Assembly: GCA_015056545.1 (NCBI GenBank)
Contig: SVGE01000003.1
Coordinates: 1 to 64,000 of the forward strand
DNA from: Clostridiales bacterium
GTDB taxonomy: Bacteria; Bacillota; Clostridia; TANB77; SIG350
Length of the DNA: 64,000 nt
Direction: 5' to 3'
Shown here: one piece after another, positions 1 through 64,000 of the stretch
How the letters are laid out: each line of letters opens with the position of its first letter
How positions within the stretch are numbered: position 1 is the first letter of the stretch
The notes under the pieces: model-generated
What the model was told of the DNA's origin: nothing
Seen by the model: only the letters and a program-made list of their open reading frames with translations
The model's database searches: none
Position numbers and translations under genes: made by a program

Positions 1-32
1 TTTTCTGCTAATTTTGCTATTAATTTTGTCAT
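1..32 (-). CDS. start of an unidentified gene running off the window
   Basis: The complement reads ATG followed by codons for TKLIAKLAE and continues past base 1. An RBS-like AAAGGGGGA lies about 8 nt before the ATG. Only ten codons are visible, so no function can be given. It lies downstream of the 290-847 gene, beyond that gene's terminator. Confidence 0.5.
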   Translation of the reverse strand, partial: MTKLIAKLAE

Positions 33-242
33 TTGTTTTTCCCCCTTTCTTCTTTTGTTCTTTATATAAATAACTTTTAGTATAGCAGTAAAGTTTTTTC
101 GTTTTATACTAATCGTTAATTATATCTTGTATTATTTATAGCAAATTTAATATAAAATAGGGAGATTTATTCATGTAATGTATCGTTTTTAATATGTAAT
201 TATTCTTATTGTATTTTCATGCAATTTCACTACATCTTCACA

Positions 243-285
243 AAAAAAGTATTGATAAAATCTTAAATTAAATCAATACTTTTTT
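243..285 (-). terminator. intrinsic terminator of the 290-847 gene
   Basis: An inverted repeat with arms reading AAAAGTATTGAT and ATCAATACTTTT is followed by a T-run on the minus strand, immediately after the stop of the gene at 290-847. Confidence 0.75.
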
Positions 286-289
286 CTAT

Positions 290-847
290 TTATTCACTTA
301 TTTCTTGTCCTTCTAACATTTTTTCTTGTTCTATTTGCATATATTCTTGCAATTTTCCATTAACCTCTATAAAGCCTTTAGCATCACTGTATCCTAATAA
401 AGTTGCTTGCTCTTTGGCACATTTTTCAGTATATTCTATTAAACCAACAATTCTATCTGTATCTTCATTTAAATAATCAATATCTTCTTTAGTAATATTT
501 TCTCCTTTATAATATCTATTATAACTTTTTAATACTTCTATATCTAATTCATTTAATTCAATATTTCCATATCCATGTTTTTGAATTTGCATTTCCATAT
601 CTTCATTAGAAATATAATTATTACTACAAGCTAATTGTTTAAATACAAATTTTAATTGATTTTCTCTTTGTATTTTTTTATCTTCCATAATCTGATTTTT
701 ATTAATCTGATTATTTCTTTCTTCATCTGATACTTTTATTCTTTCATTAAATGAATTATCTGTTATTTTTTGATTTTCAATATTTTCTTGATTATTAATT
801 ACCTCTTCTTTTTTTACTCTTTTAAATAATCTATCCAATATTCCCAT
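290..847 (-). CDS. hypothetical protein, 185 aa
   Basis: I do not recognise this protein. It begins MGILDRLFKR, a short basic amphipathic start. A low-complexity, Asn/Glu/Lys-rich and probably disordered stretch follows to about residue 65, then a mostly alpha-helical, acidic C-terminal part with a possible short folded domain. No signal peptide or membrane segment is visible. It stands alone: its own terminator lies downstream and the next gene upstream (944-2434) is about 100 bp away. An ATG start with AAGGGGAT upstream supports expression. The composition suggests a cytoplasmic accessory or spore-related protein, but that is only a guess. Confidence 0.6.
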   Translation of the reverse strand: MGILDRLFKRVKKEEVINNQENIENQKITDNSFNERIKVSDEERNNQINKNQIMEDKKIQRENQLKFVFKQLACSNNYISNEDMEMQIQKHGYGNIELNELDIEVLKSYNRYYKGENITKEDIDYLNEDTDRIVGLIEYTEKCAKEQATLLGYSDAKGFIEVNGKLQEYMQIEQEKMLEGQEISE

Positions 848-943
848 AAACTCATCCCCTTATCTTTATTGTATATTAATATTTTTACTCCTATATATAT
901 TATCTCATAAATTTAAAAAAAAATCAAATTTTACCAATTATAA

Positions 944-2434
944 TCATATAGTCTTCCTAGATTTTCCTCTACTTGTATTTGTATGAATATGTTTTATATA
1001 ATATATTGTTACATAAATAATTGAATAAATCAATATTTTTTCAATTAAACTTTTAGTATGTATTGAAAATAATAAATATATTATCCATGAAATAATACTT
1101 GATATAAATATCTTATATAAATTAATATAATTATTAGTATCCATTTTTATTGTTTTTTTTATCTGTATAACACTAATACTTGAATTTAATATTGTGCTAA
1201 AAAATATAACAAATATGTATCCTTTCATTCCAAACATAGGTATAAATAGAATTATACACAAAATACTTGAAATTAAGTCGATTATATTAATTATCATTAC
1301 TGTTACTTGCTTATCTAAACCTTTTAAAATACTATCTACAATATTATCTAAATACATAAATACTACTAAGGGGCTTAATATTTGAATATAATATATAGCT
1401 TCATATGAATTATATAACATATAGCTAATATCTTCTGCCATAAATATAAATATTCCTATAACATAAAGTGAAAAAAATATTAAATATCTAAAAATTCTTT
1501 CAATTACTTTATTCATTTTTGTATATTCATTTTTAGCATTAAATTCTGAAAATTCTGGTATAAGCAAACTACTAAATGCCATAATTATAAAATTAGGAAA
1601 AAGTATAATAGGAAATACCATTCCATTAATTATTCCATAAAGTGACATTGACATCTGAAGTGCAATACCTGATTTTTGCAACATAATAGGTATTAAAATT
1701 TGCTTTAATGTAGAAAGTCCTGAACGAATATATGAAGATATTGCTACAGGCATTGAAATTCTTAATATTTTACTTATATAATTACTTTTTTTACCCTCTT
1801 TATATTTTCTTATATCTAAGATATAAAATACAAATATTAGGGAAAAAGCTGCTATTTCAGATATTACATCACCTATTATTAAATATAAACAAGATTTTTC
1901 AATATTAGTTACACCAAATTTCACAAATAGTATTATTGTTACAATTATTTTTATACTAACTTCCCAAACATCATCAATAGCACTTTTGGCAACTCTTTTT
2001 ACTGCTAAAAAATAACCATCAATAACAGCTGTCATAGCTATAAATGGAAGTGCTGTTCCTATGTATATTAAAACTTGACTACTTACTTTATTAAATAGCC
2101 AAGTTTTAGTTATATATTCTCTAAAAACTATTATTATAATAGCTGTTATTATACTTACAATTAAACTTATTTTTAAACAAATATTTGTTACACTTGATAT
2201 TTCATTTTCTTTATTTTTAGCAATTTTTTCACTTATAATTTTAGTACATGACAAACTTATTCCAGAAGTAGCAAATGTTATTCCTAGTAAATATACAGAC
2301 ATAATTATATGAAAAACACCTATTGCTTCACTTCCTACAATATTTGTAACATATATATTAAAAAACATTCCAATAATTCTAACAAGCAGAGATGTTATTG
2401 TTAAAATTAGTCCATTATATATAAATCTTTTCAC
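944..2434 (-). CDS. spoVB: SpoVB/MurJ-like polysaccharide flippase
   Basis: A 496-residue integral membrane protein with about 12-14 predicted hydrophobic helices. It starts with the usual family opening (an amphipathic lead, then a long helix with GMFFNIYVTNIVGSEAIG, residues ~22-39). The MVF/MATE fold family moves lipid-linked precursors across the membrane; SpoVB is required for spore cortex synthesis. It lies just after gerW in what looks like one sporulation-related run (scpA, DUF2953, gerW, this gene). A second, longer relative is at 42094-43725, so which of the two is the true SpoVB cannot be settled from sequence by eye. The C-terminus ends in a short basic tail (SRGKSRKTI). Confidence 0.85.
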   Translation of the reverse strand: MKRFIYNGLILTITSLLVRIIGMFFNIYVTNIVGSEAIGVFHIIMSVYLLGITFATSGISLSCTKIISEKIAKNKENEISSVTNICLKISLIVSIITAIIIIVFREYITKTWLFNKVSSQVLIYIGTALPFIAMTAVIDGYFLAVKRVAKSAIDDVWEVSIKIIVTIILFVKFGVTNIEKSCLYLIIGDVISEIAAFSLIFVFYILDIRKYKEGKKSNYISKILRISMPVAISSYIRSGLSTLKQILIPIMLQKSGIALQMSMSLYGIINGMVFPIILFPNFIIMAFSSLLIPEFSEFNAKNEYTKMNKVIERIFRYLIFFSLYVIGIFIFMAEDISYMLYNSYEAIYYIQILSPLVVFMYLDNIVDSILKGLDKQVTVMIINIIDLISSILCIILFIPMFGMKGYIFVIFFSTILNSSISVIQIKKTIKMDTNNYINLYKIFISSIISWIIYLLFSIHTKSLIEKILIYSIIYVTIYYIKHIHTNTSRGKSRKTI

Positions 2435-2485
2435 TTAATCACCTAATTAAATATATTAGGCTTTTTATATAATTATTCAATTAAT

Positions 2486-2929
2486 TTATACTTCAACACA
2501 ATGGCATCCCTTTTTATCTGAATCTATTGTTTTATTAATAACTTCTGTTATTTTATCTATTGCATCTGGAATATAATTTACTAATTTATCTCCAATTGTT
2601 TCATTATCTAAATTTACAATTTTTACATTACTTTCATTATCTATTATTAAAAAAGCTACTGGTTTGATACTTACACCTGCACCACTTCCACCACCAAAAG
2701 GTAATTGATAAGATATCTCTTCATCTTGTTCATTTCTCATATATTCATTCATTGTTTCTGTTGCAAATTCACTTCCTCCTGCTGCAAACCCAAAGCCTAC
2801 TTTAGATATAGGTATCATCGTTATATTTCCTACTATTATTGTCTTACCTACAATTGTATCTACATCTATCATTTGTTTTAAATTTGTCATTACAGTTGAC
2901 ATTAAATTTTCTATTGGATGATTTTCCAT
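2486..2929 (-). CDS. ytfJ: GerW/YtfJ family spore protein
   Basis: A 147-residue protein matching the YtfJ/GerW sporulation family: N-terminal IENLMSTVM, then VGKTIIVGN..MIPISKVGFGFAAGG, a Gly-rich stretch (LPFGGGSGAG), the SIKPVAFLII strand, and a Cys-containing tail (KKGCHCVEV). In Bacillus subtilis the family is made in the forespore and affects germination. The start is fixed by an AAGGAGG site 5 nt before the ATG. That RBS and the first 86 nt lie inside the end of the upstream DUF2953 ORF, so the two are probably translationally coupled. Confidence 0.92.
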   Translation of the reverse strand: MENHPIENLMSTVMTNLKQMIDVDTIVGKTIIVGNITMIPISKVGFGFAAGGSEFATETMNEYMRNEQDEEISYQLPFGGGSGAGVSIKPVAFLIIDNESNVKIVNLDNETIGDKLVNYIPDAIDKITEVINKTIDSDKKGCHCVEV

Positions 2930-3509
2930 TTTTACCTCCTTTTTTATTCATTAGTTTTAATCTAATAAATAACTTTAATAAAGTTATTATTCTACAATTA
3001 ATCTTCCCATCAATAATAATATTGTTTTGATTATATACAGGAATTACTTTATATTTAACATTATTAATTTTATTTACTTTAATATTTTTGGCTAAAATTA
3101 TTGATATTAAACTTGATATAATTGTAACAAAATAACAATTTAATATAACATTAGTATTTCCAACATATATATTAATATGTATTTTTTCTTTTAATAAATC
3201 TTTTATTATTGTATTTATAGCTTTTCTGCTATTTCTTACTTGTTTATTTATTTTATTTTTTTTTCTATCTTTTCCTTTTGCTAATATTTCTAAAACATTT
3301 ATATATGTATATTCATTTTTATAATCATAAAACTTTTTATTAAAAATATATATTTTAATTAATAAATTCACTTTATTATATTCAATTATTTCATACTTTA
3401 ATGTAAGATTAACTCTTTTTAAATAGATAAATATATATAAACTTATTAATATACAAATAATTATTCCAAATACATACAATATATTATCACCTAAATTTAT
3501 TTTAAACAA
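2844..3509 (-). CDS. DUF2953 family membrane protein (YtfI-like)
   Basis: A 221-residue protein with one N-terminal membrane helix (residues ~9-28, VFGIIICILISLYIFIYL) and a second hydrophobic stretch at ~128-140. The rest is basic. The position between scpA and gerW/ytfJ is the conserved location of DUF2953 (YtfI) in Clostridia and Bacilli, and length fits the family (~220 aa). It overlaps gerW by 86 nt, so its last ~28 residues are encoded by the start of gerW and look non-conserved (Asn/Lys/Arg/Cys-rich). The family assignment rests on context plus topology; sequence similarity is weak by eye. Confidence 0.65.
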   Translation of the reverse strand: MFKINLGDNILYVFGIIICILISLYIFIYLKRVNLTLKYEIIEYNKVNLLIKIYIFNKKFYDYKNEYTYINVLEILAKGKDRKKNKINKQVRNSRKAINTIIKDLLKEKIHINIYVGNTNVILNCYFVTIISSLISIILAKNIKVNKINNVKYKVIPVYNQNNIIIDGKINCRIITLLKLFIRLKLMNKKGGKNGKSSNRKFNVNCNDKFKTNDRCRYNCR

Positions 3510-3543
3510 AAAAAAAGTTTTTAAACAAAAATTTAAAAACTCT

Positions 3544-4299
3544 TTATTTTACTTTATTTATTTTTTCTATTGTGATATCACCAAATACCTCATCTTGATT
3601 TATTGCTATTCTTTTTATTTTAGCAAGTTCTAATAAACTTAAAAAAGCTGTTACTTTTTCTAACTTTGTTACTTTTCCAATTGCAAATATTTTATTAAAC
3701 ACAAACTTAGGCTTTTTCATTAATTGTTTTAGTATATCTCTTGCTTTTGACCTTACTGTAACTTTTTCATATTCTGCTAATTTATTTACATTTTCATAAT
3801 TTATATTTTTTAGATTTTCATTTCTTTTAACTAAATTATAATATGTATTTGGTATTATTAATTTATCATATTCTTTTTCTATTTTCTTTTTAGGTAATTC
3901 GATTTTATCTGCTTCTTTAAAAAATCTTTTTGAATATATCTCATATCTTTCTTTTAATCCATTAGAAAAATCTTTATACATTTTATATTCTAAAATTCTT
4001 CTAGCTAGCTCTTCCTCTGTTATTTCCTCAACTTCTTCAGGTTCTAATTTTGGAAGTAATCTTTTTGATTTTAAATATATAAGTGTTGAAGCCATAACTA
4101 AAAATTCACTAGCAATATCTAAATTATATTTTTCCATTTGATTTAAATATTCAATATACTGTTCTGTTATTTCATCAAGCTTTATATCAAATATATCCAT
4201 TTTATTTTTATCTATTAAAAAACATAATAAATCTAATGGTCCTTCAAAATTTTCTATTTTAATTAAATACTTTTTTGAGTTATCTATATTTTCTTCCAA
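3544..4299 (-). CDS. scpA: segregation and condensation protein A
   Basis: A 251-residue ScpA kleisin. It bridges the SMC dimer heads and works with ScpB in chromosome condensation. Visible hallmarks are the N-terminal FEGPLDLLCFLIDKNKMDIFDI block (residues ~19-40), the ASEFLVMASTLIYLKSKRLLP helix, an acidic linker (EPEEVEEITEEELARRI) and a C-terminal winged-helix with FLSLLELAKIKRI. Start is TTG, with GGAGGTGA 4-6 nt upstream. The usual downstream partner scpB is absent: DUF2953 follows directly after ~35 bp, and no scpB is found in the window. Confidence 0.95.
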   Translation of the reverse strand: MEENIDNSKKYLIKIENFEGPLDLLCFLIDKNKMDIFDIKLDEITEQYIEYLNQMEKYNLDIASEFLVMASTLIYLKSKRLLPKLEPEEVEEITEEELARRILEYKMYKDFSNGLKERYEIYSKRFFKEADKIELPKKKIEKEYDKLIIPNTYYNLVKRNENLKNINYENVNKLAEYEKVTVRSKARDILKQLMKKPKFVFNKIFAIGKVTKLEKVTAFLSLLELAKIKRIAINQDEVFGDITIEKINKVK

Positions 4300-4381
4300 A
4301 ATTTCACCTCCATTTGCTTAATTATATATTAACTTTTTCTTATTTTCAACTATTAATTTTAAAGAATATATAAGAAATTTA

Positions 4382-4427
4382 TAAAAAGATAAGATAACTA
4401 TTTCTTTAATAATTATCTTATCTTTTA
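4382..4427 (-). terminator. terminator after the P-loop ATPase gene
   Basis: Inverted repeat AAAAGATAAGATAA ... TTATCTTATCTTTT, immediately after the stop at 4430, followed by a T-rich stretch on the minus strand. It closes the 4430-8773 operon. Confidence 0.75.
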
Positions 4428-4429
4428 TT

Positions 4430-5023
4430 TCAAATTATTTTTTTAATTTCTTTTAACACATTTTCATATTTTTCTTCAAATGTTTGATATGCTTTAACTT
4501 CAATAAAATCATGATGTTTTTTCCATATTTCTTTTACCTTTTCATCAAAAACTTTAGCTTGATTAACATTTGATTTACGAGCTTTATTATTTTCATCTGA
4601 AAAGATTTCAGGAAATTGTATTGAAACACTTTCAAGATATATTACTGTATCATAACGCATATATATATTTGTTTCAGAAAAAGCATATTTTTTAGCCATG
4701 TTTCTAAAATCTTCAGCATCCATATATGCTTTTCCATCCATAAGTCCTCTATCTAATAATATAATAACATTGTCCATATTTGCTTCTTCAATTGCTGTTA
4801 TTATATTATTTTCCTTATCTAACTGATACTTAAATATTAATTTTTGATAAATGTTTGTTTCAATAGAATTATCCCACCATTTGAAACCTGCATTTATTAT
4901 TTCAGTTGAAGTTTCAGAAATAATAAACACTTGATATCCTAGCCGCTCAAGATACTCCTTTAATTTCTGAATAATTTTACTTTTTCCTGCTGATGGTCCA
5001 CCTGTAAAAACTATTTTTTTCAT
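4430..5023 (-). CDS. AAA_28-type P-loop ATPase / kinase-like protein
   Basis: A 197-residue P-loop protein. Walker A is GGPSAGKS at residues 8-15; a later VIILLDRGLMDGKAYM segment contains the Walker B-like Asp and the DRG motif seen in nucleoside/nucleotide kinases of the NadR-like AAA_28 group. Its substrate is unknown. I chose the ATG at 5023 (AAAGGAG 8 nt upstream) over an in-frame TTG 18 nt earlier. It follows the CYTH gene by 28 nt in a five-gene operon. P-loop kinase and CYTH domains are fused in the plant TTM1/TTM2 proteins, so the pairing here suggests the two proteins act on one phosphorylated substrate; this is inference. Confidence 0.8.
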   Translation of the reverse strand: MKKIVFTGGPSAGKSKIIQKLKEYLERLGYQVFIISETSTEIINAGFKWWDNSIETNIYQKLIFKYQLDKENNIITAIEEANMDNVIILLDRGLMDGKAYMDAEDFRNMAKKYAFSETNIYMRYDTVIYLESVSIQFPEIFSDENNKARKSNVNQAKVFDEKVKEIWKKHHDFIEVKAYQTFEEKYENVLKEIKKII

Positions 5024-5051
5024 ATTATTAGCTCCTTTCAAAAATAATAAT

Positions 5052-5633
5052 TTATTCTGCTAATCTGTATGCATATCCAGCTGGAAATTTTATATCATTT
5101 TCATTTAAATATATTTGATTATATCTTTTATATTCATCAAATATATCCCAATATGTACCTTCAACAATATCATTATCATCAAGATTCAATTCATCAAGTA
5201 TTTGCCAAATTTCATATTCTGTTCCATGAATTTCTAAAAAACAACCAAAAATTAATTCATCCAAATTAATTTCATTTTTATTATATAACCATTTTAGTCT
5301 ATACTTTTCCATAGTATACATAGGTTTAAGTCCTAACTTTTCTAAAATGCTTTTTATTCCTTTGATATTATCTACTTCAACTTCTATACCATTTCTAGTT
5401 AATATCTTATCTTCTTCTACATCAGCCATTTTTTCTTTTAATGAAATAGTATTTTTAAGTCCGCTTCTTAATCTAATAAATTTACCTTGTTTTTCATAAA
5501 AACCTTGTTCATTATCATATCTGACACTAGTCTCTTTTCCACCTCCAATTAATATAGCTGATTTTTCTCTAAGTTTATTAACTATTTCATCTTTATCTGC
5601 AAGTCTAACTTTTATTTCTTTACTAATATTCAT
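5052..5633 (-). CDS. CYTH domain protein (triphosphate tunnel metalloenzyme), copy 1
   Basis: A 193-residue CYTH-fold protein. The N-terminal KEIKVRL strand, the RYDNEQGFYEKQGKFIRLRSG run, ISLKEK, and the late GCFLEIHGTEYEIW strand supply the alternating acidic/basic side chains that line the tunnel in this family, which acts on triphosphates (class IV adenylate cyclases, thiamine triphosphatase, inorganic triphosphatase). Start is the ATG at 5633, preceded by GGGGGAG at about 6 nt; an upstream in-frame start would lack an RBS. It overlaps the stop of the phosphoribosyltransferase-like gene by 11 nt. Actual substrate unknown. A second CYTH gene lies at 9583-10140. Confidence 0.85.
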   Translation of the reverse strand: MNISKEIKVRLADKDEIVNKLREKSAILIGGGKETSVRYDNEQGFYEKQGKFIRLRSGLKNTISLKEKMADVEEDKILTRNGIEVEVDNIKGIKSILEKLGLKPMYTMEKYRLKWLYNKNEINLDELIFGCFLEIHGTEYEIWQILDELNLDDNDIVEGTYWDIFDEYKRYNQIYLNENDIKFPAGYAYRLAE

Positions 5634-6684
5634 TAGTATCTCCCCCTTTACATATTTCAACATATTTATTTCTGAAAAAATCTTCTTCCTCTATATTAAT
5701 ATCTGAAGTTTTATATATTGTATTTATAATTGAAACATAATCAGCATTTAAAATATTGTTTTTATTTCGTGGGCTAAGTCCAAATAATATTGGCATACCT
5801 CCCATTTCAATAACTTTATTTTTTAAGATTTTCATTGTTTTTCCTGAATACATATTATCTATTATTAATACTTTTTTACCATATATTTCTTTGCTAAATA
5901 GTTTAAATGTACTCTCTTTACTATTTTCTGCATGAATTTCCCAAAACATAACTTTATTTAAATTACTATCATTAATAAATGATGACATATACTTAAAACA
6001 TCCAAATGGAACAAATAACAATATATCTGCTTGAATTTCGTCTAATATCTCTAAATTATTATACTCAAATATTACTTGATTGTATGGTTCCATCTCTTTT
6101 ATTATATTTATATTTTCTTTAACTTCTTTATAAAAATTTTTTTGAACATCTGAAAGCTCTCTAAATTTTCTTATATGTGTTTTTATATTTTTAGTTTTCC
6201 CTAATTCATTTTTCGCATTTTCATAATAAAACTTATATTCTTCTGATTTAATAAAACTTTCTACCATATCCATTTTTAAATTACTTACTCTAGTATCACT
6301 TCCAGATACTCTGACTTCTGTATCCAAAATAGGACCATATGAGATTAAATATTCAAAATCTTTATATAAGAATTTTTTTCTTTCTAATATGCTATTTATA
6401 TATCCTTTTAACATATTATTTTCTATTAAATTTTTTATAAAATCATAATATGCTAAATTAAATACAAGATTTTGGTATTGTAAAACTTTTTTATAATCTG
6501 TTATATCTACAATTGTTTCTTCAGGTGGAATAATTCTAATCCCTTTACAACATTTTGAATATTTCCATCCTTTTTCTTTTAATATTTTTGCTTTTTCTAA
6601 ATCTTCAGTAAAATACACAACACCACTTCTTGCATATTCAACATATGTTATATTATCTTTAAAAATATTTTTGATTTCATTCAT
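5623..6684 (-). CDS. phosphoribosyltransferase-like protein
   Basis: A 353-residue cytoplasmic protein. The C-terminal third carries a type I phosphoribosyltransferase signature: a strand VLIID, then NMYSGKT at residues 277-283, equivalent to the PRPP loop (usually D-D/E-x-x-x-T/S-G-x-T). An upstream ILLFVPFGCFKY strand and a following MGGMPILFGLSP strand fit the Rossmann-like core. The N-terminal ~200 residues, with ARSGVVYFTEDLEKAKILKEKGW, are not recognised. A PRPP-dependent role in nucleotide or base chemistry is plausible from motif and neighbours (Nudix, CYTH, P-loop kinase, radical SAM). The RBS AAAGGAA precedes the ATG; the Nudix gene ends 14 bp upstream. Confidence 0.6.
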   Translation of the reverse strand: MNEIKNIFKDNITYVEYARSGVVYFTEDLEKAKILKEKGWKYSKCCKGIRIIPPEETIVDITDYKKVLQYQNLVFNLAYYDFIKNLIENNMLKGYINSILERKKFLYKDFEYLISYGPILDTEVRVSGSDTRVSNLKMDMVESFIKSEEYKFYYENAKNELGKTKNIKTHIRKFRELSDVQKNFYKEVKENINIIKEMEPYNQVIFEYNNLEILDEIQADILLFVPFGCFKYMSSFINDSNLNKVMFWEIHAENSKESTFKLFSKEIYGKKVLIIDNMYSGKTMKILKNKVIEMGGMPILFGLSPRNKNNILNADYVSIINTIYKTSDINIEEEDFFRNKYVEICKGGDTNEY

Positions 6685-6698
6685 TTTTAGCTTTTCCT

Positions 6699-7517
6699 TT
6701 ACATTAATTTATCTCCTATAACTTTTCTAGCTTTTTCTGATGGCATATCATTTAAATTATTTGAATTTATAACAATTCCGTCTTTTATATATGGTTTGTC
6801 TCCATTTAATAATATGTCTAATGCATATTTATTATTATCTACTGAAATAAATTCATTTAATTCATATTTTTCTACCCATTTTACAATATGCTTTTTTGCT
6901 TCATTTTGAGATATACCAATATTCTTATCTGTTCTTAATCTCCCAAAAACTATATCTAATTTTGCATATCTGTTAACACCTTTATATCCTGCATAAAAAT
7001 GATTTATTAAACTTATTGGACTTTTATATGTTATTTCTAAATCTGTATATCCTGTTTCTTCTTTTACTTCTCTTATTGCTGCTTCTTCTGCTGTTTCTCC
7101 ATTTTCAATTCCACCTAACACAAATGATCTACATGTTCTTCCTTTGCAATCTAGGCATAAATACTTATCTTCTTCACTATGTTTTATTACAGCAATAACA
7201 CTGTGTCTTTTTTGTGTTTCAACATCATCCCTAACACTTTCTTCGCCTTTACCATAAAAATATGGAGCTACAACTTGATTAATTCTTATACCATTTTCAT
7301 TAGCATATTTCCAATCTATTTCATTATGTGCTGGTATAAAAAATCTATTTTCTTGAGATTTAATTATTGGAACATACTTATCTATTACAGGAATATATGC
7401 ATTTGTGCATTCAGAATTCATAAATACACCTTCAATTCCATAAACAAGTTCTACCTTATCAAGTTCCATATTTATATTCTCATTATTATCTAATACTATA
7501 GGAACATACTTTTTCAT
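6699..7517 (-). CDS. Nudix hydrolase with an aminoacyl-tRNA-synthetase-editing-like N-terminus
   Basis: A 272-residue protein. A perfect Nudix box (G-x5-E-x7-REVKEETG-Y) runs from about residue 136 to 157, giving the metal site for hydrolysis of nucleoside-diphosphate-linked substrates. Before it, residues ~62-76 (PAHNEIDWKYANENG) and the KRHSVIAVIKH stretch resemble the CP1 editing domain of leucyl-tRNA synthetase; as I recall, some synthetases carry a Nudix-like insert with similar wording. No synthetase catalytic motifs (HIGH, KMSKS) are present, so this is a free-standing piece. The ATG at 7517 (AGAGGAG upstream) was preferred over an in-frame GTG too close to the RBS. The radical SAM gene ends 5 nt upstream. 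Confidence 0.8.
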   Translation of the reverse strand: MKKYVPIVLDNNENINMELDKVELVYGIEGVFMNSECTNAYIPVIDKYVPIIKSQENRFFIPAHNEIDWKYANENGIRINQVVAPYFYGKGEESVRDDVETQKRHSVIAVIKHSEEDKYLCLDCKGRTCRSFVLGGIENGETAEEAAIREVKEETGYTDLEITYKSPISLINHFYAGYKGVNRYAKLDIVFGRLRTDKNIGISQNEAKKHIVKWVEKYELNEFISVDNNKYALDILLNGDKPYIKDGIVINSNNLNDMPSEKARKVIGDKLM

Positions 7518-7522
7518 ATAAA

Positions 7523-8773
7523 TCACTCCTCTCTATATAATTCATTAACAATACTTGACCTACTACTAAGTGAGCAAAATATTGGTTTTAAACCATACTC
7601 TTTATATATTTTTGAAAGCTCATAAGTAAAAGATATTACATTATCAAAATCTGGAGCCTTTTTATTTTCATATGGTGTACACTTTTTTGGTTGAAATACA
7701 CTATAATCAAATACTATTCCTTTTTGAGATATTTTTTTTGCAAATTCTAATGTTTCATTCATATCATCTAAACCTAAAACAAAATTACTTCTTACATTTC
7801 CTTTGCCCATTATATTTACTGCTTCTTCCATTTTTGATAAAAAGTCATCATATTTCATTTTTCCAGGACAAGTTTCTTCAAAATTTTGTTTGTTTACAAC
7901 TTCTAAGTTATATTGTACTTGATTTATTCCTAAGTGTTTCATTTTAATTACTCTTTCAATTTTGTCATGTGGTGCAATATTAATATAATTATCATGTATG
8001 CTTAAATTAATTGTTTTAGATAAATATTCAATAGTTTCCTCTGCAATAATCCATACATCTGTATTGGTAGGTAAATTTCCTGCCATAAAAAATATATGCA
8101 AATGATCTAATTTACTATTTTCAATTATATATTTTAATGAATATTCTAACCCCTTTAAATATTCTTCTTTTTTATTTTCCCACCATTTATTTACATCAAA
8201 ATCATAATTTTTTAAGCTATTTAAACTAGGTTTAAATACACTATCTTCTTCTTTTGGATGAAGGTCACAAAATTTACATGGCTTACCTGAAAGCCAATTA
8301 TAACATCCTTCAAAAAATAATATAGATATTCTATCAATTCCAACTATATCTATATAATCACCTATTGTTGCATTATTATCAATAATCTCACTAGGTATTT
8401 TTTGTTTTAATATATCTGCTGTTTTTATTAAATTAATATTTAATTTAGCTTTTTCTCCTTCAATTTCTATATTTATTTTTCCATTATCATCTAGTTTTAA
8501 TATAAGTGGTGAATTAACAGAATATCTTAATTTAACAATACTCTTATTTACACCATCATCTAATAATACTTCTGATGGTATAACAGTTTCATCTTTTGAC
8601 ATATCATATACCTGGAAATCTGTAGCTACTGGTTTTACAACTCTTCTTTTAATTTTATAATTATTAATATTTTCATAATTATTAAATAAATTTAAAGGTT
8701 CAAACTTTACTCCATGCTTTAATATGAGTATTTTTAATCTCACTATTTCTGAAAAATTTTCATATTTATTCAT
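7523..8773 (-). CDS. radical SAM protein with atypical CX8CX2C motif
   Basis: A 416-residue protein. Cys157, Cys166 and Cys169 form C-x8-C-x2-C (EGCYNWLSGKPCKFCD), a widened version of the CX3CX2C motif that holds the 4Fe-4S cluster in radical SAM enzymes. Following elements fit the partial TIM barrel: HIFFMAGNLPTN (GGE-like strand position), ISIHDNYINIAP, NQVQYNLEVVNKQNFEETCPGK and RSNFVLGLDD. The N-terminal ~140 residues are a separate beta-rich region of unknown role. It is the first gene of the operon with Nudix, PRTase-like, CYTH and P-loop proteins. The reaction cannot be predicted; the wide cysteine spacing is the notable feature. Confidence 0.75.
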   Translation of the reverse strand: MNKYENFSEIVRLKILILKHGVKFEPLNLFNNYENINNYKIKRRVVKPVATDFQVYDMSKDETVIPSEVLLDDGVNKSIVKLRYSVNSPLILKLDDNGKINIEIEGEKAKLNINLIKTADILKQKIPSEIIDNNATIGDYIDIVGIDRISILFFEGCYNWLSGKPCKFCDLHPKEEDSVFKPSLNSLKNYDFDVNKWWENKKEEYLKGLEYSLKYIIENSKLDHLHIFFMAGNLPTNTDVWIIAEETIEYLSKTINLSIHDNYINIAPHDKIERVIKMKHLGINQVQYNLEVVNKQNFEETCPGKMKYDDFLSKMEEAVNIMGKGNVRSNFVLGLDDMNETLEFAKKISQKGIVFDYSVFQPKKCTPYENKKAPDFDNVISFTYELSKIYKEYGLKPIFCSLSSRSSIVNELYREE

Positions 8774-8831
8774 TTTCTCTCCTCCTTATTATTAATGTAA
8801 AGGGTATGGAAAATATACCATACCCCTTAGA

Positions 8832-9410
8832 TTAGTAATAATTTTTTAAGAAATCCTGATTACTTGAATTTTTCATTTTATTTATTCTTTCAACTTCAAG
8901 AATTTTCTTAACTTGCTTTATTGCTTCTTGCAAATTATCATTTACAACTAAATAATCATATACCTTTTTAGCTACTTCTACTTCTTTTTTAGCAATCTCT
9001 ATTCTTCCTTTCCCTCTGTCACCCATTCTTTTAATTAATTCTTCAATAGTAGGTGGTATTATATATATAAGAATTGCATTAGGAAATGCTTTTTTTATAT
9101 TTATTCCTCCTTCTACATTTACATCAAAGAATATATCATTTGGATAATGTTTATCCAAATCAGGAATCGGTGTTCCATAATAGTTGCTATCATAAAGACT
9201 AGTTTCTAAAAAGAACCCTTTATCTTCTCTTTCCTTAAATTCTTGTTTTGAAATATATTCATAATCAAATCCTTCTACTTCACCTTCTCTGGGGCTCCGA
9301 GTTGTACATGAAACATATCTATATGTGTTTCCTTCTTTTGCAATCTCTTTATAGATAGTTCCTTTTCCAGCTCCACTTGGTCCTGATAATACAACAATAA
9401 TATTATTCAT
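8832..9410 (-). CDS. gmk: guanylate kinase
   Basis: A 192-residue guanylate kinase that phosphorylates GMP (or dGMP) to GDP. The P-loop GPSGAGKGT is at residues 10-18, followed by the GMP-binding TTRSPREGEVEGFDYEYIS segment, DVNVEGG (Walker B region), and IPPTIEELIKRMGDRG of the lid. Length is typical. The ATG at 9410 follows GGAGG by 7 nt; an ATG six bases earlier is too close to that RBS. Housekeeping gene placed between the two CYTH/radical SAM operons. Confidence 0.97.
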   Translation of the reverse strand: MNNIIVVLSGPSGAGKGTIYKEIAKEGNTYRYVSCTTRSPREGEVEGFDYEYISKQEFKEREDKGFFLETSLYDSNYYGTPIPDLDKHYPNDIFFDVNVEGGINIKKAFPNAILIYIIPPTIEELIKRMGDRGKGRIEIAKKEVEVAKKVYDYLVVNDNLQEAIKQVKKILEVERINKMKNSSNQDFLKNYY

Positions 9411-9546
9411 ATACATACCTCCTAAATTATTAGAAAATCTAAATTACCTCTATTTTACAATATAATTTTATTTTGTTTTAGATATAAAATCAAATACTAA
9501 TTATTTATATTGGTCATAAATCTCTTTTATGGGTATAAACACAAAA

Positions 9547-9580
9547 ATAAATAGCACACATTATACTGTATGCTATTTTA
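9547..9580 (-). terminator. terminator after the second CYTH gene
   Basis: AATAGCA and TGCTATT arms around a short AT-rich loop, followed by T-rich sequence on the minus strand, directly downstream of the stop at 9583. Confidence 0.6.
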
Positions 9581-9582
9581 CT

Positions 9583-10140
9583 CTAATTATTTTCTAAAAA
9601 TTTATTTAAATTATTTTCAAACTCAATCTTAAATTCTAAGTCATTCATTTTTTCTTTAAAAATATCTCCATATAATTTATCTGGATAAGTTGTTATCCCA
9701 ACTTGTTTTATATATTCTTGAATATCTTCAAATTGACAGTTTTCTTTTAATTCAAATTCAACATATGTTCCAAGTAAATCAATTTCATCTATACATATTA
9801 TTGCTTTTTCTATTTCTCTTACTTCTCTATTTCTATTTATATATAAATAAGGTTTTAATCCAATGTTACTTAAAAAATCATATCCTTCTTTAATTGTATT
9901 TATATTTATTAATTCTTCATTCCATGTGCTATTCTCTAATCTTTTCTTACTTTCAATAAATACTTTTCCATTTTTTTTTCTGATACGAATAATATATCCT
10001 AATTTATCTAATGAATCAAATCCGTATAATCCCATGCATAAATCAATACATTTTTGATTATCTTCTACTTTTATTGAAGAATTAATTATTTTTGTTTTTA
10101 TATCTTCATCTATTTTATATCTAATTTCTCTTTCTAACAT
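9583..10140 (-). CDS. CYTH domain protein (class IV adenylate cyclase-like), copy 2
   Basis: A 185-residue CYTH protein beginning LEREIRYKID, the family's ExE...K opening. Next come IIRIRKKNGKVFIESKKR (basic tunnel strands), CIDEIDLLGTYVEFEL (the paired acidic strands with the conserved Gly) and YGDIFKEKM near the C-terminus. The family hydrolyses or cyclises triphosphates with divalent metal. Its ATG overlaps the last bases of the LysR-radical SAM gene by 7 nt, so the two are a translationally coupled two-gene unit. A terminator follows. It is clearly distinct from copy 1 at 5052-5633. Confidence 0.85.
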   Translation of the reverse strand: MLEREIRYKIDEDIKTKIINSSIKVEDNQKCIDLCMGLYGFDSLDKLGYIIRIRKKNGKVFIESKKRLENSTWNEELININTIKEGYDFLSNIGLKPYLYINRNREVREIEKAIICIDEIDLLGTYVEFELKENCQFEDIQEYIKQVGITTYPDKLYGDIFKEKMNDLEFKIEFENNLNKFLENN

Positions 10141-11951
10141 TTACAATTTTCCCCCATTTTATAATAAACTTCTTTTATTTTCTTTCCTAATTCTTCATCT
10201 TCTCTATTTTTAATATTATTATATAAATCTATACATTCATCTGTATTTCTGCATAAATTTACTTTACCATCTTGAGAAATAAATATATCATTATTATTTT
10301 TGCAAGAAATATTCTTATCTGTTCCTAATGCAACTTGACTGCAAGTACATCTTTGCAAATGTATATTATGATTCTCTTTTACATATGTATTTTTTCTAAA
10401 ATTACCTTTTTTCTTCTTATATCCCATATGTGTTATTTTAGGTATTATATTATCTATTGAATAATAATTTTCTATAGTATTAGGATATAATTCAATAAAT
10501 TTTAAATCTGATTTTATAGAAATAGCAAATTTTACAAGTTCACTAATATCTTCTAATTTGTCATTTACACCTTTAATTAATACAGTATTAATTAAAATTT
10601 TTAATGTAGGATATTTATATCTTAATTCTCTAATTGCCTCTAAAACTTTTTCATATGCGCCTTTAACTCCACTTATTTTTTCATACTCTTTTTTATCAAT
10701 ACTATGAATAGATAATATTAATTCATCAACATATTCACCTATCCACATATTATCTTTTAACAAATATCCATTAGTAGTTATTTTTACTTTTGCTCCTTCA
10801 TTTTTTAAAGAAGTAATTATCTCTTTTAAATCTTTTCTAAGTAGAGGTTCTCCACCAGTTAAATGAACTTCTTTTAATTCATATTTTTTATTAAATATTT
10901 TAAACATATATTTTATATCTTCATAATTAAGTAACTCTTCCCTATTATCCTTTATTCCCTCTTTATGGCAAAACTTACAATTATATGTACATTCTTGATT
11001 TAGAATTAATCTAATTGTTTTTTGTTTTAGATAACTTAACATATCTGTTTTTTCTTTTAATACCTCTATAAATTTTTTAGGTGCACTTGTTAAAAATTCA
11101 GAAATATATGCTACACATATTTTTGTTTTAGGAAATTCTCCTTCTATTGGTATTTCTATAAGCTCACCTGACTGTATCTTATCTATAACTGACATTCTTG
11201 AAAAATACCCTATTCCTATCCCCTTTTTAACTAAATCAAGCATTACTTCTGTAGTTGCAACTTCTATATTAGGTTCAAATTTATTTATGTTTTCACCCAT
11301 AACTTTTAATAATTCTTTTCTTGTACTTGTTGTTTTTGGTTGAAGTATTAATGGATAGCTAGATAGTTCATTTATACTTATTTTTTTATTATTTTTTAAT
11401 AAATTTGAATATTTATTACTTCCTACAAAACAATTATCTACTTCTAATAAATCAGTTATAGTTACATCTTCTCTTGAACTTTCTACTGGATAACTATCTA
11501 TTATTATATCTAATTCTCTTTTTTCAAGTAATTCAACCATATCTGCAGTTGATTTGTTTACTATTGAAAATCTTATTCCAGGATATTTTTTTCTAAATGT
11601 TTCTATTATATCTGATACAAGATATATACAAATATGTGTTGGTACACCTATTTTTACCTCTCCTGTTAGTAAATCATTTGAATCATTTAAAATTTTAAAT
11701 CCTGTTCTTAATGTATTATATGCACTTTCAATATAGTATAAAAGTTTTACTGCATCAGCTGTTAATTCAACTCCTTTTGAAGTACGATTAAATAATTTAC
11801 AATTTAATTTATTTTCTAGTTCTTTTATATTATAGCTTACCGCTGGTTGTGATACATAAAGTGCATTTGCTGCTTTTGTTATACTTCCTAATTTAGCTAC
11901 TGCTAAAAAGGTTGTACATAAATTTAAATCTAAGTTATTTATTTCATCCAT
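10134..11951 (-). CDS. LysR-type regulator fused to a MoaA-like radical SAM enzyme
   Basis: A 605-residue two-part protein. Residues 1-65 are a LysR winged HTH (LGSITKAANALYVSQPAVSYNI, then LFNRTSKGVELT). Residues ~95-300 are a complete LysR effector-binding domain (GEVKIGVPTHI, IIIDSYPVE, MLDLVKKGIGIGYFSR). Residues ~305-605 are a radical SAM enzyme: Cys321-x3-Cys325-x2-Cys328 for the 4Fe-4S cluster, GGEP at 366-369, ITTNGYLL, and a Cys-rich C-terminus (CTC, C, C, CKC) suggesting an auxiliary SPASM-like cluster. The junction is in frame with no internal stop and no RBS needed. Overlaps the CYTH gene. A sensor-regulator joined to a catalytic redox enzyme is unusual; the substrate may be the effector, but this is inference. 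Confidence 0.85.
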   Translation of the reverse strand: MDEINNLDLNLCTTFLAVAKLGSITKAANALYVSQPAVSYNIKELENKLNCKLFNRTSKGVELTADAVKLLYYIESAYNTLRTGFKILNDSNDLLTGEVKIGVPTHICIYLVSDIIETFRKKYPGIRFSIVNKSTADMVELLEKRELDIIIDSYPVESSREDVTITDLLEVDNCFVGSNKYSNLLKNNKKISINELSSYPLILQPKTTSTRKELLKVMGENINKFEPNIEVATTEVMLDLVKKGIGIGYFSRMSVIDKIQSGELIEIPIEGEFPKTKICVAYISEFLTSAPKKFIEVLKEKTDMLSYLKQKTIRLILNQECTYNCKFCHKEGIKDNREELLNYEDIKYMFKIFNKKYELKEVHLTGGEPLLRKDLKEIITSLKNEGAKVKITTNGYLLKDNMWIGEYVDELILSIHSIDKKEYEKISGVKGAYEKVLEAIRELRYKYPTLKILINTVLIKGVNDKLEDISELVKFAISIKSDLKFIELYPNTIENYYSIDNIIPKITHMGYKKKKGNFRKNTYVKENHNIHLQRCTCSQVALGTDKNISCKNNNDIFISQDGKVNLCRNTDECIDLYNNIKNREDEELGKKIKEVYYKMGENCKC

Positions 11952-11990
11952 AAATACTTAACTCCCTTCTATACAATATTATTTATATCA

Positions 11991-12028
11991 CCATAATACA
12001 TTATAACCTATTTTTATGGCTTTTTCAA
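11991..12028 (-). promoter_or_regulatory. sigma-A promoter with dyad operator for the LysR-radical SAM gene
   Basis: On the minus strand, TTGAAA (12023-12028), a 17-bp spacer and TATAAT (12000-12005) form a near-consensus promoter ~50 bp before the ATG. CCATAA (11991-11996) and TTATGG (12014-12019) are an inverted repeat straddling the -10 box, a likely site for autoregulation by the LysR domain. Confidence 0.65.
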
Positions 12029-12037
12029 TATATATAT

Positions 12038-12078
12038 GTAAAAAACACAATCACCCATATCTATTGGGTGATTGTGTT
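12038..12078 (-). terminator. terminator of the 12079-12942 gene
   Basis: Perfect stem AAACACAATCACCCA / TGGGTGATTGTGTTT with a short loop, directly after the stop codon at 12079. Confidence 0.85.
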
Positions 12079-12942
12079 TTAATAATTCACTTCTCTCATA
12101 CCTTCAAATTTATTACTATTTATCCATTTATTCATTAATTGAATTCCTTTTTCATCTGTCCCATATTTTTTTTGCATAACTAAAGCTGAATAATTAAAAC
12201 TCATATCTTTAGTGACTTTATCAGGTATCTTTAAACTCCAGTTCTCTTTTAATACTTCTAAAATTTTCTTTAAACACAAAATAAATTCTTCTTTTCCCTC
12301 ACTCGTATGTTTCCAACACACAAATGGATCTTCTGGACTTTTGGGCTTTTCTAATTTTAAATGTGCTTTAGATAATATCTTGGTATAATAATCCCAATTA
12401 TTCTTATTTAAAAAACTATTAAATGATATTGAATATGTATTTTTATTTTTTATAATAAAAATACTAATACCTGCAAGTTTATCTTTAAAAAAATCATATA
12501 AACTTAATAATAGTTCTACATATTCGTTAATATCATTTTCTTTTTTCTGTAACACACAATTAATTTTACTAAAAAAAACATTTGCATCTTCTTTTCTAAT
12601 AGGTTTAACTGATATTGAACTTTTATACCAGTCTGGTCCACTATGAGGATTACCTCCAAACTTAATCAATATTTCACTTTGTGCAAAATTATCTGTCGCT
12701 AAAAGAATTTTTTTTACATTTTCCTGTGCTGATTCATCAATAAGAAACCTTAAATAAGGAAAATGATTATGATTACCAGAATCACATCCTGTCGTTATAA
12801 CCTTGTTTTTATAGCAATTCCAAAGTAATTTCTCTAGGGCTTCACTTCCTTCTGACCATTCTTTTATAGCTTGTTTAACTTGTTCTTCTTTCAACTCTGA
12901 AATTCTTATAGAACTCCCATCATTCCAAGAAACCTTTTTCAT
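12079..12942 (-). CDS. conserved hypothetical protein, 287 aa
   Basis: The function of this protein is unknown. It starts MKKVSWNDGSSIRISELKEEQVKQAIKEW-like, then has a small Cys/His motif (TTGCDSGNHNHFPY, residues ~51-64) and a GGNPHSGPDWYK segment (~98-109) that I associate with a family of uncharacterised proteins in gut Firmicutes. No signal peptide or membrane helix is visible, and the protein seems all cytoplasmic. Monocistronic, with its own strong terminator and ~125 bp from uvrB upstream. The Cys and His residues could bind metal, but nothing else supports an enzymatic role. Confidence 0.7.
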   Translation of the reverse strand: MKKVSWNDGSSIRISELKEEQVKQAIKEWSEGSEALEKLLWNCYKNKVITTGCDSGNHNHFPYLRFLIDESAQENVKKILLATDNFAQSEILIKFGGNPHSGPDWYKSSISVKPIRKEDANVFFSKINCVLQKKENDINEYVELLLSLYDFFKDKLAGISIFIIKNKNTYSISFNSFLNKNNWDYYTKILSKAHLKLEKPKSPEDPFVCWKHTSEGKEEFILCLKKILEVLKENWSLKIPDKVTKDMSFNYSALVMQKKYGTDEKGIQLMNKWINSNKFEGMREVNY

Positions 12943-13033
12943 TCAAAACACTCCCTTAAAAATTAAGTAGAATAATACTAAAAAAAATTATATTAATATT
13001 ATATCATCTAAAAAGTATTTAAACAAGATGTAC

Positions 13034-13072
13034 AGTTAACATAAAATGATTAGTGTTAATAAAACACTAATC
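13034..13072 (-). terminator. terminator overlapping the uvrB stop codon
   Basis: Inverted repeat ATGATTAGTGTT ... AACACTAATCAT; the 5' arm contains the TAG stop of uvrB, and T-rich sequence follows on the minus strand. Confidence 0.7.
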
Positions 13073-15025
13073 ATTCAAAACATTCTCTAATTCTTTTATT
13101 TTATCTCTTATTTTAGCCGCTTCTTCAAATTCCATATTTTTAGCATGATTTATCATTTGTTTTGTTAAATCATCAATTATTTCTTCAATAGATTTATCTT
13201 TATCTGCTGAATATTTACCTTTTTCCTCTTCTACAACAATAGCTTTAATTGTATCTCTTACAGCTTTTTTAATCGTTTGAGGTACAATACCATTTTTCTC
13301 ATTATATTCTTTTTGAATTTTTCTTCTTCTATTAGTTTCACTTATTGCTTTTTCCATAGAATCTGTTAATTCATCAGCATACATAATAACTTTTCCTTCT
13401 GAATTTCTTGCTGCCCTACCTATTGTTTGTATTAAAGACCTTTCACTACGCAAGAAACCTTCTTTATCTGCATCTAATATTGTAACTAGTGAAACTTCTG
13501 GAATATCTAATCCTTCTCTTAAAAGATTTATTCCAACTAAAACATCTATTTTACCTATTCTTAATTCTTTTATTATTTCTAATCTTTCTAATGTATCAAT
13601 ATCTGAATGCATATATCTAACTTTAATATCTATATTTTTTAAATACTGAGTTAAATCTTCTGCCATCTTTTTAGTTAGTGTTGTAACTAAGACTCTTTCT
13701 TTTTTATCTACAACTTCTCTTATTTGAGTTATTAAATCATCTATTTGATTTTCAGCTGGTTTAACAATTATTTCTGGATCAAGTAATCCTGTTGGTCTAA
13801 TAATTTGTTCAACTGTTCCCTCTGACATATCTTTTTCATAATCAGCTGGTGTAGCACTAACAAATATTGCTTGATTTATCTTATCTTCCCATTCATTAAA
13901 TGTTAATGGTCTATTATCATAAGCTGATGGAAGTCTAAATCCATAATCTACTAATGATGTTTTTCTTGCTCTATCACCATTATACATTGCTCTAACTTGT
14001 GGAATCGTTACATGCGATTCATCAATTATTAGTAAAAAATCATCTGGAAAATAGTCCATAAGTGTATAAGGTGCTGAACCAGGTTTTCTTCCACTTATTA
14101 TTCTAGAATAGTTTTCTATACCTTGGCAAAAGCCTGTTTCTTTTAACATTTCTATATCAAAATTAGTTCTTTCTTCTATTCTTTGAGCTTCTATTAATTT
14201 ATTTTTATCTTTAAAATATTTTATTCTTTCTTCTAACTCTTTTTCTATTTCAACTATTGCATTTTCCATTTTATCTTTTGTTGTAACATAGTGTGATTTT
14301 GGAAAAATAATAACATATTCTCTTGTCCCAATAACTTTACCTGTTAATGGATGAATTTCAGATATTCTTTCAATCTCATCACCCCAAAATTCAATTCTTA
14401 TTGCATGATTAGTTGTTTCTGCAGTATATACCTCAACTACATCCCCTTTAACTCTAAAAGTTCCTCTTTTAAAATCTATTTCATTTCTAACATATTGCAT
14501 GTCCACTAATTTTTTTAAGATTTCATCTCTTGGCTTTATCATACCTGGACGTATAGAGATAACCATATTTTCATAATCTATTGGGTCGCCTAAACCATAA
14601 ATACATGACACACTTGCTACAATTATTACATCTTTTCTTTCATATAAAGATGCTGTTGCTGAATGGCGTAATTGGTCTATTTCATCATTAATTGATGCAT
14701 CTTTTTCAATATATGTATCACTAGATGGAACATATGCTTCTGGTTGATAATAATCATAATATGATACAAAATATTCAACTGCATTTTCAGGAAAGAATTC
14801 TTTAAATTCACTATATAACTGTCCTGCAAGTGTTTTATTATGTGCTAAAACTAATGTTGGTTTATTTACCTCCTTAATTACATTAGCCATAGTAAATGTT
14901 TTACCAGAACCTGTAACACCTAATAATGTTTGAAATTTCTTACCTTCTTTTATTCCATTAGTTAAGTATTCAATTGCCACAGGTTGGTCACCTGTTGGTT
15001 TAAAATCTGAATGTAATTTAAACAT
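13067..15025 (-). CDS. uvrB: UvrABC system protein B
   Basis: A 652-residue UvrB, the damage-verifying helicase of nucleotide excision repair. Walker A GVTGSGKT is at residues 36-43; the beta-hairpin [22 protein letters not shown] region, the DEAD-like [14 protein letters not shown] and the helicase motif [14 protein letters not shown] are all present. The C-terminal UVR motif ([20 protein letters not shown]) that contacts UvrC is intact. It is 19 bp downstream of deoC, in an unusual deoC-uvrB pair. uvrA and uvrC are not in the window. Confidence 0.98.
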
Positions 15026-15044
15026 ACTTTTTTCTCCTACTATA

Positions 15045-15698
15045 TTAATCTTTTCCTTTTATTAATTTAACTAACCTGCTTGTCCCTAATCTTGTTGCAC
15101 CATTTTCTATAAAACTTTCTGCATCTTCAAAAGAAGATATTCCTCCTGCCGCTTTTATTTCTTTTCCTTCTTTCATATATTTCTTAAATAATTTTATATC
15201 TTCTATTGTTGCCCCATTTGTTGAAAAACCTGTAGAAGTTTTAATATACTCTGCATTTGAATTAGATACTATTTCGCACATTTTTATTTTTTCTTCATCT
15301 TTTAAAAGACATGTTTCAATAATTACTTTTAATATTTTTCCATTACAAGCTTCTTTTATTTCATTTATCTCATTTAAAATATCATTATATTTTTTTGATT
15401 TTAAATCTCCAATATTTATAACCATATCTATTTCATCAGCACCATTATTTATGGCATCTTTTGTTTCCAAAACTTTTACTTTAGTAGTATTATATCCATT
15501 AGGGAATCCTATTACTGTACATATTTTAGCTTTATTTTTTACATATTCTTTTGCCTGTTTTACAAATGATGGTGGTATACAAACTGATGCAATATTATAT
15601 TCTATTGCGTCATCACAAATTACTCTTATGTCTTCCCAAGTTGCAGTTTGTTTCAATAAAGTATGGTCTACATATTTTAATATTTCTTTTTTATCCAT
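15045..15698 (-). CDS. deoC: deoxyribose-phosphate aldolase
   Basis: A 217-residue DeoC, which cleaves 2-deoxyribose 5-phosphate to glyceraldehyde 3-phosphate and acetaldehyde. Schiff-base Lys153 sits in YIKTSTGF, with the partner Lys182 in IKAAGGI and Asp91 in [10 protein letters not shown]. The ATG at 15698 follows GAGGAG by 8 nt; an upstream in-frame extension has no RBS and no family similarity. Co-transcribed with uvrB, which might link salvage of deoxynucleosides with DNA repair. Confidence 0.95.
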
Positions 15699-15826
15699 TA
15701 TTTTTTCTCCTCTTTTCTCTTTTTGTATTATATCAAATTTAAATATCTTTTTAAATAGTTTATGTATATTTATTAATATCACATTTAAAAAATATGTTTC
15801 ATATAATACCTTAAGAGGTTATTATT

Positions 15827-15989
15827 ATGAAAAATTGTGAACTTGTAACTTTAGTTTCTATACTTGCTTGTAGTATTGCAAAAGATAGAACACCTGAAGA
15901 ATTAGCTATTTTATCTGCTTTTTTTGTTCAACTTCGGTGATACTCTTGCAACACTTACTATATTAGATGAAACTTCAAATAATTGTTAA
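15827..15989 (+). pseudogene. small DUF6774-type gene broken by a one-base frameshift
   Basis: An ATG with AAGAGGT upstream opens a 37-codon ORF (MKNCELVTLVSILACSIAKD, continuing to FFVQLR) that ends at TGA 15938-15940. Removing one base at the CTTCGG junction near 15934 would continue the frame as QLGDTLATLTILDETSNNC to a TAA at 15987-15989. That joined product looks like the small DUF6774 family (CELV...ALACAIA...ELA.L...F.QLGDTLA). Either a true pseudogene or a sequencing/assembly error. The only gene on the plus strand in this stretch, with a bidirectional terminator after it. Confidence 0.65.
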
Positions 15990-16008
15990 TTGTTTATTTT
16001 GATTACAT

Positions 16009-16050
16009 AAAGATAGAGAGTATATATTTTTTTTATACTCTCTATCTATT
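16009..16050. terminator. bidirectional terminator
   Basis: Stem AGATAGAGAGTATA / TATACTCTCTATCT flanked by A- and T-rich runs, between the plus-strand DUF6774 gene and the minus-strand gene ending at 16057. Confidence 0.8.
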
Positions 16051-16056
16051 ATTTTT

Positions 16057-16710
16057 TTATAAATCAAATTTAATTGGATTACCTTCTTCTTCATTATTTA
16101 CTATTTCTTCTTCTGTTTCCTCTTCAATTTCATTTTGTTCAAATCCTCCTACTCTTTCAAAACCTTCATTCATTGTATTAACTTTATTATTCTCTTCTAC
16201 TATATTTACTGTTGAATTATTTAGTGCTAAATATACTGCAGCTTCTGCTGCCACAAGATAAATAATACTACTAATTATCCACATAGTTCTTGCTTCTGCT
16301 TTAGCCTCTTCTATTATCTTCTCTAAGTAACTTTCTTCTCCAAAAGTTTCAGATAAACTCATAATCCATTTATAACTATAATCATTTTCTAATTCACTAA
16401 CATTGCTTTCTACACTAAATAATCCATAAAATAATAATATAACTGCAACTGCTATAGGTAATAATTTACTAAACTTATGTACACTTTCATACACTTCACT
16501 GGTACATTCTTTTAATGTGTTTTTTATTAAAAGATATACTGATACAAATCCAACAACAGCTATAGATAAGTATCTAATTATACTTGTACTTATATCACTT
16601 GCTTCTACTATTATATCTCCTATCATTAATGTAAGATATAAAACTACAATTTGAACACCTATAAAACTACTTGGAAAATTCTTTACTTTCTTTTCTTTAT
16701 TATTACTCAT
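16057..16710 (-). CDS. hypothetical four-helix membrane protein
   Basis: A 217-residue protein with four clear membrane helices: residues ~16-34, ~46-63, ~83-101 and ~145-165. A cytoplasmic basic start (MSNNKEKKVKNF) precedes them, and an acidic, low-complexity tail (EEETEEEIVNNEEEG) follows. Not recognised as a named family. It lies 33 bp downstream of the M48 peptidase gene and is probably co-transcribed, so it may be a partner or substrate of that membrane protease. This is inferred only from position. Confidence 0.6.
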   Translation of the reverse strand: MSNNKEKKVKNFPSSFIGVQIVVLYLTLMIGDIIVEASDISTSIIRYLSIAVVGFVSVYLLIKNTLKECTSEVYESVHKFSKLLPIAVAVILLFYGLFSVESNVSELENDYSYKWIMSLSETFGEESYLEKIIEEAKAEARTMWIISSIIYLVAAEAAVYLALNNSTVNIVEENNKVNTMNEGFERVGGFEQNEIEEETEEEIVNNEEEGNPIKFDL

Positions 16711-16743
16711 AACAATCTCCTCCTTTGTAATAATAATTTATAA

Positions 16744-18345
16744 TTATAAAACACTCATAAACAATAGTCCTATAAATATAGCCATAAGTATTCCATAAAC
16801 AACTTTTGTAGTAGTATATGTATGACATTTTTTTACTACACCATCTATTTCAATCGAGCGAACTTCTATATATGGTACAACACCTCTTCTAAACCAACCT
16901 TGTACTTTTACTTTTTTATTAAAATATTCTTGTGATTTAAATATAGCAAATATCTTTTCTATTATGTGAAGTGGTTGATTATAATCTAAAAACATTATAC
17001 CTGTTTCATCTTTTATCACAAAGTCTTCATTAAATATACAACCTGGATTTCCTCTACCAATTATTTCTCCTTCTAATATACAAGGTATACTTGTAATATG
17101 CGAAACTTTAACCTCACTCATTAATTCAGAAACATTTGTTTCAATATATCCACTATTTCTATGTGTATAATCTAATTGCTTAAATAATGATATTGTAAAT
17201 ATTATTCCACCTATGCCTATTACTAGACCTGCAATTTCAGAATATATAGCTGCAACTATTGGTGTCGCCATTAATATTATAAATGGAATAATTGATATTA
17301 ATATTTCTTTAATAAAATCATCTACATATGATTCTGGTTTTTGTTCATCAAAAACTATATATGGTGCTTGTCCAAATTCTTCACATTGTTCAGATATTGT
17401 AAGTAATCTATTTGAAATTAATGGATGTGTTGAATTTAATTCATTCCATTTTGCCCAAACATTCCATTGTTCCCATTTCATTGCATTAACAACATTTTGT
17501 TTTGTTACACCACCATTATTATATGATGCAATTGCCATTCCTTTTGAAAACTTAGCATTACTAATTCCAAGGGCATTACCTGTTCCTGTTTTGCTCTTTT
17601 CTTCTTTATTACCAACTGCTAAACCAAATCCTATTTTAATTAAAGCAGTGGAAAGAGCTGTTGGATCTTTAGTTTCTTCTATAGCAAATCTATCTGCATA
17701 ATATTCTCTTGTTCTAGATAACCATAAAATTATATATTGGCTTATAATATATAATACATATGCTATTAGCCCTACAATAGCACTATAATCTGCGCTATCA
17801 TTATCGTTACTTCTTGAACTTCTTCTTGTATTGTTTCCTAAAAGAATTTCATATATATAATATAAAACTAATGGTACTATTTGTGCTACTGTCATAAATA
17901 GCATATCATAGTGTTTAGCATGTCCTATTTCATGTGCTGCAACTGTTTTTACTTCTTCTTCTGTTAATAAATCAAATATACCTTTTGTAAAAACTACTCT
18001 AGCATCATTTTTAGTTCGACCATATGTAAATGCATTTGGGCTACCATCATTTATGAATCCTATTTTCGGATAATTCATATTATATTTTGTGCAAATTTCA
18101 TTTATAAATTGTTTTAAATAATCTGGAATGTCATAATTAAAATCAACTTTATAAAAATGCTTAAATACAAAATCATTTACATTTGGTGCAATTAAAAATT
18201 GAATTATAACTATTACTAACGAAAGTAATATACCATAACTTATTGGCAAATCTAAAAGGAAAAATAATAAAATAATTACAATTGCCAATATTCCATATAA
18301 ACATCCCATTGTTAATAAAGATATTGCTAACAAATTCTTTCTCAT
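16744..18345 (-). CDS. M48 family membrane zinc metallopeptidase
   Basis: A 533-residue HtpX/Ste24-like protease. The zinc motif HEIGH is at residues 138-142 in AAHEIGHAKHYD, with the third ligand in SRTREYYADRFA (~residue 217-228). Two N-terminal helices (8-31, 36-55), further helices around 145-165 and 185-210, and C-terminal membrane segments place it in the cytoplasmic membrane, active site inside. The C-terminal part (~380-530), with a beta-rich segment between helices, is an extension beyond the usual ~290-residue HtpX. Such proteases take part in membrane protein quality control. Likely operon with 16057-16710. Confidence 0.88.
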   Translation of the reverse strand: MRKNLLAISLLTMGCLYGILAIVIILLFFLLDLPISYGILLSLVIVIIQFLIAPNVNDFVFKHFYKVDFNYDIPDYLKQFINEICTKYNMNYPKIGFINDGSPNAFTYGRTKNDARVVFTKGIFDLLTEEEVKTVAAHEIGHAKHYDMLFMTVAQIVPLVLYYIYEILLGNNTRRSSRSNDNDSADYSAIVGLIAYVLYIISQYIILWLSRTREYYADRFAIEETKDPTALSTALIKIGFGLAVGNKEEKSKTGTGNALGISNAKFSKGMAIASYNNGGVTKQNVVNAMKWEQWNVWAKWNELNSTHPLISNRLLTISEQCEEFGQAPYIVFDEQKPESYVDDFIKEILISIIPFIILMATPIVAAIYSEIAGLVIGIGGIIFTISLFKQLDYTHRNSGYIETNVSELMSEVKVSHITSIPCILEGEIIGRGNPGCIFNEDFVIKDETGIMFLDYNQPLHIIEKIFAIFKSQEYFNKKVKVQGWFRRGVVPYIEVRSIEIDGVVKKCHTYTTTKVVYGILMAIFIGLLFMSVL

Positions 18346-18555
18346 ATGTATTCCTCCTATCTTTTGTATAAATAATCTATTTCTACACTATATACTTTAT
18401 TTTAACATAATTCTAATTGTTTTTCAACCTTGCTTACTTCTGCAATTCCTCTGTTTGTAAGCATTTTATGTATTTTTGTTTACGGATACAACACATTTAT
18501 GTATACTAAAAAATATGTAATTTTTTTAGTATACTTATCTTAAAGAGCAAAAAAA

Positions 18556-18594
18556 TAACCTAATTTTATATTTAATCTAATTAGGTTATTTTTA
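18556..18594 (-). terminator. terminator of the histidine phosphatase gene
   Basis: Stem AATAACCTAATT / AATTAGGTTATT followed by T-rich sequence on the minus strand, just after the stop at 18597. A second perfect inverted repeat (GTATACTAAAAAA / TTTTTTAGTATAC) lies ~25 bp further, at about 18497-18532, of unknown role. Confidence 0.75.
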
Positions 18595-18596
18595 AT

Positions 18597-19133
18597 CTAT
18601 TCAATTATATATTCCCAACCAGGTTGCCATGATTTTGTTTTTCTCCAGTCTTTTTCTAAAGCTTGTTCCAATGTTATCCCTTTTGTTAATACTTCTATGG
18701 CTAGTTGTGGAGCTCTATGTGCAACAATAGCTATTGTTTTACCTGGATATTCCTTTTTTATATAATTTATAAAATCTGAAATTCTATTTTCTACATCTTT
18801 TAAAGACTCTCCATTAGGAAAAGGCTTGTTTATATGTTCTTCATAAACTACTAATTTTTTATCCTCTCCATCATAATCTCCATAATTACATTCTCTTAAC
18901 CTTTTATCTTGCAACTTTTCATATTCAGGCCATGCGATATCAGCTGAATCTATTGCTCTAATTAAATCTGATGTAAACATTACATCAAACTTTAATTCTT
19001 TTGTTACATTACCTAAATTCTTTGCTTGCTCTTTGCCTAATTCATTTAACTCAACTTGTTTCCATCCACTACATTTATCTGATGCATTATCATAAGTAGT
19101 TCCATGTACAAAATATATTATTTTAGTTTGCAT
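18597..19133 (-). CDS. histidine phosphatase family protein with VHG in place of RHG
   Basis: A 178-residue phosphoglycerate-mutase-fold protein. The phospho-accepting His10 is in FVHGTTYDN, where the canonical RHG arginine is replaced by Val. The second core is intact: SDLIRAIDSADI (Arg), NGESLKDVENR (acid/base Glu) and IVAHRAPQ (second His). I recall a subgroup with VHGTT in Firmicutes, so the change is likely a lineage feature, not decay. Substrate unknown. The ATG at 19133 is preferred, with GAGG 8 nt upstream, over a GTG 9 nt earlier. The DUF3841 gene ends 11 bp upstream. Confidence 0.82.
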   Translation of the reverse strand: MQTKIIYFVHGTTYDNASDKCSGWKQVELNELGKEQAKNLGNVTKELKFDVMFTSDLIRAIDSADIAWPEYEKLQDKRLRECNYGDYDGEDKKLVVYEEHINKPFPNGESLKDVENRISDFINYIKKEYPGKTIAIVAHRAPQLAIEVLTKGITLEQALEKDWRKTKSWQPGWEYIIE

Positions 19134-19144
19134 ATCTTTCACCT

Positions 19145-19816
19145 CTATTTTAGCATTTTATAATAATCTTCAATCCAATCAAATCTTTTCCCATTACTTC
19201 TAATATAGTTTAAAGTTCCGTAAGTATATCCATCCTCTTTAAGTATCTCTATTTTTTCAACCTCATCTAAATTAATTCTCCAAACACATCCTTGTAAAAT
19301 ATCACTTTCTTTTGTAATACATCTATCAAAACTATTTCGTATTTCTTTGCAAATATTTAGATACTCTTTATCTTGCCTATGTTCAAAATATTTATCTTTT
19401 CTTACATATGCTTCTAGTTCTTGTTTAGTTATATTATATTGCTTTAACTTATTATCAAATGTTTCTTTAGCTTTTTTATCTTTTGGTATATATATATTGT
19501 TTAATACAAAAGAATATCTTCTAAAATCTGTTATAAAAACTTGATTTTCTGGTTTATTGAAAGTTATTTTTACCTCAAAGCCTTTAACAGGTTTCCCTTT
19601 AACCTTTGGTGGACAAATTCTATTCTTAACTTTAACCCATACCCAAATAGGATATTTAGCACCATTACTTAAGATTCTCTCATTCATTTTTTCAGTAATC
19701 CAATTATATGCATATCCGATTTTTGGCATATTAATATATTTCTCATTACATTCTATATATCCGTTATTAATTAATTCTTTTAATGCTTCTATTGTTTGAA
19801 AAGTTACTAATTTCAT
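19145..19816 (-). CDS. DUF3841 family protein
   Basis: A 223-residue protein with the DUF3841 outline: MKLVTFQTIEALKELINNG start, AYNWITEKMNERI, YPIWVWVKVKNR, an EVKITFNKPENQVFITDF strand, and a C-terminal DILQGCVWRINLDEVEKI. The function of the family is unknown; it is usually found singly in accessory parts of Firmicutes genomes. Followed after 11 bp by the histidine phosphatase; the RhuM/Fic gene lies 38 bp upstream, so the three may be one transcript. Confidence 0.78.
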   Translation of the reverse strand: MKLVTFQTIEALKELINNGYIECNEKYINMPKIGYAYNWITEKMNERILSNGAKYPIWVWVKVKNRICPPKVKGKPVKGFEVKITFNKPENQVFITDFRRYSFVLNNIYIPKDKKAKETFDNKLKQYNITKQELEAYVRKDKYFEHRQDKEYLNICKEIRNSFDRCITKESDILQGCVWRINLDEVEKIEILKEDGYTYGTLNYIRSNGKRFDWIEDYYKMLK

Positions 19817-19854
19817 AAAACACCTCTTTTTTTCTTTTTCAATAACATTATATA

Positions 19855-20790
19855 CTATATAATCAAAAAATTCATTATTAAAGCAATAATTATTTCTTTT
19901 TCTTTTGGATTAGACTCTGCAATAAGCAAAGTTAAGGCTGTTAATGTATTATTATCTATTACTTTTTCATTATCCTTATATAATATTTGATAAAAATTTA
20001 AGAAATATATAAATAAAGTTGCTGTTATTCTCTTATTGCCATCAACAAATACATGATTTTTTACAACTAGATATATAAAATTAGCTGCTTTTTCTTCAAC
20101 ACTAGCATAAATATCTTTTTCATCAAATGTCTGATATATATTACCTATAATCGCTTTTAGTCCTTCATCTCTTTCAACCGCAAACAATTTACTATTTTCA
20201 CTAAATTTTAATTTATTAATAATATTTATACATTCTTCATATGTAATCTTTCTTAAAGCAATGTTACCTTTTACTTTTGTTAATGTTTTATGATCATAAT
20301 CATCTAATAAATCTAGTGCTTTTGAATATTCTCCAATTACTTTTAAAATCTCTTTTGCATCATTATTTTCTAATCTTTCATCAATTCTATTAGCTATATC
20401 TATTAATTTAACTGTTTTTTCTAAATATACTAATCTTTCTTTATTAGCTGCATAACCTTTTAACATATACTCTTTTAAAATATTAGTTGCCCAACGTCTA
20501 AATATAATACCATTTTTGCTGTTTACTCTATAGCCTACAGATATAATCATATCTAAATTATAGTATTGGACATTATACATTTTTCCATCTGAGGCAGTAT
20601 GCTCAAAAAATGAGCATACTGAATCTTCTTCTAATTCCTCATCTTTAAAAATATTTTGAATATGCCTTGTTATTGTTCTTCTATCTTTGCCAAATAATTC
20701 TGCCATTTGCTTTTGTGTTAACCATACAGTTTCATCTTGTAAATTAACTTCTAATTTAACCTCACCATTTTTCAAATAAAATAATTTCAT
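19855..20790 (-). CDS. RhuM-like protein with Fic/Doc domain
   Basis: A 311-residue two-domain protein. Residues 1-115 match the RhuM/virulence protein family (VWLTQKQMAELFGKDRRTITRHIQNIF, then YYNLDMIISVGYRVNSKNGIIFRRWA), with an HTH-like segment. Residues ~150-300 contain a Fic motif HVFVDGNKR (246-254), all catalytic residues present, so AMP- or phospho-transfer to a target protein is possible. Such RhuM-Fic proteins are common accessory genes, some part of toxin-antitoxin or mobile modules. No recognisable antitoxin gene is adjacent and no inhibitory motif is obvious. Confidence 0.85.
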   Translation of the reverse strand: MKLFYLKNGEVKLEVNLQDETVWLTQKQMAELFGKDRRTITRHIQNIFKDEELEEDSVCSFFEHTASDGKMYNVQYYNLDMIISVGYRVNSKNGIIFRRWATNILKEYMLKGYAANKERLVYLEKTVKLIDIANRIDERLENNDAKEILKVIGEYSKALDLLDDYDHKTLTKVKGNIALRKITYEECINIINKLKFSENSKLFAVERDEGLKAIIGNIYQTFDEKDIYASVEEKAANFIYLVVKNHVFVDGNKRITATLFIYFLNFYQILYKDNEKVIDNNTLTALTLLIAESNPKEKEIIIALIMNFLII

Positions 20791-21013
20791 TATTCATAAG
20801 AACACATACTTTTCTTTTAGATTTAGTTCTTATTACATTTATTACTTTATTTTATACTGCATCTTATATTCCTTATTGAACTATGTCCCCATTCTATACA
20901 ATTTTATTTTATTTGTCAATTTGCCATTTGGTTAATTTTTTCTTATTATCTCTTATTTGTTAAATTTTTCTAATTATTTTTAATTATTTCTATATTTTCT
21001 ACTTTTTTTAAAC

Positions 21014-21052
21014 ATTAAAAATAGAGATAGAATTAAATCTATCTCTATATAA
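21014..21052 (-). terminator. terminator of the alcohol dehydrogenase gene
   Basis: Stem ATAGAGATAGA / TCTATCTCTAT with a six-base loop directly after the stop codon at 21056. Confidence 0.75.
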
Positions 21053-21055
21053 ATA

Positions 21056-22210
21056 TTACATAGCTTCTCTATATAATCTTATGAAATCTTCTTTAGTAAC
21101 TTCTCTTGGATTACCAGGCATACATGGGTCTTCCATTGCTTTTTCTGCAAGAAGTTCTAAATCTTCTTCGATACAACCTGTATCTTTAACAGTTTGCGTA
21201 ATACCAACTTCTTTTGAAAGTTCTGTTATTTTCCATACAAATGTATTTATAACATCTTGGTCATTTAAGTGTTTAGCATCTTCTCTTCCTATATGGCAAA
21301 GAATTTCTCTAAATCTGTCTGCACATACTTCACCATTAAATCTCATAACAGTTGGAAGTAATATTGTATTTGCTAAACCATGTGGTGTATCATATACAGC
21401 ACCTAATTGATGTGCCATTGAATGAACAATACCTAAACCAACATTTGAGAATCCCATACCTGCAATATATTGAGCAAGTGCCATATTTTCAATAGCTTTT
21501 GGATCTTTATCATTTACAGCTGCCGGTAAGTTTTCAAATATTAATTCAATAGCTTTCATATGGAACATATCTGCCATTGTATTATGTCCTTTTGTTATAT
21601 AACCTTCTACAGCATGTGTTAATGCATCCATACCAGTAGAAGCTGCAACTGATTTTGGAAGTGTTTCCATAAGTTCAGAATCAACTATTGCTAAAACAGG
21701 AATATCATGTGGGTCAACACATACCATTTTTATTTCTCTGTTTTCATCTGTTATAACATAGTTAATTGTAACTTCTGCTGCTGTTCCATGTGTTGTTGGA
21801 AGTGCAATTATTGGCATAGCTTTGTTTTTTGTATTAGATAATCCATTTAAAGAAACTACATCTGCTCTATCTGGATTTGTCATAACAATACCTATACCTT
21901 TTGCAGTATCAATAACTGAACCTCCGCCAACTGCAACAATAACATCTGCATTAGCATCTCTGCAAGCCACTACACCGTCTTGAACATTCTTTACTGTTGG
22001 GTTTGGTTTTATTTCTGAATATATTTCATATTCAATACCCGCTTTTTCCAATACATCGATTACTTTTCCAGCAACTTCAAATTTAATTAAATCTTTGTCT
22101 GTTACAAGTAATACTTTCTTAAAACCTCTTTCGCTGATTTCCCTTGAAAGCTCCTCTCTACATCCCCTTCCGAAAAATGATGTTTCATTTAAAATAAATC
22201 TTTCTGCCAT
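21056..22210 (-). CDS. iron-containing alcohol dehydrogenase (FucO / lactaldehyde reductase type)
   Basis: A 384-residue group III alcohol dehydrogenase. NAD(P)-binding GGGSVIDTAKGI (~96-107), and the metal-ligand set DALTHAVEGY, HSMAHQLGAVYDTPHG (two His in each of the helices) are intact, so it should reduce aldehydes or oxidise short alcohols/diols with Fe2+. The C-terminal CMPGNPREVTKEDFIRLY is family-typical. Likely reduces fermentation aldehydes or lactaldehyde; without pathway neighbours the substrate is open. RBS GAAGGAGG precedes the ATG, and its own promoter is at 22259-22287. Confidence 0.93.
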   Translation of the reverse strand: MAERFILNETSFFGRGCREELSREISERGFKKVLLVTDKDLIKFEVAGKVIDVLEKAGIEYEIYSEIKPNPTVKNVQDGVVACRDANADVIVAVGGGSVIDTAKGIGIVMTNPDRADVVSLNGLSNTKNKAMPIIALPTTHGTAAEVTINYVITDENREIKMVCVDPHDIPVLAIVDSELMETLPKSVAASTGMDALTHAVEGYITKGHNTMADMFHMKAIELIFENLPAAVNDKDPKAIENMALAQYIAGMGFSNVGLGIVHSMAHQLGAVYDTPHGLANTILLPTVMRFNGEVCADRFREILCHIGREDAKHLNDQDVINTFVWKITELSKEVGITQTVKDTGCIEEDLELLAEKAMEDPCMPGNPREVTKEDFIRLYREAM

Positions 22211-22258
22211 TTTAAATTCCTCCTTCGTAATTTTAAAATAATACTAATTTCGTGTAAT

Positions 22259-22287
22259 ATTTTATACAATTTTTATTAAATTTTCAA
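22259..22287 (-). promoter_or_regulatory. sigma-A promoter for the alcohol dehydrogenase
   Basis: Minus strand TTGAAA (22282-22287), 17-bp spacer, TAAAAT (22259-22264), ~50 bp before the start codon. Confidence 0.6.
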
Positions 22288-22330
22288 TACTATAATATAA
22301 TTATTACCAAATTTTTAATATAGAAACAAA

Positions 22331-22813
22331 TTAATAAATTGTTTTAGAATTTTTCTTAAAATCTTTAAATACTTTTATTGCCTCTTCTCTTCCTATTTGA
22401 TAAAGTTTAATTATATCTTTATTATCTCCTTTTAAATAATCATAAATCATGTCATCTCTAAAACCAATATCTTCTGCATCTTGTGCAGTATTTGCATAAT
22501 ATACTTCTTTAATATTAGCCCAAATGATTGCAGATAAACACATTGGACATGGCTGGGCACTGGTATATAACGTGCATCCAGATAAATCATGTGTTTCTAA
22601 TTTTTCAGATGCTTTTCTTATAGCATTAACTTCCGCATGTGCTGTTGCATCACTGCTTTCAATTACAGTATTGTGTGCAATCGAAACAATTTCACCATCT
22701 TTTACTATTACTGCACCAAAAGGCCCTCCACATTGATAATTATTAAAACTATTTGCTTTTGATTCTTCAATAGCAATCTCCATTGCTTTTTCGTTCGTTA
22801 TTATTTCTTTCAT
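22331..22813 (-). CDS. guanine deaminase-like nucleoside deaminase
   Basis: A 160-residue zinc deaminase. His59 and Glu61 (AHAEVNAI) and Cys89-x2-Cys92 (SAQPCPMC) form the zinc/catalytic set of the cytidine deaminase superfamily. The sequence CGGPFGAVIVKDG and SAIIWANIKEVYYA fit the guanine deaminase (GuaD) branch more than TadA. It would convert guanine to xanthine. The ATG at 22813 follows AAGGTG by about 5-8 nt; an earlier ATG lacks an RBS and family similarity. Confidence 0.88.
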   Translation of the reverse strand: MKEIITNEKAMEIAIEESKANSFNNYQCGGPFGAVIVKDGEIVSIAHNTVIESSDATAHAEVNAIRKASEKLETHDLSGCTLYTSAQPCPMCLSAIIWANIKEVYYANTAQDAEDIGFRDDMIYDYLKGDNKDIIKLYQIGREEAIKVFKDFKKNSKTIY

Positions 22814-22931
22814 TTTTTCACCTTCTTGTATTATTATTTCATTTATTAATATATCAGATATGTTTATTTTATACAAGTTTTTATAATAAAAAATATGTCA
22901 AATTATGCAAGAATTCTTCGATGAAAAATGT

Positions 22932-22960
22932 TTTACATTGGTATATTTTGGTAATATAAT
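22932..22960 (+). promoter_or_regulatory. sigma-A promoter of the small peptide gene at 23010
   Basis: TTTACA (22932-22937), a 17-bp spacer and TATAAT (22955-22960) on the plus strand; transcription should start near 22967, just before the CTCCC element. Confidence 0.7.
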
Positions 22961-22968
22961 TATTATAT

Positions 22969-22998
22969 CTCCCCTTGGAGAAATCTTTATATAGGGAG
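22969..22998 (+). promoter_or_regulatory. ribosome-binding-site sequestering hairpin
   Basis: CTCCC (22969-22973) is complementary to GGGAG (22994-22998), which is the core of the GGGAGGTGA RBS for the small ORF at 23010. Folding of the short 5' leader would hide the RBS, as in many type I toxin messages. Confidence 0.45.
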
Positions 22999-23009
22999 GT
23001 GACTTGCAG

Positions 23010-23072
23010 TTGGAAAACTACATAATTTATTTTATGGTCCTGTTATTACTTTTAATTATTGCAGTGAAATAG
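23010..23072 (+). CDS. small hydrophobic membrane peptide, 20 aa
   Basis: A TTG-started ORF of 20 codons (ENYIIYFMVLLLLLIIAVK after the start) encodes a single transmembrane helix. A strong GGGAGGTGA lies 8 nt upstream; another TTG at 23004 would be only 2 nt away. A near-consensus promoter precedes and a strong terminator follows, so it is a complete ~150-nt monocistronic unit. Size, hydrophobicity and RBS sequestration recall type I toxin peptides, but no similarity to a named family can be claimed. It could also be a regulatory leader or a membrane modulator. No antisense RNA promoter was confirmed. Confidence 0.5.
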   Translation: MENYIIYFMVLLLLLIIAVK

Positions 23073-23087
23073 ACGGGATTGATAATG

Positions 23088-23124
23088 AAAAAAGAGTGGA
23101 CTAGCCCTCCACTCTTTTTTTCGT
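23088..23124 (+). terminator. terminator of the 23010 small gene
   Basis: Stem AAGAGTGGA / TCCACTCTT (loop CTAGCCC region) followed by TTTTTT on the plus strand. Confidence 0.85.
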
Positions 23125-23221
23125 ATTTTACAGTTGTACTAATTACATAATATCTGACTTTCATCATTACATATATTATATTACCATTTTTTACTAATGT
23201 CAATATCTAAAACTATATTTT

Positions 23222-23836
23222 CTATTCTATTATAATATTATCTTTGCTACTTGTTGTTATTAAAATATTAATATATTCATATTCTTCAAATGTATCTAAA
23301 ATTGTTATTATAGCTTTTTTATTATCTATGTATATATAATCAAAAAAATTCATATTTGTAAAACTTAACTCTTTTTTTGCTTGCACTTTAATACTTATTG
23401 TTGTTTGTTCTTTTCCTTCAATTTCATTTATTTTAATATTTACTTTTGGATTATCTTTTACGTTTTGAATTGTAACTTTATCTTTAAACACTTCAACATA
23501 ATTTGTAACTGACCTTTCATTAATTATTGCATTATATATCTCTTTATCAAATAATATTTTATTAACTCCATAATTTATAATACTAAATATTCCTATAATT
23601 CCAACTAATATAAATGTGAAAATTCCACCAGCAATATCATATTTAATATTATCTTTTTTAGAATACACTAATGTTTCAACTCCTAATGCTACTAATATAA
23701 GTGGCCATAGCATAAGTGCATATCTCAATATTTCAATACTTGTAAATGTAGCTAACATAATAATTACACCAACAAATATCATAACTATTCCAAAAGTAAC
23801 TTTTCCTATTCTAATTTGTTTTTTATTTTCTTCCAT
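23222..23836 (-). CDS. membrane protein with LiaF/DUF5668-like helices
   Basis: A 204-residue protein. The first ~105 residues hold four closely packed membrane helices (FGIVMIFVGVIIMLATFTS; LWPLILVALGVETLVYS, with the WPLILI-like signature; a GGIFTFILVGIIGIFSI helix). These resemble the DUF5668/LiaF-TM domain of cell-envelope stress modules. The remainder is an extracytoplasmic or peripheral beta-rich domain. Last gene of the ECF sigma operon. The ATG at 23836 (AGAGGTG upstream) was chosen; the longer in-frame start overlaps the previous gene without an RBS. Confidence 0.65.
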   Translation of the reverse strand: MEENKKQIRIGKVTFGIVMIFVGVIIMLATFTSIEILRYALMLWPLILVALGVETLVYSKKDNIKYDIAGGIFTFILVGIIGIFSIINYGVNKILFDKEIYNAIINERSVTNYVEVFKDKVTIQNVKDNPKVNIKINEIEGKEQTTISIKVQAKKELSFTNMNFFDYIYIDNKKAIITILDTFEEYEYINILITTSSKDNIIIE

Positions 23837-23846
23837 ATTAGCACCT

Positions 23847-24347
23847 CTATTCTTTACCACTAATAAATTTAAATCCAAATACTATAGATAATATTGCTAT
23901 TAATGTTGAAGGCAAATATCTTGAAACTATTCTAACAATATCACCTAAAATTTCAAAATCATAAGATAAAGCAATTCTTCCTAATACAGAATTAAATAAT
24001 ATATATGTTCCAACAATAATTAAAAGAACTCCCAATAAAGTATTTTTTCTTTCAAATTTTTTCTCTCCAAATAATTTTGTTATTTCTTCATTTTCCCATA
24101 TACATATATCTTCTTCTTGTTTTTCTGTCCCTATTTTATTACGTAAGTGATATGTATCAAAAAAACTATATACCCATACTAATATTGCAGGAATTAATAA
24201 TAACTCTAAATTTGCTAATACCGCTATCATTATAGACAATGCTACTACTGTAAGTAGTGACATCCCTTTTTTCATATAGCATTGATACATTTGCCCTGCA
24301 CCTGGTACAAAACTAAAACAAAATGTTAAAAATAAATTCTTTTTCAT
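23847..24347 (-). CDS. membrane protein with TM2-like start
   Basis: A 166-residue protein. Residues 1-60 (FVPGAGQMYQCYMKKGMSLLTVV, then a second helix with PAILVWVYSFFDTYHLRN) form a TM2-like pair: the PGAGQMY motif and DxxxxRN end are typical. A soluble linker with IWENEEITKLFG follows, then two helices (~100-118 and ~142-160). Its role is unknown. Between the anti-sigma-like gene (1 bp) and the DUF5668-like gene (10 bp), it belongs to the sigma factor's own operon and so probably senses or responds to envelope state. Confidence 0.65.
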   Translation of the reverse strand: MKKNLFLTFCFSFVPGAGQMYQCYMKKGMSLLTVVALSIMIAVLANLELLLIPAILVWVYSFFDTYHLRNKIGTEKQEEDICIWENEEITKLFGEKKFERKNTLLGVLLIIVGTYILFNSVLGRIALSYDFEILGDIVRIVSRYLPSTLIAILSIVFGFKFISGKE

Positions 24348-24348
24348 A

Positions 24349-24714
24349 TTACTCTTCTCCTCCTTTAATTATCTCTCCCATTAAAAACTCACTAAATTTA
24401 TTATCGGTAAATTCTTCTTGACTTTCAATTGATATTTCATTTTCCTCTTTTATTTGAATATTACTTATTTTTGCTATTCCTATTTCCCATGTCATTACTG
24501 TTACTGCTGTAAAACACGCTACTTTCATATAATCTATAAAAGTGTATTTTTTCTTTGTCTTTTCCTTTTTAATAATGTTTTGAATTATTGAAATATTTTC
24601 AAATAAATCTTGTTCTAAAGTAGTATCTATCTGAATATTTTTTTCCTCAATTTCATCAATATATTTTAATAATTCATCATCATTATTTAGTAAATTATTT
24701 ATTTTATCAATCAT
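24349..24714 (-). CDS. putative anti-sigma factor
   Basis: A 121-residue protein (ATG at 24714; a GTG 9 nt upstream is the alternative and would overlap the sigma stop by 4 nt). The N-terminal ~75 residues are acidic and helical; one membrane helix lies at ~80-98 (VACFTAVTVMTWEIGIAKI); a short acidic tail follows outside. There is no HxxxCxxC zinc motif. Assignment as anti-sigma rests on position directly after the ECF sigma gene and on single-helix topology; sequence similarity is not evident. Confidence 0.5.
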   Translation of the reverse strand: MIDKINNLLNNDDELLKYIDEIEEKNIQIDTTLEQDLFENISIIQNIIKKEKTKKKYTFIDYMKVACFTAVTVMTWEIGIAKISNIQIKEENEISIESQEEFTDNKFSEFLMGEIIKGGEE

Positions 24715-24719
24715 AGAAT

Positions 24720-25229
24720 TCACCGCCTTACTTTTTTTATTTCTTTTTTTAATAATTCTTTTCCTCTATGTAATTGCATTTTTACTGTACCTTTACTCCT
24801 ATTTGTTTTCCTTGCTATCTCATCTAAATTGCTTTCATATACATAATATTCATAAAGTACTGTTTTATATGGCTCTTTTAATGAATATATTATTTCTCTA
24901 GTCGCTAAAATATTTTCTTTTTTAATATATTCACTTTCTATATTTTTACTCTCTTTAAACTGATTAAACTTAATAATATTATCTTCTAATTCTTCTTTCT
25001 TGCGAACTCTACTTCTCAGTACGTCCCTACATTTATTAAGTGCTACCTTACATATAAGGTTTTTATATTCATTATCTTCTAAATCTTTATACCTTTCATT
25101 ATTAACATATATACTTATATATGTTTCTTGGCATATATCTTTTGCCTCTTCTGGATTAGAGAGCATGTCAAAACATATTTTGTATACAAGCTTATGATAT
25201 TTTTCAATTAGATATTCAATTTTCAACAT
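24720..25229 (-). CDS. ECF-type RNA polymerase sigma factor
   Basis: A 169-residue sigma-70 of the extracytoplasmic-function group. Region 2 is visible in YHKLVYKICFDMLSNPEEAKDICQETYISIY (~10-41) and the sigma-4 helix-turn-helix in ESNLDEIARKTNRSKGTVKMQLHRGKELLKKE (~132-163). It should direct transcription of its own operon (anti-sigma-like, TM2-like and LiaF-like membrane proteins), giving an envelope-response module. The gene carries RBS AAAGGAGGAGG. Its promoter is not clear by eye. Confidence 0.93.
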   Translation of the reverse strand: MLKIEYLIEKYHKLVYKICFDMLSNPEEAKDICQETYISIYVNNERYKDLEDNEYKNLICKVALNKCRDVLRSRVRKKEELEDNIIKFNQFKESKNIESEYIKKENILATREIIYSLKEPYKTVLYEYYVYESNLDEIARKTNRSKGTVKMQLHRGKELLKKEIKKVRR

Positions 25230-25353
25230 TCCCTCCTCCTTTTTATACTTTCAATATATATAACGAAATAATTACATTTTGGATAACAAAAAATTCTATA
25301 TTTATAATATACCCTATCTTTAGAATAGTAAATATATTTATCTTGTATATTAA

Positions 25354-25383
25354 TTGACATAATCCACTTTTCTGTGATAATAT
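25354..25383 (+). promoter_or_regulatory. sigma-A promoter for the repeat protein
   Basis: TTGACA (25354-25359), 18-bp spacer, TAATAT (25378-25383) on the plus strand, ~60 bp before the start codon. Perfect -35. Confidence 0.65.
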
Positions 25384-25443
25384 ATTGTAACAAAAATATA
25401 TAAATACGAATCCATAGTAATTTTTATTTAAGGAGGAAAAATA

Positions 25444-27111
25444 ATGAGTAATAAAAGATCAAATAATGAAATAATGTTAATTGAAAGACTAGATAGAATA
25501 TTAAAAGAAGAATTTATTGGTATGCGGAAAGATACCTATGCTAATTTATCTGACAGAGTATATATTAATAAATTGATTGACCTTTTAATTGTAAGAGAAA
25601 AATATAATGATTTGCTTTCTCTTGCAAAATATATGGTTAATCCACCTTTAGAAAAAATATTTAATGCTATTATTGAATCAAATGATGCAGAAAATATTTA
25701 TTTCTGTGCATTTATTAAAGATGCTCCAATAAACGAGTTAGCTGATGCTATTATAAAAACAGGTAATATTGACTATATTTTTTTGTTTTTAACAACAGTT
25801 CCTAATGCACCAACAGTTAAGTTAATAGAATATATTTTAAATAGTTTTAATAGAGACTATCGCCTACTTAATTGTAATTGTAATTATATTTATGAAATTG
25901 CAAAAAAAGTACCAAATGCTCCAATAGATAAATTAGCCGATGCTATTATTACAGCAAATAATCCATCTTATATTATTGATTTTGCAGCAAATATAGAAGG
26001 TGCTCCTATAGAAGAACTGGCAAATGCAATAATTAAAATTGACTGTAATTACTACATCTATGAATTTACTAAAAGATTGCAAGATAATAATAAAGTTCCT
26101 TTTGATAAATTAGTTAATTCTATTATTGAAATAGGTGATGCAGAATATATTTATAAATTTGCAAAAGATATAAAACATGCTCCTATAAATGAGTTAGCTG
26201 ATGCAGTTATAAAAACAGGTAATGCTGAATATATTAGATTATTTGCAAGGGATATACCTAAAGCTCCTATACGTAAATTAGCTGATGGTTTAATAAAGAC
26301 AGGAAGTGCATCCGATATATATTTATTTGCAAGATTTGTAGATAATGCTCCTATTGCAAGATTAGTTGATGGTATTTGTGAAACAAGAGATTCATATCAT
26401 ATTATTGAATTTGCACGATGGGTTGAAAATCTATCCAAAACATCAATTAATAAATTGGCTAATGCAATTATTAAATATCATAACTCAGATGCTATATATT
26501 TATTTGCTATGCAAATAAATAGTGCACCTATTAATAAATTGTGCAATGCTCTTTGCAAAAAACTTAGTTCATATATGCCTTCTGAAATAATTTTGAGTAA
26601 TGAAGCAAGAAGCTGTATAAAGTATTTAATTCTATTTGCAGAAAAAGTACAAAATAATACTGTTGATAAAATTGCAGATTCTATAATAAAAACACAAGAT
26701 GCAGATTCTATCTTACAACTTGCTGTAACATTAAAAGGTCAATATATTGATAATCTTGCTGATGCCATTTGCAAATATGGAATGCCTAGACATTTATACT
26801 CATTTGCAGATAAAGTAGCAAAAACACCTACAGAAAAACTTCGCATATCCAAAAAGCTTGGTATACAACTTTCTAAAACAAAAGATGCTAAAACAATATA
26901 TGAATATGCTAAAAATATTGAAGGTGCACCTATACATGAATTAGCTAAAGAAATTATAGCAACTTGTGATATTCAATATATTCATGAATTTGCTTTGAAA
27001 ATAACTATGGATTCAGAAACTTTCAAACTTTTTCTTGAATATTATAAAGACAAGTATCCAAGAGCATATTTCGAATTAGCAGTATTTTATGAATTATTTT
27101 TTGAAAAGTAA
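25444..27111 (+). CDS. solenoid protein of ~28-residue helical repeats
   Basis: A 555-residue protein built of about 14 tandem units of 28 residues with the pattern A-P-I-x-x-L-A-D/N-A-I-I-K-T-x-x-A-x-x-I-Y-x-F-A. The best are units starting at residues 94, 159, 187, 246, 274 and 302 (246, 274 and 302 are exactly 28 apart). Degenerate units flank them. Each should form a helix pair, giving a curved alpha-solenoid, probably for protein binding. No signal peptide, no membrane helix, no catalytic motif. Monocistronic with strong RBS (AAGGAGG) and terminator. The family is not known to me; the repeat spacing resembles no common repeat class (TPR 34, HEAT ~37, Sel1 ~36). Confidence 0.85.
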   Translation: MSNKRSNNEIMLIERLDRILKEEFIGMRKDTYANLSDRVYINKLIDLLIVREKYNDLLSLAKYMVNPPLEKIFNAIIESNDAENIYFCAFIKDAPINELADAIIKTGNIDYIFLFLTTVPNAPTVKLIEYILNSFNRDYRLLNCNCNYIYEIAKKVPNAPIDKLADAIITANNPSYIIDFAANIEGAPIEELANAIIKIDCNYYIYEFTKRLQDNNKVPFDKLVNSIIEIGDAEYIYKFAKDIKHAPINELADAVIKTGNAEYIRLFARDIPKAPIRKLADGLIKTGSASDIYLFARFVDNAPIARLVDGICETRDSYHIIEFARWVENLSKTSINKLANAIIKYHNSDAIYLFAMQINSAPINKLCNALCKKLSSYMPSEIILSNEARSCIKYLILFAEKVQNNTVDKIADSIIKTQDADSILQLAVTLKGQYIDNLADAICKYGMPRHLYSFADKVAKTPTEKLRISKKLGIQLSKTKDAKTIYEYAKNIEGAPIHELAKEIIATCDIQYIHEFALKITMDSETFKLFLEYYKDKYPRAYFELAVFYELFFEK

Positions 27112-27117
27112 TTATTA

Positions 27118-27160
27118 AAAGTATAAAAGAAAGTAGACAAATGTTTACTTTCTTTTTTTA
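27118..27160 (+). terminator. terminator of the repeat-protein gene
   Basis: AAAGAAAGTA ... TACTTTCTTT stem followed by TTTTT, immediately after the stop at 27111. Confidence 0.8.
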
Positions 27161-27189
27161 TTATTACATTTAATTATTTTCTCTATATG

Positions 27190-27218
27190 TTGTCTTTTTG
27201 TCAATTTTACGATATATT
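27190..27218 (+). promoter_or_regulatory. candidate promoter of the small ORF at 27300
   Basis: TTGTCT (27190-27195), 17-bp spacer, TATATT (27213-27218) on the plus strand. Transcription would start near 27225, giving a ~75-nt leader. Confidence 0.45.
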
Positions 27219-27265
27219 ATCTAACATAGGAAATGAGATTAAGCAGATGTGTGTGTTACCTTTAT

Positions 27266-27291
27266 CCTCAATTTTATCGAGAGATTGGAGG
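27266..27291 (+). promoter_or_regulatory. ribosome-binding-site sequestering hairpin
   Basis: CCTCAAT (27266-27272) can pair with ATTGGAGG (27284-27291, one bulged G), burying the GGAGG RBS of the ORF at 27300. Same arrangement as for the 23010 ORF. Confidence 0.45.
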
Positions 27292-27299
27292 TGATGTTT

Positions 27300-27407
27300 A
27301 TGTTAAAATTCTTACTTATTATATTTTATATACTAATGTTTTCTTTAATATTAAACATAACCTTATTAAGTATTATATTCGTAATACAATCTAATAAGGA
27401 CAAATAA
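27300..27407 (+). CDS. small hydrophobic membrane peptide, 35 aa
   Basis: An ATG ORF (MLKFLLIIFYILMFSLILNI, then LLSIIFVIQSNKDK) encodes a single long membrane helix with a charged tail. GGAGG lies 8 nt upstream; an in-frame ATG at 27294 is too close. A hairpin covers the RBS, a promoter-like element precedes and a terminator with a GC-rich loop follows. It stands alone between the repeat-protein gene and the HD-domain gene. Features fit a type I toxin or a small membrane modulator; no homologue is recognised. Confidence 0.55.
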   Translation: MLKFLLIIFYILMFSLILNITLLSIIFVIQSNKDK

Positions 27408-27409
27408 AA

Positions 27410-27450
27410 ATACACCACATTTTGCTCCGCCAAGCGATGTGGTGTAATCT
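27410..27450 (+). terminator. terminator of the 27300 small gene
   Basis: ACACCACAT ... ATGTGGTGT stem (27411-27444) with a loop TTTGCTCCGCCAAGCG, then T-rich sequence. Unusually GC-rich loop for this genome. Confidence 0.75.
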
Positions 27451-27544
27451 TAATTATAAGTAGCACACATTTCTGTGGCTTTCATTTCCTATTTTTATTA
27501 TACACATATATTGTTATTTTGTCAAATTAACTCCAGTATTATTT

Positions 27545-28216
27545 TCACACCTCATATGTTCCATTCCATTCATTTAAGAAATCATTTACAAATTTTCTCA
27601 TTATTTGTGTCTTATTATCTGATAATTTTTTTGCTGTTTCTGTGTTCATATTTTTCCCTAATTTAAATAGTTTATGATAAAAATGATGTATTGTAGAAGG
27701 GTCATCACCTTTTTCTTCTGAATACCCTTCTTTACTTTCTAATGGTGCATTGTCTACATACATAGGAACATTATGAGCCCCACTATATTGAAATGTTCTT
27801 CCTATTCCAATAGCTCCTATTGCATCTAAATTATCTGCATCTTGAACAATCAATGTCTCAATATCTTGAAGTTTATTCTCTGGATTATTCCAATTATATT
27901 CTTCATGATATTCAATTGCATGACATATTTTTTCTTTTTGCTCATTAGTAATATCTATCTCACATAATAATCCTCTCACCTTTGAAATTGAATCTTTAGG
28001 TGATACAAATTTACCTGTTTCTTTTTGCATAATTCTGTGAATATCATGTAAAAATGCTGCTATTCCTATAACTATTCTATCTCCGCCCTCTTTTTCTTGC
28101 AAAAATAGTGCTGTATTTTTAGTTCTTTCTAAATGACCAATATCATGCCCACTTGATTCATTTTGAAACATTTGGGTAACTTTAGGTTTTAAAATTGCAA
28201 TATATTTTTCTACCAT
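27545..28216 (-). CDS. HD domain phosphohydrolase
   Basis: A 223-residue HD-superfamily protein. Metal ligands: His24-Asp25 and His28 in GHDIGHLERT, His57-Asp58 in AFLHDIHR, and DADNLDAIGAIGIGR (~residue 127-141). Helical throughout. It resembles the YpgQ/HDDC-type nucleotide pyrophosphohydrolases/phosphohydrolases, substrate likely a nucleotide. Co-directional with mnmA and only 13 bp after its end, so probably the same transcript. Confidence 0.88.
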   Translation of the reverse strand: MVEKYIAILKPKVTQMFQNESSGHDIGHLERTKNTALFLQEKEGGDRIVIGIAAFLHDIHRIMQKETGKFVSPKDSISKVRGLLCEIDITNEQKEKICHAIEYHEEYNWNNPENKLQDIETLIVQDADNLDAIGAIGIGRTFQYSGAHNVPMYVDNAPLESKEGYSEEKGDDPSTIHHFYHKLFKLGKNMNTETAKKLSDNKTQIMRKFVNDFLNEWNGTYEV

Positions 28217-28229
28217 TTTTATTTCTCCT

Positions 28230-29279
28230 TTACTCTATTATTCCTCCACCTACAACATATTTATCTTTGTAAAAAACAACTGATTGTCCTTTAGCAATTG
28301 ACTTTTGCGGTTTATCAAATATTACTTTTACTTTTTTATCATTATATGGCAAAATTATAGCATCTGTCAACTTTGAAGCATATCTTGTTTTAACTTTAAC
28401 TTTCATTTCGTCTTCTAATTTATTAATCATAATAAAATTACATTCTTTTGCTATTAATTCATTAGAATAAAGATTTTCTTCTTCTCCTACTATTACTTCA
28501 TTTTTTTCTTTATCTAATTTTAGTACAAAAACTGGATTTGGCATACTTAATCCTAAACCTTTTCTTTGACCAACTGTATAATTTATTATTCCATTGTGTT
28601 TTCCTAAAATTTTACCATTAATATCTACAATATTTCCTTGTTTCATATATTCTATAGCATATGTATTTTTTAAGAAGTTTTTGTAATCTCCATCAGGGAT
28701 AAAACAAATATCTTGACTATCTGATTTACTTGCAACACCTAAACCATTTTGTTTAGCTATTTCTCTAATTTCTTCTTTATCTTTAAAGCCTCCTAATGGA
28801 AATATTATTTTTTTAAGTTCTTGTTGTGTAAGATTATATAAAAAATATACTTGATCTTTTTTTTCTGAATTAGACATTTTTAATAAATATCTATTATTAG
28901 TCTCATAATATTCTTTTTGAGCATAATGTCCTGTTGCTATATATTCAATTCCTAACTCCTCTGCTTTTTGAAATAAATATTTAATCTTAATATCTTTGTT
29001 ACATTTAATACAAGGGTTTGGAGTCCTTCCATTTATATATTCATAAATAAAATTTTCTATTACTTCTTTTTGAAATTCTTTTTTGCAATCTATTAGTATA
29101 TGTTTTATTTTTAATTCCTCACAAACCTTTTTTGAATCTTCAATCATTTTTCTATTAGACTCTTCATTATCTGTTAATAATAATGTTGCTCCTATTACTT
29201 CATATCCTTGATTTTTTAACAAAAGTGCTGATACTGAACTATCCACACCTCCACTTATACCAACTAGTGCTTTTTCCAT
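28230..29279 (-). CDS. mnmA: tRNA-specific 2-thiouridylase
   Basis: A 349-residue MnmA, which adds sulfur to U34 of Glu, Gln and Lys tRNAs. The PP-loop GISGGVDSS is at residues 7-15; catalytic Cys90 is in NPC-x2-C and Cys192 in SQDICFIP. The C-terminal beta domain (GLGLSMPNPVFVLKLDKEKNEV) is present. Cysteine desulfurase or IscU genes, often adjacent, are not in the window. Start with RBS AAGGAGG just before the ATG. Followed by the HD protein. Confidence 0.97.
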   Translation of the reverse strand: MEKALVGISGGVDSSVSALLLKNQGYEVIGATLLLTDNEESNRKMIEDSKKVCEELKIKHILIDCKKEFQKEVIENFIYEYINGRTPNPCIKCNKDIKIKYLFQKAEELGIEYIATGHYAQKEYYETNNRYLLKMSNSEKKDQVYFLYNLTQQELKKIIFPLGGFKDKEEIREIAKQNGLGVASKSDSQDICFIPDGDYKNFLKNTYAIEYMKQGNIVDINGKILGKHNGIINYTVGQRKGLGLSMPNPVFVLKLDKEKNEVIVGEEENLYSNELIAKECNFIMINKLEDEMKVKVKTRYASKLTDAIILPYNDKKVKVIFDKPQKSIAKGQSVVFYKDKYVVGGGIIE

Positions 29280-29391
29280 TTTTCCTCCTTATTTCTATTG
29301 ACAAGCTATCTACTTTTATGTTATATTAAATAAGCATTAAGTTTTAAAAAATCATCATAAAATTTTAAAACTTTCATATATTATATTAGAT

Positions 29392-29466
29392 GGCGCCATA
29401 GCCAAGTGGTAAGGCACGAGTCTGCAAAACTCTGATTCATCGGTTCAAATCCGATTGGCGCCTCCA
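29392..29466 (+). tRNA. tRNA-Cys(GCA)
   Basis: A complete cloverleaf: acceptor arm GGCGCCA / TGGCGCC, D-arm with GCCAAGTGGTAAGGC, anticodon loop CTGCAAA giving anticodon GCA, T-arm GGTTCAAATCC, discriminator T and an encoded CCA at 29464-29466. Flanked by a terminator downstream. Confidence 0.97.
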
Positions 29467-29471
29467 AATTT

Positions 29472-29508
29472 TAAATAAACAACATTGAATAATCAATGTT
29501 GTTTATTT
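29472..29508 (+). terminator. terminator of tRNA-Cys
   Basis: AAACAACATTGA / TCAATGTTGTTT stem with ATAA loop followed by T-rich sequence. Confidence 0.85.
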
Positions 29509-29529
29509 TTTATTATCTATTTTTATTAA

Positions 29530-30444
29530 TTATTCTTCATCATAAATTTCTGTATCATTTAACATCATCTCTTCTAAATCTATTGCTTCAACTTCTTTTA
29601 TTTTTGTTTTTCTTGTAGTTTTCTCTTTAGGTTTTTCTTCTACTGTTTCCTCAATTTTCTTTTCTTCTTTTTTTACTTTTTTCTTAGTTTCTTTTTCCTC
29701 TGGTACTTCATCAATAGTTTTTATCTCAAAAGTTTCCTCATCAAAAGTTACATCAAAGTCTTTTACAATGTTCTTAATTTTTTCTTTTACTCTTTGTTCA
29801 TATTGTTCTTCACTTATTTCATTTTCTTTTGATGTTATTTTCAAATAATCACTTATTGATGGTAATTTACTGTCTTTTGTCTTAGCAACAGCTATTTCTC
29901 TTTTTATAGTTAATTGTTCTAATAAATCTTGATTTAATAATTTAAACATTGAAGGATCTGGATAAATAAAATCTTTTATTGAGAACATAAACTCATTATA
30001 TTCATCTTCATCTTTTGGTATATCAAATGTAATTGTTGTAGTATTTGATATATTATTTGTTATTCCATTAGCTGTTAAATTATTAGTAGGCAACAATATT
30101 TCTACTTTTTTCTTATATTCGAAAATATATATTTTTGCATTAAAATCTTCTTCATGATTATTATTAAAAACATACATTTTTTCAGATAAATTCATCATTT
30201 TTTCTACTGTAGTATTAGATATAGTTTTTCTATCAATACCTATATTAAAATTAATTGATACACCGTTTTCTTTTGCTATATTAAAAGAATCTTCTAATAA
30301 TGCAAATCCTTCATCTTTTATAACTCCTGTTATAATCCATACTTTTTGAAGTTTTTTATCTTTTAATCTTTTAGATATATCATCATAAATTAAATAACTT
30401 TTTTTATCTCCATTTCCTAATTGAATATTTCCTAATATTTTCAT
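29530..30444 (-). CDS. phospholipase-D-like protein with degenerate catalytic motif
   Basis: A 304-residue protein. The first half resembles a PLD/NgoFVII-type nuclease half-domain: KVWIITGVIKDEGF (~34-47), a FNAKIYIFE strand at 101-109 and LLPTNNLTANG at 117-127, corresponding to hHxKxY... and GSxNLTxxG. The catalytic His of the HxK motif would be residue 102 but is Asn; Lys104 remains. Thus it probably lacks nuclease activity and may bind. The C-terminal ~80 residues are Lys/Glu-rich, low complexity and likely disordered. No partner gene in the operon. Confidence 0.55.
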   Translation of the reverse strand: MKILGNIQLGNGDKKSYLIYDDISKRLKDKKLQKVWIITGVIKDEGFALLEDSFNIAKENGVSINFNIGIDRKTISNTTVEKMMNLSEKMYVFNNNHEEDFNAKIYIFEYKKKVEILLPTNNLTANGITNNISNTTTITFDIPKDEDEYNEFMFSIKDFIYPDPSMFKLLNQDLLEQLTIKREIAVAKTKDSKLPSISDYLKITSKENEISEEQYEQRVKEKIKNIVKDFDVTFDEETFEIKTIDEVPEEKETKKKVKKEEKKIEETVEEKPKEKTTRKTKIKEVEAIDLEEMMLNDTEIYDEE

Positions 30445-30530
30445 ATACTACCTCTTTTCATTAATTTACTTTCATTATTAAGTATATACTAATAGTAATA
30501 TAATTGCAATTACTAAATTCAAAAAATAAA

Positions 30531-30580
30531 CAAAAAAGTAGATTATTGTTGTTTTAAAACAAAAATCTACTTGCACTTTA
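30531..30580 (-). terminator. terminator after mazF
   Basis: AAGTAGATT ... AATCTACTT arms (inner TTGTTTT/AAAACAA) followed by a T-run on the minus strand just after the mazF stop. Confidence 0.75.
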
Positions 30581-30585
30581 ATATA

Positions 30586-30936
30586 TTAATTTAGATTAAA
30601 TCCAAAACTAATTCCTAATGCGTTGTTCACTTTATCCATAATTTCATTATCTATATGTCCTATCCTATCTTTTAGTCTTTTTTTATCTATTGTTCTTATT
30701 TGCTCTGCCAATATCACAGAATCTTTAGATAAACCATAATCTTGGCAATTAAGCTCTATATGCGTTGGTAATTTATTTTTATTTAATTGTGATGTAATTG
30801 CAACTGCAATTACTGTTGGACTATATTTATTTCCTACATCATTTTGTACTATTAATACTGGTCTAACTCCTCCTTGTTCTGATCCTACAACAGGACTTAA
30901 ATCTGCATAATACATATCTCCTCTTTTTATACTCAA
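30586..30936 (-). CDS. mazF: MazF/PemK-type mRNA interferase
   Basis: A 116-residue toxin of the MazF/EndoA family, cleaving single-stranded mRNA at short motifs. Arg5-Gly6-Asp7 begins the fold ([12 protein letters not shown]), then [22 protein letters not shown], with the [16 protein letters not shown] segments and C-terminal helix intact. Start is TTG at 30936, with CGGAG 10 nt before it; the length then equals Bacillus NdoA. No mazE/ndoAI antitoxin ORF lies in the 220-bp gap before the divergent rpsT, so it is a solitary copy here. Confidence 0.93.
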
Positions 30937-31086
30937 ATTAATCACACTCCGTATAAATTCTATAAATATTATTTCCATATTTTATATATTTATAACTCTA
31001 ATATATTATATGTAGTAAATTAATTTGAGTTTACTATTTTTATTATAAAAACTTGTCAATATTTTTGACTTTTTTTACTTTAACTA

Positions 31087-31115
31087 TTGAAATAAAATTC
31101 ATAACATGGTAAAAT
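31087..31115 (+). promoter_or_regulatory. sigma-A promoter for rpsT
   Basis: TTGAAA (31087-31092), 17-bp spacer, TAAAAT (31110-31115); a leader of ~35 nt with AAGGGAGGTG precedes the start. Confidence 0.65.
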
Positions 31116-31157
31116 AGTTGTTGCAAAATGTTAGTTTATATAAGGGAGGTGCACTAA

Positions 31158-31415
31158 ATGCCAAATATTAAATCAGCTAAAAAAAGAGTTGAAGTTATTA
31201 AAACTAAAACATTACAAAACAGTATGATAAAATCTCAATACAAAACAGCTATAAAAAAATTAGATGTTGCTATTGAAAAAAATGATAATGTTGAAGATGC
31301 TTTCAAAAAAGCTGTTAAATCAGTTGACCAAGCATGTGCTAAAGGTGTTTTAAAGAAAAATACTGCTAGCAGAAAAAAATCTCAATTATCTAAAAAGGTA
31401 GCTAATGTAAAATAA
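31158..31415 (+). CDS. rpsT: 30S ribosomal protein S20
   Basis: An 85-residue basic protein with the S20 pattern: PNIKSAKKRVEV, the SQYKTAIKKL helix, VDQACAKGVLKKNTASRKKSQL near the end. Binds 16S rRNA early in assembly. Length normal, AAGGGAGGTG RBS. Divergent from mazF; a small membrane protein gene follows. Confidence 0.97.
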   Translation: MPNIKSAKKRVEVIKTKTLQNSMIKSQYKTAIKKLDVAIEKNDNVEDAFKKAVKSVDQACAKGVLKKNTASRKKSQLSKKVANVK

Positions 31416-31492
31416 GGAATATTTTACTTTTGAAAATCATCTCAATATATGTTACTATTAATATAGATAGTAAATATATTGAGGTGATTTTT

Positions 31493-31744
31493 ATGTTTAA
31501 ATTAGTTTTAGATGAATTAAATTCTTTAAATAAATCAAGTAAATTAGTTACATATTCATTTTTAGCTGTATCATTTATCTTTACATCAATAGCATTATAT
31601 ATAGGTGTAAACAAATCTATATTAACATTAGATACATATTATACAGCATTTGAACTTTGCAAATCAGCAACTCTATTATTTTTTGAAGCAATTACAATTG
31701 GTGTTTTAATGAATTTAACTCAAAAAAGAAAAGAAAAAAAATAA
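31493..31744 (+). CDS. hypothetical two-helix membrane protein
   Basis: An 83-residue protein starting MFKLVLDELNSLNKSSKLV with GAGGTGA 6 nt upstream; an in-frame extension further upstream has no RBS. Two hydrophobic helices, at ~22-40 (YSFLAVSFIFTSIALYI) and ~58-75, are linked by a short loop with a threonine/tyrosine cluster; the tail is KRKEKK. About 80 bp after rpsT, so possibly read through from it. No family recognised. Confidence 0.6.
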   Translation: MFKLVLDELNSLNKSSKLVTYSFLAVSFIFTSIALYIGVNKSILTLDTYYTAFELCKSATLLFFEAITIGVLMNLTQKRKEKK

Positions 31745-31756
31745 CTATATCTTAAA

Positions 31757-31786
31757 AATGAAAGTCTAAAAACTTTCATTTTTTTA
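31757..31786 (+). terminator. terminator of the 31493 gene
   Basis: AATGAAAGT / ACTTTCATT stem followed by TTTTTT. Confidence 0.85.
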
Positions 31787-31839
31787 TTGCAATCTTAAAT
31801 TGCATATGATATATATATCAAATAATAGGAGGTGAAAAT

Positions 31840-32556
31840 ATGAAGAAAAAAATATTATTTGGTTCTTTACTATTAGCTTTAGGTATTGGTATTGGAGCTT
31901 GTGCTAATCCACTTAATGAATGGGTTGAAGCATATAAATGGGCTGATGTAACTATTAAATATAACGGTACTGTTCAAACAATGTATGATGTTAATGGAAA
32001 TGTTGTATATCCACTAAATTATAATGGTACTACTTATGTCCCTGTTAGAGCAGTAAGTAATATCTTTAATATAGCTGTTGATTGGGATGATACTACAAAA
32101 ACTGTATTATTAGGAGAAAATAGTGATTGGACCTATCTAAATGAAGCAAATGTATCTAAATACACTAATGGTGATTGGTTTCAAAACAATTTAAATTTAT
32201 CATATGAAGGAATTAAATATAACACTGGATTTAAATACGAAGAAAATAATAATACATTCTATGGTAATGCTTCTGGTCTAGCATATAATTTAATTAATTT
32301 AGATTTGAAATATAAAGTTTTATCTTTTAAATTAATTACAGAATCAGAAACAACAGTTCCAATTAAAATTACAGTTGATGATGCTAATACAGGTGAAACT
32401 TTATTTTCACAATTATCTGAAACAAATAATTGTGAGGAAATTTTAATAGATGTTACTGGATTGGATAATATAGCTATTAGAGCTGGTTATACAAGTGTAT
32501 TAGACGAAAAACCTGGTAAAAATTCAACATATATAGTTGATGTAAAAGCAAAATAA
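31840..32556 (+). CDS. secreted stalk-domain lipoprotein with NPCBM-like C-terminus
   Basis: A 238-residue exported protein. Residues 1-20 are a signal sequence ending at IGAC (lipobox-like, Cys21), so probably a lipoprotein. A copper amine oxidase-type stalk domain (ITIKYNGTVQTMYDVNGNVVYPLNYNGTTYVPVRAVSNIFN) spans ~38-90, with DDTTKTVLLG as the typical closing strand. The C-terminal ~130 residues are beta-rich and resemble NPCBM-type carbohydrate-binding domains. Such proteins are surface-displayed sugar or envelope binders; no enzyme motif is seen. RBS AGGAGGTGA. Confidence 0.72.
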   Translation: MKKKILFGSLLLALGIGIGACANPLNEWVEAYKWADVTIKYNGTVQTMYDVNGNVVYPLNYNGTTYVPVRAVSNIFNIAVDWDDTTKTVLLGENSDWTYLNEANVSKYTNGDWFQNNLNLSYEGIKYNTGFKYEENNNTFYGNASGLAYNLINLDLKYKVLSFKLITESETTVPIKITVDDANTGETLFSQLSETNNCEEILIDVTGLDNIAIRAGYTSVLDEKPGKNSTYIVDVKAK

Positions 32557-32561
32557 AAGTA

Positions 32562-32608
32562 TAAAAAAAGAGTATATATTTTATAAGAAATTATATACTC
32601 TTTTTCTC
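32562..32608. terminator. bidirectional terminator between 31840 gene and SDR gene
   Basis: AAAAAGAGTATATA / TATATACTCTTTTT stem between two converging genes. Confidence 0.85.
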
Positions 32609-33349
32609 TTAATATTGCTTTCCTCCATCTACTTTAATAACTTCACTATTTATATATGAAGCATTATCAGATGCAAGAAAAACAATAACTTTTGCTATTT
32701 CTTCTGGTTTAGCAATACGTCCTGCACATATTCTATCTTTTGCTTCTCTCCAAAACTCTTCATCAAAATCTTTATTCATTTCAGTATCTACCCAACCAGG
32801 TGCTACTGCATTTACATTAATATGAGGCTCAAATTGAATTGCAAAATCATGAGTAAGTGATATTATTGCAGCTTTTGATGCATTATAATCTAAACTAAAT
32901 GGAGAAAAATCATCTAATCCACTTGTTGAAGATACATTAACAATTTTACCATATTTATTATCTAACATTATTTTTGAAACATATTTAGTTACTAAAAATA
33001 TTCCATATACATTTGTTTCAAAAGTTTTTTTGAAATCATTTAATGTTTTTTCTTCAAATGGTTTATCTATAGCGATCCCTGCATTATTCACAAGTATATC
33101 TATTTTTCCAAATTTATCCACAGACATATCCACCATTTGTTTAACTTCTCTTTCATTTGATACATCACATTTTACTACTAATGTTTCAATACCATATTTC
33201 TCGATTAAATTTTTGTTTAATTCTTCCGCTTCTTTACTTGAATTATTATAGTTTATTATTATATTATATCCCTTTTTAGCAAATTCTTCAGCAGTTGCTT
33301 TTCCTATTCCTCTACTTGCTCCTGTTATTAGTACAACCTTTTTTTTCAT
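32609..33349 (-). CDS. short-chain dehydrogenase/reductase (FabG-like)
   Basis: A 246-residue classical SDR. NAD(P)-binding TGASRGIGKA is at residues 8-17, NNAG (~89-92), and the catalytic Ser and YNASK set is at ~140-158 (VSSTSGLDDF...YNASKAAI). C-terminal VIKVDGGKQY. Similar to 3-oxoacyl-ACP reductase, but as last gene of the dnaE operon, beside no fatty-acid genes, a substrate other than acyl-ACP is possible. Spacing of 13 bp from the desulfoferrodoxin-like gene indicates co-transcription. Confidence 0.9.
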   Translation of the reverse strand: MKKKVVLITGASRGIGKATAEEFAKKGYNIIINYNNSSKEAEELNKNLIEKYGIETLVVKCDVSNEREVKQMVDMSVDKFGKIDILVNNAGIAIDKPFEEKTLNDFKKTFETNVYGIFLVTKYVSKIMLDNKYGKIVNVSSTSGLDDFSPFSLDYNASKAAIISLTHDFAIQFEPHINVNAVAPGWVDTEMNKDFDEEFWREAKDRICAGRIAKPEEIAKVIVFLASDNASYINSEVIKVDGGKQY

Positions 33350-33362
33350 TATCTACTCCTTA

Positions 33363-33731
33363 TTATTTTTTTATTTTATCTTTTAATAAACCATATTTCT
33401 CACTATATACATATAAATCACTATTTGGTATATAATCAAATATAAGCTTACTATTTTGATTACTTTCTACTCTTTTTCTTATTGTCTGATTTTTTGATAC
33501 TAATGCAACCCACATAATATCATTTTCATTATTTTTTGTATATTCTTCTTTTTGAATATTAACAATAATTTTATTATCTTTTATATCAAATTTAGGCAAG
33601 TTCTTTTCTTTATTAATTTTCATTAATTCCATTTCATTCCCACAACACATAAGTTTAGGTCCATTATCTTTAATCATACCTACTTGATTTTTACATTTTT
33701 CACAAATATAGAATCTAACATTTTTATCCAT
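33363..33731 (-). CDS. desulfoferrodoxin-like protein lacking superoxide reductase centre II
   Basis: A 122-residue relative of desulfoferrodoxin. The N-terminal rubredoxin-like iron site is complete: Cys10, Cys13, Cys29, Cys30 (FYICEKC, LMCCGNEM). The superoxide reductase domain aligns over its length, but each of the five Fe ligands is replaced: Asn44 (in EKN, normally EKH), Tyr64 and Asn70 (in YTKNNENDIMW, normally HPM..HYI.W), Ser110 and Tyr113 (in YSEKYG, normally YCNLHG). Glu42-Lys43 and Trp74 remain. Thus it cannot carry a normal SOR catalytic iron. It may be an electron carrier or structural rubredoxin. In the dnaE operon. Confidence 0.8.
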   Translation of the reverse strand: MDKNVRFYICEKCKNQVGMIKDNGPKLMCCGNEMELMKINKEKNLPKFDIKDNKIIVNIQKEEYTKNNENDIMWVALVSKNQTIRKRVESNQNSKLIFDYIPNSDLYVYSEKYGLLKDKIKK

Positions 33732-33751
33732 AATTATTCTCCTTAAAAATA

Positions 33752-34420
33752 TTATATATCTATATCTTCTCCACTATTTTCCTTATTATTCTTTTCAAAT
33801 CTATCTTTTTCACTTTCTGCAAAAGATATTGATTCATCAACAGCTTGTTTTAATACCCAAATACGAGTATCAAATTTCTTTTTTACAACATTTTTTATTT
33901 TTTCTTGTTCTACTTCAGTATATTTATTCCATTTCTCTTTTATATCTTTTATAGATATAATATCTCCTGAAACATATTGTTCAAAATCTAATACTACATA
34001 TATATCTTTTTCAGTTGCCTTTTGAAATTCTCTTGTATGATTTGCTCCAACATTTCTTCCTCTTACAAAATCTTCTAGAATCACATTTACCAATCTATAT
34101 TCTTGCCTATCTGAAAGTTCATTATAATATATATATTTTTTTTCTTTTGTATCTTTACTATCAATTAAATTATTTAAAAATTGTTCATATCCTTCTTCTA
34201 TAATTCTTTCATCTGTATATTCATTAATATGGTTATATGCACTAATAAGATTCTTAAATACATCTGGATTTTTTTTATAATACATTTCTTTTAACTCATT
34301 TATACTATATTTATCTGAATTAGGTATCCCTATTATTTTATTTACCATCTCTTTTATTTTATAAAGTTTTTCTAATCCCGTATTAATCTTTTCTTCCATG
34401 CTTTTTGATCTATTTTCCAT
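33752..34420 (-). CDS. hypothetical protein, 222 aa
   Basis: This protein is not recognised. A helical, acidic cytoplasmic protein; the middle part (NELSDRQEYRLVNVILEDFVRGRNVGANHTREFQKATEKDIYVVLDF) is the most conserved-looking, containing a possible RGRNVG loop. No membrane helix or signal peptide. It begins 1 bp after the stop of the GltD-like gene and ends ~20 bp before the Dfx-like gene, in the dnaE operon, but nothing shows a link to replication or redox chemistry. Confidence 0.55.
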   Translation of the reverse strand: MENRSKSMEEKINTGLEKLYKIKEMVNKIIGIPNSDKYSINELKEMYYKKNPDVFKNLISAYNHINEYTDERIIEEGYEQFLNNLIDSKDTKEKKYIYYNELSDRQEYRLVNVILEDFVRGRNVGANHTREFQKATEKDIYVVLDFEQYVSGDIISIKDIKEKWNKYTEVEQEKIKNVVKKKFDTRIWVLKQAVDESISFAESEKDRFEKNNKENSGEDIDI

Positions 34421-34421
34421 A

Positions 34422-35726
34422 TTATTTATCTCCTAACAAATATTTCTCTATTTCTTTTCCTGCTTTTATTCCATCAGCCTCAGCATATGCTACTTTTTGC
34501 ACTTTGTTTGTAGCATCTCCTCCTGCAAAAACATATTGTATATTTGTTTGCATTTTTTCATTTATTTTTATTAACCCTGTTTGCTCATCTATTTCTATTC
34601 CAAACTTATTTGTTATTCTATCTTGATTTAATTTGTTTCCTAAACTTGTTATAACAAAATTAGTATTTATCTCAAAGTTAGAATTTTCAACTAATATTGG
34701 TTTTGGTCTTCCACTTTCATCTAAATCTCCTAATTTCATTTTTACACATTCAACTTTTTCTACTTTATTTTCTCCTAATATTTTTACAGGTAATGTTAAA
34801 TATTCAAATTCTACCCCTTCATTAATTGCATGTTCATATTCAATTGGTGATACTGGCATTTCCTTTTCTGTTCTTCTATATATAACTTTTACCTCTTTTG
34901 CCCCTAATCTAATAGCTGTTCTTGCGCAGTCCATTGCAACATCTCCACCACCAATAATTACAAATGATTTATGTCTATATCTACTATTTTTGAATTCTAC
35001 ATATTCTTCATAATTTGTATTAACATCATATAAAAATGCTGCACTATCTAATACATTTAATAAATCTTCACCTGGTACATTTAGCATTTTAGGTTTATCT
35101 AAACCAATACCTAAGAATATTGCTTTAAAACCTTCTTTTTCAAGTGAATTAATATTAACATTATCTCCAAATTCTGTATCAAATCTAAATTTAACATCTA
35201 AATCTATTAATTTTTTTAGTACTGTTTGAATTTCTTTATCTCCTAATCTAAAATTAGGTATACCATATTTAAGTGTCCCACCAAAACTACTTTCTCTTTC
35301 AAATATAGTTACATCATATCCTTTTTTAGCTAAGTAATATGCACATCCAATTCCACTAGGGCCTGAGCCAATTACAGCTACTTTATCTTCTTTAATATCT
35401 GCAACTGTTCTTATTAAGTTATTTCTTTTTTCTATCATTAAATCTGATACATATTTTTCAATTTTACTAATCCTAATAGGTTGTCCTTTTTTACCCAATA
35501 TACAATTACCTTCACATTGCTCATAATGTGGGCATACTCTTGAACATATCTCTGGCATAATATTTTTTTTAGTAATTTCTTTATATGCTAGTTCAAACTC
35601 TTCATTTTTAACATATTCAATTACTTTCTTTATATTATTCCCAAGTGGACATCCTTTTTCGCAACTTGGATTTGGACATTGAAGACATCTATTTGCTTCA
35701 CTTAAAATATATTCTTTTTCTTCCAT
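34422..35726 (-). CDS. GltD-like NAD(P)-dependent oxidoreductase
   Basis: A 434-residue flavoprotein related to the small subunit of glutamate synthase and to NfnB. The N-terminal Fe-S domain has CLQCPNPSCEKGCPLG and CSRVCPHYEQCEGNC for two 4Fe-4S clusters. FAD-binding GSGPSG lies at ~117-122 and NAD(P)-binding GGGDVAMDCAR at ~252-262; a second FAD motif AGGDAT is near the C-terminus. Without a GltA large subunit or NfnA alongside, it likely transfers electrons from NAD(P)H to an unknown acceptor, perhaps the desulfoferrodoxin-like protein of the same operon. Two bp downstream of dnaE. Confidence 0.9.
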   Translation of the reverse strand: MEEKEYILSEANRCLQCPNPSCEKGCPLGNNIKKVIEYVKNEEFELAYKEITKKNIMPEICSRVCPHYEQCEGNCILGKKGQPIRISKIEKYVSDLMIEKRNNLIRTVADIKEDKVAVIGSGPSGIGCAYYLAKKGYDVTIFERESSFGGTLKYGIPNFRLGDKEIQTVLKKLIDLDVKFRFDTEFGDNVNINSLEKEGFKAIFLGIGLDKPKMLNVPGEDLLNVLDSAAFLYDVNTNYEEYVEFKNSRYRHKSFVIIGGGDVAMDCARTAIRLGAKEVKVIYRRTEKEMPVSPIEYEHAINEGVEFEYLTLPVKILGENKVEKVECVKMKLGDLDESGRPKPILVENSNFEINTNFVITSLGNKLNQDRITNKFGIEIDEQTGLIKINEKMQTNIQYVFAGGDATNKVQKVAYAEADGIKAGKEIEKYLLGDK

Positions 35727-35728
35727 TA

Positions 35729-38700
35729 TTACTCCTTTTCATACATCTTAACATTATCTTTCCCAATAATCTCTCTAAACTCTTCTAATAATTCCTTTGT
35801 CATTAATATATTACTTATTTCATTATTTTTCCCTACTAATATTGTACAATTACCTTTTTCTCCTTTAAAAAATTCTAACATTGAATTTAATCTTTCTCTT
35901 AATTCATTATTAAGATTATCTGTTATAAGTTCAATTATAATCTTTTTAGGTTGCTTTAATATTTGAATATCTTCTGCTAATATTTTAGTAGCTTCATCTT
36001 CTCTAACACTAATCTTTCCATTTATTAAGATTATATTATCATTTTGAAGAATATTAGAATGTCTCATATATGTATTTGGAAAAACAACTATTTCGGCTGT
36101 TCCATACAAATCTTCTACTGTAATAAATGCCATTAATTGATTATTACGTGTATTCATAACTTTTTTATTAACAATTAATCCTGCATATTTTACATGCTGT
36201 CCATCTTTTAAGGTTTCTTTTTCCATTCCTTCTTGTTTTTCTTCATCAAATTCATTTATTATCAAACTATTAATATTAGTTTCAGAAAAAATCAAGTCCC
36301 TTACAGAATCTAATGGATGTCCTGATACATAAATTCCTAACATATCTTTTTCATCTGCAAGCATTTGTTTTTTATCTTGATTATTTACAATAATATATTC
36401 ATATTTTTTAGATTTTTCTTGTTTTGCTGTTCCAATATCAAACATTGAAACTTGTCCTTCAATATTTTTTTTATTATCATTATTTATTCCATCAAGTATA
36501 CGTTCAAATGATGCAAGTAATGTTGCTCTTGTTTGTCCTAAGTTATCAAAAACACCACCTTTTATTAAACTTTCAACACATTTCTTGTTTACTTGTTCAC
36601 TAGATATTCTTTCACAGAAGTCTATAAAATCTATATATGCACCATTTTTTTCACGTTCTTTAACTATAGCTTTAACTGCTGCATCTCCAACATTTTTTAT
36701 TGAAGCCATTCCAAACATTATTTTATTTTCTATTGCTGTGAATTTTTCAAAACTTTTATTTATATCTGGTTTTAATATCTCAATTTCATTTTTCTTACAA
36801 TCTTCAATATATTGTGATATTTTATTTTGATTACCAATAAAGCTATTCATAATAGCTGCCATATATTCAACTGGATAATATGCTTTTAAATATGCTGTTT
36901 GATAAGATACAACAGCATAACAAGCTGCATGTGATTTATTAAATGCATATTTAGCAAATTCAGCCATCTCATCAAATATTTTATTTGCAGCTTCTTCATC
37001 AATATTATGATTTGCTGCACCTTTTATAAAGTTTTGTCTTTCTTTTGCCATAACATCTAATTTCTTTTTACCCATTGCTCTTCTTACTAAATCGGCCTGG
37101 CCAAGGGAATAATCTGCAAGCTCTCTAAATATTTGCATAACTTGTTCTTGATACACCATACAACCATATGTAACTTTTAAAATACTTTCTAATGCTGGAT
37201 GTGTATATTCTATATGCTCTGGATTTAATTTATTACGTATATATCTAGGTATTTGATCCATTGGTCCTGGTCTATATAATGAAACACCTGCTATTAAGTC
37301 TTCTAGACCATCTGGTTTTAATTCCTTCATAAATTGCTTCATACCAGGACTTTCAAATTGGAAGACTCCTTCAGTTTTACCTTCTGCCCATAATTTCAAA
37401 ACATTAGGGTCATTCATGTCTTTATCAAATTCAACATCTATTCCCCTATTTTGTTTTATTATTTCTTTAGCATCTTTAATAACAGTAAGTGTTCTAAGTC
37501 CTAAAAAGTCCATTTTTAAAAGTCCTAATTCTTCTAATGTTGTCATTGTATATTGTGTAGAAACACCTAAATCACCTTTATATAAAGGTACATATGTATC
37601 TACAGGATCTTTTGTTATGATTACCCCTGCAGCATGTGTAGATGCATTTCTTGGAAGTCCTTCTAATCTCTTAGCTATGTTTATTAGATTTTTTACATCA
37701 TCATCATTTTCATATAATGCACTTAATTCTGGATTTATTTCTAAAGCTTTTTCAATAGTTATATGTAATTCCATTGGTATCATTTTTGCAATAGAATCTA
37801 CTTTTGCATATTCCATTCCTAAAACTCTACCTACATCTCTAATAACACCTCTTGCTGCCATTGTACCAAATGTTATAATTTGTGCTATATGGTCAATTCC
37901 ATATTTTCTACCTACATAATCTATTACTTCTCTTCTTCTTTCATAACAAAAGTCTATATCAAAATCTGGCATACTTATTCTTTCAGGATTTAAAAATCTT
38001 TCAAAAATAAGGCTATATTTTAATGGGTCTATATCTGTTATTTCCATACAATATGCCGCAAGTGATCCTGCACCAGAGCCTCTTCCAGGTCCTACCATTA
38101 TATTATTACTTTTCGCATAATGTATAAAATCCCAAACTATTAAGAAATAGTCCACATATCCCATTTTTTCAATTACACCTAATTCATATTCTAATCTTTG
38201 GCGTATATCATCTGTAATATTATTATATCGTCTTTCTAATCCTTCATAACATAACTTTCTTAAATATTCATTATGTGCCATACCATCTGGAACATCATAA
38301 TTAGGAAGTATTGTTTTTCCAAATTCAAATTCAACATTACATTTTTCAGCTATTTCAACTGTATTACTTAAACACTGTGGTAGGTTTTTAAAATTATTAT
38401 ACATTTCTTCTTGTGATTTAATATAGAATTCATCTGTTTGAAATCTCATTCTGTCTTCATCACTCATCTTTTTACCTGTTTGAACACAAAGCAAAACTTC
38501 ATGTGGATATGCATCTTCTTTATTTAAATAATGAGCATCATTTGTAGCTATCATTTTTAGTCCTAATTCATTAGCTAATTTAATTAATCCTTGATTTGCT
38601 AAAACTTGTTCTTTAATACCATTATGTTGAAGTTCTATATAAAAATCTTCTTTTCCAAACATATCTATATATTCTAAAGCAATTTCTTTTGCTCTGTCAT

Positions 38701-39151
38701 AATTATTATTTAAAATATTTGCACTTAATTCACCCGCTAAGCATGCACTTGTACAAATTAATCCTTTTGAATATTTTCTAAGTATTTCTTTATCTATTCT
38801 TGGTTTATAGTAATATCCTTCTGTAAAAGAAAGTGAAACAAGTTTTATTAGATTTTTGTATCCTTCATTATTTTTAGCAAGCAAAATTAGATGTGAATAT
38901 CCTCCATCAACACCAGCTTCTTTATGAAATCTTGAACGAGGTGCCACATATACTTCACATCCTATAATAGGTTTTATATCATTTTTCTTACATTCTTTAT
39001 AAAAATCAATTGCGCCATACATAACCCCATGGTCTGTTATTGCAACTGCTTTCATCCCTAAGTCTTTCACTTTTTTTACTAAATCTTTTATTCTATTTGC
39101 TCCATCAAGTAAGCTATATTCTGTATGCACATGAAGATGTACAAAATCCAT
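35729..39151 (-). CDS. dnaE: DNA polymerase III subunit alpha
   Basis: A 1140-residue DnaE. The PHP domain opens with FVHLHVHTEYSLLDGANR (residues 3-20); the catalytic palm has the GPGRGSGAGSLAAYCMEITDIDP region and the acidic PDFDIDFC motif (~395-410), then the HHH/finger region (NKSHAACYAVVSYQTAYLK) and the OB-fold/tau-binding C-terminus. First gene of an operon with the GltD-like, hypothetical, Dfx-like and SDR genes. In Clostridia, PolC is the main replicase; DnaE helps with initiation and repair. Confidence 0.97.
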   Translation of the reverse strand: MDFVHLHVHTEYSLLDGANRIKDLVKKVKDLGMKAVAITDHGVMYGAIDFYKECKKNDIKPIIGCEVYVAPRSRFHKEAGVDGGYSHLILLAKNNEGYKNLIKLVSLSFTEGYYYKPRIDKEILRKYSKGLICTSACLAGELSANILNNNYDRAKEIALEYIDMFGKEDFYIELQHNGIKEQVLANQGLIKLANELGLKMIATNDAHYLNKEDAYPHEVLLCVQTGKKMSDEDRMRFQTDEFYIKSQEEMYNNFKNLPQCLSNTVEIAEKCNVEFEFGKTILPNYDVPDGMAHNEYLRKLCYEGLERRYNNITDDIRQRLEYELGVIEKMGYVDYFLIVWDFIHYAKSNNIMVGPGRGSGAGSLAAYCMEITDIDPLKYSLIFERFLNPERISMPDFDIDFCYERRREVIDYVGRKYGIDHIAQIITFGTMAARGVIRDVGRVLGMEYAKVDSIAKMIPMELHITIEKALEINPELSALYENDDDVKNLINIAKRLEGLPRNASTHAAGVIITKDPVDTYVPLYKGDLGVSTQYTMTTLEELGLLKMDFLGLRTLTVIKDAKEIIKQNRGIDVEFDKDMNDPNVLKLWAEGKTEGVFQFESPGMKQFMKELKPDGLEDLIAGVSLYRPGPMDQIPRYIRNKLNPEHIEYTHPALESILKVTYGCMVYQEQVMQIFRELADYSLGQADLVRRAMGKKKLDVMAKERQNFIKGAANHNIDEEAANKIFDEMAEFAKYAFNKSHAACYAVVSYQTAYLKAYYPVEYMAAIMNSFIGNQNKISQYIEDCKKNEIEILKPDINKSFEKFTAIENKIMFGMASIKNVGDAAVKAIVKEREKNGAYIDFIDFCERISSEQVNKKCVESLIKGGVFDNLGQTRATLLASFERILDGINNDNKKNIEGQVSMFDIGTAKQEKSKKYEYIIVNNQDKKQMLADEKDMLGIYVSGHPLDSVRDLIFSETNINSLIINEFDEEKQEGMEKETLKDGQHVKYAGLIVNKKVMNTRNNQLMAFITVEDLYGTAEIVVFPNTYMRHSNILQNDNIILINGKISVREDEATKILAEDIQILKQPKKIIIELITDNLNNELRERLNSMLEFFKGEKGNCTILVGKNNEISNILMTKELLEEFREIIGKDNVKMYEKE

Positions 39152-39235
39152 TTATCTCACCTCTACTTCTCATATATTATATAACAAAATTAATCAAAAG
39201 TATATAACTAATTTTAATAAATATATATAATATTA

Positions 39236-39275
39236 GGAATAAGCTAATACACTTATTCCTAATATTTTTTATTAT
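39236..39275 (-). terminator. terminator of the Rpn-like gene
   Basis: AATATTAGGAATAAG / CTTATTCCTAATATT, a 15-bp perfect stem, followed by T-rich sequence on the minus strand. Confidence 0.85.
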
Positions 39276-39288
39276 TTTACTTTTATTA

Positions 39289-40182
39289 TCAAACTAAATT
39301 TTCTAATTCCTGTTCTTTTAATCCTGTTGCTTCTAAAACATATTCTTTTTTCATTTTCATTTGTAATAGTTTTTTTGCTATACTTATTGTTTTATTTCTT
39401 TCTCCTTCGATCTTACCTTCAATCTTACCTTCAATTTTTCCTTCTTCTTTACTATCTGCTTTTACTGAAGCAATCATATACTCCCAATTCTCTTGCATTT
39501 CCTCTAGCCTTTCATCTGCTTCCTTCCCTTGCAAATAATACACTTGTTCATCTACCTCTTTTATCATTTTATTTTTCTCTATTGCCATCTCTACCAACCT
39601 CCTATCTTTTCCATTTAAATATACTAACCACTGCACTAATTCATCTTCCATATCTATTTGTTCTTCTGTTATTTTAGGCAATTCTATAAAATATCTCTTT
39701 ATTTTTGTTTTTACTTCTATATCATTATTTTGCCTTAATACTGCCTTTATGTCTGTTATGCAATTTTTATTTTCAAATATTTTATAATCCAATATTGTTA
39801 TTATTATTACTTCTTTTGCATCTTCATATTTTTCCCCTTTTTTCATATTTCTTACAAATATATTTGCTCCATATTTTTCTGTTCTCTCTATTATATTTCC
39901 TCTTTTTTCTTTCTGCATCTCTATATTTACAATTATTCTATCATCTACTATTGCTCTTATATCTAATATTGCTCCTTTTTCCGTTTCTTTTACTTTATCA
40001 ATTGTTATATCATGTCCTACATCTATCTTTTGTATATTAATCTTTAATATTAATTCTAATATTCTTTTTATATATTTTTCATTTCCAAACTTTCCAAATA
40101 TATTTTTAAATATTACATCATATTTAATATCATGTTTTATTTTATTTCTATTATAATTAACTAAAGTATTTCCCTTTATCAC
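39289..40182 (-). CDS. Rpn/PD-(D/E)XK nuclease family protein
   Basis: A 297-residue member of the Rpn (recombination-promoting nuclease) / PDDEXK transposase-like group. The N-terminal KYDVIFKNIFGKFGNEKYIKRILELIL start, ILDIRAIVDDRIIVNIEMQ (PD-(D/E)XK core, residues ~75-95, with D and E-x-Q) and RTEKYGANIF are typical. The C-terminal part has a repetitive GKIEGKIEGKIEGE stretch (~255-268), common in the family. It is a solitary accessory gene; possible DNA nuclease. GTG start; the promoter lies so close that the mRNA would be almost leaderless. Confidence 0.87.
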   Translation of the reverse strand: MIKGNTLVNYNRNKIKHDIKYDVIFKNIFGKFGNEKYIKRILELILKINIQKIDVGHDITIDKVKETEKGAILDIRAIVDDRIIVNIEMQKEKRGNIIERTEKYGANIFVRNMKKGEKYEDAKEVIIITILDYKIFENKNCITDIKAVLRQNNDIEVKTKIKRYFIELPKITEEQIDMEDELVQWLVYLNGKDRRLVEMAIEKNKMIKEVDEQVYYLQGKEADERLEEMQENWEYMIASVKADSKEEGKIEGKIEGKIEGERNKTISIAKKLLQMKMKKEYVLEATGLKEQELENLV

Positions 40183-40195
40183 CTATCTTTCTTTA

Positions 40196-40224
40196 ATTTT
40201 AACACCATCTTTTATATTTGTCAA
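40196..40224 (-). promoter_or_regulatory. sigma-A promoter for the Rpn-like gene
   Basis: Minus strand TTGACA (40219-40224), 17-bp spacer, TAAAAT (40196-40201). The -10 box lies only ~13 bp before the GTG start, so a leader of ~7 nt is expected. The rest of the 40183-40540 intergenic stretch is AT-rich and shows no gene. Confidence 0.6.
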
Positions 40225-40465
40225 TATGTCATATTTATTTGTATTAAAATTAACAAATAATTCAATTAAGATTTTACCTATTTCATACTATATAGTATTC
40301 TTCATTTATTTTTTTGGAATAATTGTAACGATTTGTTACTAAGATTTTTATAATAATTATTATATTTTATTTATATCATATTTTCCATTAATTGTAAATA
40401 CACATAGTTAATTTTTTATATTCTTAAATATTTATTTTTTACTTTAATAATTACGTAAACTATGA

Positions 40466-40471
40466 TATAAT
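40466..40471 (+). promoter_or_regulatory. -10 box for the 40541 gene
   Basis: TATAAT at 40466-40471 with no good -35 at 17 bp. It begins a leader of ~60 nt before the ATG with AAAGGAG. Confidence 0.4.
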
Positions 40472-40540
40472 ATTTAAGAAGAATTAATTTAATTATATAG
40501 CTAATACATTTATTGTATATAGCGGAAAAGGAGTAAAAAT

Positions 40541-41374
40541 ATGCAAAGAGAAGTAAAATTAACTAGGTTTATAGGACATGAAGTTTGGAATCCGGATACT
40601 TTTTTATCTATTGATAAGCATGGAAAAGTTTCTTTAAAGTTATTTATAGCAAAATTACGAAATTGGAAAAAAGTTTTCGTTTTAAAAAAAGATGCAATAA
40701 TGCTTTATGAAAAATATTCAAAAAGTGAATTTGAAAACTTTTGTAAAAAACACCCTAAAATTCCATGGAATACTACTTTCAGTGTAAAAGCAGGTACAAA
40801 TAATGAATTCACTATATATTGTGACTATCCTGTTTCGTATGAACAACTTCAAGAAAAAATACGTTATTTCTGCAATATTCCTGTTGAAAGATTTACATAT
40901 TGTGAAGATTTAGATTTTTATAACGAATTACTTAGTAAAGAATATGTAAATAGTACACTCAGGAATTCAGGTGTTTGTGTCGGAGATAATGCTGTAATAC
41001 TTAAGAATGATAAATATCTTGTTACAAGTAAGGTCGATAATTTAAAATTAAAATTTATCATTTCACTTGAAACACTAGAATTCTTCCGTTTTACCAAAAA
41101 CTTAGAATTAAGAAATTTCATAAATGTTTTTTGGGAAAGTATTCCTGAATTTATGTTTGGTACATTTAAAACGAATAGCAAAGGAACCCCTTTATTTTAT
41201 CCTTGTGCTAAATCAAATGCAAAACATATTCTTATTAGGATGCTTACAGCAAAAGATTTAAGTAGCGAAGTAGAGCCTGTACCTAATCCACTATATGAAG
41301 AATTTGTAAAGCCAAAATATTTTGCAATAATACCAATTGATACTACAATAGAATATGATGAAGATAATATTTAA
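40541..41374 (+). CDS. hypothetical protein, 277 aa
   Basis: I do not recognise this protein. A basic, cytoplasmic protein beginning MQREVKLTRFIGHEVWNPDTF; an SVKAGTNNEFTIYCDYPVSYEQLQ region at ~85-105 and a CVGDNAVILKNDKYLVTSKV strand at ~145-163 look like the folded core, and the acidic tail ends YDEDNI. No catalytic motif, membrane helix or repeat found. The only plus-strand gene between dnaE and tsaE, set off by its own promoter and terminator; probably accessory. Confidence 0.55.
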   Translation: MQREVKLTRFIGHEVWNPDTFLSIDKHGKVSLKLFIAKLRNWKKVFVLKKDAIMLYEKYSKSEFENFCKKHPKIPWNTTFSVKAGTNNEFTIYCDYPVSYEQLQEKIRYFCNIPVERFTYCEDLDFYNELLSKEYVNSTLRNSGVCVGDNAVILKNDKYLVTSKVDNLKLKFIISLETLEFFRFTKNLELRNFINVFWESIPEFMFGTFKTNSKGTPLFYPCAKSNAKHILIRMLTAKDLSSEVEPVPNPLYEEFVKPKYFAIIPIDTTIEYDEDNI

Positions 41375-41376
41375 TA

Positions 41377-41421
41377 AAAATAATGTAAAGCAGTTCAAAA
41401 TGAACTGCTTTACATTATTTT
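41377..41421. terminator. bidirectional terminator overlapping the rqcP stop
   Basis: AAATAATGTAAAGCAGTTCA / TGAACTGCTTTACATTATTT, a long perfect stem, serving both the 40541 gene and rqcP. Confidence 0.85.
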
Positions 41422-41649
41422 TATCATATCACTAGCTTCTTCTTTTTTTACATGTTCTGTTAGTGATAATACTTCAAATTTCAAAATTTTATCCCCAAAT
41501 TTAACTTCAATTATATCTCCTATATTAACACTAGTAGAAGACTTAGAAACTTTACCATTTATACTTACTCTTCCATTTTGACATGCCTCATCAGCAACTG
41601 TCCTTCTTTTTATAACTCTACTTACTTTTAAAAATTTATCTAATCTCAT
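41410..41649 (-). CDS. rqcP: S4-domain ribosome quality-control protein
   Basis: A 79-residue S4 RNA-binding protein (YabO/RqcP, Hsp15-like): MRLDKFLKVSRVIKRRTVADEAC, NGRVSINGK, GDIIEVKFG. RqcP stabilises the tRNA on the split 50S subunit during RqcH-driven alanine tailing. Located just downstream of hup as in the yab cluster of Firmicutes; the usual downstream yabP, yabQ and divIC are missing here. Confidence 0.93.
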   Translation of the reverse strand: MRLDKFLKVSRVIKRRTVADEACQNGRVSINGKVSKSSTSVNIGDIIEVKFGDKILKFEVLSLTEHVKKEEASDMIKIM

Positions 41650-41663
41650 ATTTCCTCCAAAGG

Positions 41664-41697
41664 TTGAAAAAAGAGACTCCGGAAGTCTCTTTTATTT
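41664..41697 (-). terminator. terminator between hup and rqcP
   Basis: AAGAGACT / AGTCTCTT stem with TCCGG loop on the minus strand followed by a T-run. Confidence 0.75.
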
Positions 41698-41717
41698 AAA
41701 TAGTTTAACCTTATTAA

Positions 41718-41996
41718 TTATTTTTTGTTAACTAATTCTTTTAAAGCTTTACCAGCTTTGAATACTGGAGCTTTAGAAGCAGGTATTTTAATTTCTTCTT
41801 TAGTTTGTGGATTTCTTCCTTTTCTAGCAGCTCTTTTTCTAACTTCAAATGATCCAAATCCAACTAATTGAACTTTATCATCTTTTTTAAGAGCTCCTTC
41901 TACGCTTGCTACGAATGCATTTAATGCAGCTTCAGCGTCTTTTTTGCTTAATCCAGCTTTTTCAGCCATATTAGCTATTAATTCTGCTTTGTTCAT
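41718..41996 (-). CDS. hup: DNA-binding protein HU
   Basis: A 92-residue [48 protein letters not shown] (the DNA-contacting arm) and [13 protein letters not shown]. Histone-like DNA-bending protein. RBS AGGAGG. Downstream of it is rqcP, as in many Firmicutes. Confidence 0.98.
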
Positions 41997-42093
41997 AATA
42001 TATACCTCCTATTAGTATTTATGTAGTATTTCTACTCATATAACTATTATTTCGCCATTTGTTCATTATTTCCTTCTTTTTTTTACAAAAATT

Positions 42094-43725
42094 TTAATAA
42101 ATTTTAATTTTTTGCAAAATTTTAATTAAATTGTTTCCACCAGGCAACATATAAAACTCTTCTTTATCTAAAATCTTTAGTAAAACAATTGCTATCGCAT
42201 ATGAAATAATGGCTAATCCAATTGCAATTAAAGTACCTATTTTCATACCTATCATATTTGCAAAAATATTATAACTACATATCGCTATTATGCCCATAAT
42301 TATATTTGCTATAACTGGTTTTATAAAATATTTTTTTACTTCCATTTTAAATGTGATATTTTTCTTTAATATACTAAAACTTATTACACATGCAATTAAT
42401 TGGCATATAACTGAAGATATTGCTGCACCATAAACATTAAATGTTGGATTATATATTAATACTATATTCAATATTAATTTTGCTATTCCACCAAAAACTA
42501 AAGCTATTGCTGGAACAAATACTTTCCCTAAGCCTTGAAGTGTTCCATTAAATGTTTGTGATAAAGCTGTAAATATTACAGCTATTGCGCTTATTTGCAA
42601 TAATAACGCTCCTTCAGGTGCGTTTGGAAATAATAAATTTAAAATTGGATCTGCTAATACTACCATTCCTACAACACTAGGTAATGCAATTAATATTGTT
42701 AATAAAGTAGAAAAAGTAAATCTTTTTTCAATCGTTTTATAATCTTTTTTTGCTAATGCTCCTGATATTGCTGGAATTAATGCTATAGAAAATGCAATAT
42801 TAAATCCTAAAGGTAAATTTGTTAACATATCTACTTTACCTGATAAAATACCATACCAATAATTTGCAATTTCATCAGTATATCCCATAGAAGCTTTTAA
42901 ACCTCTAATTACCGTTATACTATCAATATTTCTATTTATTGCACTAATAATTGACCCTAGTGAAATTGGAATAGATAACATTAATATTGATTTTACAATA
43001 CGTTTTACACTTATTTTTTTATTCTCTGTTTCAATATTATTTTCTCTAATATTTTTCCATATTTCTTTTTTTCTTTTTCTGTAAAATAGCATTAAATATA
43101 TAAAACTACTTATTGTTGCTAATGTTGTAGCAATACTTGAACCAGCAGCCATTATTTCAGGAACATTTCCTGTAAGTAAAACAACTATCGCTATTGTTAA
43201 TATACAATTAAATATTTGTTCTATCGTTTGTGATCTAGCTGTCGCTTTCATATTTTGCATTCCATTAAAATATCCCCTAATAACAGCTGAAAGACAAACA
43301 AATAATATTGCTGGTGCTAAACACATAATAGTATATTCAACACCTGGATTATCTAATATAACATTTCCAATAAAATTGGCACCTAAAAATAAAACTAATG
43401 AAAATGTTGTTCCTATTATTCCAAATAATATAAATGCCACTTTAAAAATTCTATGTGCACCTTTATAATCATTTTGAGCTATTTTTTCTGATACCATTTT
43501 AGATATTGCTCCTGGAATCCCCATTGAAGATATAGCTATAAGCAAAGTATAAATTTGATATCCAGCACTATAAAATCCATTTCCTTGGTCACCAAAACCT
43601 TCTATGTTTGTAATAACAAATCTATATATAAAACCTAGTATTTTTATAAATACTTGTGCTATTAATATTGTAAAAACACTTTTCATAAATGTTTGTTTCA
43701 TATTTGATTCTTTTGAATTTTCCAT
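42094..43725 (-). CDS. SpoVB/YabM-like lipid flippase
   Basis: A 543-residue MVF-family protein with ~14 membrane helices; opening FMKSVFTILIAQVFIKILGFIYRFVITNIEGFGDQGNGFYSAGYQIYTL and a conserved IRGYFNGMQNMKATARSQTIEQIFN segment are typical of the YabM/SpoVB group. It moves a lipid-linked envelope precursor. By position before hup-rqcP it corresponds to yabM, but the intervening mazG/yabN is missing. Paralogue of the protein at 944-2434. Confidence 0.9.
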   Translation of the reverse strand: MENSKESNMKQTFMKSVFTILIAQVFIKILGFIYRFVITNIEGFGDQGNGFYSAGYQIYTLLIAISSMGIPGAISKMVSEKIAQNDYKGAHRIFKVAFILFGIIGTTFSLVLFLGANFIGNVILDNPGVEYTIMCLAPAILFVCLSAVIRGYFNGMQNMKATARSQTIEQIFNCILTIAIVVLLTGNVPEIMAAGSSIATTLATISSFIYLMLFYRKRKKEIWKNIRENNIETENKKISVKRIVKSILMLSIPISLGSIISAINRNIDSITVIRGLKASMGYTDEIANYWYGILSGKVDMLTNLPLGFNIAFSIALIPAISGALAKKDYKTIEKRFTFSTLLTILIALPSVVGMVVLADPILNLLFPNAPEGALLLQISAIAVIFTALSQTFNGTLQGLGKVFVPAIALVFGGIAKLILNIVLIYNPTFNVYGAAISSVICQLIACVISFSILKKNITFKMEVKKYFIKPVIANIIMGIIAICSYNIFANMIGMKIGTLIAIGLAIISYAIAIVLLKILDKEEFYMLPGGNNLIKILQKIKIY

Positions 43726-43827
43726 AAATCCTCCTATATATTATTATGTATATAATATTTTGTTATTCTTATTCTTTCTTACTAAGTATATATTTTATAT
43801 ACCATATTTTCAAGTAAAATTAAAGAA

Positions 43828-43865
43828 AAAAATTACCAAAACCAAATAGTTTTGGTAATTTTATA
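43828..43865 (-). terminator. terminator of the coiled-coil gene
   Basis: AAAATTACCAAAAC / GTTTTGGTAATTTT stem directly after the stop at 43871. Confidence 0.8.
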
Positions 43866-43870
43866 TAATA

Positions 43871-45547
43871 TTAGTCATCAGAAATATCCATATCTTTTAC
43901 TGCTTTTGCTTTTTCTTGTGCATGTTCACTAATTACATTTTCTAAAGCATCTTTATCTCCTAAATTAACTTTTAATTTTTCTAAGAAAGAATTATTTCTT
44001 ATTTTATCTAATCTTTCTTTTCTGATTTCTTTTTGTATTTTTACACCTTCTTTTACATCAGCAATTGTTGTACCAGTTCTTATTAGATAATTTAATTTAC
44101 TCATATTATCATCTATATAATTTTCTAATTCAACATCATTTAAATCTGGGTACATTTCTTTTGCAAAAGCTTTTCTTTTTTGTTTAAAATCTTTTGAAAA
44201 ATATCTTTCTCTTAAGTTTTGGAAGAAACCTACTTTTTCACCAAAATGTCTTTCTGCTGGTTTTAAGCTACTAAATGTTGGATAATATGATGATGGTGTT
44301 TTAGTTACTGCTGTAGTAGTCACAGCACCGCTTCCTGCACCTTCTACACCTTTACCTTCTTCTCCTCTTTCTGGAGCTTTTGCAGTTCTTGCTGCTCTTC
44401 TTTCATCTATTAATTTTTGTTTTCTTTCTTTAACAACATTATCTACAACTTCTTCAATAGCTATATTATCTTTTCCACCATATTGTGAAATAATATTTTC
44501 TTTTATTTTCTTTTTAAAGCCTTCTTCATCTATTTTACTAGCCTTTTCTTCTAGGTCTTTAACTATTGCTAATTTTTTATCTATTTCTTCTTTTGCTTTT
44601 TCCTTTATATATTCTATATCATTTTCTTTTTCTGGCTCAATTTTTAGATTCTTTCTTACATTATTTATAATCTTATTATTTGCTTCTATTTTAGGTTGAT
44701 TTTCATTATATAAAGTATCTAATTTAGTTTCATCTAAATCTGTTATCCCTAATTCATTTAATCTTTTTTCTGCTTCAATAATTTTTTGTTTTCTTGTTTC
44801 TACACTTTTATCTATATTTTCATATCTTTTATTGTTTTCTTTTATTTGTTTTCTTTTTTCAGCAGCAATATTATTTGCTTCTTCCATTTTTTGAAGATTT
44901 TCATTAATAAGATTTTCTTTTTCATTTATTTGTTCTTGTATTTGTTTTTTCTCATCTTCAGATAAATTAGGATCATTTAATTTTTCTTCAAGTTCTCTCA
45001 TTTCTTTAGCTAATTGTATATTCTCGCTTCCTACTTCTTCTAATTCTTGAATTTCTTGCTCTAGTGCTTTATTTTCATTTTCTATATTATTTTTTTCTGC
45101 TTCTAAGCCTTCAAGTTGTTCTTTATATCTTTTTCTATCAGCTATTAATCTATTTATTTCTTCTATTCCTTTATTTTCTTCTAAAGCTTCTTCATATTTT
45201 TTATATTCTTCAATTTCTTCTTTATTTTGCTCAATTTCTATATTTAATTTTTCTTTTTGCTTAACAACAAAATCTTTAGCTTTATCATCATTTTCTAATG
45301 AACGTTCAACTAATGTTACTTCTATCTCTATTTGTATATCTTCTATTTGTTTAATAGCACTATCTATTTTTCTATTTAATTCATCAACTCTTTCAGCTGT
45401 TAATGGAATTACTTTTGTTTTTCCTTTTACTTCTTTTTCTTCTTGTCCAGCAAATAATACATCATTAATTTTTTCAATTCTTCTATTTAATTTTTCAATT
45501 TCTTGAATTTTCCCTTTTATATATTCTTGTATATTCTCTATAGCCAT
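43871..45547 (-). CDS. long coiled-coil protein, 558 aa
   Basis: This protein is not recognised. Residues ~1-390 are an almost continuous, highly charged heptad-like coiled coil (many Glu/Lys/Ile/Asn), and ~400-430 a Gly/Ala/Thr-rich hinge (EEGKGVEGAGSGAVTTTAVTK). A C-terminal globular-looking part follows (ERHFGEKVGFFQNLRERYFSKDF...; ~445-545). No signal peptide or membrane helix, so cytoplasmic. It follows the 63-aa gene by 11 bp. Could be a structural or filament-forming protein, but there is no direct evidence. Confidence 0.65.
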   Translation of the reverse strand: MAIENIQEYIKGKIQEIEKLNRRIEKINDVLFAGQEEKEVKGKTKVIPLTAERVDELNRKIDSAIKQIEDIQIEIEVTLVERSLENDDKAKDFVVKQKEKLNIEIEQNKEEIEEYKKYEEALEENKGIEEINRLIADRKRYKEQLEGLEAEKNNIENENKALEQEIQELEEVGSENIQLAKEMRELEEKLNDPNLSEDEKKQIQEQINEKENLINENLQKMEEANNIAAEKRKQIKENNKRYENIDKSVETRKQKIIEAEKRLNELGITDLDETKLDTLYNENQPKIEANNKIINNVRKNLKIEPEKENDIEYIKEKAKEEIDKKLAIVKDLEEKASKIDEEGFKKKIKENIISQYGGKDNIAIEEVVDNVVKERKQKLIDERRAARTAKAPERGEEGKGVEGAGSGAVTTTAVTKTPSSYYPTFSSLKPAERHFGEKVGFFQNLRERYFSKDFKQKRKAFAKEMYPDLNDVELENYIDDNMSKLNYLIRTGTTIADVKEGVKIQKEIRKERLDKIRNNSFLEKLKVNLGDKDALENVISEHAQEKAKAVKDMDISDD

Positions 45548-45558
45548 TTAAATCCCTC

Positions 45559-45750
45559 CTAATAATTATATAATAATTCTCTCATTTTTAATAAATTTTG
45601 TTTTGTTTGTTCTAATATTTCATATAATTTAACTAAATCTTCTGTAGAAGCATCTTTAATATTCATTTCTAAACTTAGAATATTATTTAGATCTAATGTT
45701 TCAAAATTTCTTAATTCTTCCAGCGTTTGTTCATAATTAATTATTTCCAT
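45559..45750 (-). CDS. small hypothetical protein, 63 aa
   Basis: A helical 63-residue protein (MEIINYEQTLEELRNFETLD, ending MRELLYNY). The charged-amphipathic pattern suggests a short coiled coil. GGAG-like sequence lies before the ATG. Placed 11 bp upstream of the long coiled-coil gene and probably co-translated as a partner. Family not recognised. Confidence 0.55.
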   Translation of the reverse strand: MEIINYEQTLEELRNFETLDLNNILSLEMNIKDASTEDLVKLYEILEQTKQNLLKMRELLYNY

Positions 45751-45927
45751 ATACCTTAACTATCCTTAGATAGTTTCCTCCTTTCAGTAAGATTTCTCAT
45801 TACTCCAATTTAATTATATCCTATTTGATTTTTTATATCAATATTTTTTTCATTTTTTATTTACTTTTTGCACTTTGTATAATACAATATATTTGTTAAA
45901 AAATATATAACTTACAGGAGGATAAAT

Positions 45928-46389
45928 TTGCAAAATATAGATTATGAAATAATAACTAATAATGTTGAAGAAACTATTAGTTTAGGTAAAAAAATAGCTA
46001 AATATTTAAATATTGGAGATATATTAATTTTAAGTGGCGATTTAGGAAGTGGAAAAACATATTTTACAAAAGGAATTCTACAAAATTTTTGTGAAATAGA
46101 TGAAGTTTGTAGTCCAACATTTACTATTGTAAATGAATATTCCACTACTCCACCAATTTATCATTTTGATGTATATAGGCTAAAAGATTCTTTTGAATTC
46201 TTAAATATTGGTGGTGAAGAATATTTATATAATGGTATTTGTGTAATTGAATGGGGTGAAACCATTTTAGATGTTTTGCCTAATGAATATTTACATATAC
46301 AAATTACTAAATTAGACGAAAATTTACGTAAAATCACTTTTTCAGCAAAAAGTGATAGATTTAAAGAAATATTAAAGGAGGTGTTTTAA
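45928..46389 (+). CDS. tsaE: tRNA threonylcarbamoyladenosine biosynthesis ATPase TsaE
   Basis: A 153-residue P-loop ATPase with LSGDLGSGKTYFTKGI (Walker A, residues ~34-49), SPTFTIVNEY, HFDVYRL and VIEWGE motifs. TsaE energises the TsaBD complex for t6A37 formation in ANN-decoding tRNAs. Start is TTG with ACAGGAGG upstream. The last base of the stop overlaps the tsaB start, so the two are coupled. Confidence 0.96.
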   Translation: MQNIDYEIITNNVEETISLGKKIAKYLNIGDILILSGDLGSGKTYFTKGILQNFCEIDEVCSPTFTIVNEYSTTPPIYHFDVYRLKDSFEFLNIGGEEYLYNGICVIEWGETILDVLPNEYLHIQITKLDENLRKITFSAKSDRFKEILKEVF

Positions 46390-47081
46390 TGTATATTCTA
46401 GCAGTTGATTCTTCATCTGAAATATTATCTGTTTGCGTAAATAAAGATGATATTTGTTTAGGGGAATATACAATAAAAAATTTAAAAACACATTCTCCTA
46501 AAATTCTACCAATGATAGATGAATTACTAAAAAACATAGATTTAACTATTCAAGATATTGACGTTTTTGCTTGTTCAATTGGACCTGGTTCTTTTACTGG
46601 GCTTAGAATAAGTTTATCTGTTTTAAAATCAATGGCACAAGCATTAAATAAACCTATTATTGGTGTTGAAACACTTTTAAGTTTAGCAAATAATGTTTAT
46701 CCAATAAATTCAGATTATGTTATTTGTCCAATACTTGATGCTAAAAATAATAATACATATTCTGCTTTGCTTGACAAAGATTTTAATATAATTGAAGATT
46801 ATTCAGCATTAACAATTGATGAATTAATTAAAATTTGCAAAAAACAAACTAAACCAATATATTTTATTGGAAATGGTGCAATAATATATAAAGATGTAAT
46901 TGAAAAAGAAATAAAAAGTAAAAATATATTAAGCTTAACACCTTGTGATTTGAATTCAAAAAATGTAGCAATTTGTGCATATAAAAAATATTTAAATAAT
47001 AAAATTGATGATGTTTTTTCATTAGCACCTATGTATTTAAAATCATCATCTGCTGAAAGAGCGTGCACAAATGAGAAATAA
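46389..47081 (+). CDS. tsaB: tRNA threonylcarbamoyladenosine biosynthesis protein TsaB
   Basis: A 230-residue TsaB: MYILAVDSSSEILSVCV opening, LPMIDELL, FACSIGPGSFTGLRISLSVLKSMAQALNKPIIGVETL and PILDAKNNNTYSAL. Inactive Kae1-like scaffold that binds TsaD and TsaE. tsaD itself is not in the window. Overlaps rimI by 11 nt. Confidence 0.96.
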   Translation: MYILAVDSSSEILSVCVNKDDICLGEYTIKNLKTHSPKILPMIDELLKNIDLTIQDIDVFACSIGPGSFTGLRISLSVLKSMAQALNKPIIGVETLLSLANNVYPINSDYVICPILDAKNNNTYSALLDKDFNIIEDYSALTIDELIKICKKQTKPIYFIGNGAIIYKDVIEKEIKSKNILSLTPCDLNSKNVAICAYKKYLNNKIDDVFSLAPMYLKSSSAERACTNEK

Positions 47082-47550
47082 TAAATATATTTTTGAATTA
47101 TTAAAAAAAGATAATATAAATTATGAAAAATATGTTAAATATATTTCAGATAATTTATCTACTAAATTTGAATCTAGTTGGAGTATAGATGAATTTAATT
47201 CAGTTATAAACTTAGATAATACATATTTAATTTTATGTTTTAATAATGAATTAATTATTGGATATATATGTTTTTCTAATTTAATTGATGAAATGGAAAT
47301 TTTAAATATTTCAGTAAATACTGAATATAGAAAAAAAGGAATTGGTTACAAATTAATAGAATTAGCTTTTGACTTTTCTAAAAATAATAATTGCAAAACA
47401 TGTATGTTAGAAGTTAATGTTAATAATACAAAAGCTATTAATTTATATACAAAATTAGGTTTTAACAATATCCATACAAGAAAAGGATATTATCTTAATA
47501 AAAAAACTAACACTAAAGAAGATGCATATATTATGACTAAAAATTTATAG
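47071..47550 (+). CDS. rimI: ribosomal protein S18-alanine N-acetyltransferase-like GNAT enzyme
   Basis: A 159-residue GNAT acetyltransferase. NISVNTEYRKKGIGYKLIELAFDFS (acetyl-CoA pyrophosphate loop R/Q-x-x-G-x-G/A) and LEVNVNNTKAINLYTKLGFNNIHTRKGYY are present. Position after tsaB is the conserved place of RimI in Firmicutes. N-acetylates ribosomal protein S18 N-terminus (family function). Confidence 0.93.
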   Translation: MRNNKYIFELLKKDNINYEKYVKYISDNLSTKFESSWSIDEFNSVINLDNTYLILCFNNELIIGYICFSNLIDEMEILNISVNTEYRKKGIGYKLIELAFDFSKNNNCKTCMLEVNVNNTKAINLYTKLGFNNIHTRKGYYLNKKTNTKEDAYIMTKNL

Positions 47551-47560
47551 GAGGGTATAT

Positions 47561-49951
47561 ATGATAAGAAACAAAGAGCTAAAATATACTATGTTGAAAA
47601 AGGAATGTAATAGTTCTAATTTCAATTTTAAAACTACAAAAGAAATAGGAAAAATGCAAGGAGTTATAGGACAAGAAAGAGGAATAAAAGCACTAGAATT
47701 TGGACTAAATGTTACAACAGATGGATATAACATTTATGTAGAAGGACCTAGTGGTATTGGTAAAACTTCATATTGTATAAATGCTGTATCTGAAAAAGCT
47801 AAAAAAATGGATGTACCAAATGACTGGTGTTATGTGTATAATTTCGATAATACTAATGAACCTGTAGCCATTTCTCTACCAGCTGGTGATGGAAAAACAT
47901 TTAAACAAGATATGGCTAATTTTATAAAAACAATAAAAAAAGAAATAGATAAAACTTTTAATAATGATGATTATGAAAAAGAAAAAGCTTTAATTGAACA
48001 AGAATTTGAGAAAAAGAAAACTGTACTTTTAAATTCATTAAATAGTGAAGCTACACAGCATGGTTTTGAAGTTAAAAACTCACCTAATGGACTATATTTC
48101 TTACCTGTTTATGAAGGTAAAACATTAAGTGAAGAAGAATTTAATGAACTTCCTAAAACAATACAAAATGAATTTGAAGCTAAATCTAAACTTCTTGAAA
48201 AACGTACTTTAGAAGTTATTAAAGTTATTAAAGAGATAGAAAGTTCACTTCAAAAAAGAATTTCATCTTGGGAAAATAATATTGCTCTACTTACAATTAG
48301 CTTACATGTAAATGATTTAAAAAATAAATATAAAAAAGAAAAGAAAATACAAAAATTCTTAGATGATGTTAGAAAAGATATTTTATCTAATATAGATAGT
48401 TTTATTCATAAACCAGATAATACTCAAAATCCAGGACAACCTAAAATTGAATTAATGAAACCATGGGAAAAATATGAAGTAAACCTATTTATAGATAATT
48501 CAGGATTAGATGGTGCACCAGTTATAGCAGATTCTAACCCAACATATTTTAATTTATTTGGTAAATTAGAATATGAAAATGTTTTTGGTAATCTTAGAAC
48601 AGATTATAGAATGCTTAAACCTGGTAATATTCATAAAGCAAATGGTGGTTATTTAATAGTTCAAGCTCGTGACCTTTTATCTTCTGTTCAAATGTGGGAA
48701 ACATTTAAAAGAATGATTAGAACTAAACAAATATTTATTGATGCAAACCCTAATGCTAATAATGGAAGTGTTACAATAATAGGTGTTAAACCTGAATCTA
48801 TTCCTTTAAATTTAAAAGTTATTATGTTAGGAACTTCTGAAATTTATCATCAATTATTGACACTTGATGAAGATTTTAGAAAATTATTTAAAATAAAAGT
48901 TGAATTTGAAGAAGAAGCTCCAAGAAATGACCAAAATATTAATAGAACAATTCAGTTTATTTCTGAATATTGTGAAAGAGAAAAGTTACCACACTTTACT
49001 CCACCTGCAGTTGCTAAATTAATTGAATATTCATCTAGATTAGTAGATAATCAAAACAAATTAACTACTCAATTAAATGAATTACTGCAAATTATTAGCG
49101 AAGCTGCTATATGGGCTAAAATGGATAAAAAAAGAACTGTTACAACTGAATATGTAAATAAAGCTATTCATGAAAGATTAGTTCGTGTTAGTAAATATGA
49201 TTATAGAATGCAAGAAATGATGATGAATGATACTATTTTAATTGACACACAAGGTTTTAAAGTTGGTCAAATTAATGGTTTATCTGTTTTATCTATTGGA
49301 GATATTTCTTTTGGTAAACCATCTAAAATAACTGCAAATACGTTCATTGGTAAAAGTGGAATTATAAATGTTGAAAGAGAAGTTGAAATGAGCGGATGTT
49401 CACATTCTAAAGGTGTATACATTATTTCTGCATACCTAGGTGAAAAATTTGCACAAGAAATACCTCTTGCATTAAATGCTAGTATTTGTTTTGAACAAGT
49501 ATATAGTGGGGTTGATGGAGATAGTGCTTCAAGTACAGAATTATATGCTATTCTTTCTAGTTTAGCAGAAATACCAATAAATCAATCAATTGCTGTTACA
49601 GGTTCTGTAAACCAAAAAGGTGAAATACAACCAATTGGTGGTGTTACAGAAAAAATTGAAGGTTTCTTTAATCTATGTAAAGAACGTGGTTTAACTGGCC
49701 AGCAAGGTGTTATGATACCACATCAAAATATTAAAAATTTAAACTTAAATGATGAAGTTGTTGAAGCTGTTAAAGAAGAACAATTCCATATATATGCTAT
49801 AAAAACTATTGAGGAAGGTATTGAAATATTAACAGGTGTACCTGCAGGTAAGAAAAATAAAGAAGGAAATTATCCATCTGGTACAATAAATAATTTAGTT
49901 TATGAAAAGCTAAAAAAATATGCAATAAATAGCAAAGAATTTGAAAAATAA
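47561..49951 (+). CDS. Lon-family ATP-dependent protease (AAA_32 type)
   Basis: A 796-residue Lon-like protease. Walker A GPSGIGKT is at residues 62-69, with a coiled middle region (~145-260) and the AAA_32-type core. The S16 protease domain is at ~575-780: catalytic Ser655 in GDSASST and Lys698 in GGVTEK, 43 apart as in Lon (S679/K722 in E. coli). Belongs to the LonB/uncharacterised-Lon branch rather than classical LonA: no LAN domain. Last gene of the tsaE operon, 10 bp after rimI. Likely protein quality control or sporulation-related proteolysis. Confidence 0.92.
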   Translation: MIRNKELKYTMLKKECNSSNFNFKTTKEIGKMQGVIGQERGIKALEFGLNVTTDGYNIYVEGPSGIGKTSYCINAVSEKAKKMDVPNDWCYVYNFDNTNEPVAISLPAGDGKTFKQDMANFIKTIKKEIDKTFNNDDYEKEKALIEQEFEKKKTVLLNSLNSEATQHGFEVKNSPNGLYFLPVYEGKTLSEEEFNELPKTIQNEFEAKSKLLEKRTLEVIKVIKEIESSLQKRISSWENNIALLTISLHVNDLKNKYKKEKKIQKFLDDVRKDILSNIDSFIHKPDNTQNPGQPKIELMKPWEKYEVNLFIDNSGLDGAPVIADSNPTYFNLFGKLEYENVFGNLRTDYRMLKPGNIHKANGGYLIVQARDLLSSVQMWETFKRMIRTKQIFIDANPNANNGSVTIIGVKPESIPLNLKVIMLGTSEIYHQLLTLDEDFRKLFKIKVEFEEEAPRNDQNINRTIQFISEYCEREKLPHFTPPAVAKLIEYSSRLVDNQNKLTTQLNELLQIISEAAIWAKMDKKRTVTTEYVNKAIHERLVRVSKYDYRMQEMMMNDTILIDTQGFKVGQINGLSVLSIGDISFGKPSKITANTFIGKSGIINVEREVEMSGCSHSKGVYIISAYLGEKFAQEIPLALNASICFEQVYSGVDGDSASSTELYAILSSLAEIPINQSIAVTGSVNQKGEIQPIGGVTEKIEGFFNLCKERGLTGQQGVMIPHQNIKNLNLNDEVVEAVKEEQFHIYAIKTIEEGIEILTGVPAGKKNKEGNYPSGTINNLVYEKLKKYAINSKEFEK

Positions 49952-49954
49952 CAA

Positions 49955-49990
49955 CCAAAAAGTCAGGATAAAAAAATCCTGACTTTTTAT
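49955..49990. terminator. bidirectional terminator
   Basis: AAAAAGTCAGGAT / ATCCTGACTTTTT stem between the Lon-like gene and the GreA-like gene. Confidence 0.85.
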
Positions 49991-49991
49991 T

Positions 49992-50459
49992 TTAAAGAGA
50001 TACTTCTAATATCTTTATTATAGAACCTCTGAAAGGAAATGAATCTCCAACTTTTCTGCCTATAAGTTCTGTACTCATTGGAGCATTACATGATAATATC
50101 TTATTATATATATCCCCTTCATTTGTTCCTAATATCTGATATTCTTCAATTTCTCCATCATCTTCAATCTTAACTTTGCAACCAATTATAACTGTTACTG
50201 AATCGAAGTTTTTGTATTGTTCCATTTCTTCAATAATAACAGTGTTAAGATATTTAGACTGCTCTCTTTTTTGCCTATCATAGGTTTCCATTATTCTTGC
50301 TCTTTCCTGCAAAAAAAATGGGTTTTCTTCAAGAATACGGTTTCCACCGCTTTCAACACTCTCTGCCAGACTTTTTAATTCTTTTCTCATCTGTTCATCG
50401 AGTTTTAAAAGATAATTAGCATTTGCGCGACTTACATAACATAAATCCATTTTTCTCAT
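49992..50459 (-). CDS. GreA/GreB-like transcript cleavage factor-related protein
   Basis: A 155-residue protein. The C-terminal half (~80-155) matches the GreA/GreB C-terminal domain: DSVTVIIGCKVKI, YQILGTNEGDIYNKILSCNAPMSTELIGRKVGDSFPF. The N-terminal half is a helical coiled-coil, but unlike GreA it begins MRKMDLCYVSRANANYL; I see no clear tip acidic pair. It may be a Gre-like factor acting on RNA polymerase. Start may be the ATG at 50459 or at 50450; the RBS GGGAG sits 1-2 nt from the first and ~10 nt from the second. Confidence 0.8.
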   Translation of the reverse strand: MRKMDLCYVSRANANYLLKLDEQMRKELKSLAESVESGGNRILEENPFFLQERARIMETYDRQKREQSKYLNTVIIEEMEQYKNFDSVTVIIGCKVKIEDDGEIEEYQILGTNEGDIYNKILSCNAPMSTELIGRKVGDSFPFRGSIIKILEVSL

Positions 50460-50597
50460 TCTCCCTAATCTTATATTCCCTACAACAAATTTGTAAGGTA
50501 ACTTACTTAAGCCCTCATGTTAGTCACTACTTCATTTTTTTGTCCTCCATCAAATATAAAATCTAATGTTATATAAAAATATTATAAACACGTATCT

Positions 50598-50626
50598 ATT
50601 ATACGTAATTATGTTAAGTTTGTCAA
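50598..50626 (-). promoter_or_regulatory. consensus sigma-A promoter for the GreA-like gene
   Basis: Minus strand TTGACA (50621-50626), 17-bp spacer, TATAAT (50598-50603): both boxes perfect. The ~130-nt leader contains, 7 nt after a GGAGG site, the two-codon ORF ATG-AAG-TAG (50535-50527), then a small GTAAG/CTTAC hairpin. Confidence 0.75.
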
Positions 50627-50649
50627 TATAGTTTACATATAAAGTAGAA

Positions 50650-50721
50650 ATAAAAAGAAAAGTACTTGCTATTATTTCTAATAACAAGTACTTTTACAGC
50701 AACAGTGATAGTTACACTTAT
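50650..50721 (-). ncRNA. candidate small RNA, copy 1
   Basis: A self-contained unit on the minus strand: promoter TTGAAA (50750-50755), 16-bp spacer, TATAAT (50728-50733), expected start near 50721. The body contains ACTATCACTGTTGC and ends with an intrinsic terminator with arms AAAAGTACTTG and CAAGTACTTTT (50695-50685 and 50668-50658), then CTTTTT. Size ~72 nt. No ORF. Near-identical copies are at 52395-52465 and 53595-53665. Lies after the prepilin-like gene. Confidence 0.6.
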
Positions 50722-50780
50722 GTTTATATTATAAACTCAAAATATATTTTTTCAACACTTTTCACAAATTTTTCACTTTA
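50658..50780 (-). repeat. ~125-bp dispersed repeat, copy 1
   Basis: The conserved block runs from the terminator stem to beyond the -35 box, including AAGTGAAAAATTTGTGAAAA upstream of it. Copies 2 (52402-52526) and 3 (53602-53725) share the same order and orientation. Confidence 0.85.
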
Positions 50781-50828
50781 ATATACATAGTAGAAATATG
50801 ATGTAAAAGCATTTTATTTTATACTTTA

Positions 50829-52106
50829 TTATTTTAATTGCCATGCATTATCTGGTGTCTTTCCTCCAGCTTTTTCATCTACTACTTGGATGCTAGAGGT
50901 TAGTGTTACTACCGGACGAAGGCCCTGCACATCTTGATACTCAACACCATTTGAATTGTATAATCCCCATGTATCTACATTGTTGTAGGTAATTCCAGTT
51001 GAACCTACAACTCGTAAGGCAAATTTAACGATGTTGTTTTCTAAGACAACACACGTCGAAGATAACCAGTAACCACTTCCTCTAAATATCAATTCTTTTT
51101 CTGTAACAGTGACACCGGTTAAACTTGATTTTTTAATATTATAATAATTTGGTGCATATTCTCCTAATTCTTTTCCACTTTCTGGTGTGTTTCTATTACT
51201 TATTGTAGTTACTCCTGTTGCTCCACTTACTTCTAACTGCTCTATCGTTTTTACTCCTGCTGGTATATTGTGTACCTCCCAATCATTTCCAATATATTGC
51301 CAGTTCGTTTCATCTTCTCCCCAGTTGCTACTTTCTTTTAATATTTCATTTACGTCTTCTATATTTAAGTTTCTTCCTCCATATACCTCACTGCATATTG
51401 CATCTAATGTTGCTGCTCCCTGTATAAAACCTTGTGCTCCATATATGTATATATTTTCTACTGGCTCTGCACTTACTAATGTTACTGTAGTACCATTATT
51501 CTTTAGCACTCTCCACTTTATTTCTTCGTTATATCCTATTACTTCTTCTCCTGAGTCATAATTCCAGTCGTCATCCCCATTATTTAATATCCAACTTGTC
51601 GCTTCTGCTCCTAGCTTTTCTGTTATATTATATGTCTTTCTTTCTCCTTCCGGTATACTATATGCTACATAATCTCCTACTTCTGCAATACTTGCTAATG
51701 TTATACCTTGATTATTACCTGCTCCTATCCCTAAGTCTGCTAACCATTTGCTATATGTTTCTTCATTTCTTATTCCTAATACTATCTCTCCATTACTTAT
51801 TGCTATTAAATCTTTATATTCTTCCTTAAACTCTGGGATTATTGCTTGTATTTCTGCTAAATCTGTTGCATTAAACTCAGTTCCTTCTCCATTACCTGTT
51901 GCTAATTCTATTTGTCTTTCTGCATTTTTTACTGCTAATATTTCTTGATATGTTCGTATATCACTTTTAAATACCGCTTCTTTTGTCTTTTCTATTATCC
52001 CTCCTTCCATAAACGTAACAATAACTGTTGCTGTTAATATTATTAGCACAATTATTGTTACTATTAGTGCAACTAAGCTTATACCTGATGTTCTTTTGTT
52101 TCTCAT
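50829..52106 (-). CDS. prepilin-type secreted protein with C-terminal DUF6273-like domain
   Basis: A 425-residue protein. A type IV prepilin-like N-terminus: short basic leader RNKRTSG, then I-S-L-V-A-L-I-V hydrophobic helix (residues ~9-30); the Glu at position +5 of mature pilins is missing. Residues ~130-425 are beta-rich with repeated aromatic/Gly motifs; the C-terminal GYWLSSTCVV and GLRPVVTL look like a DUF6273-type domain often found in clostridial surface proteins. Likely processed by a prepilin peptidase and assembled or released at the surface. RBS AAGGAGGAA. A C10-tract leader ORF lies 80 bp upstream. Confidence 0.78.
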   Translation of the reverse strand: MRNKRTSGISLVALIVTIIVLIILTATVIVTFMEGGIIEKTKEAVFKSDIRTYQEILAVKNAERQIELATGNGEGTEFNATDLAEIQAIIPEFKEEYKDLIAISNGEIVLGIRNEETYSKWLADLGIGAGNNQGITLASIAEVGDYVAYSIPEGERKTYNITEKLGAEATSWILNNGDDDWNYDSGEEVIGYNEEIKWRVLKNNGTTVTLVSAEPVENIYIYGAQGFIQGAATLDAICSEVYGGRNLNIEDVNEILKESSNWGEDETNWQYIGNDWEVHNIPAGVKTIEQLEVSGATGVTTISNRNTPESGKELGEYAPNYYNIKKSSLTGVTVTEKELIFRGSGYWLSSTCVVLENNIVKFALRVVGSTGITYNNVDTWGLYNSNGVEYQDVQGLRPVVTLTSSIQVVDEKAGGKTPDNAWQLK

Positions 52107-52151
52107 AAAAATTCCTCCTTTAATTTTTCCATTATTGGGTAATGGTTCCCT

Positions 52152-52177
52152 AGGTTCTTAAGCGAAAAAAAGAACCT
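52152..52177 (-). terminator. hairpin in the leader of the prepilin-like gene
   Basis: Arms AGGTTCTT (52152-52159) and AAGAACCT (52170-52177), followed in the minus direction by non-T-rich sequence, so a leader hairpin/attenuator more than a strong terminator. A second hairpin ATTACG / CGTAAT is at 52186-52203. Confidence 0.45.
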
Positions 52178-52186
52178 AAGACTACA

Positions 52187-52322
52187 TTACGTTTTTTCGT
52201 AATATATTCTTAAGTTCTCTATATTTTTTGGCATGTCAAATAAAGATGTTGCTATTCTATAAACATCCCCCCCCCCTAGTATTTAGCACTTTCTGACAGT
52301 TTTGCTTAGGTTTATTTGACAT
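52187..52322 (-). pseudogene. small leader ORF interrupted by a ten-C (G10 on the coding strand) tract
   Basis: On the minus strand an ATG at 52322, with AGAAGGTG upstream, starts MSNKPKQNCQKVLNTR, then runs into G10 (52276-52267) and stops in the present frame at TAG (52259-52257), 21 aa. With 9 or 12 Gs the frame would continue as GGDVYRIATSLFDMPKNIEN and on to a TAA at 52189-52187, 44 aa and clearly protein-like. A ten-G homopolymer in such AT-rich DNA is exceptional and is what slipped-strand phase variation uses. Function unknown. Confidence 0.5.
52267..52276. repeat. homopolymeric C10 tract
   Basis: Ten Cs in a row on the plus strand inside the small ORF described above, the only long G/C homopolymer noticed in the window. 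The count may itself be uncertain. Confidence 0.9.
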
Positions 52323-52394
52323 TTTTCACACCTTCTTTCTGTTTGTAATATACCATAGGTAATTTAACATTGCAAGTAGTTTTTTTTTATTTTT

Positions 52395-52465
52395 AAATAA
52401 AAAAAGCACTTGCTGTTATTTCTAATAACAAGTACTTTTACTGCAACAGTGATAGTTACACTTAT
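52395..52465 (-). ncRNA. candidate small RNA, copy 2
   Basis: Minus-strand promoter TTGCAA (52494-52499), 16-bp spacer, TATAAT (52472-52477). Same body (CTATCACTGTTGC) and terminator stem; here one arm reads CAAGTGC instead of CAAGTAC, which makes a G-U pair in the minus-strand RNA but would be an A-C mismatch on the other strand, supporting transcription from minus. Followed by a T-rich tail. Lies after the LysR gene. Confidence 0.6.
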
Positions 52466-52526
52466 GTTTATATTATAAATCCACAATATATTTTTGCAAT
52501 ACTTTTCACAAATTTTTCACTTTAAT
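52402..52526 (-). repeat. ~125-bp dispersed repeat, copy 2
   Basis: Same extent and orientation as copy 1 at 50658-50780. Confidence 0.85.
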
Positions 52527-52546
52527 TATTAATACTTTTTATTGTT

Positions 52547-53440
52547 CTAACTTATCATTCCTTCTTTTATAATATCTATCATTTTATAAATATCTTTTCT
52601 GTTTTTGTTGTTCTTATTAATCATAAGATATATTTTTCTTTTTGGTATCTCAAAATTAGTTTTTAGTTCAATAAATTCTCCATCTTCTAATTCTTTTTTA
52701 GCAAATTGTCTATTTACTATCCCAATACCTAAACCACTTTTTATTGCTTCTATTGTTAATCCAAATGAAGATATTTCATATTTTGGATTAAGCTTTATAT
52801 TATTTCTATTAAATAAATTATTTAATTCATTTGAAATACTTGTTTCCTTTTCAGGTAATATTAGTGGCATTTGATTTAAATCTTCTAACTTAATAATTTT
52901 GTTTTTGTCTATCTCTAATTTTTTCCCACATACTAATAGATATTCTATCTCTTTTAATTCTATATATTCTATTTGCTCTTCAAACTTTTTAGGTGATGTA
53001 GTAACTCCAATATCTATTATATTATTTAATATTTTATTACTTAATGGTTCATTCGAATTTCTTAATAATTTTATGTTATATTTTTCAAATTCTGTTTTTA
53101 TTTTTTCTAATACTGGTACTATTAAAGCCATTAATATACTATGCGAACCACCTATAGAAATTCTTTTTACTTGATTATCTTCATTACTTCCTACTTTAAT
53201 ATTTTCTAAACATTCCATTGAATATTTAATATTATTAAATAATTCTTCCCCTTCTTTTGTAAATTCAACTCCTTGTCTAGTTCTGTAAAAAAGCTTATAT
53301 CCTAATTCATCTTCTAATTTTCTTAAATGCTGTGTTACAGCAGGTTGCGATATATATAATTCTTTTGCTGCTCTTGTTATATTCTTATATAATCCAACTT
53401 GATAAAATATTTTATATAATTCAAAATTAATATTACTCAT
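52547..53440 (-). CDS. LysR family transcriptional regulator
   Basis: A 297-residue LysR-type regulator. HTH at residues ~18-40 (KNITRAAKELYISQPAVTQHLRKLE), then LFYRTRQGVEFTKEGEELF; the effector domain starts at RISIGGSHSILMALI (~90), with VTTSPKKFEEQIEYIELKE and SGLGIGIVNRQFAK typical of the second half. Metabolite sensed is unknown. The operator array upstream suggests autoregulation. Neighbours are the prepilin-like and SLH protein genes, so it may control surface proteins. A sRNA element sits after its stop. Confidence 0.93.
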   Translation of the reverse strand: MSNINFELYKIFYQVGLYKNITRAAKELYISQPAVTQHLRKLEDELGYKLFYRTRQGVEFTKEGEELFNNIKYSMECLENIKVGSNEDNQVKRISIGGSHSILMALIVPVLEKIKTEFEKYNIKLLRNSNEPLSNKILNNIIDIGVTTSPKKFEEQIEYIELKEIEYLLVCGKKLEIDKNKIIKLEDLNQMPLILPEKETSISNELNNLFNRNNIKLNPKYEISSFGLTIEAIKSGLGIGIVNRQFAKKELEDGEFIELKTNFEIPKRKIYLMINKNNKNRKDIYKMIDIIKEGMIS

Positions 53441-53461
53441 ATTTCTTCCCCCTACAAAAAT

Positions 53462-53547
53462 ATTTTAGCATGTTTTGCTTATATTTTCAATTATATTATA
53501 AGTATTACTTATATTATAAACTTAAATCTGATATAAGTTTTTCTTAT
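53462..53547 (-). promoter_or_regulatory. lysR promoter with three LysR-type operator sites
   Basis: Minus-strand promoter TTGAAA (53485-53490), 17-bp spacer, TAAAAT (53462-53467). Three sites of the form ATAAG-N5-CTTAT: 53468-53482 (imperfect, exactly in the -35/-10 spacer), 53498-53512 (perfect), 53533-53547 (perfect). Centres are 30 and 35 bp apart and each contains T-N11-A, the LysR recognition pattern. Suggests autorepression. Confidence 0.65.
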
Positions 53548-53594
53548 ATTAAAAATTATAATATATATACTAACTTACAATACTTTTTAAAACA

Positions 53595-53665
53595 ACAAAA
53601 GAAAAGTACTTGGTATTATTTCTAATATCAAGTACTTTTACAGCAACAGTTATTGTAACATTTCT
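53595..53665 (-). ncRNA. candidate small RNA, copy 3
   Basis: Minus-strand promoter TTGTCA (53695-53700), 17-bp spacer, TATTAT (53672-53677). The body differs from copies 1 and 2 in the middle (AATGTTACAATAACTG) but keeps CTGTTGCTGTAAAAGTACTTG and the terminator stem with arms at 53639-53629 and 53612-53602. Located after the SLH protein gene; no ORF. Confidence 0.55.
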
Positions 53666-53725
53666 GTTTATATAATAAATCAAAAAAAATGTTTTGACAA
53701 TAATTTTCACAAATTTTTCACTTAA
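53602..53725 (-). repeat. ~125-bp dispersed repeat, copy 3
   Basis: Same block as copies 1 and 2, more diverged in the central part; one extra base in the promoter spacer. Confidence 0.8.
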
Positions 53726-53773
53726 ATTATTAAAAAAAGGAAAGAAATAATTTTTTTCTTTCCTTTTTATTTA

Positions 53774-55723
53774 TTATTCTTCTACTGGATCAACATTTGA
53801 TTCCATTTCTTTTTCTTTAACTGATTTGTATAACATTTCTGCAAGTTCACCTTTATTTATTGTTTCATTTGGTCTAAATGTGTTATCTTCATAACCTAAA
53901 ATTATTTCATAGCCAATCATATTTTGTATAGCTGATCTTGCCCATGTTGGTATTGAAGATGAATCTTTAAATGTTAAAGTATTTGTGTTTTGGTATTTGA
54001 AGTTCATAGCACTATTAATTATTTTAGCCGCTTCTGCTCTTGTAATATATGAATCTGCATTAAAATATACTTTACCATTTTCTAATGAACCATCTATAAT
54101 ATCTTTTTCATATGCTGTATATGCATATTTTTTAAGCCATGTTGGCATTGATGCATCATCTGCAAAAGTAAATGATACTGTTTTATCTTGTTCTTCTATT
54201 TCTAATACACTTAACATTGTTAATACAAAGTCCGCTCTAGTTATTTTTTTATCTGGATAGAAGAAATAGTCATCATTAATCTTTTCACCAACTAATATAT
54301 CCATTGCTGCTAAATGTGATGCTGAATAGTTAGCCCAGTGATCTTGCATATCTGCATAATAAAATGGTATTACATCTTCTGTTTCATTTACAGTAATTGT
54401 TACAGTCGCTTCATTTGATTCAGTAGTAGTTTCACCTACTGTTCTAGTTGCTTTATATTTAAATGTTACTGTTCCTACAAAATCTGTTGCTGGTACATAT
54501 TTAAATTCACCTGTTTGAGCATCAAATGTTTCTATTGTACCACTAGTTGGCTCTTCAGTTATAGTATAAACTGCTTCATATCCTTGAACATTAGTTAAAG
54601 TATCTGTTAATGCCATATTTTTGTCTATTGTATAACTAATATCTTCTACAGTTATATCAGCAGTTTCTCTAACAACTAAATTTGTTGTTATTACTGTATC
54701 TTTTAATTCATCACCAACTTTAGCTTTCCAAGTAAAACTTGCTGTTCCTAAATAATCTGTTGTTGGAATAAATGTTAATAACCCTATTTGGTTAATATCT
54801 ATTTCTCTTGGTACTAACTCAATTCTAGCTGTATTGAAATTTAAAGTACCTGTCGCACTTGTAGGTAATGTTTGAATACTTACTGAGCTTATATCTCCTA
54901 AACCTAATTCTGTTACCTTTTCACTAAAATCTGTTCTTTTAAATCTATAAGTTGTATTTTTATCTACTGTAATTGTTACTGTAGGAGCTCCTGCTGTAAT
55001 ATCTAATACTGTAGTAAATACTGTATCATTTGTTGTATCTCCTACTCTACCTCTCCAAGTAAAACTTGCTGTTCCTGTATAATTTGCTTTTGGAACAAAT
55101 GTTAAACTTGAAATATTGCTAAGTTCAATACCTCTTGGTATTGTTGTTATATTAGTACCATTAATTTGCAAGTTACCTGCTGTTTCTGATGGTAATGATA
55201 CAAGTATCACTCTTGTTAAATCACCTACACCTAAAGTATCAAAAATTGTCTTAAAATCTTCTACTTTAAAAGTATAAGACTCTCCATCAGTAATAGTTAT
55301 TTCCACTGTATTTTCAGGTGCTGTTACTATTAAATTAGTGGTATAACTTTCGGCAACATCAATTGTTGCTGTAGAACCTTTCCAAGTAAATGGCACTGTT
55401 CCAGTAAATCCTTCTACAGGAGTAAATTTTAATGTTGGAATCTGTGCTGCTGTTACTTCTGCTGGAACTTCTTCAATTGCAGTATCTCCAATAGAAAATG
55501 TTCCTTGCTCTTCAGTAGGTAATGATGTAATTGTTATTTTAGTAAGTTCACCTACATCTAATTGATTAAATCTAGTTGTAAAATCTGTTAATGCAAACGT
55601 ATATGTTGTATCTCTTAATGTTGTTATATTTTCTCTATAATCTATTTCCTCCACTTCAGTTGCATATATTAAACTAGAAAAAATCAAACATAATGTTAAA
55701 GTTATTGTTAAAATCTTTTTCAT
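53774..55723 (-). CDS. S-layer homology (SLH) protein with tandem Ig-like repeats
   Basis: A 649-residue surface protein. Signal peptide residues 1-21 (MKKILTITLTLCLIFSSLIYA). Three tandem ~105-residue beta repeats at ~37-140, ~142-245, ~250-355, each with an F-x-x-x-D-F start, DLTxVxIxSLP, and GTASFTW end; a fourth, cadherin/Ig-like domain at ~360-460 (FVGTVTFKYKATR). Three SLH motifs at ~470-640 (ITRADFV, ITRAEAAKI, INKGELAEM) anchor it to cell-wall polymers. Probably an adhesin or structural surface protein. RBS AAGGAG. Confidence 0.9.
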   Translation of the reverse strand: MKKILTITLTLCLIFSSLIYATEVEEIDYRENITTLRDTTYTFALTDFTTRFNQLDVGELTKITITSLPTEEQGTFSIGDTAIEEVPAEVTAAQIPTLKFTPVEGFTGTVPFTWKGSTATIDVAESYTTNLIVTAPENTVEITITDGESYTFKVEDFKTIFDTLGVGDLTRVILVSLPSETAGNLQINGTNITTIPRGIELSNISSLTFVPKANYTGTASFTWRGRVGDTTNDTVFTTVLDITAGAPTVTITVDKNTTYRFKRTDFSEKVTELGLGDISSVSIQTLPTSATGTLNFNTARIELVPREIDINQIGLLTFIPTTDYLGTASFTWKAKVGDELKDTVITTNLVVRETADITVEDISYTIDKNMALTDTLTNVQGYEAVYTITEEPTSGTIETFDAQTGEFKYVPATDFVGTVTFKYKATRTVGETTTESNEATVTITVNETEDVIPFYYADMQDHWANYSASHLAAMDILVGEKINDDYFFYPDKKITRADFVLTMLSVLEIEEQDKTVSFTFADDASMPTWLKKYAYTAYEKDIIDGSLENGKVYFNADSYITRAEAAKIINSAMNFKYQNTNTLTFKDSSSIPTWARSAIQNMIGYEIILGYEDNTFRPNETINKGELAEMLYKSVKEKEMESNVDPVEE

Positions 55724-55765
55724 GATTTTCTCCTTTCTATATTTTTATACATTTTTATTTTTTGC

Positions 55766-55800
55766 ACAAAAAAAAATCATATACTATATGATTTTTACTT
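55766..55800 (-). terminator. terminator of the 55825 membrane gene
   Basis: AAAAATCATATA / TATATGATTTTT stem with CT loop on the minus strand, 25 bp after the stop. Confidence 0.75.
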
Positions 55801-55824
55801 TTTTGGTTTTTTTTACAAAAAATA

Positions 55825-56232
55825 TTATTGAATATATATTGTAAAATAATTAAATACTAAATATGCAATTACTATAACTTTTATAAACTGTGCTCCAATA
55901 ATACTCCACATACTTCCTGCTGATGAATATGCTACATAACCACCAATTGCTTTTATAAAATTTTTTAAAAAATCTAAAAAAATTATTAATGTTAAACCTA
56001 TTTGTATATAAAAAAGAGGCATCTTTAATTCTACTTCAAATTTACTTACTAAATATATAGAAAAAATACAAAATATACCTTCAATTAAAAAAGAATATTT
56101 TTCAAAAGCAAGTTTTTCCTCTTGTTTAATTGAATTACCATTTGAACTATTTCTAAATGCCTTTTCTATCATACTTATAACTATATATGCTAATATTAAT
56201 ATTATTCCCATAAATATATATTTTTCTTTCAT
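55825..56232 (-). CDS. hypothetical membrane protein, 135 aa
   Basis: A 135-residue protein with an N-terminal helix (~5-22), a polar loop (KAFRNSSNGNSIKQEEKLAFEKY), then three more hydrophobic helices (~47-64, ~73-92, ~110-131). Not recognised. Between the SLH protein and tRNA-Arg, without operon partners. Confidence 0.55.
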   Translation of the reverse strand: MKEKYIFMGIILILAYIVISMIEKAFRNSSNGNSIKQEEKLAFEKYSFLIEGIFCIFSIYLVSKFEVELKMPLFYIQIGLTLIIFLDFLKNFIKAIGGYVAYSSAGSMWSIIGAQFIKVIVIAYLVFNYFTIYIQ

Positions 56233-56371
56233 AATTATTCCCCCATTATTATTGCTTATTTTTATATTATCACAAGTGATTTAAATTGTCATTATTTTTT
56301 TATAAGATTATACAAAAAAGTAAATTTTACTTGATAAATTACATAAATTAATGTATACTATATAAGCAGTT

Positions 56372-56448
56372 GTACCTGTAGCTTAATTGGATAGAGCATC
56401 TGACTACGGATCAGAAGGTTGGGGGTTCAAATCCCTTCAGGTACGCCA
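56372..56448 (+). tRNA. tRNA-Arg(ACG)
   Basis: Cloverleaf with acceptor GTACCTG / CAGGTAC, D-arm TAGCTTAATTGGATAGAGCA, anticodon loop CTACGGA giving ACG (read as ICG), a T-arm GGGTTCAAATCCC, discriminator G and encoded CCA at 56446-56448. A T-rich hairpin (AGAGATGG/CCATCTCT) follows as terminator at ~56452-56478. Confidence 0.97.
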
Positions 56449-56451
56449 ATA

Positions 56452-56480
56452 GAGATGGTAATTATACCATCTCTATTTTT
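56452..56480. terminator. bidirectional terminator
   Basis: AGAGATGGTAAT / ATTACCATCTCT-like stem followed by TTTTT, serving tRNA-Arg and, in the other direction, the DUF4363 gene. Confidence 0.7.
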
Positions 56481-56859
56481 ATAATATATTTTTTAATTCA
56501 AGCTTATGAATTTTAGGAATATGATCAACCATAAATTCAAATTGTTTAAGTTCTGCAAGAGCTTCTTCCTTTTCTCTATAATTAGCAAATGTTTTCGACT
56601 TATACAATGCAATAGTTAATTGATCAATTTCATTATGGTCTATAATAACACTCCAGACCTTTCCTTTTTCTTCCCAAATATTAACCATCTCTTCAAAACT
56701 TGTATCAACATAATTCCAATTTTCATTTTTTAAATTATTTGTTAGTTCTTGTATCTTTAAAAGCATACTATCCACACTTTGTTTTAATTTAGCTTCTATT
56801 GCAAAAGAGGATGCAACAAATATTATTAAAACAATAACTGCCCAAACTAATTTTTTCAT
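56479..56859 (-). CDS. DUF4363 family protein
   Basis: A 126-residue protein: a single N-terminal membrane helix (MKKLVWAVIVLIIFVASSFAI), then a helical soluble domain (SVDSMLLKIQELTNNLKNENW, VWSVIIDHNEIDQLTIALYKSK) matching DUF4363. The function is unknown. Directly after the DUF421 gene (1 bp); the pair is conserved in spore-forming Clostridia and here sits in the spoVT operon. Confidence 0.8.
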   Translation of the reverse strand: MKKLVWAVIVLIIFVASSFAIEAKLKQSVDSMLLKIQELTNNLKNENWNYVDTSFEEMVNIWEEKGKVWSVIIDHNEIDQLTIALYKSKTFANYREKEEALAELKQFEFMVDHIPKIHKLELKNIL

Positions 56860-56860
56860 A

Positions 56861-57511
56861 TTATTCCTCCATATATGTTACAATATTTTCTTGCTCATCA
56901 ATTGAAAGTAATATAATATCTTCTAATCTTAATCTTAATTTTCTTAGTTTATTTCTTAACCATTTTTCATCTCTACCTATTCTATTAAGATTATTATATT
57001 CAATTTTTTTATTAATAACCAAACTAGTTTGAAGCCCTCTTTCACTATTGCCATTTTTCCCTGATTTATCTTGTTTTTCAATTACTGAAAGTTCACCACT
57101 AGTTTCTAATATAGCATAATATACTTCCTCTATATATGGATAACTTGCTTGTCTTAATCTTTCTATTAATTCATTAATAGTCATATTTTGTTTTTCCATT
57201 TCCTTCATATCTATTTTTCCTCTATTAATTAATATTGAAGGATTTCCTGATGTTACTTTATACACTTTTTTACTTTTTATACTAATAACAGAAATTAATA
57301 TATGAACAATAAGGAGAGCAATAATTGAAACTATTCCATTCATAATAGATATCCCTGTATCTTGCATAGGTATTATTGCCATATCCGCTATCATTATAGC
57401 TACAACAAATTCAAATGGTTGAAATTGACTTATTTCGCTTTTTCCCATTATTCTCATTCCTATTAAAACTACAAAGTATATTATTATTGTTCTTAAGAAT
57501 ATGACTAACAT
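56861..57511 (-). CDS. DUF421 membrane protein (YetF/YcaP-like)
   Basis: A 216-residue protein with three membrane helices (~4-20, ~32-50, ~57-75) and the conserved RIMGKSEISQFQPFEFVVAIMIADMA segment (~20-45), and a soluble YetF/DUF421 C-terminal domain (SIKSKKVYKVTSGNPSILINRGKIDMKEMEKQNMTINELIERLRQ). Unknown role, often in spore or envelope clusters. 19 bp after spoVT, 1 bp before the DUF4363 gene. Confidence 0.9.
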   Translation of the reverse strand: MLVIFLRTIIIYFVVLIGMRIMGKSEISQFQPFEFVVAIMIADMAIIPMQDTGISIMNGIVSIIALLIVHILISVISIKSKKVYKVTSGNPSILINRGKIDMKEMEKQNMTINELIERLRQASYPYIEEVYYAILETSGELSVIEKQDKSGKNGNSERGLQTSLVINKKIEYNNLNRIGRDEKWLRNKLRKLRLRLEDIILLSIDEQENIVTYMEE

Positions 57512-57530
57512 ATTGCCTCCTAACTTGTAA

Positions 57531-58082
57531 TTAATTTTCCATTTGTTTACCTAAAAGCATTGCTACTGATTGAGTTAATTTTAATTCTGTCTCACCAATT
57601 TTATTTTTATTTTCTGTAGAAAGTAATGCAATTGAACCTACTGTATCACCATCTGCAATTATTGGATAAACTATTTGTGAATTATATTTTGTATTATCAT
57701 CATAAATTGTAATAGGTATAGTTCTATCACCTTTATCTTTTGTAAAAAAATATACTCTATCTTCAATTAATCTTTCTAATTCACTACTTATATTTTTTTC
57801 AATATATTCTTTTTTAGGTGCTCCAGATAATGCAACTACTGTATCTTTATCTGTTATAACACAAGCCATACCAGTAGTTTTAGCAATTGTTTCTGTATAT
57901 TTACTTGCAAATTCACTTAATTCGCCAATCGGTGAATATTTTTTTAATATAACTTCACCTTCTTTATCTGTAAATATTTCAAGAGGATCACCTTCTCTTA
58001 TTCTCAATGTTTTTCTAATTTCTTTAGGAATAACTACTCTTCCTAAATCATCTATTCTTCTTACAACACCTGTTGCTTTCAC
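57531..58082 (-). CDS. spoVT: stage V sporulation protein T
   Basis: A 183-residue SpoVT. N-terminal AbrB-type swapped-hairpin DNA-binding domain (MKATGVVRRIDDLGRVVIPKEIRKTLRIREGDPLEIF) and C-terminal GAF-like domain (residues ~57-180). Controls forespore gene expression under sigma-G. Start is GTG with AAGGAGG upstream. Heads an operon with DUF421 and DUF4363. Confidence 0.97.
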   Translation of the reverse strand: MKATGVVRRIDDLGRVVIPKEIRKTLRIREGDPLEIFTDKEGEVILKKYSPIGELSEFASKYTETIAKTTGMACVITDKDTVVALSGAPKKEYIEKNISSELERLIEDRVYFFTKDKGDRTIPITIYDDNTKYNSQIVYPIIADGDTVGSIALLSTENKNKIGETELKLTQSVAMLLGKQMEN

Positions 58083-58276
58083 TTTTTTACCTCCTTATAT
58101 TTTTATCATGTTATTAGTATTTATTTTATTTACAAATTTATTCATTTTTTTCATATTTTTATATAATTTAGAAGTAAAATTTCTCAAAATAAAAAACACT
58201 TAAATATATAAATTAATTTTTATATAAAATAAGTGTTTCATTATTATTATTTTCTTATTATTCTTTTTTATTCATT

Positions 58277-60244
58277 TTATTTTAATTCTTTTTTATATTT
58301 TTCAATTATTTCTTCCATTGCATCTGAAAATTCATCTAAAAGAACTATTTTTACAGTTTTAACTTTTGCACTAATATATTCATCTATTGCTTGTTTTAAT
58401 GTTGCAATATTTCTTACTTCTTCTTTTCCTAATTCTTCATTTTCAAATCTGTCTATAATTATTTCCTTTAATGTAACTATATCTTGATTTGGTATTCTAA
58501 GCATTTTTTCAAATAACATATATGGATCATAATATGCAAATACAGGTATATTTTTATATTTTGTAGTAAGTTCATTAAAGAATTTGTCTGTTTTTGTAGA
58601 CATATCTCCAAATAATATATCTGCATATTCTTTATTCATTTTATCTTTTAATTGATTATTTATTATATAGAAATATGCAAATACTTCTTCAACAATTGCA
58701 TCCATTTCTAACACTTTTAAATCTGCTAAATATTCTTCAATATTACTATAATATGATGCCCTAATTGAAGCTAAATTCATACCTGCCATAAATTGATTTT
58801 TTAAACTATTTATATCTTCTCTAATTAATCCTTTTTTAGTAAAATAGTTAAAATATATAAATAATTTTAGATACTCAATTAACTCTAATTTACCTGTTCT
58901 TACAGCATCTAATGTATCATATACAACTTTTTCAAATTCAATATCTGGTATTTTCCAATACTCTTCATAAAGAATTCTTTTATAACTTGGAAGATTAGAT
59001 TTATTAGTTAATTTTTCTATTTCATCCATTTCTTGTTTAAATATTTTCATATCAAAAATTCTTGTACGTACATAAATTTCTACAAATTTAAAAAATCTAT
59101 ATGTATATTTTGCATTAAAATAATAGTTATTATCAAATTCTTTCAAGTAGAATTTTTTTGCATCTCTTTTGTTGTCTGAAGCAGTTAATATTAATTTATA
59201 TTCTTCATTTGAAGAAATATCTGTAAATCTATTTTTCGTAACTTTACCAGCTTTAATTTCAAATGATACTGCAATAGTAAATATTAAAAGTGATTTTAAT
59301 ATATCATCTTCAACATTAGGCATTGCCTTTTTTACATTTTCAAAAACTTTTTGGAAATCATTTAATGCATGTTTTAAAATTCTTAAGTTTCTAGTTCCTG
59401 TTTTATTAAATGTAGAAATAATAAGTCCTGTATTTTTCCTTAAAAATTGCATTAATTCAGGATTAAGCTCATATCTCATCAAAAGCCCATTTATTATATA
59501 ACTAAACTCAGGAATATATTCAAAAGTTTCTCCAATAAGTTTTTCTTTTATTCTTTCATAATCATTTGCTTTATCAAAAATATATTCAACTTTATCTTGT
59601 ATCATTTCTACCATAGGTTTTTCTAATTTATCATTTTTACCTATTTTTCCTTCTTTGTCTAATATATATGTAGCTATAAATGTTTTCATTTCAACATTTG
59701 AATTTTTAAGTTTATTTGCAAGCTCTTTTTCATTACAAATTATTATTGTTTTTATATGGTCATGTTCAACAAAATTGTTAATATATCCAAGTACATCGAT
59801 AACATCAACATTTGCTCTTTCTAAATCATCAAAACATAATACTTTATCTTCAACATTTAATAATTTGCCATAATCTATTTTATCATTCCATTGGCTTACA
59901 CCAAATAAATTTGCCATATCAAAACCTGTTTTCGCATATTCAGGAATAGTTGTTCCTGCCCTGCTGTCTACAAACTTTTTAACAGATTTATTCATTAATT
60001 GTGTTGTTTCCATGAATAATTTTTTACTTATTTCTTCTAAATTAGATATTCCATATAATGACATATATATTGTTTTATATCTTTTTCCATTTAATTCTAA
60101 TGTTTCAATTTTATTTTTTACTTTATTTTCCCAGAAATATGTTTTACCACTACCCCATTCACCATTTATCATAATAGCGTAATCCGTATAGTCTCTTCTA
60201 ACATAATCTAATATAATTTCAACTAACTCGTCCAATTGTCTCAC
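58277..60244 (-). CDS. KAP-family P-loop NTPase
   Basis: A 655-residue P-loop NTPase of the KAP type. Walker A GEWGSGKT is at residues 28-35, Walker B KVLCFDD at 134-140 with the following LER typical of KAP, and a sensor-like ICNEKELANKL at ~169-179. The C-terminal ~400 residues are helical, and no membrane helices are seen, unlike many KAP proteins. Some KAP NTPases act in phage defence or membrane-associated signalling; no partner gene is adjacent, so the role is open. Monocistronic, ~190 bp from the SLH protease gene. Confidence 0.82.
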   Translation of the reverse strand: MRQLDELVEIILDYVRRDYTDYAIMINGEWGSGKTYFWENKVKNKIETLELNGKRYKTIYMSLYGISNLEEISKKLFMETTQLMNKSVKKFVDSRAGTTIPEYAKTGFDMANLFGVSQWNDKIDYGKLLNVEDKVLCFDDLERANVDVIDVLGYINNFVEHDHIKTIIICNEKELANKLKNSNVEMKTFIATYILDKEGKIGKNDKLEKPMVEMIQDKVEYIFDKANDYERIKEKLIGETFEYIPEFSYIINGLLMRYELNPELMQFLRKNTGLIISTFNKTGTRNLRILKHALNDFQKVFENVKKAMPNVEDDILKSLLIFTIAVSFEIKAGKVTKNRFTDISSNEEYKLILTASDNKRDAKKFYLKEFDNNYYFNAKYTYRFFKFVEIYVRTRIFDMKIFKQEMDEIEKLTNKSNLPSYKRILYEEYWKIPDIEFEKVVYDTLDAVRTGKLELIEYLKLFIYFNYFTKKGLIREDINSLKNQFMAGMNLASIRASYYSNIEEYLADLKVLEMDAIVEEVFAYFYIINNQLKDKMNKEYADILFGDMSTKTDKFFNELTTKYKNIPVFAYYDPYMLFEKMLRIPNQDIVTLKEIIIDRFENEELGKEEVRNIATLKQAIDEYISAKVKTVKIVLLDEFSDAMEEIIEKYKKELK

Positions 60245-60381
60245 CCCACATTATTATTTCAAGCATATTATATCACTAGATTGTGTATATATCAATAATA
60301 AATTTAAAAGAACTTGCCACCAGCTTATATGAAGTAAACCCCCAATAGCTTACTTCACTATCTTTAAGTTTTATATAAACA

Positions 60382-60420
60382 AGAAAAGATAAAAAGTTAA
60401 TAACTTTTTATCTTACTATT
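60382..60420 (-). terminator. terminator of the SLH protease gene
   Basis: AAGATAAAAAGTTA / TAACTTTTTATCTT stem just before the stop at 60434 in the minus direction. Confidence 0.8.
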
Positions 60421-60433
60421 AATTATAGTATTT

Positions 60434-63178
60434 TTACTTAATTGTTATATCAAACATTTCTTTCTCTGATGATATTCCTTGTCTTGATATACTTACTCCT
60501 ATCTTATATTGTCCTCTTACTGCTTCTTCTGCTGTCATTATTATCATCTCATCTTCTGCTGAATTTTGTACCCACATTAATCTTCCTTCTGTATCATATA
60601 ATATTACTTGATACATATCTCCTGCTTCTTTTCCTGATAGTTTTAATTTTAATTCTTCTCCTGCTGTATGTGTCTTTATTTCATTATAATTTTCTATTGT
60701 TGTTTTATTTACTTCCATTGTTGATACTACTATTATATGATAATATTGTGCATTACTTTCTTTTAATGCTATTCTGTATTTGCAATTCTTCTCTAATTTT
60801 TCTGCTGATACTATATATTCTGAACCTGTTACTATTTTTCCTGGTTCTATTTCTGTATTATATTCATCTCCTGCTTCTGATAATTTTACCATTCTTATAT
60901 AATACTCTTTTCCTGCTTCTCCTGACCATTTTATTTTTAAGTCTTCATTTGCACTTACTATATCATTGTTTGCTATATTTGTTATATGTAATACTTTTAA
61001 ATATATTTCTTTTATCTCTTCTGTTCCATCTTCATATTCTGCTCTTATTGTTAATTTATATTTATTTTCTTCTACTTCTTCATAATTATCCATTACTGTA
61101 AATATCTCTTGTTTATTATTTGTTCCTTCTTTACATAATTCATATTTTCCTGTTACTTCATTCATTATTTCCCATTTTTCTATATTTTTATTTGTTCTAT
61201 TTTCTAATACTATTCCATCAAATATTGCTCCTGTATATATTGGATTTTCTTCTGTTGCTTCATATTCTTTTCCACTTAATATCATTGCTATTCCATCTTC
61301 TACTGTTTTAAAAAATATATTAATATCTTCTATCTTTTCAATCCCTGAATTATCGATTAATACTAAACGTATTTTTACTAAGTTATTCTCAAAAATATAT
61401 TCAGGATTAATATATGTGTCAATTACAACTTCTTCTTTTTTATCATCTCCTATCTCTATAATTTCTTCATTATTAGAAATAATATACCAGCCTTTAACTA
61501 TTTTATCCCCATTATAATGTAATCTAATATTTTCATGTTCTAATATAATATCATCTACTTTTATTATATTTAAATTACTATATTCAACATTATTAATTAT
61601 AACTGTGTACCCTTCACCTGTTTCATTAATAATTCCTACTTCATTAAAAGCATTTTTTATAATTTCTATTTCTTTATTAGTCATTTTTAATTCTTTTGCT
61701 GATTCTAATATTGCATACCTACATTCTCCAAATGTAGAATATCCATTCATATATTTTATAGAACCATACCATAACCTAGCTAATCTTTCTATATCATTAA
61801 TTCCATTTTTATACATTAAATATGCTACATGTGATATTATAGTTGAATTTCTATGAATCCCTCCTTCATCTAACAGAAAATTAGGATCCCAATAGTATGC
61901 ATCTCCTATTTTTGCTGGATTAGAAGTATCATTCGGATTAATCATTGATCTCATTTCTCCTCTAGTATTTCCATGTATCCAACTATCATCTATTCCATAA
62001 TATATTTCTATTAACTCTCCCATTATATCTGCATATCCTTCTACTATAGCCCCTGACTGACTTACATTCTCATAACTAGATGTTTTAAAATGTACCATAT
62101 GTGTAATTTCATGTGCTAATATATCTAAATAAGCTCCTACTGAATCAACTGTTGCATCATTATTTTCATAATAAGATACATTAATACAAGGATCTATAAC
62201 CCATGTATATGCTGATGCCTGACCAGGATCATTTTTATCACATGTCATATAAATTTTATACTCAAAATCATATTCAGTATTTAATACATTTTTATAAAAA
62301 TCATATACTTTCTTTTCATTCATATATACTGTTATTGCATTTGATGCCAATCTATCCCCATAAAAATCAATGTAACTATTTAAGTTTCCTTCCCATTTAT
62401 TATCTAATGTTGTAATAGGATATGTTTTCTCATCTTTAACTTCATCCATATTTAATGCTATTCTTATTTCTGTTCTATTATTAGATAGATAATACTTATT
62501 ATCTTTTTTCACAACATAAAAACTAACTGTATTACCATAGATATCCTTACCAGTTGCAATAACTAAATTATCAGAAACAATATCCTTTATTTCTCCATTT
62601 TCTTTCATTTGATTTACTTTATTTATTAATGTAAAACTTTCTGCTCTTGTGATATTATTATTGGCATTAAATACATTTCCATCGTATCCTTTTATTATTT
62701 CTTTTTCTATTAAACCAGCTATACTTGTATATGCCCAACTTGGTATTGCTTCTTCATCAAAGAAATTTAATTTTTTTTCATTATCTATATTAAATATTCT
62801 TGCTAAAATTACACATGCTTCAGCTCTTGTGATATTTGTATTTGGATTAGCATTGCCATTTTCATCGCCTTGAACATATCCTATTTTTTTTGCTATTAAA
62901 AATTCTTCTGCATACCATTCATCACCTGATATATCATTATATTGCTCATTTCCTTTTGTTGCATAATTCATTGCTTTATTAACTATCTTAACAAATTCCG
63001 CTCTTGTAATATTTGCATCTGGATTAATATTGCCTGTTTCATCCCCCTGTACTATTTCTTTTTCTTTTAGCAATTCAATTGCTTCTTTTGCCCAGTGATT
63101 TTCATAATCACTACATAACGAAATATTAGTTAATACCACAATAAATAATGTTACTAATATTAATATATTTTTTTTCAT
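60434..63178 (-). CDS. SLH-anchored M4 (thermolysin-like) metallopeptidase
   Basis: A 914-residue secreted protein. Signal peptide (1-22), three SLH motifs (~25-190, with ITRAEFVKI, ITRAEACVI, ITRAESFTL), then an M4 peptidase: His356-Glu357-x-x-His360 and Glu380 (EGYADIMG), 24 residues apart as in thermolysin, with the active-site His in GIHRNSTIISHVAYL (~446). Residues ~540-914 form several beta-rich Ig-like domains. Attached to the cell wall by SLH, acting on extracellular proteins. RBS AGGAGG. Confidence 0.93.
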   Translation of the reverse strand: MKKNILILVTLFIVVLTNISLCSDYENHWAKEAIELLKEKEIVQGDETGNINPDANITRAEFVKIVNKAMNYATKGNEQYNDISGDEWYAEEFLIAKKIGYVQGDENGNANPNTNITRAEACVILARIFNIDNEKKLNFFDEEAIPSWAYTSIAGLIEKEIIKGYDGNVFNANNNITRAESFTLINKVNQMKENGEIKDIVSDNLVIATGKDIYGNTVSFYVVKKDNKYYLSNNRTEIRIALNMDEVKDEKTYPITTLDNKWEGNLNSYIDFYGDRLASNAITVYMNEKKVYDFYKNVLNTEYDFEYKIYMTCDKNDPGQASAYTWVIDPCINVSYYENNDATVDSVGAYLDILAHEITHMVHFKTSSYENVSQSGAIVEGYADIMGELIEIYYGIDDSWIHGNTRGEMRSMINPNDTSNPAKIGDAYYWDPNFLLDEGGIHRNSTIISHVAYLMYKNGINDIERLARLWYGSIKYMNGYSTFGECRYAILESAKELKMTNKEIEIIKNAFNEVGIINETGEGYTVIINNVEYSNLNIIKVDDIILEHENIRLHYNGDKIVKGWYIISNNEEIIEIGDDKKEEVVIDTYINPEYIFENNLVKIRLVLIDNSGIEKIEDINIFFKTVEDGIAMILSGKEYEATEENPIYTGAIFDGIVLENRTNKNIEKWEIMNEVTGKYELCKEGTNNKQEIFTVMDNYEEVEENKYKLTIRAEYEDGTEEIKEIYLKVLHITNIANNDIVSANEDLKIKWSGEAGKEYYIRMVKLSEAGDEYNTEIEPGKIVTGSEYIVSAEKLEKNCKYRIALKESNAQYYHIIVVSTMEVNKTTIENYNEIKTHTAGEELKLKLSGKEAGDMYQVILYDTEGRLMWVQNSAEDEMIIMTAEEAVRGQYKIGVSISRQGISSEKEMFDITIK

Positions 63179-63328
63179 ATTTTTCCTCCTAAAACACTTA
63201 ATAATTACTATATATATATTATATTATTCTTGTATTTCATTTTCAATGTATAAATATATTTTTAATAAGAAAAGAAAAAAACTTAATATTTCTGTAATAT
63301 ATTTGTAATAGTTTAATGAGGCAAAACA

Positions 63329-63357
63329 TTGACAAGTACAGTATTTTATTATACAAT
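63329..63357 (+). promoter_or_regulatory. sigma-A promoter for pyruvate kinase
   Basis: TTGACA (63329-63334), 17-bp spacer, TACAAT (63352-63357) on the plus strand, followed ~25 bp later by TGGAGGT before the TTG start. Confidence 0.75.
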
Positions 63358-63396
63358 TTTTTATGAAAAAAAATATATAAAATGGAGGTAATAATT

Positions 63397-64000
63397 TTGA
63401 GAAAAACAAAAATTGTTTGTACATTAGGACCTGCTAATGACGATATTGAAGTTTTAAAAAATATGTTAATTTGTGGTATGAATGTTGCGAGATTTAATTT
63501 CTCACATAGTTCACATGAACTTCATAAAGAAAAATTAGAAAAATTAAGAAAAGCAAGTTATGAAACACATATTCCAGTTGCTACAATGTTGGACACAAAA
63601 GGACCAGAAGTTAGACTTGGCTTATTCGATGGTAAAGTTATGTTAAAAGAAGGTAATAACTTTATTTTAATGTATGAAGATGTTGTAGGAGATGAAGAAA
63701 AAGCAACAATAACATATAAAGACTTATATAAAGATTTAAAAATTGGAGATACTATATTATTAAATGATGGATTAATAGAATTAAAAGTTACTAACATAAT
63801 AGATAAAGATATTCATTGCAAAATAATAAATAGTGGTGAAGTTTCAAGTAATAAAAGCATTAATATTCCAGATATTTCACTAGGGCTACCTAGTTTAACT
63901 GAAAAAGATATTGATGATATTATATTTGGTATTGAAAATGATTTTGATTTTATTGCTGCTTCATTTATTAGAAAACCTGAAGATATTTTAGCAATAAAAG
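63397..64000 (+). CDS. pyk: pyruvate kinase (partial, continues past window)
   Basis: The first 201 codons of a pyruvate kinase: TTG start (MRKTKIVCTLGPANDDIEVLKN), GMNVARFNFSHSSHE (substrate-binding NFSH), MLDTKGPEVRLG, then the beta domain (DTILLNDGLIELKV) and LPSLTEKDIDDIIFGIENDFDFIAASFIRKP. Catalyses phosphoenolpyruvate + ADP to pyruvate + ATP, last step of glycolysis. RBS TGGAGGT is 8 nt before the TTG. Confidence 0.95.
   Translation, partial: MRKTKIVCTLGPANDDIEVLKNMLICGMNVARFNFSHSSHELHKEKLEKLRKASYETHIPVATMLDTKGPEVRLGLFDGKVMLKEGNNFILMYEDVVGDEEKATITYKDLYKDLKIGDTILLNDGLIELKVTNIIDKDIHCKIINSGEVSSNKSINIPDISLGLPSLTEKDIDDIIFGIENDFDFIAASFIRKPEDILAIK

Follow-up and report, generated by a model that had tools for sequence, protein, structure and literature searches.

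The tubercidin (tub) cluster of Streptomyces brings together genes for four enzyme types, namely radical SAM, PRPP transferase, Nudix hydrolase and kinase; TubE, a PRTase of the purine type, couples 7-carboxy-7-deazaguanine with PRPP, and TubG, the Nudix protein, takes off a phosphate (PMC6112128). Other described systems share single features with the locus analysed here. In plant TTM1 and TTM2 a P-loop kinase is fused to CYTH, and prokaryotic viperins with nucleotide kinases pair the logic of a radical SAM enzyme with that of a nucleotide kinase. Variant radical SAM proteins of the MSMEG_0568 type are known for the nitrilase cluster, whose genes differ from the neighbours found here. We describe a compact four-gene unit for a putative nucleotide metabolite in gut-type Clostridia.

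Organization of the operon

The window, a 64,000-nt stretch of a Clostridiales bacterium contig (SVGE01000003.1), contains five closely packed minus-strand genes at positions 4430-8773, as the initial annotation had proposed, and the spacing of -11 to +28 nt given there is correct. The first gene encodes a variant radical SAM protein of 416 aa (7523..8773, likely start 8773). The likely ATG of the Nudix gene (6699..7517, start 7517) lies 5 nt past its stop, while the listed GTG at 7526 would overlap the radical SAM gene by 4 nt. These are followed by genes for a PRTase-like protein of 353 aa (5623..6684, likely start 6684), a CyaB-like CYTH (triphosphate-tunnel) protein (5052..5633, likely ATG 5633, an 11-nt overlap) and, after a 28-nt gap, a P-loop (AAA_28) kinase-like protein (4430..5023, likely ATG 5023). 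Directly past the stop codon of this last gene, the annotated terminator is borne out by a minus-strand hairpin (4383..4425; -19.9 kcal/mol, z -6.8) followed by a T run. A hairpin formed by GGGTATGG and CCATACCC (8799..8828, minus strand, z -3.5) lies between an upstream guanylate-kinase-like (Gmk-like) gene and the radical SAM gene, and is possibly a terminator or attenuator heading the core operon. An Rfam search of positions 3000-14000 matched no known RNA. The family assignments of the radical SAM, Nudix, CYTH and P-loop proteins (76 bits for AAA_28) were confirmed by profile score; that of the PRTase was weak by sequence and is supported by a fold model.

Four genes are conserved and transferred together

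The radical SAM, Nudix (termed CP1-Nudix below), PRTase-like and CYTH genes are present together in six of six loci, the window and five more, all within one taxonomic order, and are arranged in three different gene orders. Strong matches to the radical SAM protein were found in 4 of 212 genomes of the order and exactly those four also have the PRTase, a co-occurrence with a chance of ~1e-8 if the two were independent and relatedness is ignored. Because the same four genes occur together in five further loci, the arrangement is more than a chance neighbourhood. Unrelated small nucleotide enzymes lying side by side within an ordinary operon might be suspected, given how often these genomes carry Nudix, CYTH and P-loop kinase genes and given the lack of conservation of the fifth gene; yet co-occurrence in six loci, with changed gene orders and matched divergence, already refutes this explanation for the four core genes and leaves it extremely improbable.

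The P-loop kinase gene is absent beside the core in four loci (L053, L054, L055 and L056), and an unrelated kinase takes its place in L002. The conserved unit is therefore four genes, not five: the cassette of the initial annotation holds for the radical SAM, CP1-Nudix, PRTase-like and CYTH genes but not for the P-loop gene, which shares the operon here and lies outside the conserved cassette. Scattered, independent distribution in related genomes, which was to count against the five-gene cassette, is not seen for the core genes, always found together, whereas the P-loop kinase is not kept. A likeness to TTM1/TTM2 had also been drawn from the adjoining P-loop and CYTH genes. This comparison fails because their adjacency is not conserved: the window proteins are separate, the P-loop gene is absent or unrelated in the homologous loci, and the two were rejected as a conserved pair. 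Kinase genes of differing types lie near the cassette in four of the six loci, and in L055 a CMP kinase gene overlaps it; the six loci share no transporter or regulator.

Pairwise identities of the four core proteins correlate with r values of 0.96-0.99. Between genomes G345 and G146 UvrB is 95% identical, but the cassette proteins only 30-50%, and an empty site is found in G002, from the same family, where uvrB and scpA lie 1.7 kb apart without the cassette. The four genes are inherited and transferred as one unit, and the cassette moves horizontally among a few gut-type Clostridia. A phage or plasmid origin was rejected, as viral-contig scans and plasmid searches gave no match to the radical SAM, PRTase-like or CP1-Nudix proteins. 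The only phage match to the radical SAM protein (record MT835476) is half-length, at 26%, and its neighbours look bacterial. Outside the order the PRTase-like gene gave weak partial matches only.

The CP1-Nudix protein derives from leucyl-tRNA synthetase

The Nudix domain scores 42.4 bits against Pfam NUDIX (cut-off 21.1). Its box, GGIExxETxEEAAxREVxEETGY, is intact in the window protein, conforms to GX5EX7REUXEEXGU and recurs in aligned relatives, as expected of a predicted Nudix hydrolase. Fold matches are Ap4A, NTP and RNA-cap Nudix enzymes, including the RNA pyrophosphohydrolase RppH. The domain is nested inside a truncated CP1 editing domain of leucyl-tRNA synthetase (LeuRS), a surrounding domain that had been overlooked in the initial annotation. 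Eight genomes of the order encode a single LeuRS each, and this LeuRS contains the same Nudix. These LeuRS-Nudix proteins share with the cassette protein the insertion point, the Nudix subfamily (its K-x-V-N-R region is conserved in most) and alignable CP1 on both sides. The CP1 part is derived from LeuRS, and a LeuRS with an inserted Nudix is evidently the source of the cassette protein. The LeuRS-Nudix forms are full synthetases, whereas the cassette form is excised, truncated and apparently editing-dead: TTR(P/A)DT and PAHD are kept in 8 of 8 LeuRS-Nudix proteins, while TTRPDT is missing from all 10 excised CP1-Nudix proteins and PAHD is replaced by PAHN or PAHI, so that the editing residues, including the catalytic Asp, are lost.

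Evidently, a Nudix hydrolase was inserted into the editing domain of LeuRS, an essential enzyme, and was later excised with loss of the editing residues and recruited to a mobile cassette. This nested domain history was not found in the literature searched, and a search for LeuRS with a Nudix returned no describing paper, its sole match being unrelated. LeuRS-Nudix also raises the question of what the synthetase gains from a Nudix hydrolase (Ap4A, wrong adenylates or RNA ends being candidates). A genome contig scan for CP1-Nudix identified one true relative (L002), the remaining checked matches being ordinary Nudix proteins with little shared past the Nudix box. Standalone CP1-Nudix genes occur without the other three cassette genes in three genomes (L091, L092 and L095), in arrays with genes for an APH-family kinase, GNAT-like acetyltransferases, another Nudix, a methyltransferase and Ham1-like proteins.

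Such arrays would suit a role in detoxification or immunity, where the cassette would act on a nucleotide or aminoacyl-nucleotide that is toxic or damaged, such as a compound directed at LeuRS, and either destroy or repair it; the CP1 shell would capture this compound, the Nudix cleave it, and the radical SAM, PRTase-like and CYTH proteins process the fragments. Consistent with this role are the patchy horizontal spread of the cassette and the Nudix within a sole LeuRS, which fits LeuRS-linked house-cleaning. We consider it rather doubtful, since the CP1 part has lost its editing residues, detoxification seldom involves radical SAM enzymes, and a CP1-Nudix that can exist alone leaves the obligate four-gene set unexplained. 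The CP1 domain normally binds the tRNA acceptor end and the fold matches include RppH, so that the cassette might instead modify or repair RNA nucleotides, its CP1-derived protein binding tRNA or RNA 3' or 5' ends. This is very unlikely: none of the other three proteins matched a recognisable family that binds or modifies RNA, CP1 is present in truncated form only, and the fold scores are just as good for Ap4A/NTP Nudix enzymes.

PRTase-like, CYTH and radical SAM proteins

The PRTase-like protein consists of a unique N-terminal region of ~200 residues and an HGPRT-like C-terminal domain. By sequence the window protein matched no family; the best of six orthologues reached Pribosyltran at E 0.004, and a profile search gave HGPRT at E 0.03. 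An AlphaFold model (pLDDT 77), with HGXPRT/HPRT as top PDB matches (E ~1e-3, prob 1.0), supports a type I phosphoribosyltransferase fold; a viral fold search with the model gave generic PRTase/PRPP synthetase matches only. The protein carries a deviant PRPP loop, VLIIDNMYSGKT. In these proteins the loop keeps SGKT, has D-N or D-S for the acidic pair and is one residue short of full length. Because of the shorter loop and the missing second acidic residue the protein may not be a standard transferase, and PRPP-dependent catalysis is uncertain.

The CYTH protein scores 33.8 bits against Pfam CYTH (cut-off 23.2) and 52.1 against the CyaB equivalog TIGR00318, under its cut-off of 57.95. Its N-terminal ExExK is degenerate, with the first Glu missing in 6 of 6 proteins, Glu or Gln at the second position and Lys kept, leaving the motif of triphosphate tunnel enzymes incomplete.

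The radical SAM protein scores 146 bits against the NCBIfam model NF045502 'variant_rSAM', and cassette proteins reach 146 and 173 bits (cut-off 125), which places them by profile in the radical SAM superfamily. The cluster motif C-x8-C-x2-C (C157, C166 and C169) is invariant in six orthologues. Although akin to the NF045502 / MSMEG_0568 type in passing the NF045502 cut-off, the protein falls far under the cut-off of the MSMEG_0568 equivalog (44 vs 304). Profile matches to metallo-beta-lactamases in the PDB were judged to be chance. Other variant radical SAM proteins of the order lie beside CYTH, a dNK/TMPK-like kinase, GT2 and cytidine deaminase genes (L096) or inside an NRPS cluster (L097).

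Upstream neighbour genes

Upstream of the core, minus-strand genes at 8832-11951 that the initial annotation had overlooked encode the Gmk-like protein (8832..9416), the sole Guanylate_kin match of the genome, an accessory second CYTH protein with ExExR (9583..10140), and an accessory fusion of a LysR regulator with a MoaA-like radical SAM domain (10134..11951). A terminator-like hairpin (9549..9578, minus strand) lies past the second CYTH gene. Orthologues of the Gmk-like and second CYTH proteins adjoin the cassette in L053, where LysR and radical SAM are two separate genes; the counterpart in L054 is a LysR with a viperin-like radical SAM protein.

These neighbours could point to an antiviral function by viperin-like logic, the cassette together with the LysR, MoaA/viperin-like radical SAM and kinase genes making nucleotide analogues that hamper phage polymerases. 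In L054 the viperin-like protein (PADLOC pVip E 3e-43; NCBIfam viperin 144 bits) is encoded next to the cassette, along with LysR and CYTH; the window LysR-radical SAM protein matches pVip (E 3e-22), and both the overlapping CMP kinase of L055 and patchy transfer as a unit would fit. Against the NCBIfam viperin cut-off of 180, however, the L054 protein stays under at its 144 bits and the window protein reaches 76, so that neither is predicted to be a prokaryotic viperin, nor is the cassette radical SAM itself a viperin. Of the four loci whose upstream sequence is long enough, three have LysR and radical SAM genes, yet hairpins separate the upstream genes from the window core. The PADLOC scan gave no convincing match for the core genes, the cassette loci contain no recognised defence genes, and an antiviral role is clearly unlikely.

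Proposed function and comparison with tubercidin biosynthesis

A short nucleotide pathway, as the initial annotation had suggested, remains the most plausible reading. Quite possibly, this horizontally moving metabolic cassette serves to make or remodel a modified nucleotide. Its radical SAM enzyme would act by radical chemistry on a base or a nucleoside(-phosphate), and the PRTase-fold protein would join, exchange or bind a base with a 5-phosphoribosyl group. A nucleotide kinase, either a neighbouring one of the P-loop, Gmk or Cmk type or the cell's own, may phosphorylate the compound further. Triphosphate or nucleoside-diphosphate linkages would be cleaved by CYTH and the Nudix domain, with the degenerate CP1 shell probably offering a surface that binds or positions the nucleotide. 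The expected product is a small metabolite derived from a nucleotide and present in few strains, rather than a housekeeping cofactor. Somewhat unlikely is the bolder proposal of an undescribed mobile biosynthetic or immune module for a new modified nucleotide, with an enzyme that is a Nudix-bearing editing domain excised from LeuRS and, in related species, the same Nudix still tying nucleotide hydrolysis to aminoacylation within the sole LeuRS.

A literature search found no paper that treats CYTH, PRTase, radical SAM and Nudix together. The earlier remark that this set matches no named pathway nevertheless needs qualifying, as tubercidin biosynthesis comes close, although its families differ and CYTH is absent (PMC6112128). 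GTP cyclohydrolase I and CPH4 synthase, through which the tub pathway produces 7-carboxy-7-deazaguanine, are missing from the cassette, and neither these nor a QueE-type radical SAM protein were found among the cassette and neighbouring window genes scanned. TubE has 194 aa compared with 309-353 aa in the cassette PRTase-like proteins, and TubG, at 168 aa, is too short for a CP1 shell; the cassette does not appear to be a tubercidin-type deazapurine cluster. What it shares with tubercidin, and also with toyocamycin and sangivamycin, is that a single small cluster groups genes of the radical SAM, PRPP transferase, Nudix hydrolase and kinase types.

Operon layout and a conserved four-gene unit

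Five minus-strand ORFs run from 8773 to 4430 with small gaps and overlaps, and a strong hairpin (z -6.8) follows the fifth, in agreement with the operon and terminator proposed in the initial annotation. The radical SAM (rSAM) gene matches NF045502 (146 bits against a threshold of 125), and the Nudix, CYTH and P-loop (AAA_28) genes on the same strand also have family matches. The PRTase-like protein encoded by the third gene gave no family match by itself. A six-sequence PRTase-like profile weakly reached HGPRT and the AlphaFold model (pLDDT 77) resembles HGXPRT/HPRT structures at an E of about 1e-3, the structure models being built on six or seven sequences; because of these two matches, the original label 'PRTase-like' is a fair name.

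Searching 388 genomes of the order, we identified clear PRTase-like homologues in five genomes beyond the window's own (the contig of one, G211, matches locus L002), and class- and phylum-wide draws outside the order yielded weak partial matches only. Genes for rSAM, CYTH and Nudix proteins are present at every locus with a PRTase-like homologue, ordered rSAM-Nudix-PRTase-CYTH in the window and L053, rSAM-PRTase-CYTH-Nudix in L054, L055 and L056, and Nudix-PRTase-CYTH-deoxyribosyltransferase-like-kinase-rSAM in L002. The full-strength cassette rSAM occurred in 4 of 212 genomes drawn, identical to the PRTase-positive set. The cassette loci number six, all from one order and mainly in draft genomes, and the co-occurrence statistics ignore relatedness. 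The five-gene cassette first suggested is thus reduced to four genes found together at all loci, as the P-loop gene is not conserved. The L002 P-loop kinase has no meaningful similarity to the window's P-loop protein, a CMP kinase gene overlaps the Nudix gene in L055, and L053 has a Gmk-like gene farther upstream.

The PRPP loop of the PRTase-like protein (VLIIDNMYSGKT) is one residue too short and has Asn or Ser in place of the second acidic residue, with the SGKT phosphate loop retained. By inspection, most tunnel residues are still in place in the CYTH proteins, but the first Glu of ExExK is gone. In the rSAM protein, C157, C166 and C169 are invariant and their Cx8Cx2C spacing is unusual. 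Given these deviations, each cassette enzyme seems adapted rather than generic.

Relationship of the Nudix protein to LeuRS

Pfam recognises part of the LeuRS editing domain (CP1) ahead of the Nudix domain in the cassette protein, and the alignment resumes past it; the protein is, on sequence, a LeuRS fragment with a Nudix domain inside. The same Nudix was first encountered within a LeuRS of roughly 950 aa in two genomes of the order. LeuRS-Nudix was found in 8 of 212 genomes, being the sole LeuRS found in all eight, and the excised form also in 8 of 212. The LeuRS-Nudix ORFs, with the Nudix domain inserted in CP1, are L019, L020 and L076-L083. The threonine-rich TTR(P/A)DT peptide and the PAHD aspartate are kept in 8/8 LeuRS-Nudix proteins and both gone from 10/10 excised ones. 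A maximum-likelihood tree splits the two forms with full support and clusters standalone copies with cassette lineage II. Since CP1 is native to LeuRS, we infer descent from LeuRS to the cassette. The cassette protein has an intact Nudix box, and the Nudix fold model is akin to Ap4A/NTP/RppH-type enzymes. As a guess, LeuRS-Nudix might clean up Ap4A or wrong adenylates.

Transfer and upstream neighbourhood

Pairwise identities of the four cassette proteins correlate at 0.96-0.99 across six loci. Between the congeneric genomes G345 and G146, UvrB is 95% identical over the part compared, versus 30-50% for the cassette proteins, and the two genomes hold the two different cassette lineages. The uvrB-scpA spacing is 1.7 kb, with no cassette between, in G002 (window's family) and some 8.8 kb in the window. 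The cassette has been transferred as a unit.

Upstream of the core lie a divergent guanylate kinase (Gmk-like) gene (8832-9416), a second CYTH gene, and one ORF fusing a LysR regulator to a MoaA-like radical SAM domain (10134-11951). The Gmk-like gene is the only Guanylate_kin match found in the 1.45-Mb genome and may therefore have taken the place of the standard gmk. Because hairpins separate these upstream genes from the core, they may be transcribed independently. A 287-aa ORF (12079-12942) between the LysR-rSAM gene and uvrB had no Pfam match. L053 has the same upstream set, with LysR and rSAM as two overlapping genes. By reading of sequence, a recombinase-like gene lies close to the L055 cassette.

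Possible functions

The gene set fits a short pathway: the rSAM would modify a base or nucleoside by radical chemistry, with phosphoribosyl handling, phosphorylation by host or neighbouring kinases, and trimming by Nudix and CYTH. Antiviral nucleotide production, the second rival, is favoured by L054, where a viperin-like radical SAM protein (L054:11534-12340) adjoins LysR and a different CYTH gene upstream of the cassette. Detoxification by the cassette, the main rival, draws on standalone CP1-Nudix genes in L091, L092 and L095. The arrays of small enzymes around these genes have the look of resistance or detoxification loci and encode APH-type kinase, GNAT-like, Nudix, Ham1-like, methyltransferase, L,D-transpeptidase-like and CYTH-like proteins. 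Variant radical SAM proteins more distantly related to that of the cassette are encoded in L096:1880-6111, a separate cluster with a dNK/TMPK-like kinase, CYTH, GT2 glycosyltransferase and cytidine deaminase that resembles a nucleoside-type biosynthetic cluster, and in the NRPS cluster L097:264-6551, which also has a lysine-aminomutase-like radical SAM, an ATP-grasp and a methyltransferase gene; these neighbours suggest small-molecule roles for such relatives. For the short pathway, the studied precedent is tubercidin biosynthesis, which combines rSAM, PRTase, Nudix and kinase, although its families differ from those of the cassette and it has no CYTH (PMC6112128).

Follow-up and report, generated by a model that had tools for sequence, protein, structure and literature searches.

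How a cell with a large, variable family of surface proteins chooses which of them to make is the question raised by this locus. The window (the whole stretch analysed, positions 1-64,000 of contig SVGE01000003.1) contains a gene for a prepilin-like surface protein, which sits between the first two of three repeat copies, c1, c2 and c3 (Table 1). The preliminary description of this DNA had presented three intergenic blocks of common orientation and internal order as a small RNA (sRNA) family with its own promoters and terminators, and had guessed at a role in regulating surface genes. The blocks are real. They are 131 nt each (c1, 50652-50782; c2, 52396-52526; c3, 53596-53726), and c2 and c3 are 92% and 75% identical to c1. 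On the minus strand, each consists of an upstream box, a promoter, a body of about 30 nt with CTGTTGC, and a terminator hairpin. The count of three was too low: the genome holds five copies on three contigs, c1-c3 in the window and C9 and C13 outside it. A family of sRNA genes with their own predicted promoters and terminators is upheld, and the guessed role can be made specific, as the bodies are antisense to the part of the prepilin-like genes that encodes the N-terminus. The repeats are probably coordinately controlled, trans-acting antisense sRNAs which repress a variable pilin repertoire via its constant segment.

Table 1. Positions in the window of the repeat elements, the pilin gene and the predicted pairing sites
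Feature	Position	Strand	Basis or remark
Prepilin-like surface protein gene, 425 aa	50829..52106	-	Member of a ~30-copy family, predicted target; no Pfam family
10-nt G tract in pilin leader	52267..52276	-	Sequence
Predicted c1-c3 pairing site in pilin mRNA, codons LTATVIVTFM	52008..52037	-	Inverted repeat, pairing
Predicted C9 pairing region in same pilin mRNA, codons ..SGISLVALIVT	52051..52090	-	Pairing, pattern
Upstream box of c1, GTGAAAAATTTGTGAAAA	50759..50776	-	TTTCAC-N5-TTTCAC on + strand
Upstream box of c2, GTGAAAAATTTGTGAAAA	52503..52520	-	Same as c1
Upstream box of c3, GTGAAAAATTTGTGAAAA	53704..53721	-	Same as c1
Promoter of c1, TTGAAA-16-TATAAT	50728..50755	-	Consensus match
Promoter of c2, TTGCAA-16-TATAAT	52472..52499	-	Consensus match
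Promoter of c3, TTGTCA-17-TATTAT	53672..53700	-	Consensus match
Antisense body of c1	50693..50722	-	Inverted-repeat search, pairing energies
Antisense body of c2	52437..52466	-	Pairing energies; one base off c1
Antisense body of c3	53637..53666	-	Inverted-repeat search, pairing energies
Terminator hairpin of c1	50658..50695	-	Inverted repeat, folding, terminator scan
Terminator hairpin of c2	52402..52439	-	Folding; one A-C mismatch, one new U-G
Terminator hairpin of c3	53602..53639	-	Inverted repeat, folding

The five copies score 81.8-133.5 bits against a family model built from these same copies; the next-best match in the genome, C9:171502, reaches 35.1 bits. This sixth match was rejected as a copy, since inspection by eye showed a rimP leader that has an attenuator to itself. 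At gathering score, Rfam covariance models match only two tRNAs in the whole window and leave the repeats unmatched (the highest sub-threshold match on c2 is ncr1015, with 23.7 bits against 60 required). BLAST of the repeat against phages and plasmids gave zero matches, and no viral contigs were found. The RNAs of ~70 nt had been predicted to have no ORF. In the c1-c3 RNAs, every frame closed by a stop has at most 3 codons; one TTG frame, and in c2 a GTG frame as well, runs off the end. Each block had been placed next to a minus-strand gene. LysR and the SLH protein are backed by Pfam, whereas the prepilin has no Pfam match and is named by its N-terminus. The five intergenic copies, each with its own terminator and a promoter predicted by consensus match, fit a multicopy family of base-pairing sRNAs. 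None of the five falls within any pilin gene that was found, which sets them apart from cis-antisense RNAs.

The upstream box GTGAAAAATTTGTGAAAA is identical in c1, c2 and c3. At no more than one mismatch it occurs at four places in the whole genome, every one upstream of a family copy; C13 is without it. Both half-sites of TTTCAC-N5-TTTCAC are intact in c1, c2, c3 and C9, the sole C9 mismatch falling within N5. At up to 3 mismatches the box is no commoner than its reversed control (20 versus 21 places genome-wide). Hexamer pairs with the 16-17 bp spacing previously ascribed to sigma-A promoters were found in c1, c2 and c3. Promoter-like matches in this AT-rich region are not above chance (20 found, 23.1 expected from shuffles), so the evidence for these putative promoters is their conservation in register. 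BLAST of c1 in 57 genomes gave matches in 16 including its own, that is, in 15 of 56 relatives. Several of these matches, among the loci inspected by eye, are AT-rich stretches from what are probably promoters, in front of unrelated genes; the box may therefore in part be an UP-element.

Four of the copies (c1, c2, c3 and C9) are each followed on the same strand by a gene, encoding a GreA/GreB-like protein, a pilin, LysR and tmRNA, as would suit 5' leaders or attenuators of these genes. The genes are mutually unrelated, however, and each is separated from the hairpin by a promoter-like sequence, found by scan for c1-c3 (50626-50598, 52375-52347 and 53490-53462) and read by eye between the C9 hairpin and tmRNA. 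With such sequences in front of the downstream genes, c1-c3 are not simple leaders, and this explanation is very improbable.

Folding of the ~70-nt RNAs gives z-scores of -4.9 (c1), -3.7 (c2) and -3.9 (c3), and none of 200 shuffles is as stable. The terminator scan gave a score to the c1 hairpin but to neither of the other two. A G-U pair in the c2 stem had been taken to favour transcription from the minus strand, an argument which proves selective and fails in that form. The stem has two changes: U-A to U-G keeps minus-strand pairing, whereas the other sets A against C on the minus strand, where plus-strand RNA would have G-U. The c3 stem also has an A-C mismatch on the minus strand. Taken together, the stems are without clear strand evidence.

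An inverted-repeat search blind to the target links the repeats to the pilins: over 30 nt of the pilin coding site, it matches the c3 body at 87% and the c1 body at 83%. With G-U pairs included, c1, c2 and c3 pair 27, 26 and 27 of the 30 nt of that site in the window's pilin gene. More widely, their bodies cover pilin codons LTAAVIVTFM, with pairing of up to 28/30 nt. The pattern GCWRCAGTKATWGTWACRYTT at no more than one mismatch occurs at 32 places in the genome, namely 29 pilins and c1, c2 and c3 (reversed-pattern control, 0); at 2-3 mismatches there are 16 further places, one being a pilin. The C9 body covers codons ..SLVALIVT, and CTWGTNGCNYTARTNGTAACA at no more than 2 mismatches occurs at 30 places, 29 pilins and the complement of C9, the latter with 0 mismatches (control, 0). 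It should be noted that both patterns were written after the pilins and sRNAs were known, and that neither finds C13. In an unbiased genome BLAST of c1, the pilin site has an E value of 0.029 and ranks below two unrelated places.

Pairing energies give a specific picture. No shuffled body out of 200 matches the observed best energy of any of the five sRNAs; for the mean energy the figure is 0/200 for four sRNAs and 5/200 for C13. Against the c1-c3 site only, 48/500 and 153/500 shuffles do as well as C9 and C13; these two passed on a wider region only, widened after that miss, and they pair nearer the pilin start than c1-c3. At -25 kcal/mol or better, C9 pairs with 30/30 pilins, c1 with 14/30, c2 with 15/30 and c3 with 19/30 (25 jointly), and C13 with 4/30, mainly fitting the pilin beside a diversity-generating retroelement (DGR). 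Together the five reach 30/30 pilins examined, whereas each pairs at this level with 0/50 other ORF starts in the window. Complementarity to the pilin mRNAs is sequence-specific and above chance. The copies, promoter-like elements, hairpins, and the complementarity with its specificity are established by the sequence itself. In the positive control of a tile scan, C9, c1, c2 and c3 are among the top 12 tiles and C13 is missed; some non-sRNA tiles score like c1-c3 (-36.5 in pilin locus L082, -35.4 at window position 33293). The top own-genome matches of one scan arose with the C9 element itself as the query.

The differences among c1-c3 fall partly where the pilins differ synonymously: c2 fits ACTGCT forms, c1 ATAGTT and c3 ATTGTA. 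When c1 is given 5 random changes, its mean pairing is as good as that of c3 in 0.7% of 1000 trials, and the best energy of c3 is attained in 5.7% of 3000; for 81 of the 90 single mutants of c1, the best pairing is as good as that of c2. Synonymous matching on its own is weak evidence.

The same match could be a matter of history without function, if the elements were inverted, decayed 5' fragments of pilin genes lying beside promoters and hairpins, left by repeat spread or as pseudogene relics. One frame of the complement of the C9 body still encodes ISVSLVALIVT, three copies lie within one 3-kb stretch around a pilin gene, and homologues are absent from the other genomes searched. Descent from inverted pilin fragments could explain part of the match. 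As a full explanation it is unlikely: box, promoter and hairpin are conserved better than the flanks, the antisense part of c1-c3 spans the predicted +1 to the hairpin (by eye), copies on three contigs match two distinct parts of one N-terminus, and the mean pairing of c3 is kept better than under random change. A search for copies in related genomes had been proposed at the outset; 384 other sampled genomes of the order gave zero matches, and there is therefore no cross-species covariation. Among the relatives searched, none belonged to the same genus. No promoter-body-terminator unit antisense to the genome's own pilins was recognised in parts of the relatives G017 (237 kb) and G006 (310 kb), or in the thin samples of G002 (55 kb) and G001 (25 kb); the tile scan among these searches covered 34, 38, 7 and 5 kb of intergenic DNA, and its targets numbered no more than 5 pilins per genome. 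The top match in G006 and the top matches in G001 proved by eye to be short pilin genes, missed by the mask and matched on their antisense strand, and were rejected.

Antisense repression of the pilins by the five genes (c1, c2, c3, C9 and C13) would work as follows. A constant scaffold, consisting of the direct-repeat box (in four of the five), a sigma-70-type promoter and a terminator hairpin, frames a short antisense body in a predicted RNA of ~70-80 nt. The body would form ~25-45 nt of duplex with pilin mRNAs within codons ~5-33, a constant 5' coding segment. Repression would follow if RNase III cleaved this long duplex, if translation were blocked early, or both. The common box would let four copies answer one signal. 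We infer transcription, repression, the part of RNase III and the common regulator from these features. The genome encodes RNase III; a search of it for Hfq found none, and many Gram-positive sRNAs work without Hfq. Most known sRNA repression acts at the ribosome-binding site. The c1-c3 sites are away from it, beginning 66-84 nt inside the coding region by the assumed start codon, which counts against the proposal. Some sRNAs activate from within coding regions by masking nuclease sites, and the pairing here is likewise in the coding region; few pilins fit C13 well. The sRNAs could thus be real and stabilise or activate pilin mRNAs, or act mainly as sponges or on other targets. This is decidedly unlikely, as a long, near-perfect duplex in a bacterium with RNase III most simply points to cleavage, and each of the five has pilins which pair better than all 50 other ORF starts. 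The sRNAs probably turn down the whole pilin-like family.

The target family is itself variable. DGRs combine a TR/VR pair showing adenine-directed change with a reverse transcriptase. Contig C1 has such a pair and a reverse transcriptase (RVT_1, E 1.1e-14), which concern the target genes and not the sRNAs. In the VRs of pilin loci L078 and L082, 26 and 27 of 46 TR adenines are changed and 0/105 other bases; the bAvd match, at 36.9 bits, is under the cut-off of 40. By these sequence signs, the DGR rewrites the C-terminal end of some pilins. G tracts are present in 26/27 pilin leaders. With some C-termini rewritten and most leaders carrying G tracts, the constant N-terminal segment would be the sole address for control of the repertoire. 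Three layers would then meet on one family: DGR rewriting of the C-terminus in some members, leader G tracts, and sRNAs against a constant coding segment. Among the papers listed by literature searches (PMC3240598 and others on DGRs), none linked DGR targets to antisense sRNAs. If confirmed, this would be a compact bacterial case in which RNA silences a diversified surface repertoire across the whole family; it would also offer a search template, namely short intergenic sequences that are antisense to the N-terminus conserved within an expanded family.

A more speculative reading, possible but doubtful, is that the five sRNAs act as an address code made of RNA, which silences chosen subsets of hypervariable pilins. 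In such a code c1-c3 would be tuned to synonymous forms, C9 to nearly all pilins and C13 to the DGR-side pilin, within a family which leader G tracts would switch as well and which the DGR would rewrite. Expression of surface variants would then be ordered or near-exclusive. Protozoa silence families of variant surface proteins, and the code would be a bacterial, RNA-based counterpart.

Multicopy families of base-pairing sRNAs are already known (FopS, LhrC and the csRNAs), and the present family would be a variant of them. The CU-rich pairing motif of LhrC is UCCC; it occurs in 0/5 of the present RNAs, which, unlike LhrC, fit one paralogous family. LhrC of Listeria monocytogenes is likewise a multicopy sRNA aimed at a surface protein; it is tied to one two-component system and represses the cell-wall-associated LapB, pairing via CU-rich sites (PMC4132741). 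FopS of Bacteroides thetaiotaomicron, in a different phylum and compared by description rather than sequence, comprises 14 paralogous sRNAs, each ~65-70 nt long and 9 encoded between genes, which are reported to repress members of a large SusC-like paralogous surface family via a common 5' seed; its binding site is close to the start codon, and the protein RbpB counteracts it (PMC11697453). The likeness lies in paralogous sRNAs of similar size set against a large paralogous surface-protein family. The present sRNAs differ in that ~25-45 nt of antisense fall inside the coding region, at c1-c3 downstream of the translation start region, and in that the copies fit different synonymous forms or segments. 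The CiaRH csRNAs of Streptococcus also have several genes per genome, each with a terminator and a 6-5-6 direct repeat at the promoter, TTTAAG-N5-TTTAAG; they are reported to be complementary to Shine-Dalgarno or start-codon regions (PMC3091779). Here four of the five copies have TTTCAC-N5-TTTCAC, so that geometry alone is common to the two, and pairing is in the coding region.

Two further sRNAs are tied to G-rich sequence and surface traits. RepG of Helicobacter pylori controls a surface trait by pairing with a variable G repeat of an mRNA leader (PMC8295292); most pilin leaders here also have a G tract, but it lies upstream and the sRNAs would pair in the coding region. The G4-associated sRNA of pilE in Neisseria gonorrhoeae is likewise linked to a variable pilin, where its transcription acts in cis and allows recombination (PMC3547852), whereas the present antisense sRNAs would be trans-encoded.

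The three-copy repeat claimed for the window is real. A repeat search returned a 131-nt direct repeat, and its aligned occurrences are the putative sRNA genes c1, c2 and c3. On the minus strand each copy has the same order of upstream box, -35, -10, body and hairpin. Promoter spacing, described earlier as 16-17 bp, is 16, 16 and 17 bp in c1, c2 and c3, and no frame in these copies reaches a stop after more than three codons. For each ~70-nt RNA, 0/200 shuffles were as stable, the stability being owed mainly to the hairpin. The preliminary description took a stem change in copy 2 as evidence for the minus strand; this was selective, for there are two changes, one favouring each strand. In the stem of copy 3, minus-strand pairing is broken by an A-C mismatch.

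Coordinates of the putative sRNA genes and of the other features discussed
Feature	Location	Strand
sRNA c1	window 50652-50782	-
sRNA c2	window 52396-52526	-
sRNA c3	window 53596-53726	-
sRNA C9	contig C9, 184512-184658	
sRNA C13	contig C13, 77933-78080	
Window pilin gene	window 50829..52106	-
Inverted repeat of c1 and c3 bodies, in prepilin gene	window 52008-52037	
Window pilin leader	window 52107-52345	-
Two-mismatch pattern site outside the pilins listed	G000:C2:33084-33104	-
rimP-like gene L072 (by eye)	G000:C9:171502-171608	
DGR (reverse transcriptase, TR, bAvd-like gene, adjacent VR-bearing pilin)	L228 4272-7715 = G000:C1 about 74.3-77.7 kb	

Two further copies, C9 and C13, were first detected by BLAST of copy 1 (8.6e-9 and 1.9e-7, respectively; the C13 match is limited to the hairpin part). 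C9 is located between a tmRNA gene and the pilin-like gene L104, and its RNA has one frame of 10 codons. A covariance model scores c1-c3 at 131-133.5 bits, C9 at 100.5 and C13 at 81.8; these high scores are expected, because the same five copies built the model. In the proposed covariance search of related genomes, matches at E <= 0.003 occur in 1/385 genomes sampled from the order, the own genome, under stricter filters with 8 candidates scored per genome, and the best match in the two genomes of the same family has E 0.198. The putative sRNA family is known from the sequence of one genome.

Across 1.45 Mb the box GTGAAAAATTTGTGAAAA has four occurrences with one mismatch or fewer, those at c1, c2, c3 and C9. 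Its plus-strand form is TTTCAC-N5-TTTCAC, with both half-sites intact in these four copies; the half-sites are absent from C13. Such a geometry is that of an OmpR-type response-regulator site; the box may act as an UP-element. The CiaR repeat has the same geometry (PMC3091779). FopS, LhrC and csRNAs are likewise multicopy sRNA families; checks of seed place, CU motif, CiaR box and Rfam match all failed for the five sRNAs, which are therefore not classed with them.

The proposed targets are the pilins, a prepilin-like surface-protein family. The window prepilin has 38 matches in the own genome, fragments included. Of 30 loci fetched, 29 start with a nearly identical GISLVAL[IV]VTIIVLIILTA[AT]VIVTF, with small variants; the N-terminus of L104 is more divergent. 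C-terminal parts vary, and lengths are 284-657 aa, one of them truncated where its locus ends. By eye, the C-termini of these ~30 genes (L075-L104) in the 1.45-Mb genome are lectin-like, repeat-like and others. Three T2SSE ATPase matches above cut-off are encoded. Prepilin matches occur in 30/37 genomes (own included), up to 42 per genome, and such families are common across the order; partial scans of relatives with prepilins found no analogous sRNA.

The ~30-nt bodies are complementary to the pilin N-terminal coding region; those of c3 and c1 emerge from the repeat search as inverted repeats of 52008-52037 in the prepilin gene. At the 30-nt pilin site, with G-U allowed, the best pairing is 28/30 for c1 and 27/30 for both c2 and c3. 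Against 30 pilin starts of 129 nt, C9 averages -35.8 kcal/mol and C13 -22.2, reaching -40.6 on L082. Shuffled bodies reached the best energy in 0/200 cases for every sRNA, and the mean in 0/200 for four and 5/200 for C13. All 30 pilins reach -25 with at least one sRNA (25/30 with c1-c3), as against 0/50 other ORF starts in the window (>=150 aa, six frames). Among non-family targets in the 64-kb window, the pilin ranks first for c1 and c3, narrowly first for c2 (-24.7 vs -23.9) and C9 (-30.6 vs -28.5), and eighth for C13. Genome-wide, a first pattern matched 29 pilins and three sRNAs at one mismatch or fewer, two more places at two mismatches (one pilin and one unassigned, at C2:33084) and 14 places at three; a second matched 30 places, 29 pilins and C9. 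Both searches test exclusivity, not discovery, because the patterns were composed after the pilins and sRNAs had been seen.

The best partner among c1-c3 varies with the synonymous form of the pilin (c1 9/30, c2 7/30, c3 14/30). With five random changes, c1 attains the mean pairing of c3 in 0.7% of 1000 trials and its best pairing in 5.7% of 3000, moderate evidence that selection maintains pairing. The c1-c3 sites begin 66-84 nt past the assumed start codon, and a ribosome-binding block is therefore unlikely for them; RNase III cleavage of the sRNA-pilin mRNA duplex, or alternatively a block of early elongation, would be likelier. An RNase III gene is present. C9 and C13 sites are nearer the start. 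Hfq was not found in the own genome by a family search positive in 5/14 control genomes.

A G tract of 7-11 nt lies ~170-345 nt before the start in 26/27 pilins with 700 nt upstream (three with 258 nt or less are left out); the exception is L104. The window pilin leader has a fold z of -3.7 and no Rfam match at gathering score; such leaders could act as phase-variable attenuators or as a switch not yet described. A simple pattern finds a terminator-like element in 10 leaders among L075-L102, and in the window leader inspection by eye shows an alternative pairing, GGUUCUU/AAGAACC, after this element. The leader of L072 ends in a strong hairpin directly 5' of the ribosome-binding site, likely an attenuator.

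The genome also contains a diversity-generating retroelement (DGR). Its AAC/AAT-rich template repeat (TR), some 0.9 kb past pilin L082, is adjoined by a reverse transcriptase (match to RVT_1 at E 1.1e-14) and by a bAvd-like gene, whose match (E 5.5e-9) falls short of the curated cut-off. Titles and abstract beginnings of the papers searched show no such system, neither one linking a DGR with small RNA, antisense and phase variation nor one joining antisense or sRNA, a pilin gene and phase variation. Variable repeats (VRs) are present on further contigs besides C1. Eight were compared, leaving out the divergent lectin-like ends of L075 (the window's own pilin), L085, L086 and L088. In L078, on another contig, and L082, 26 and 27 of 46 adenines are changed and 0/105 other bases; the remaining six have 28-34 adenines and 11-57 other bases changed, the 57 of L081 being due to a 3-nt gap. 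The pilin family is thus partly DGR-diversified, with adenine-only change in two of eight VRs.
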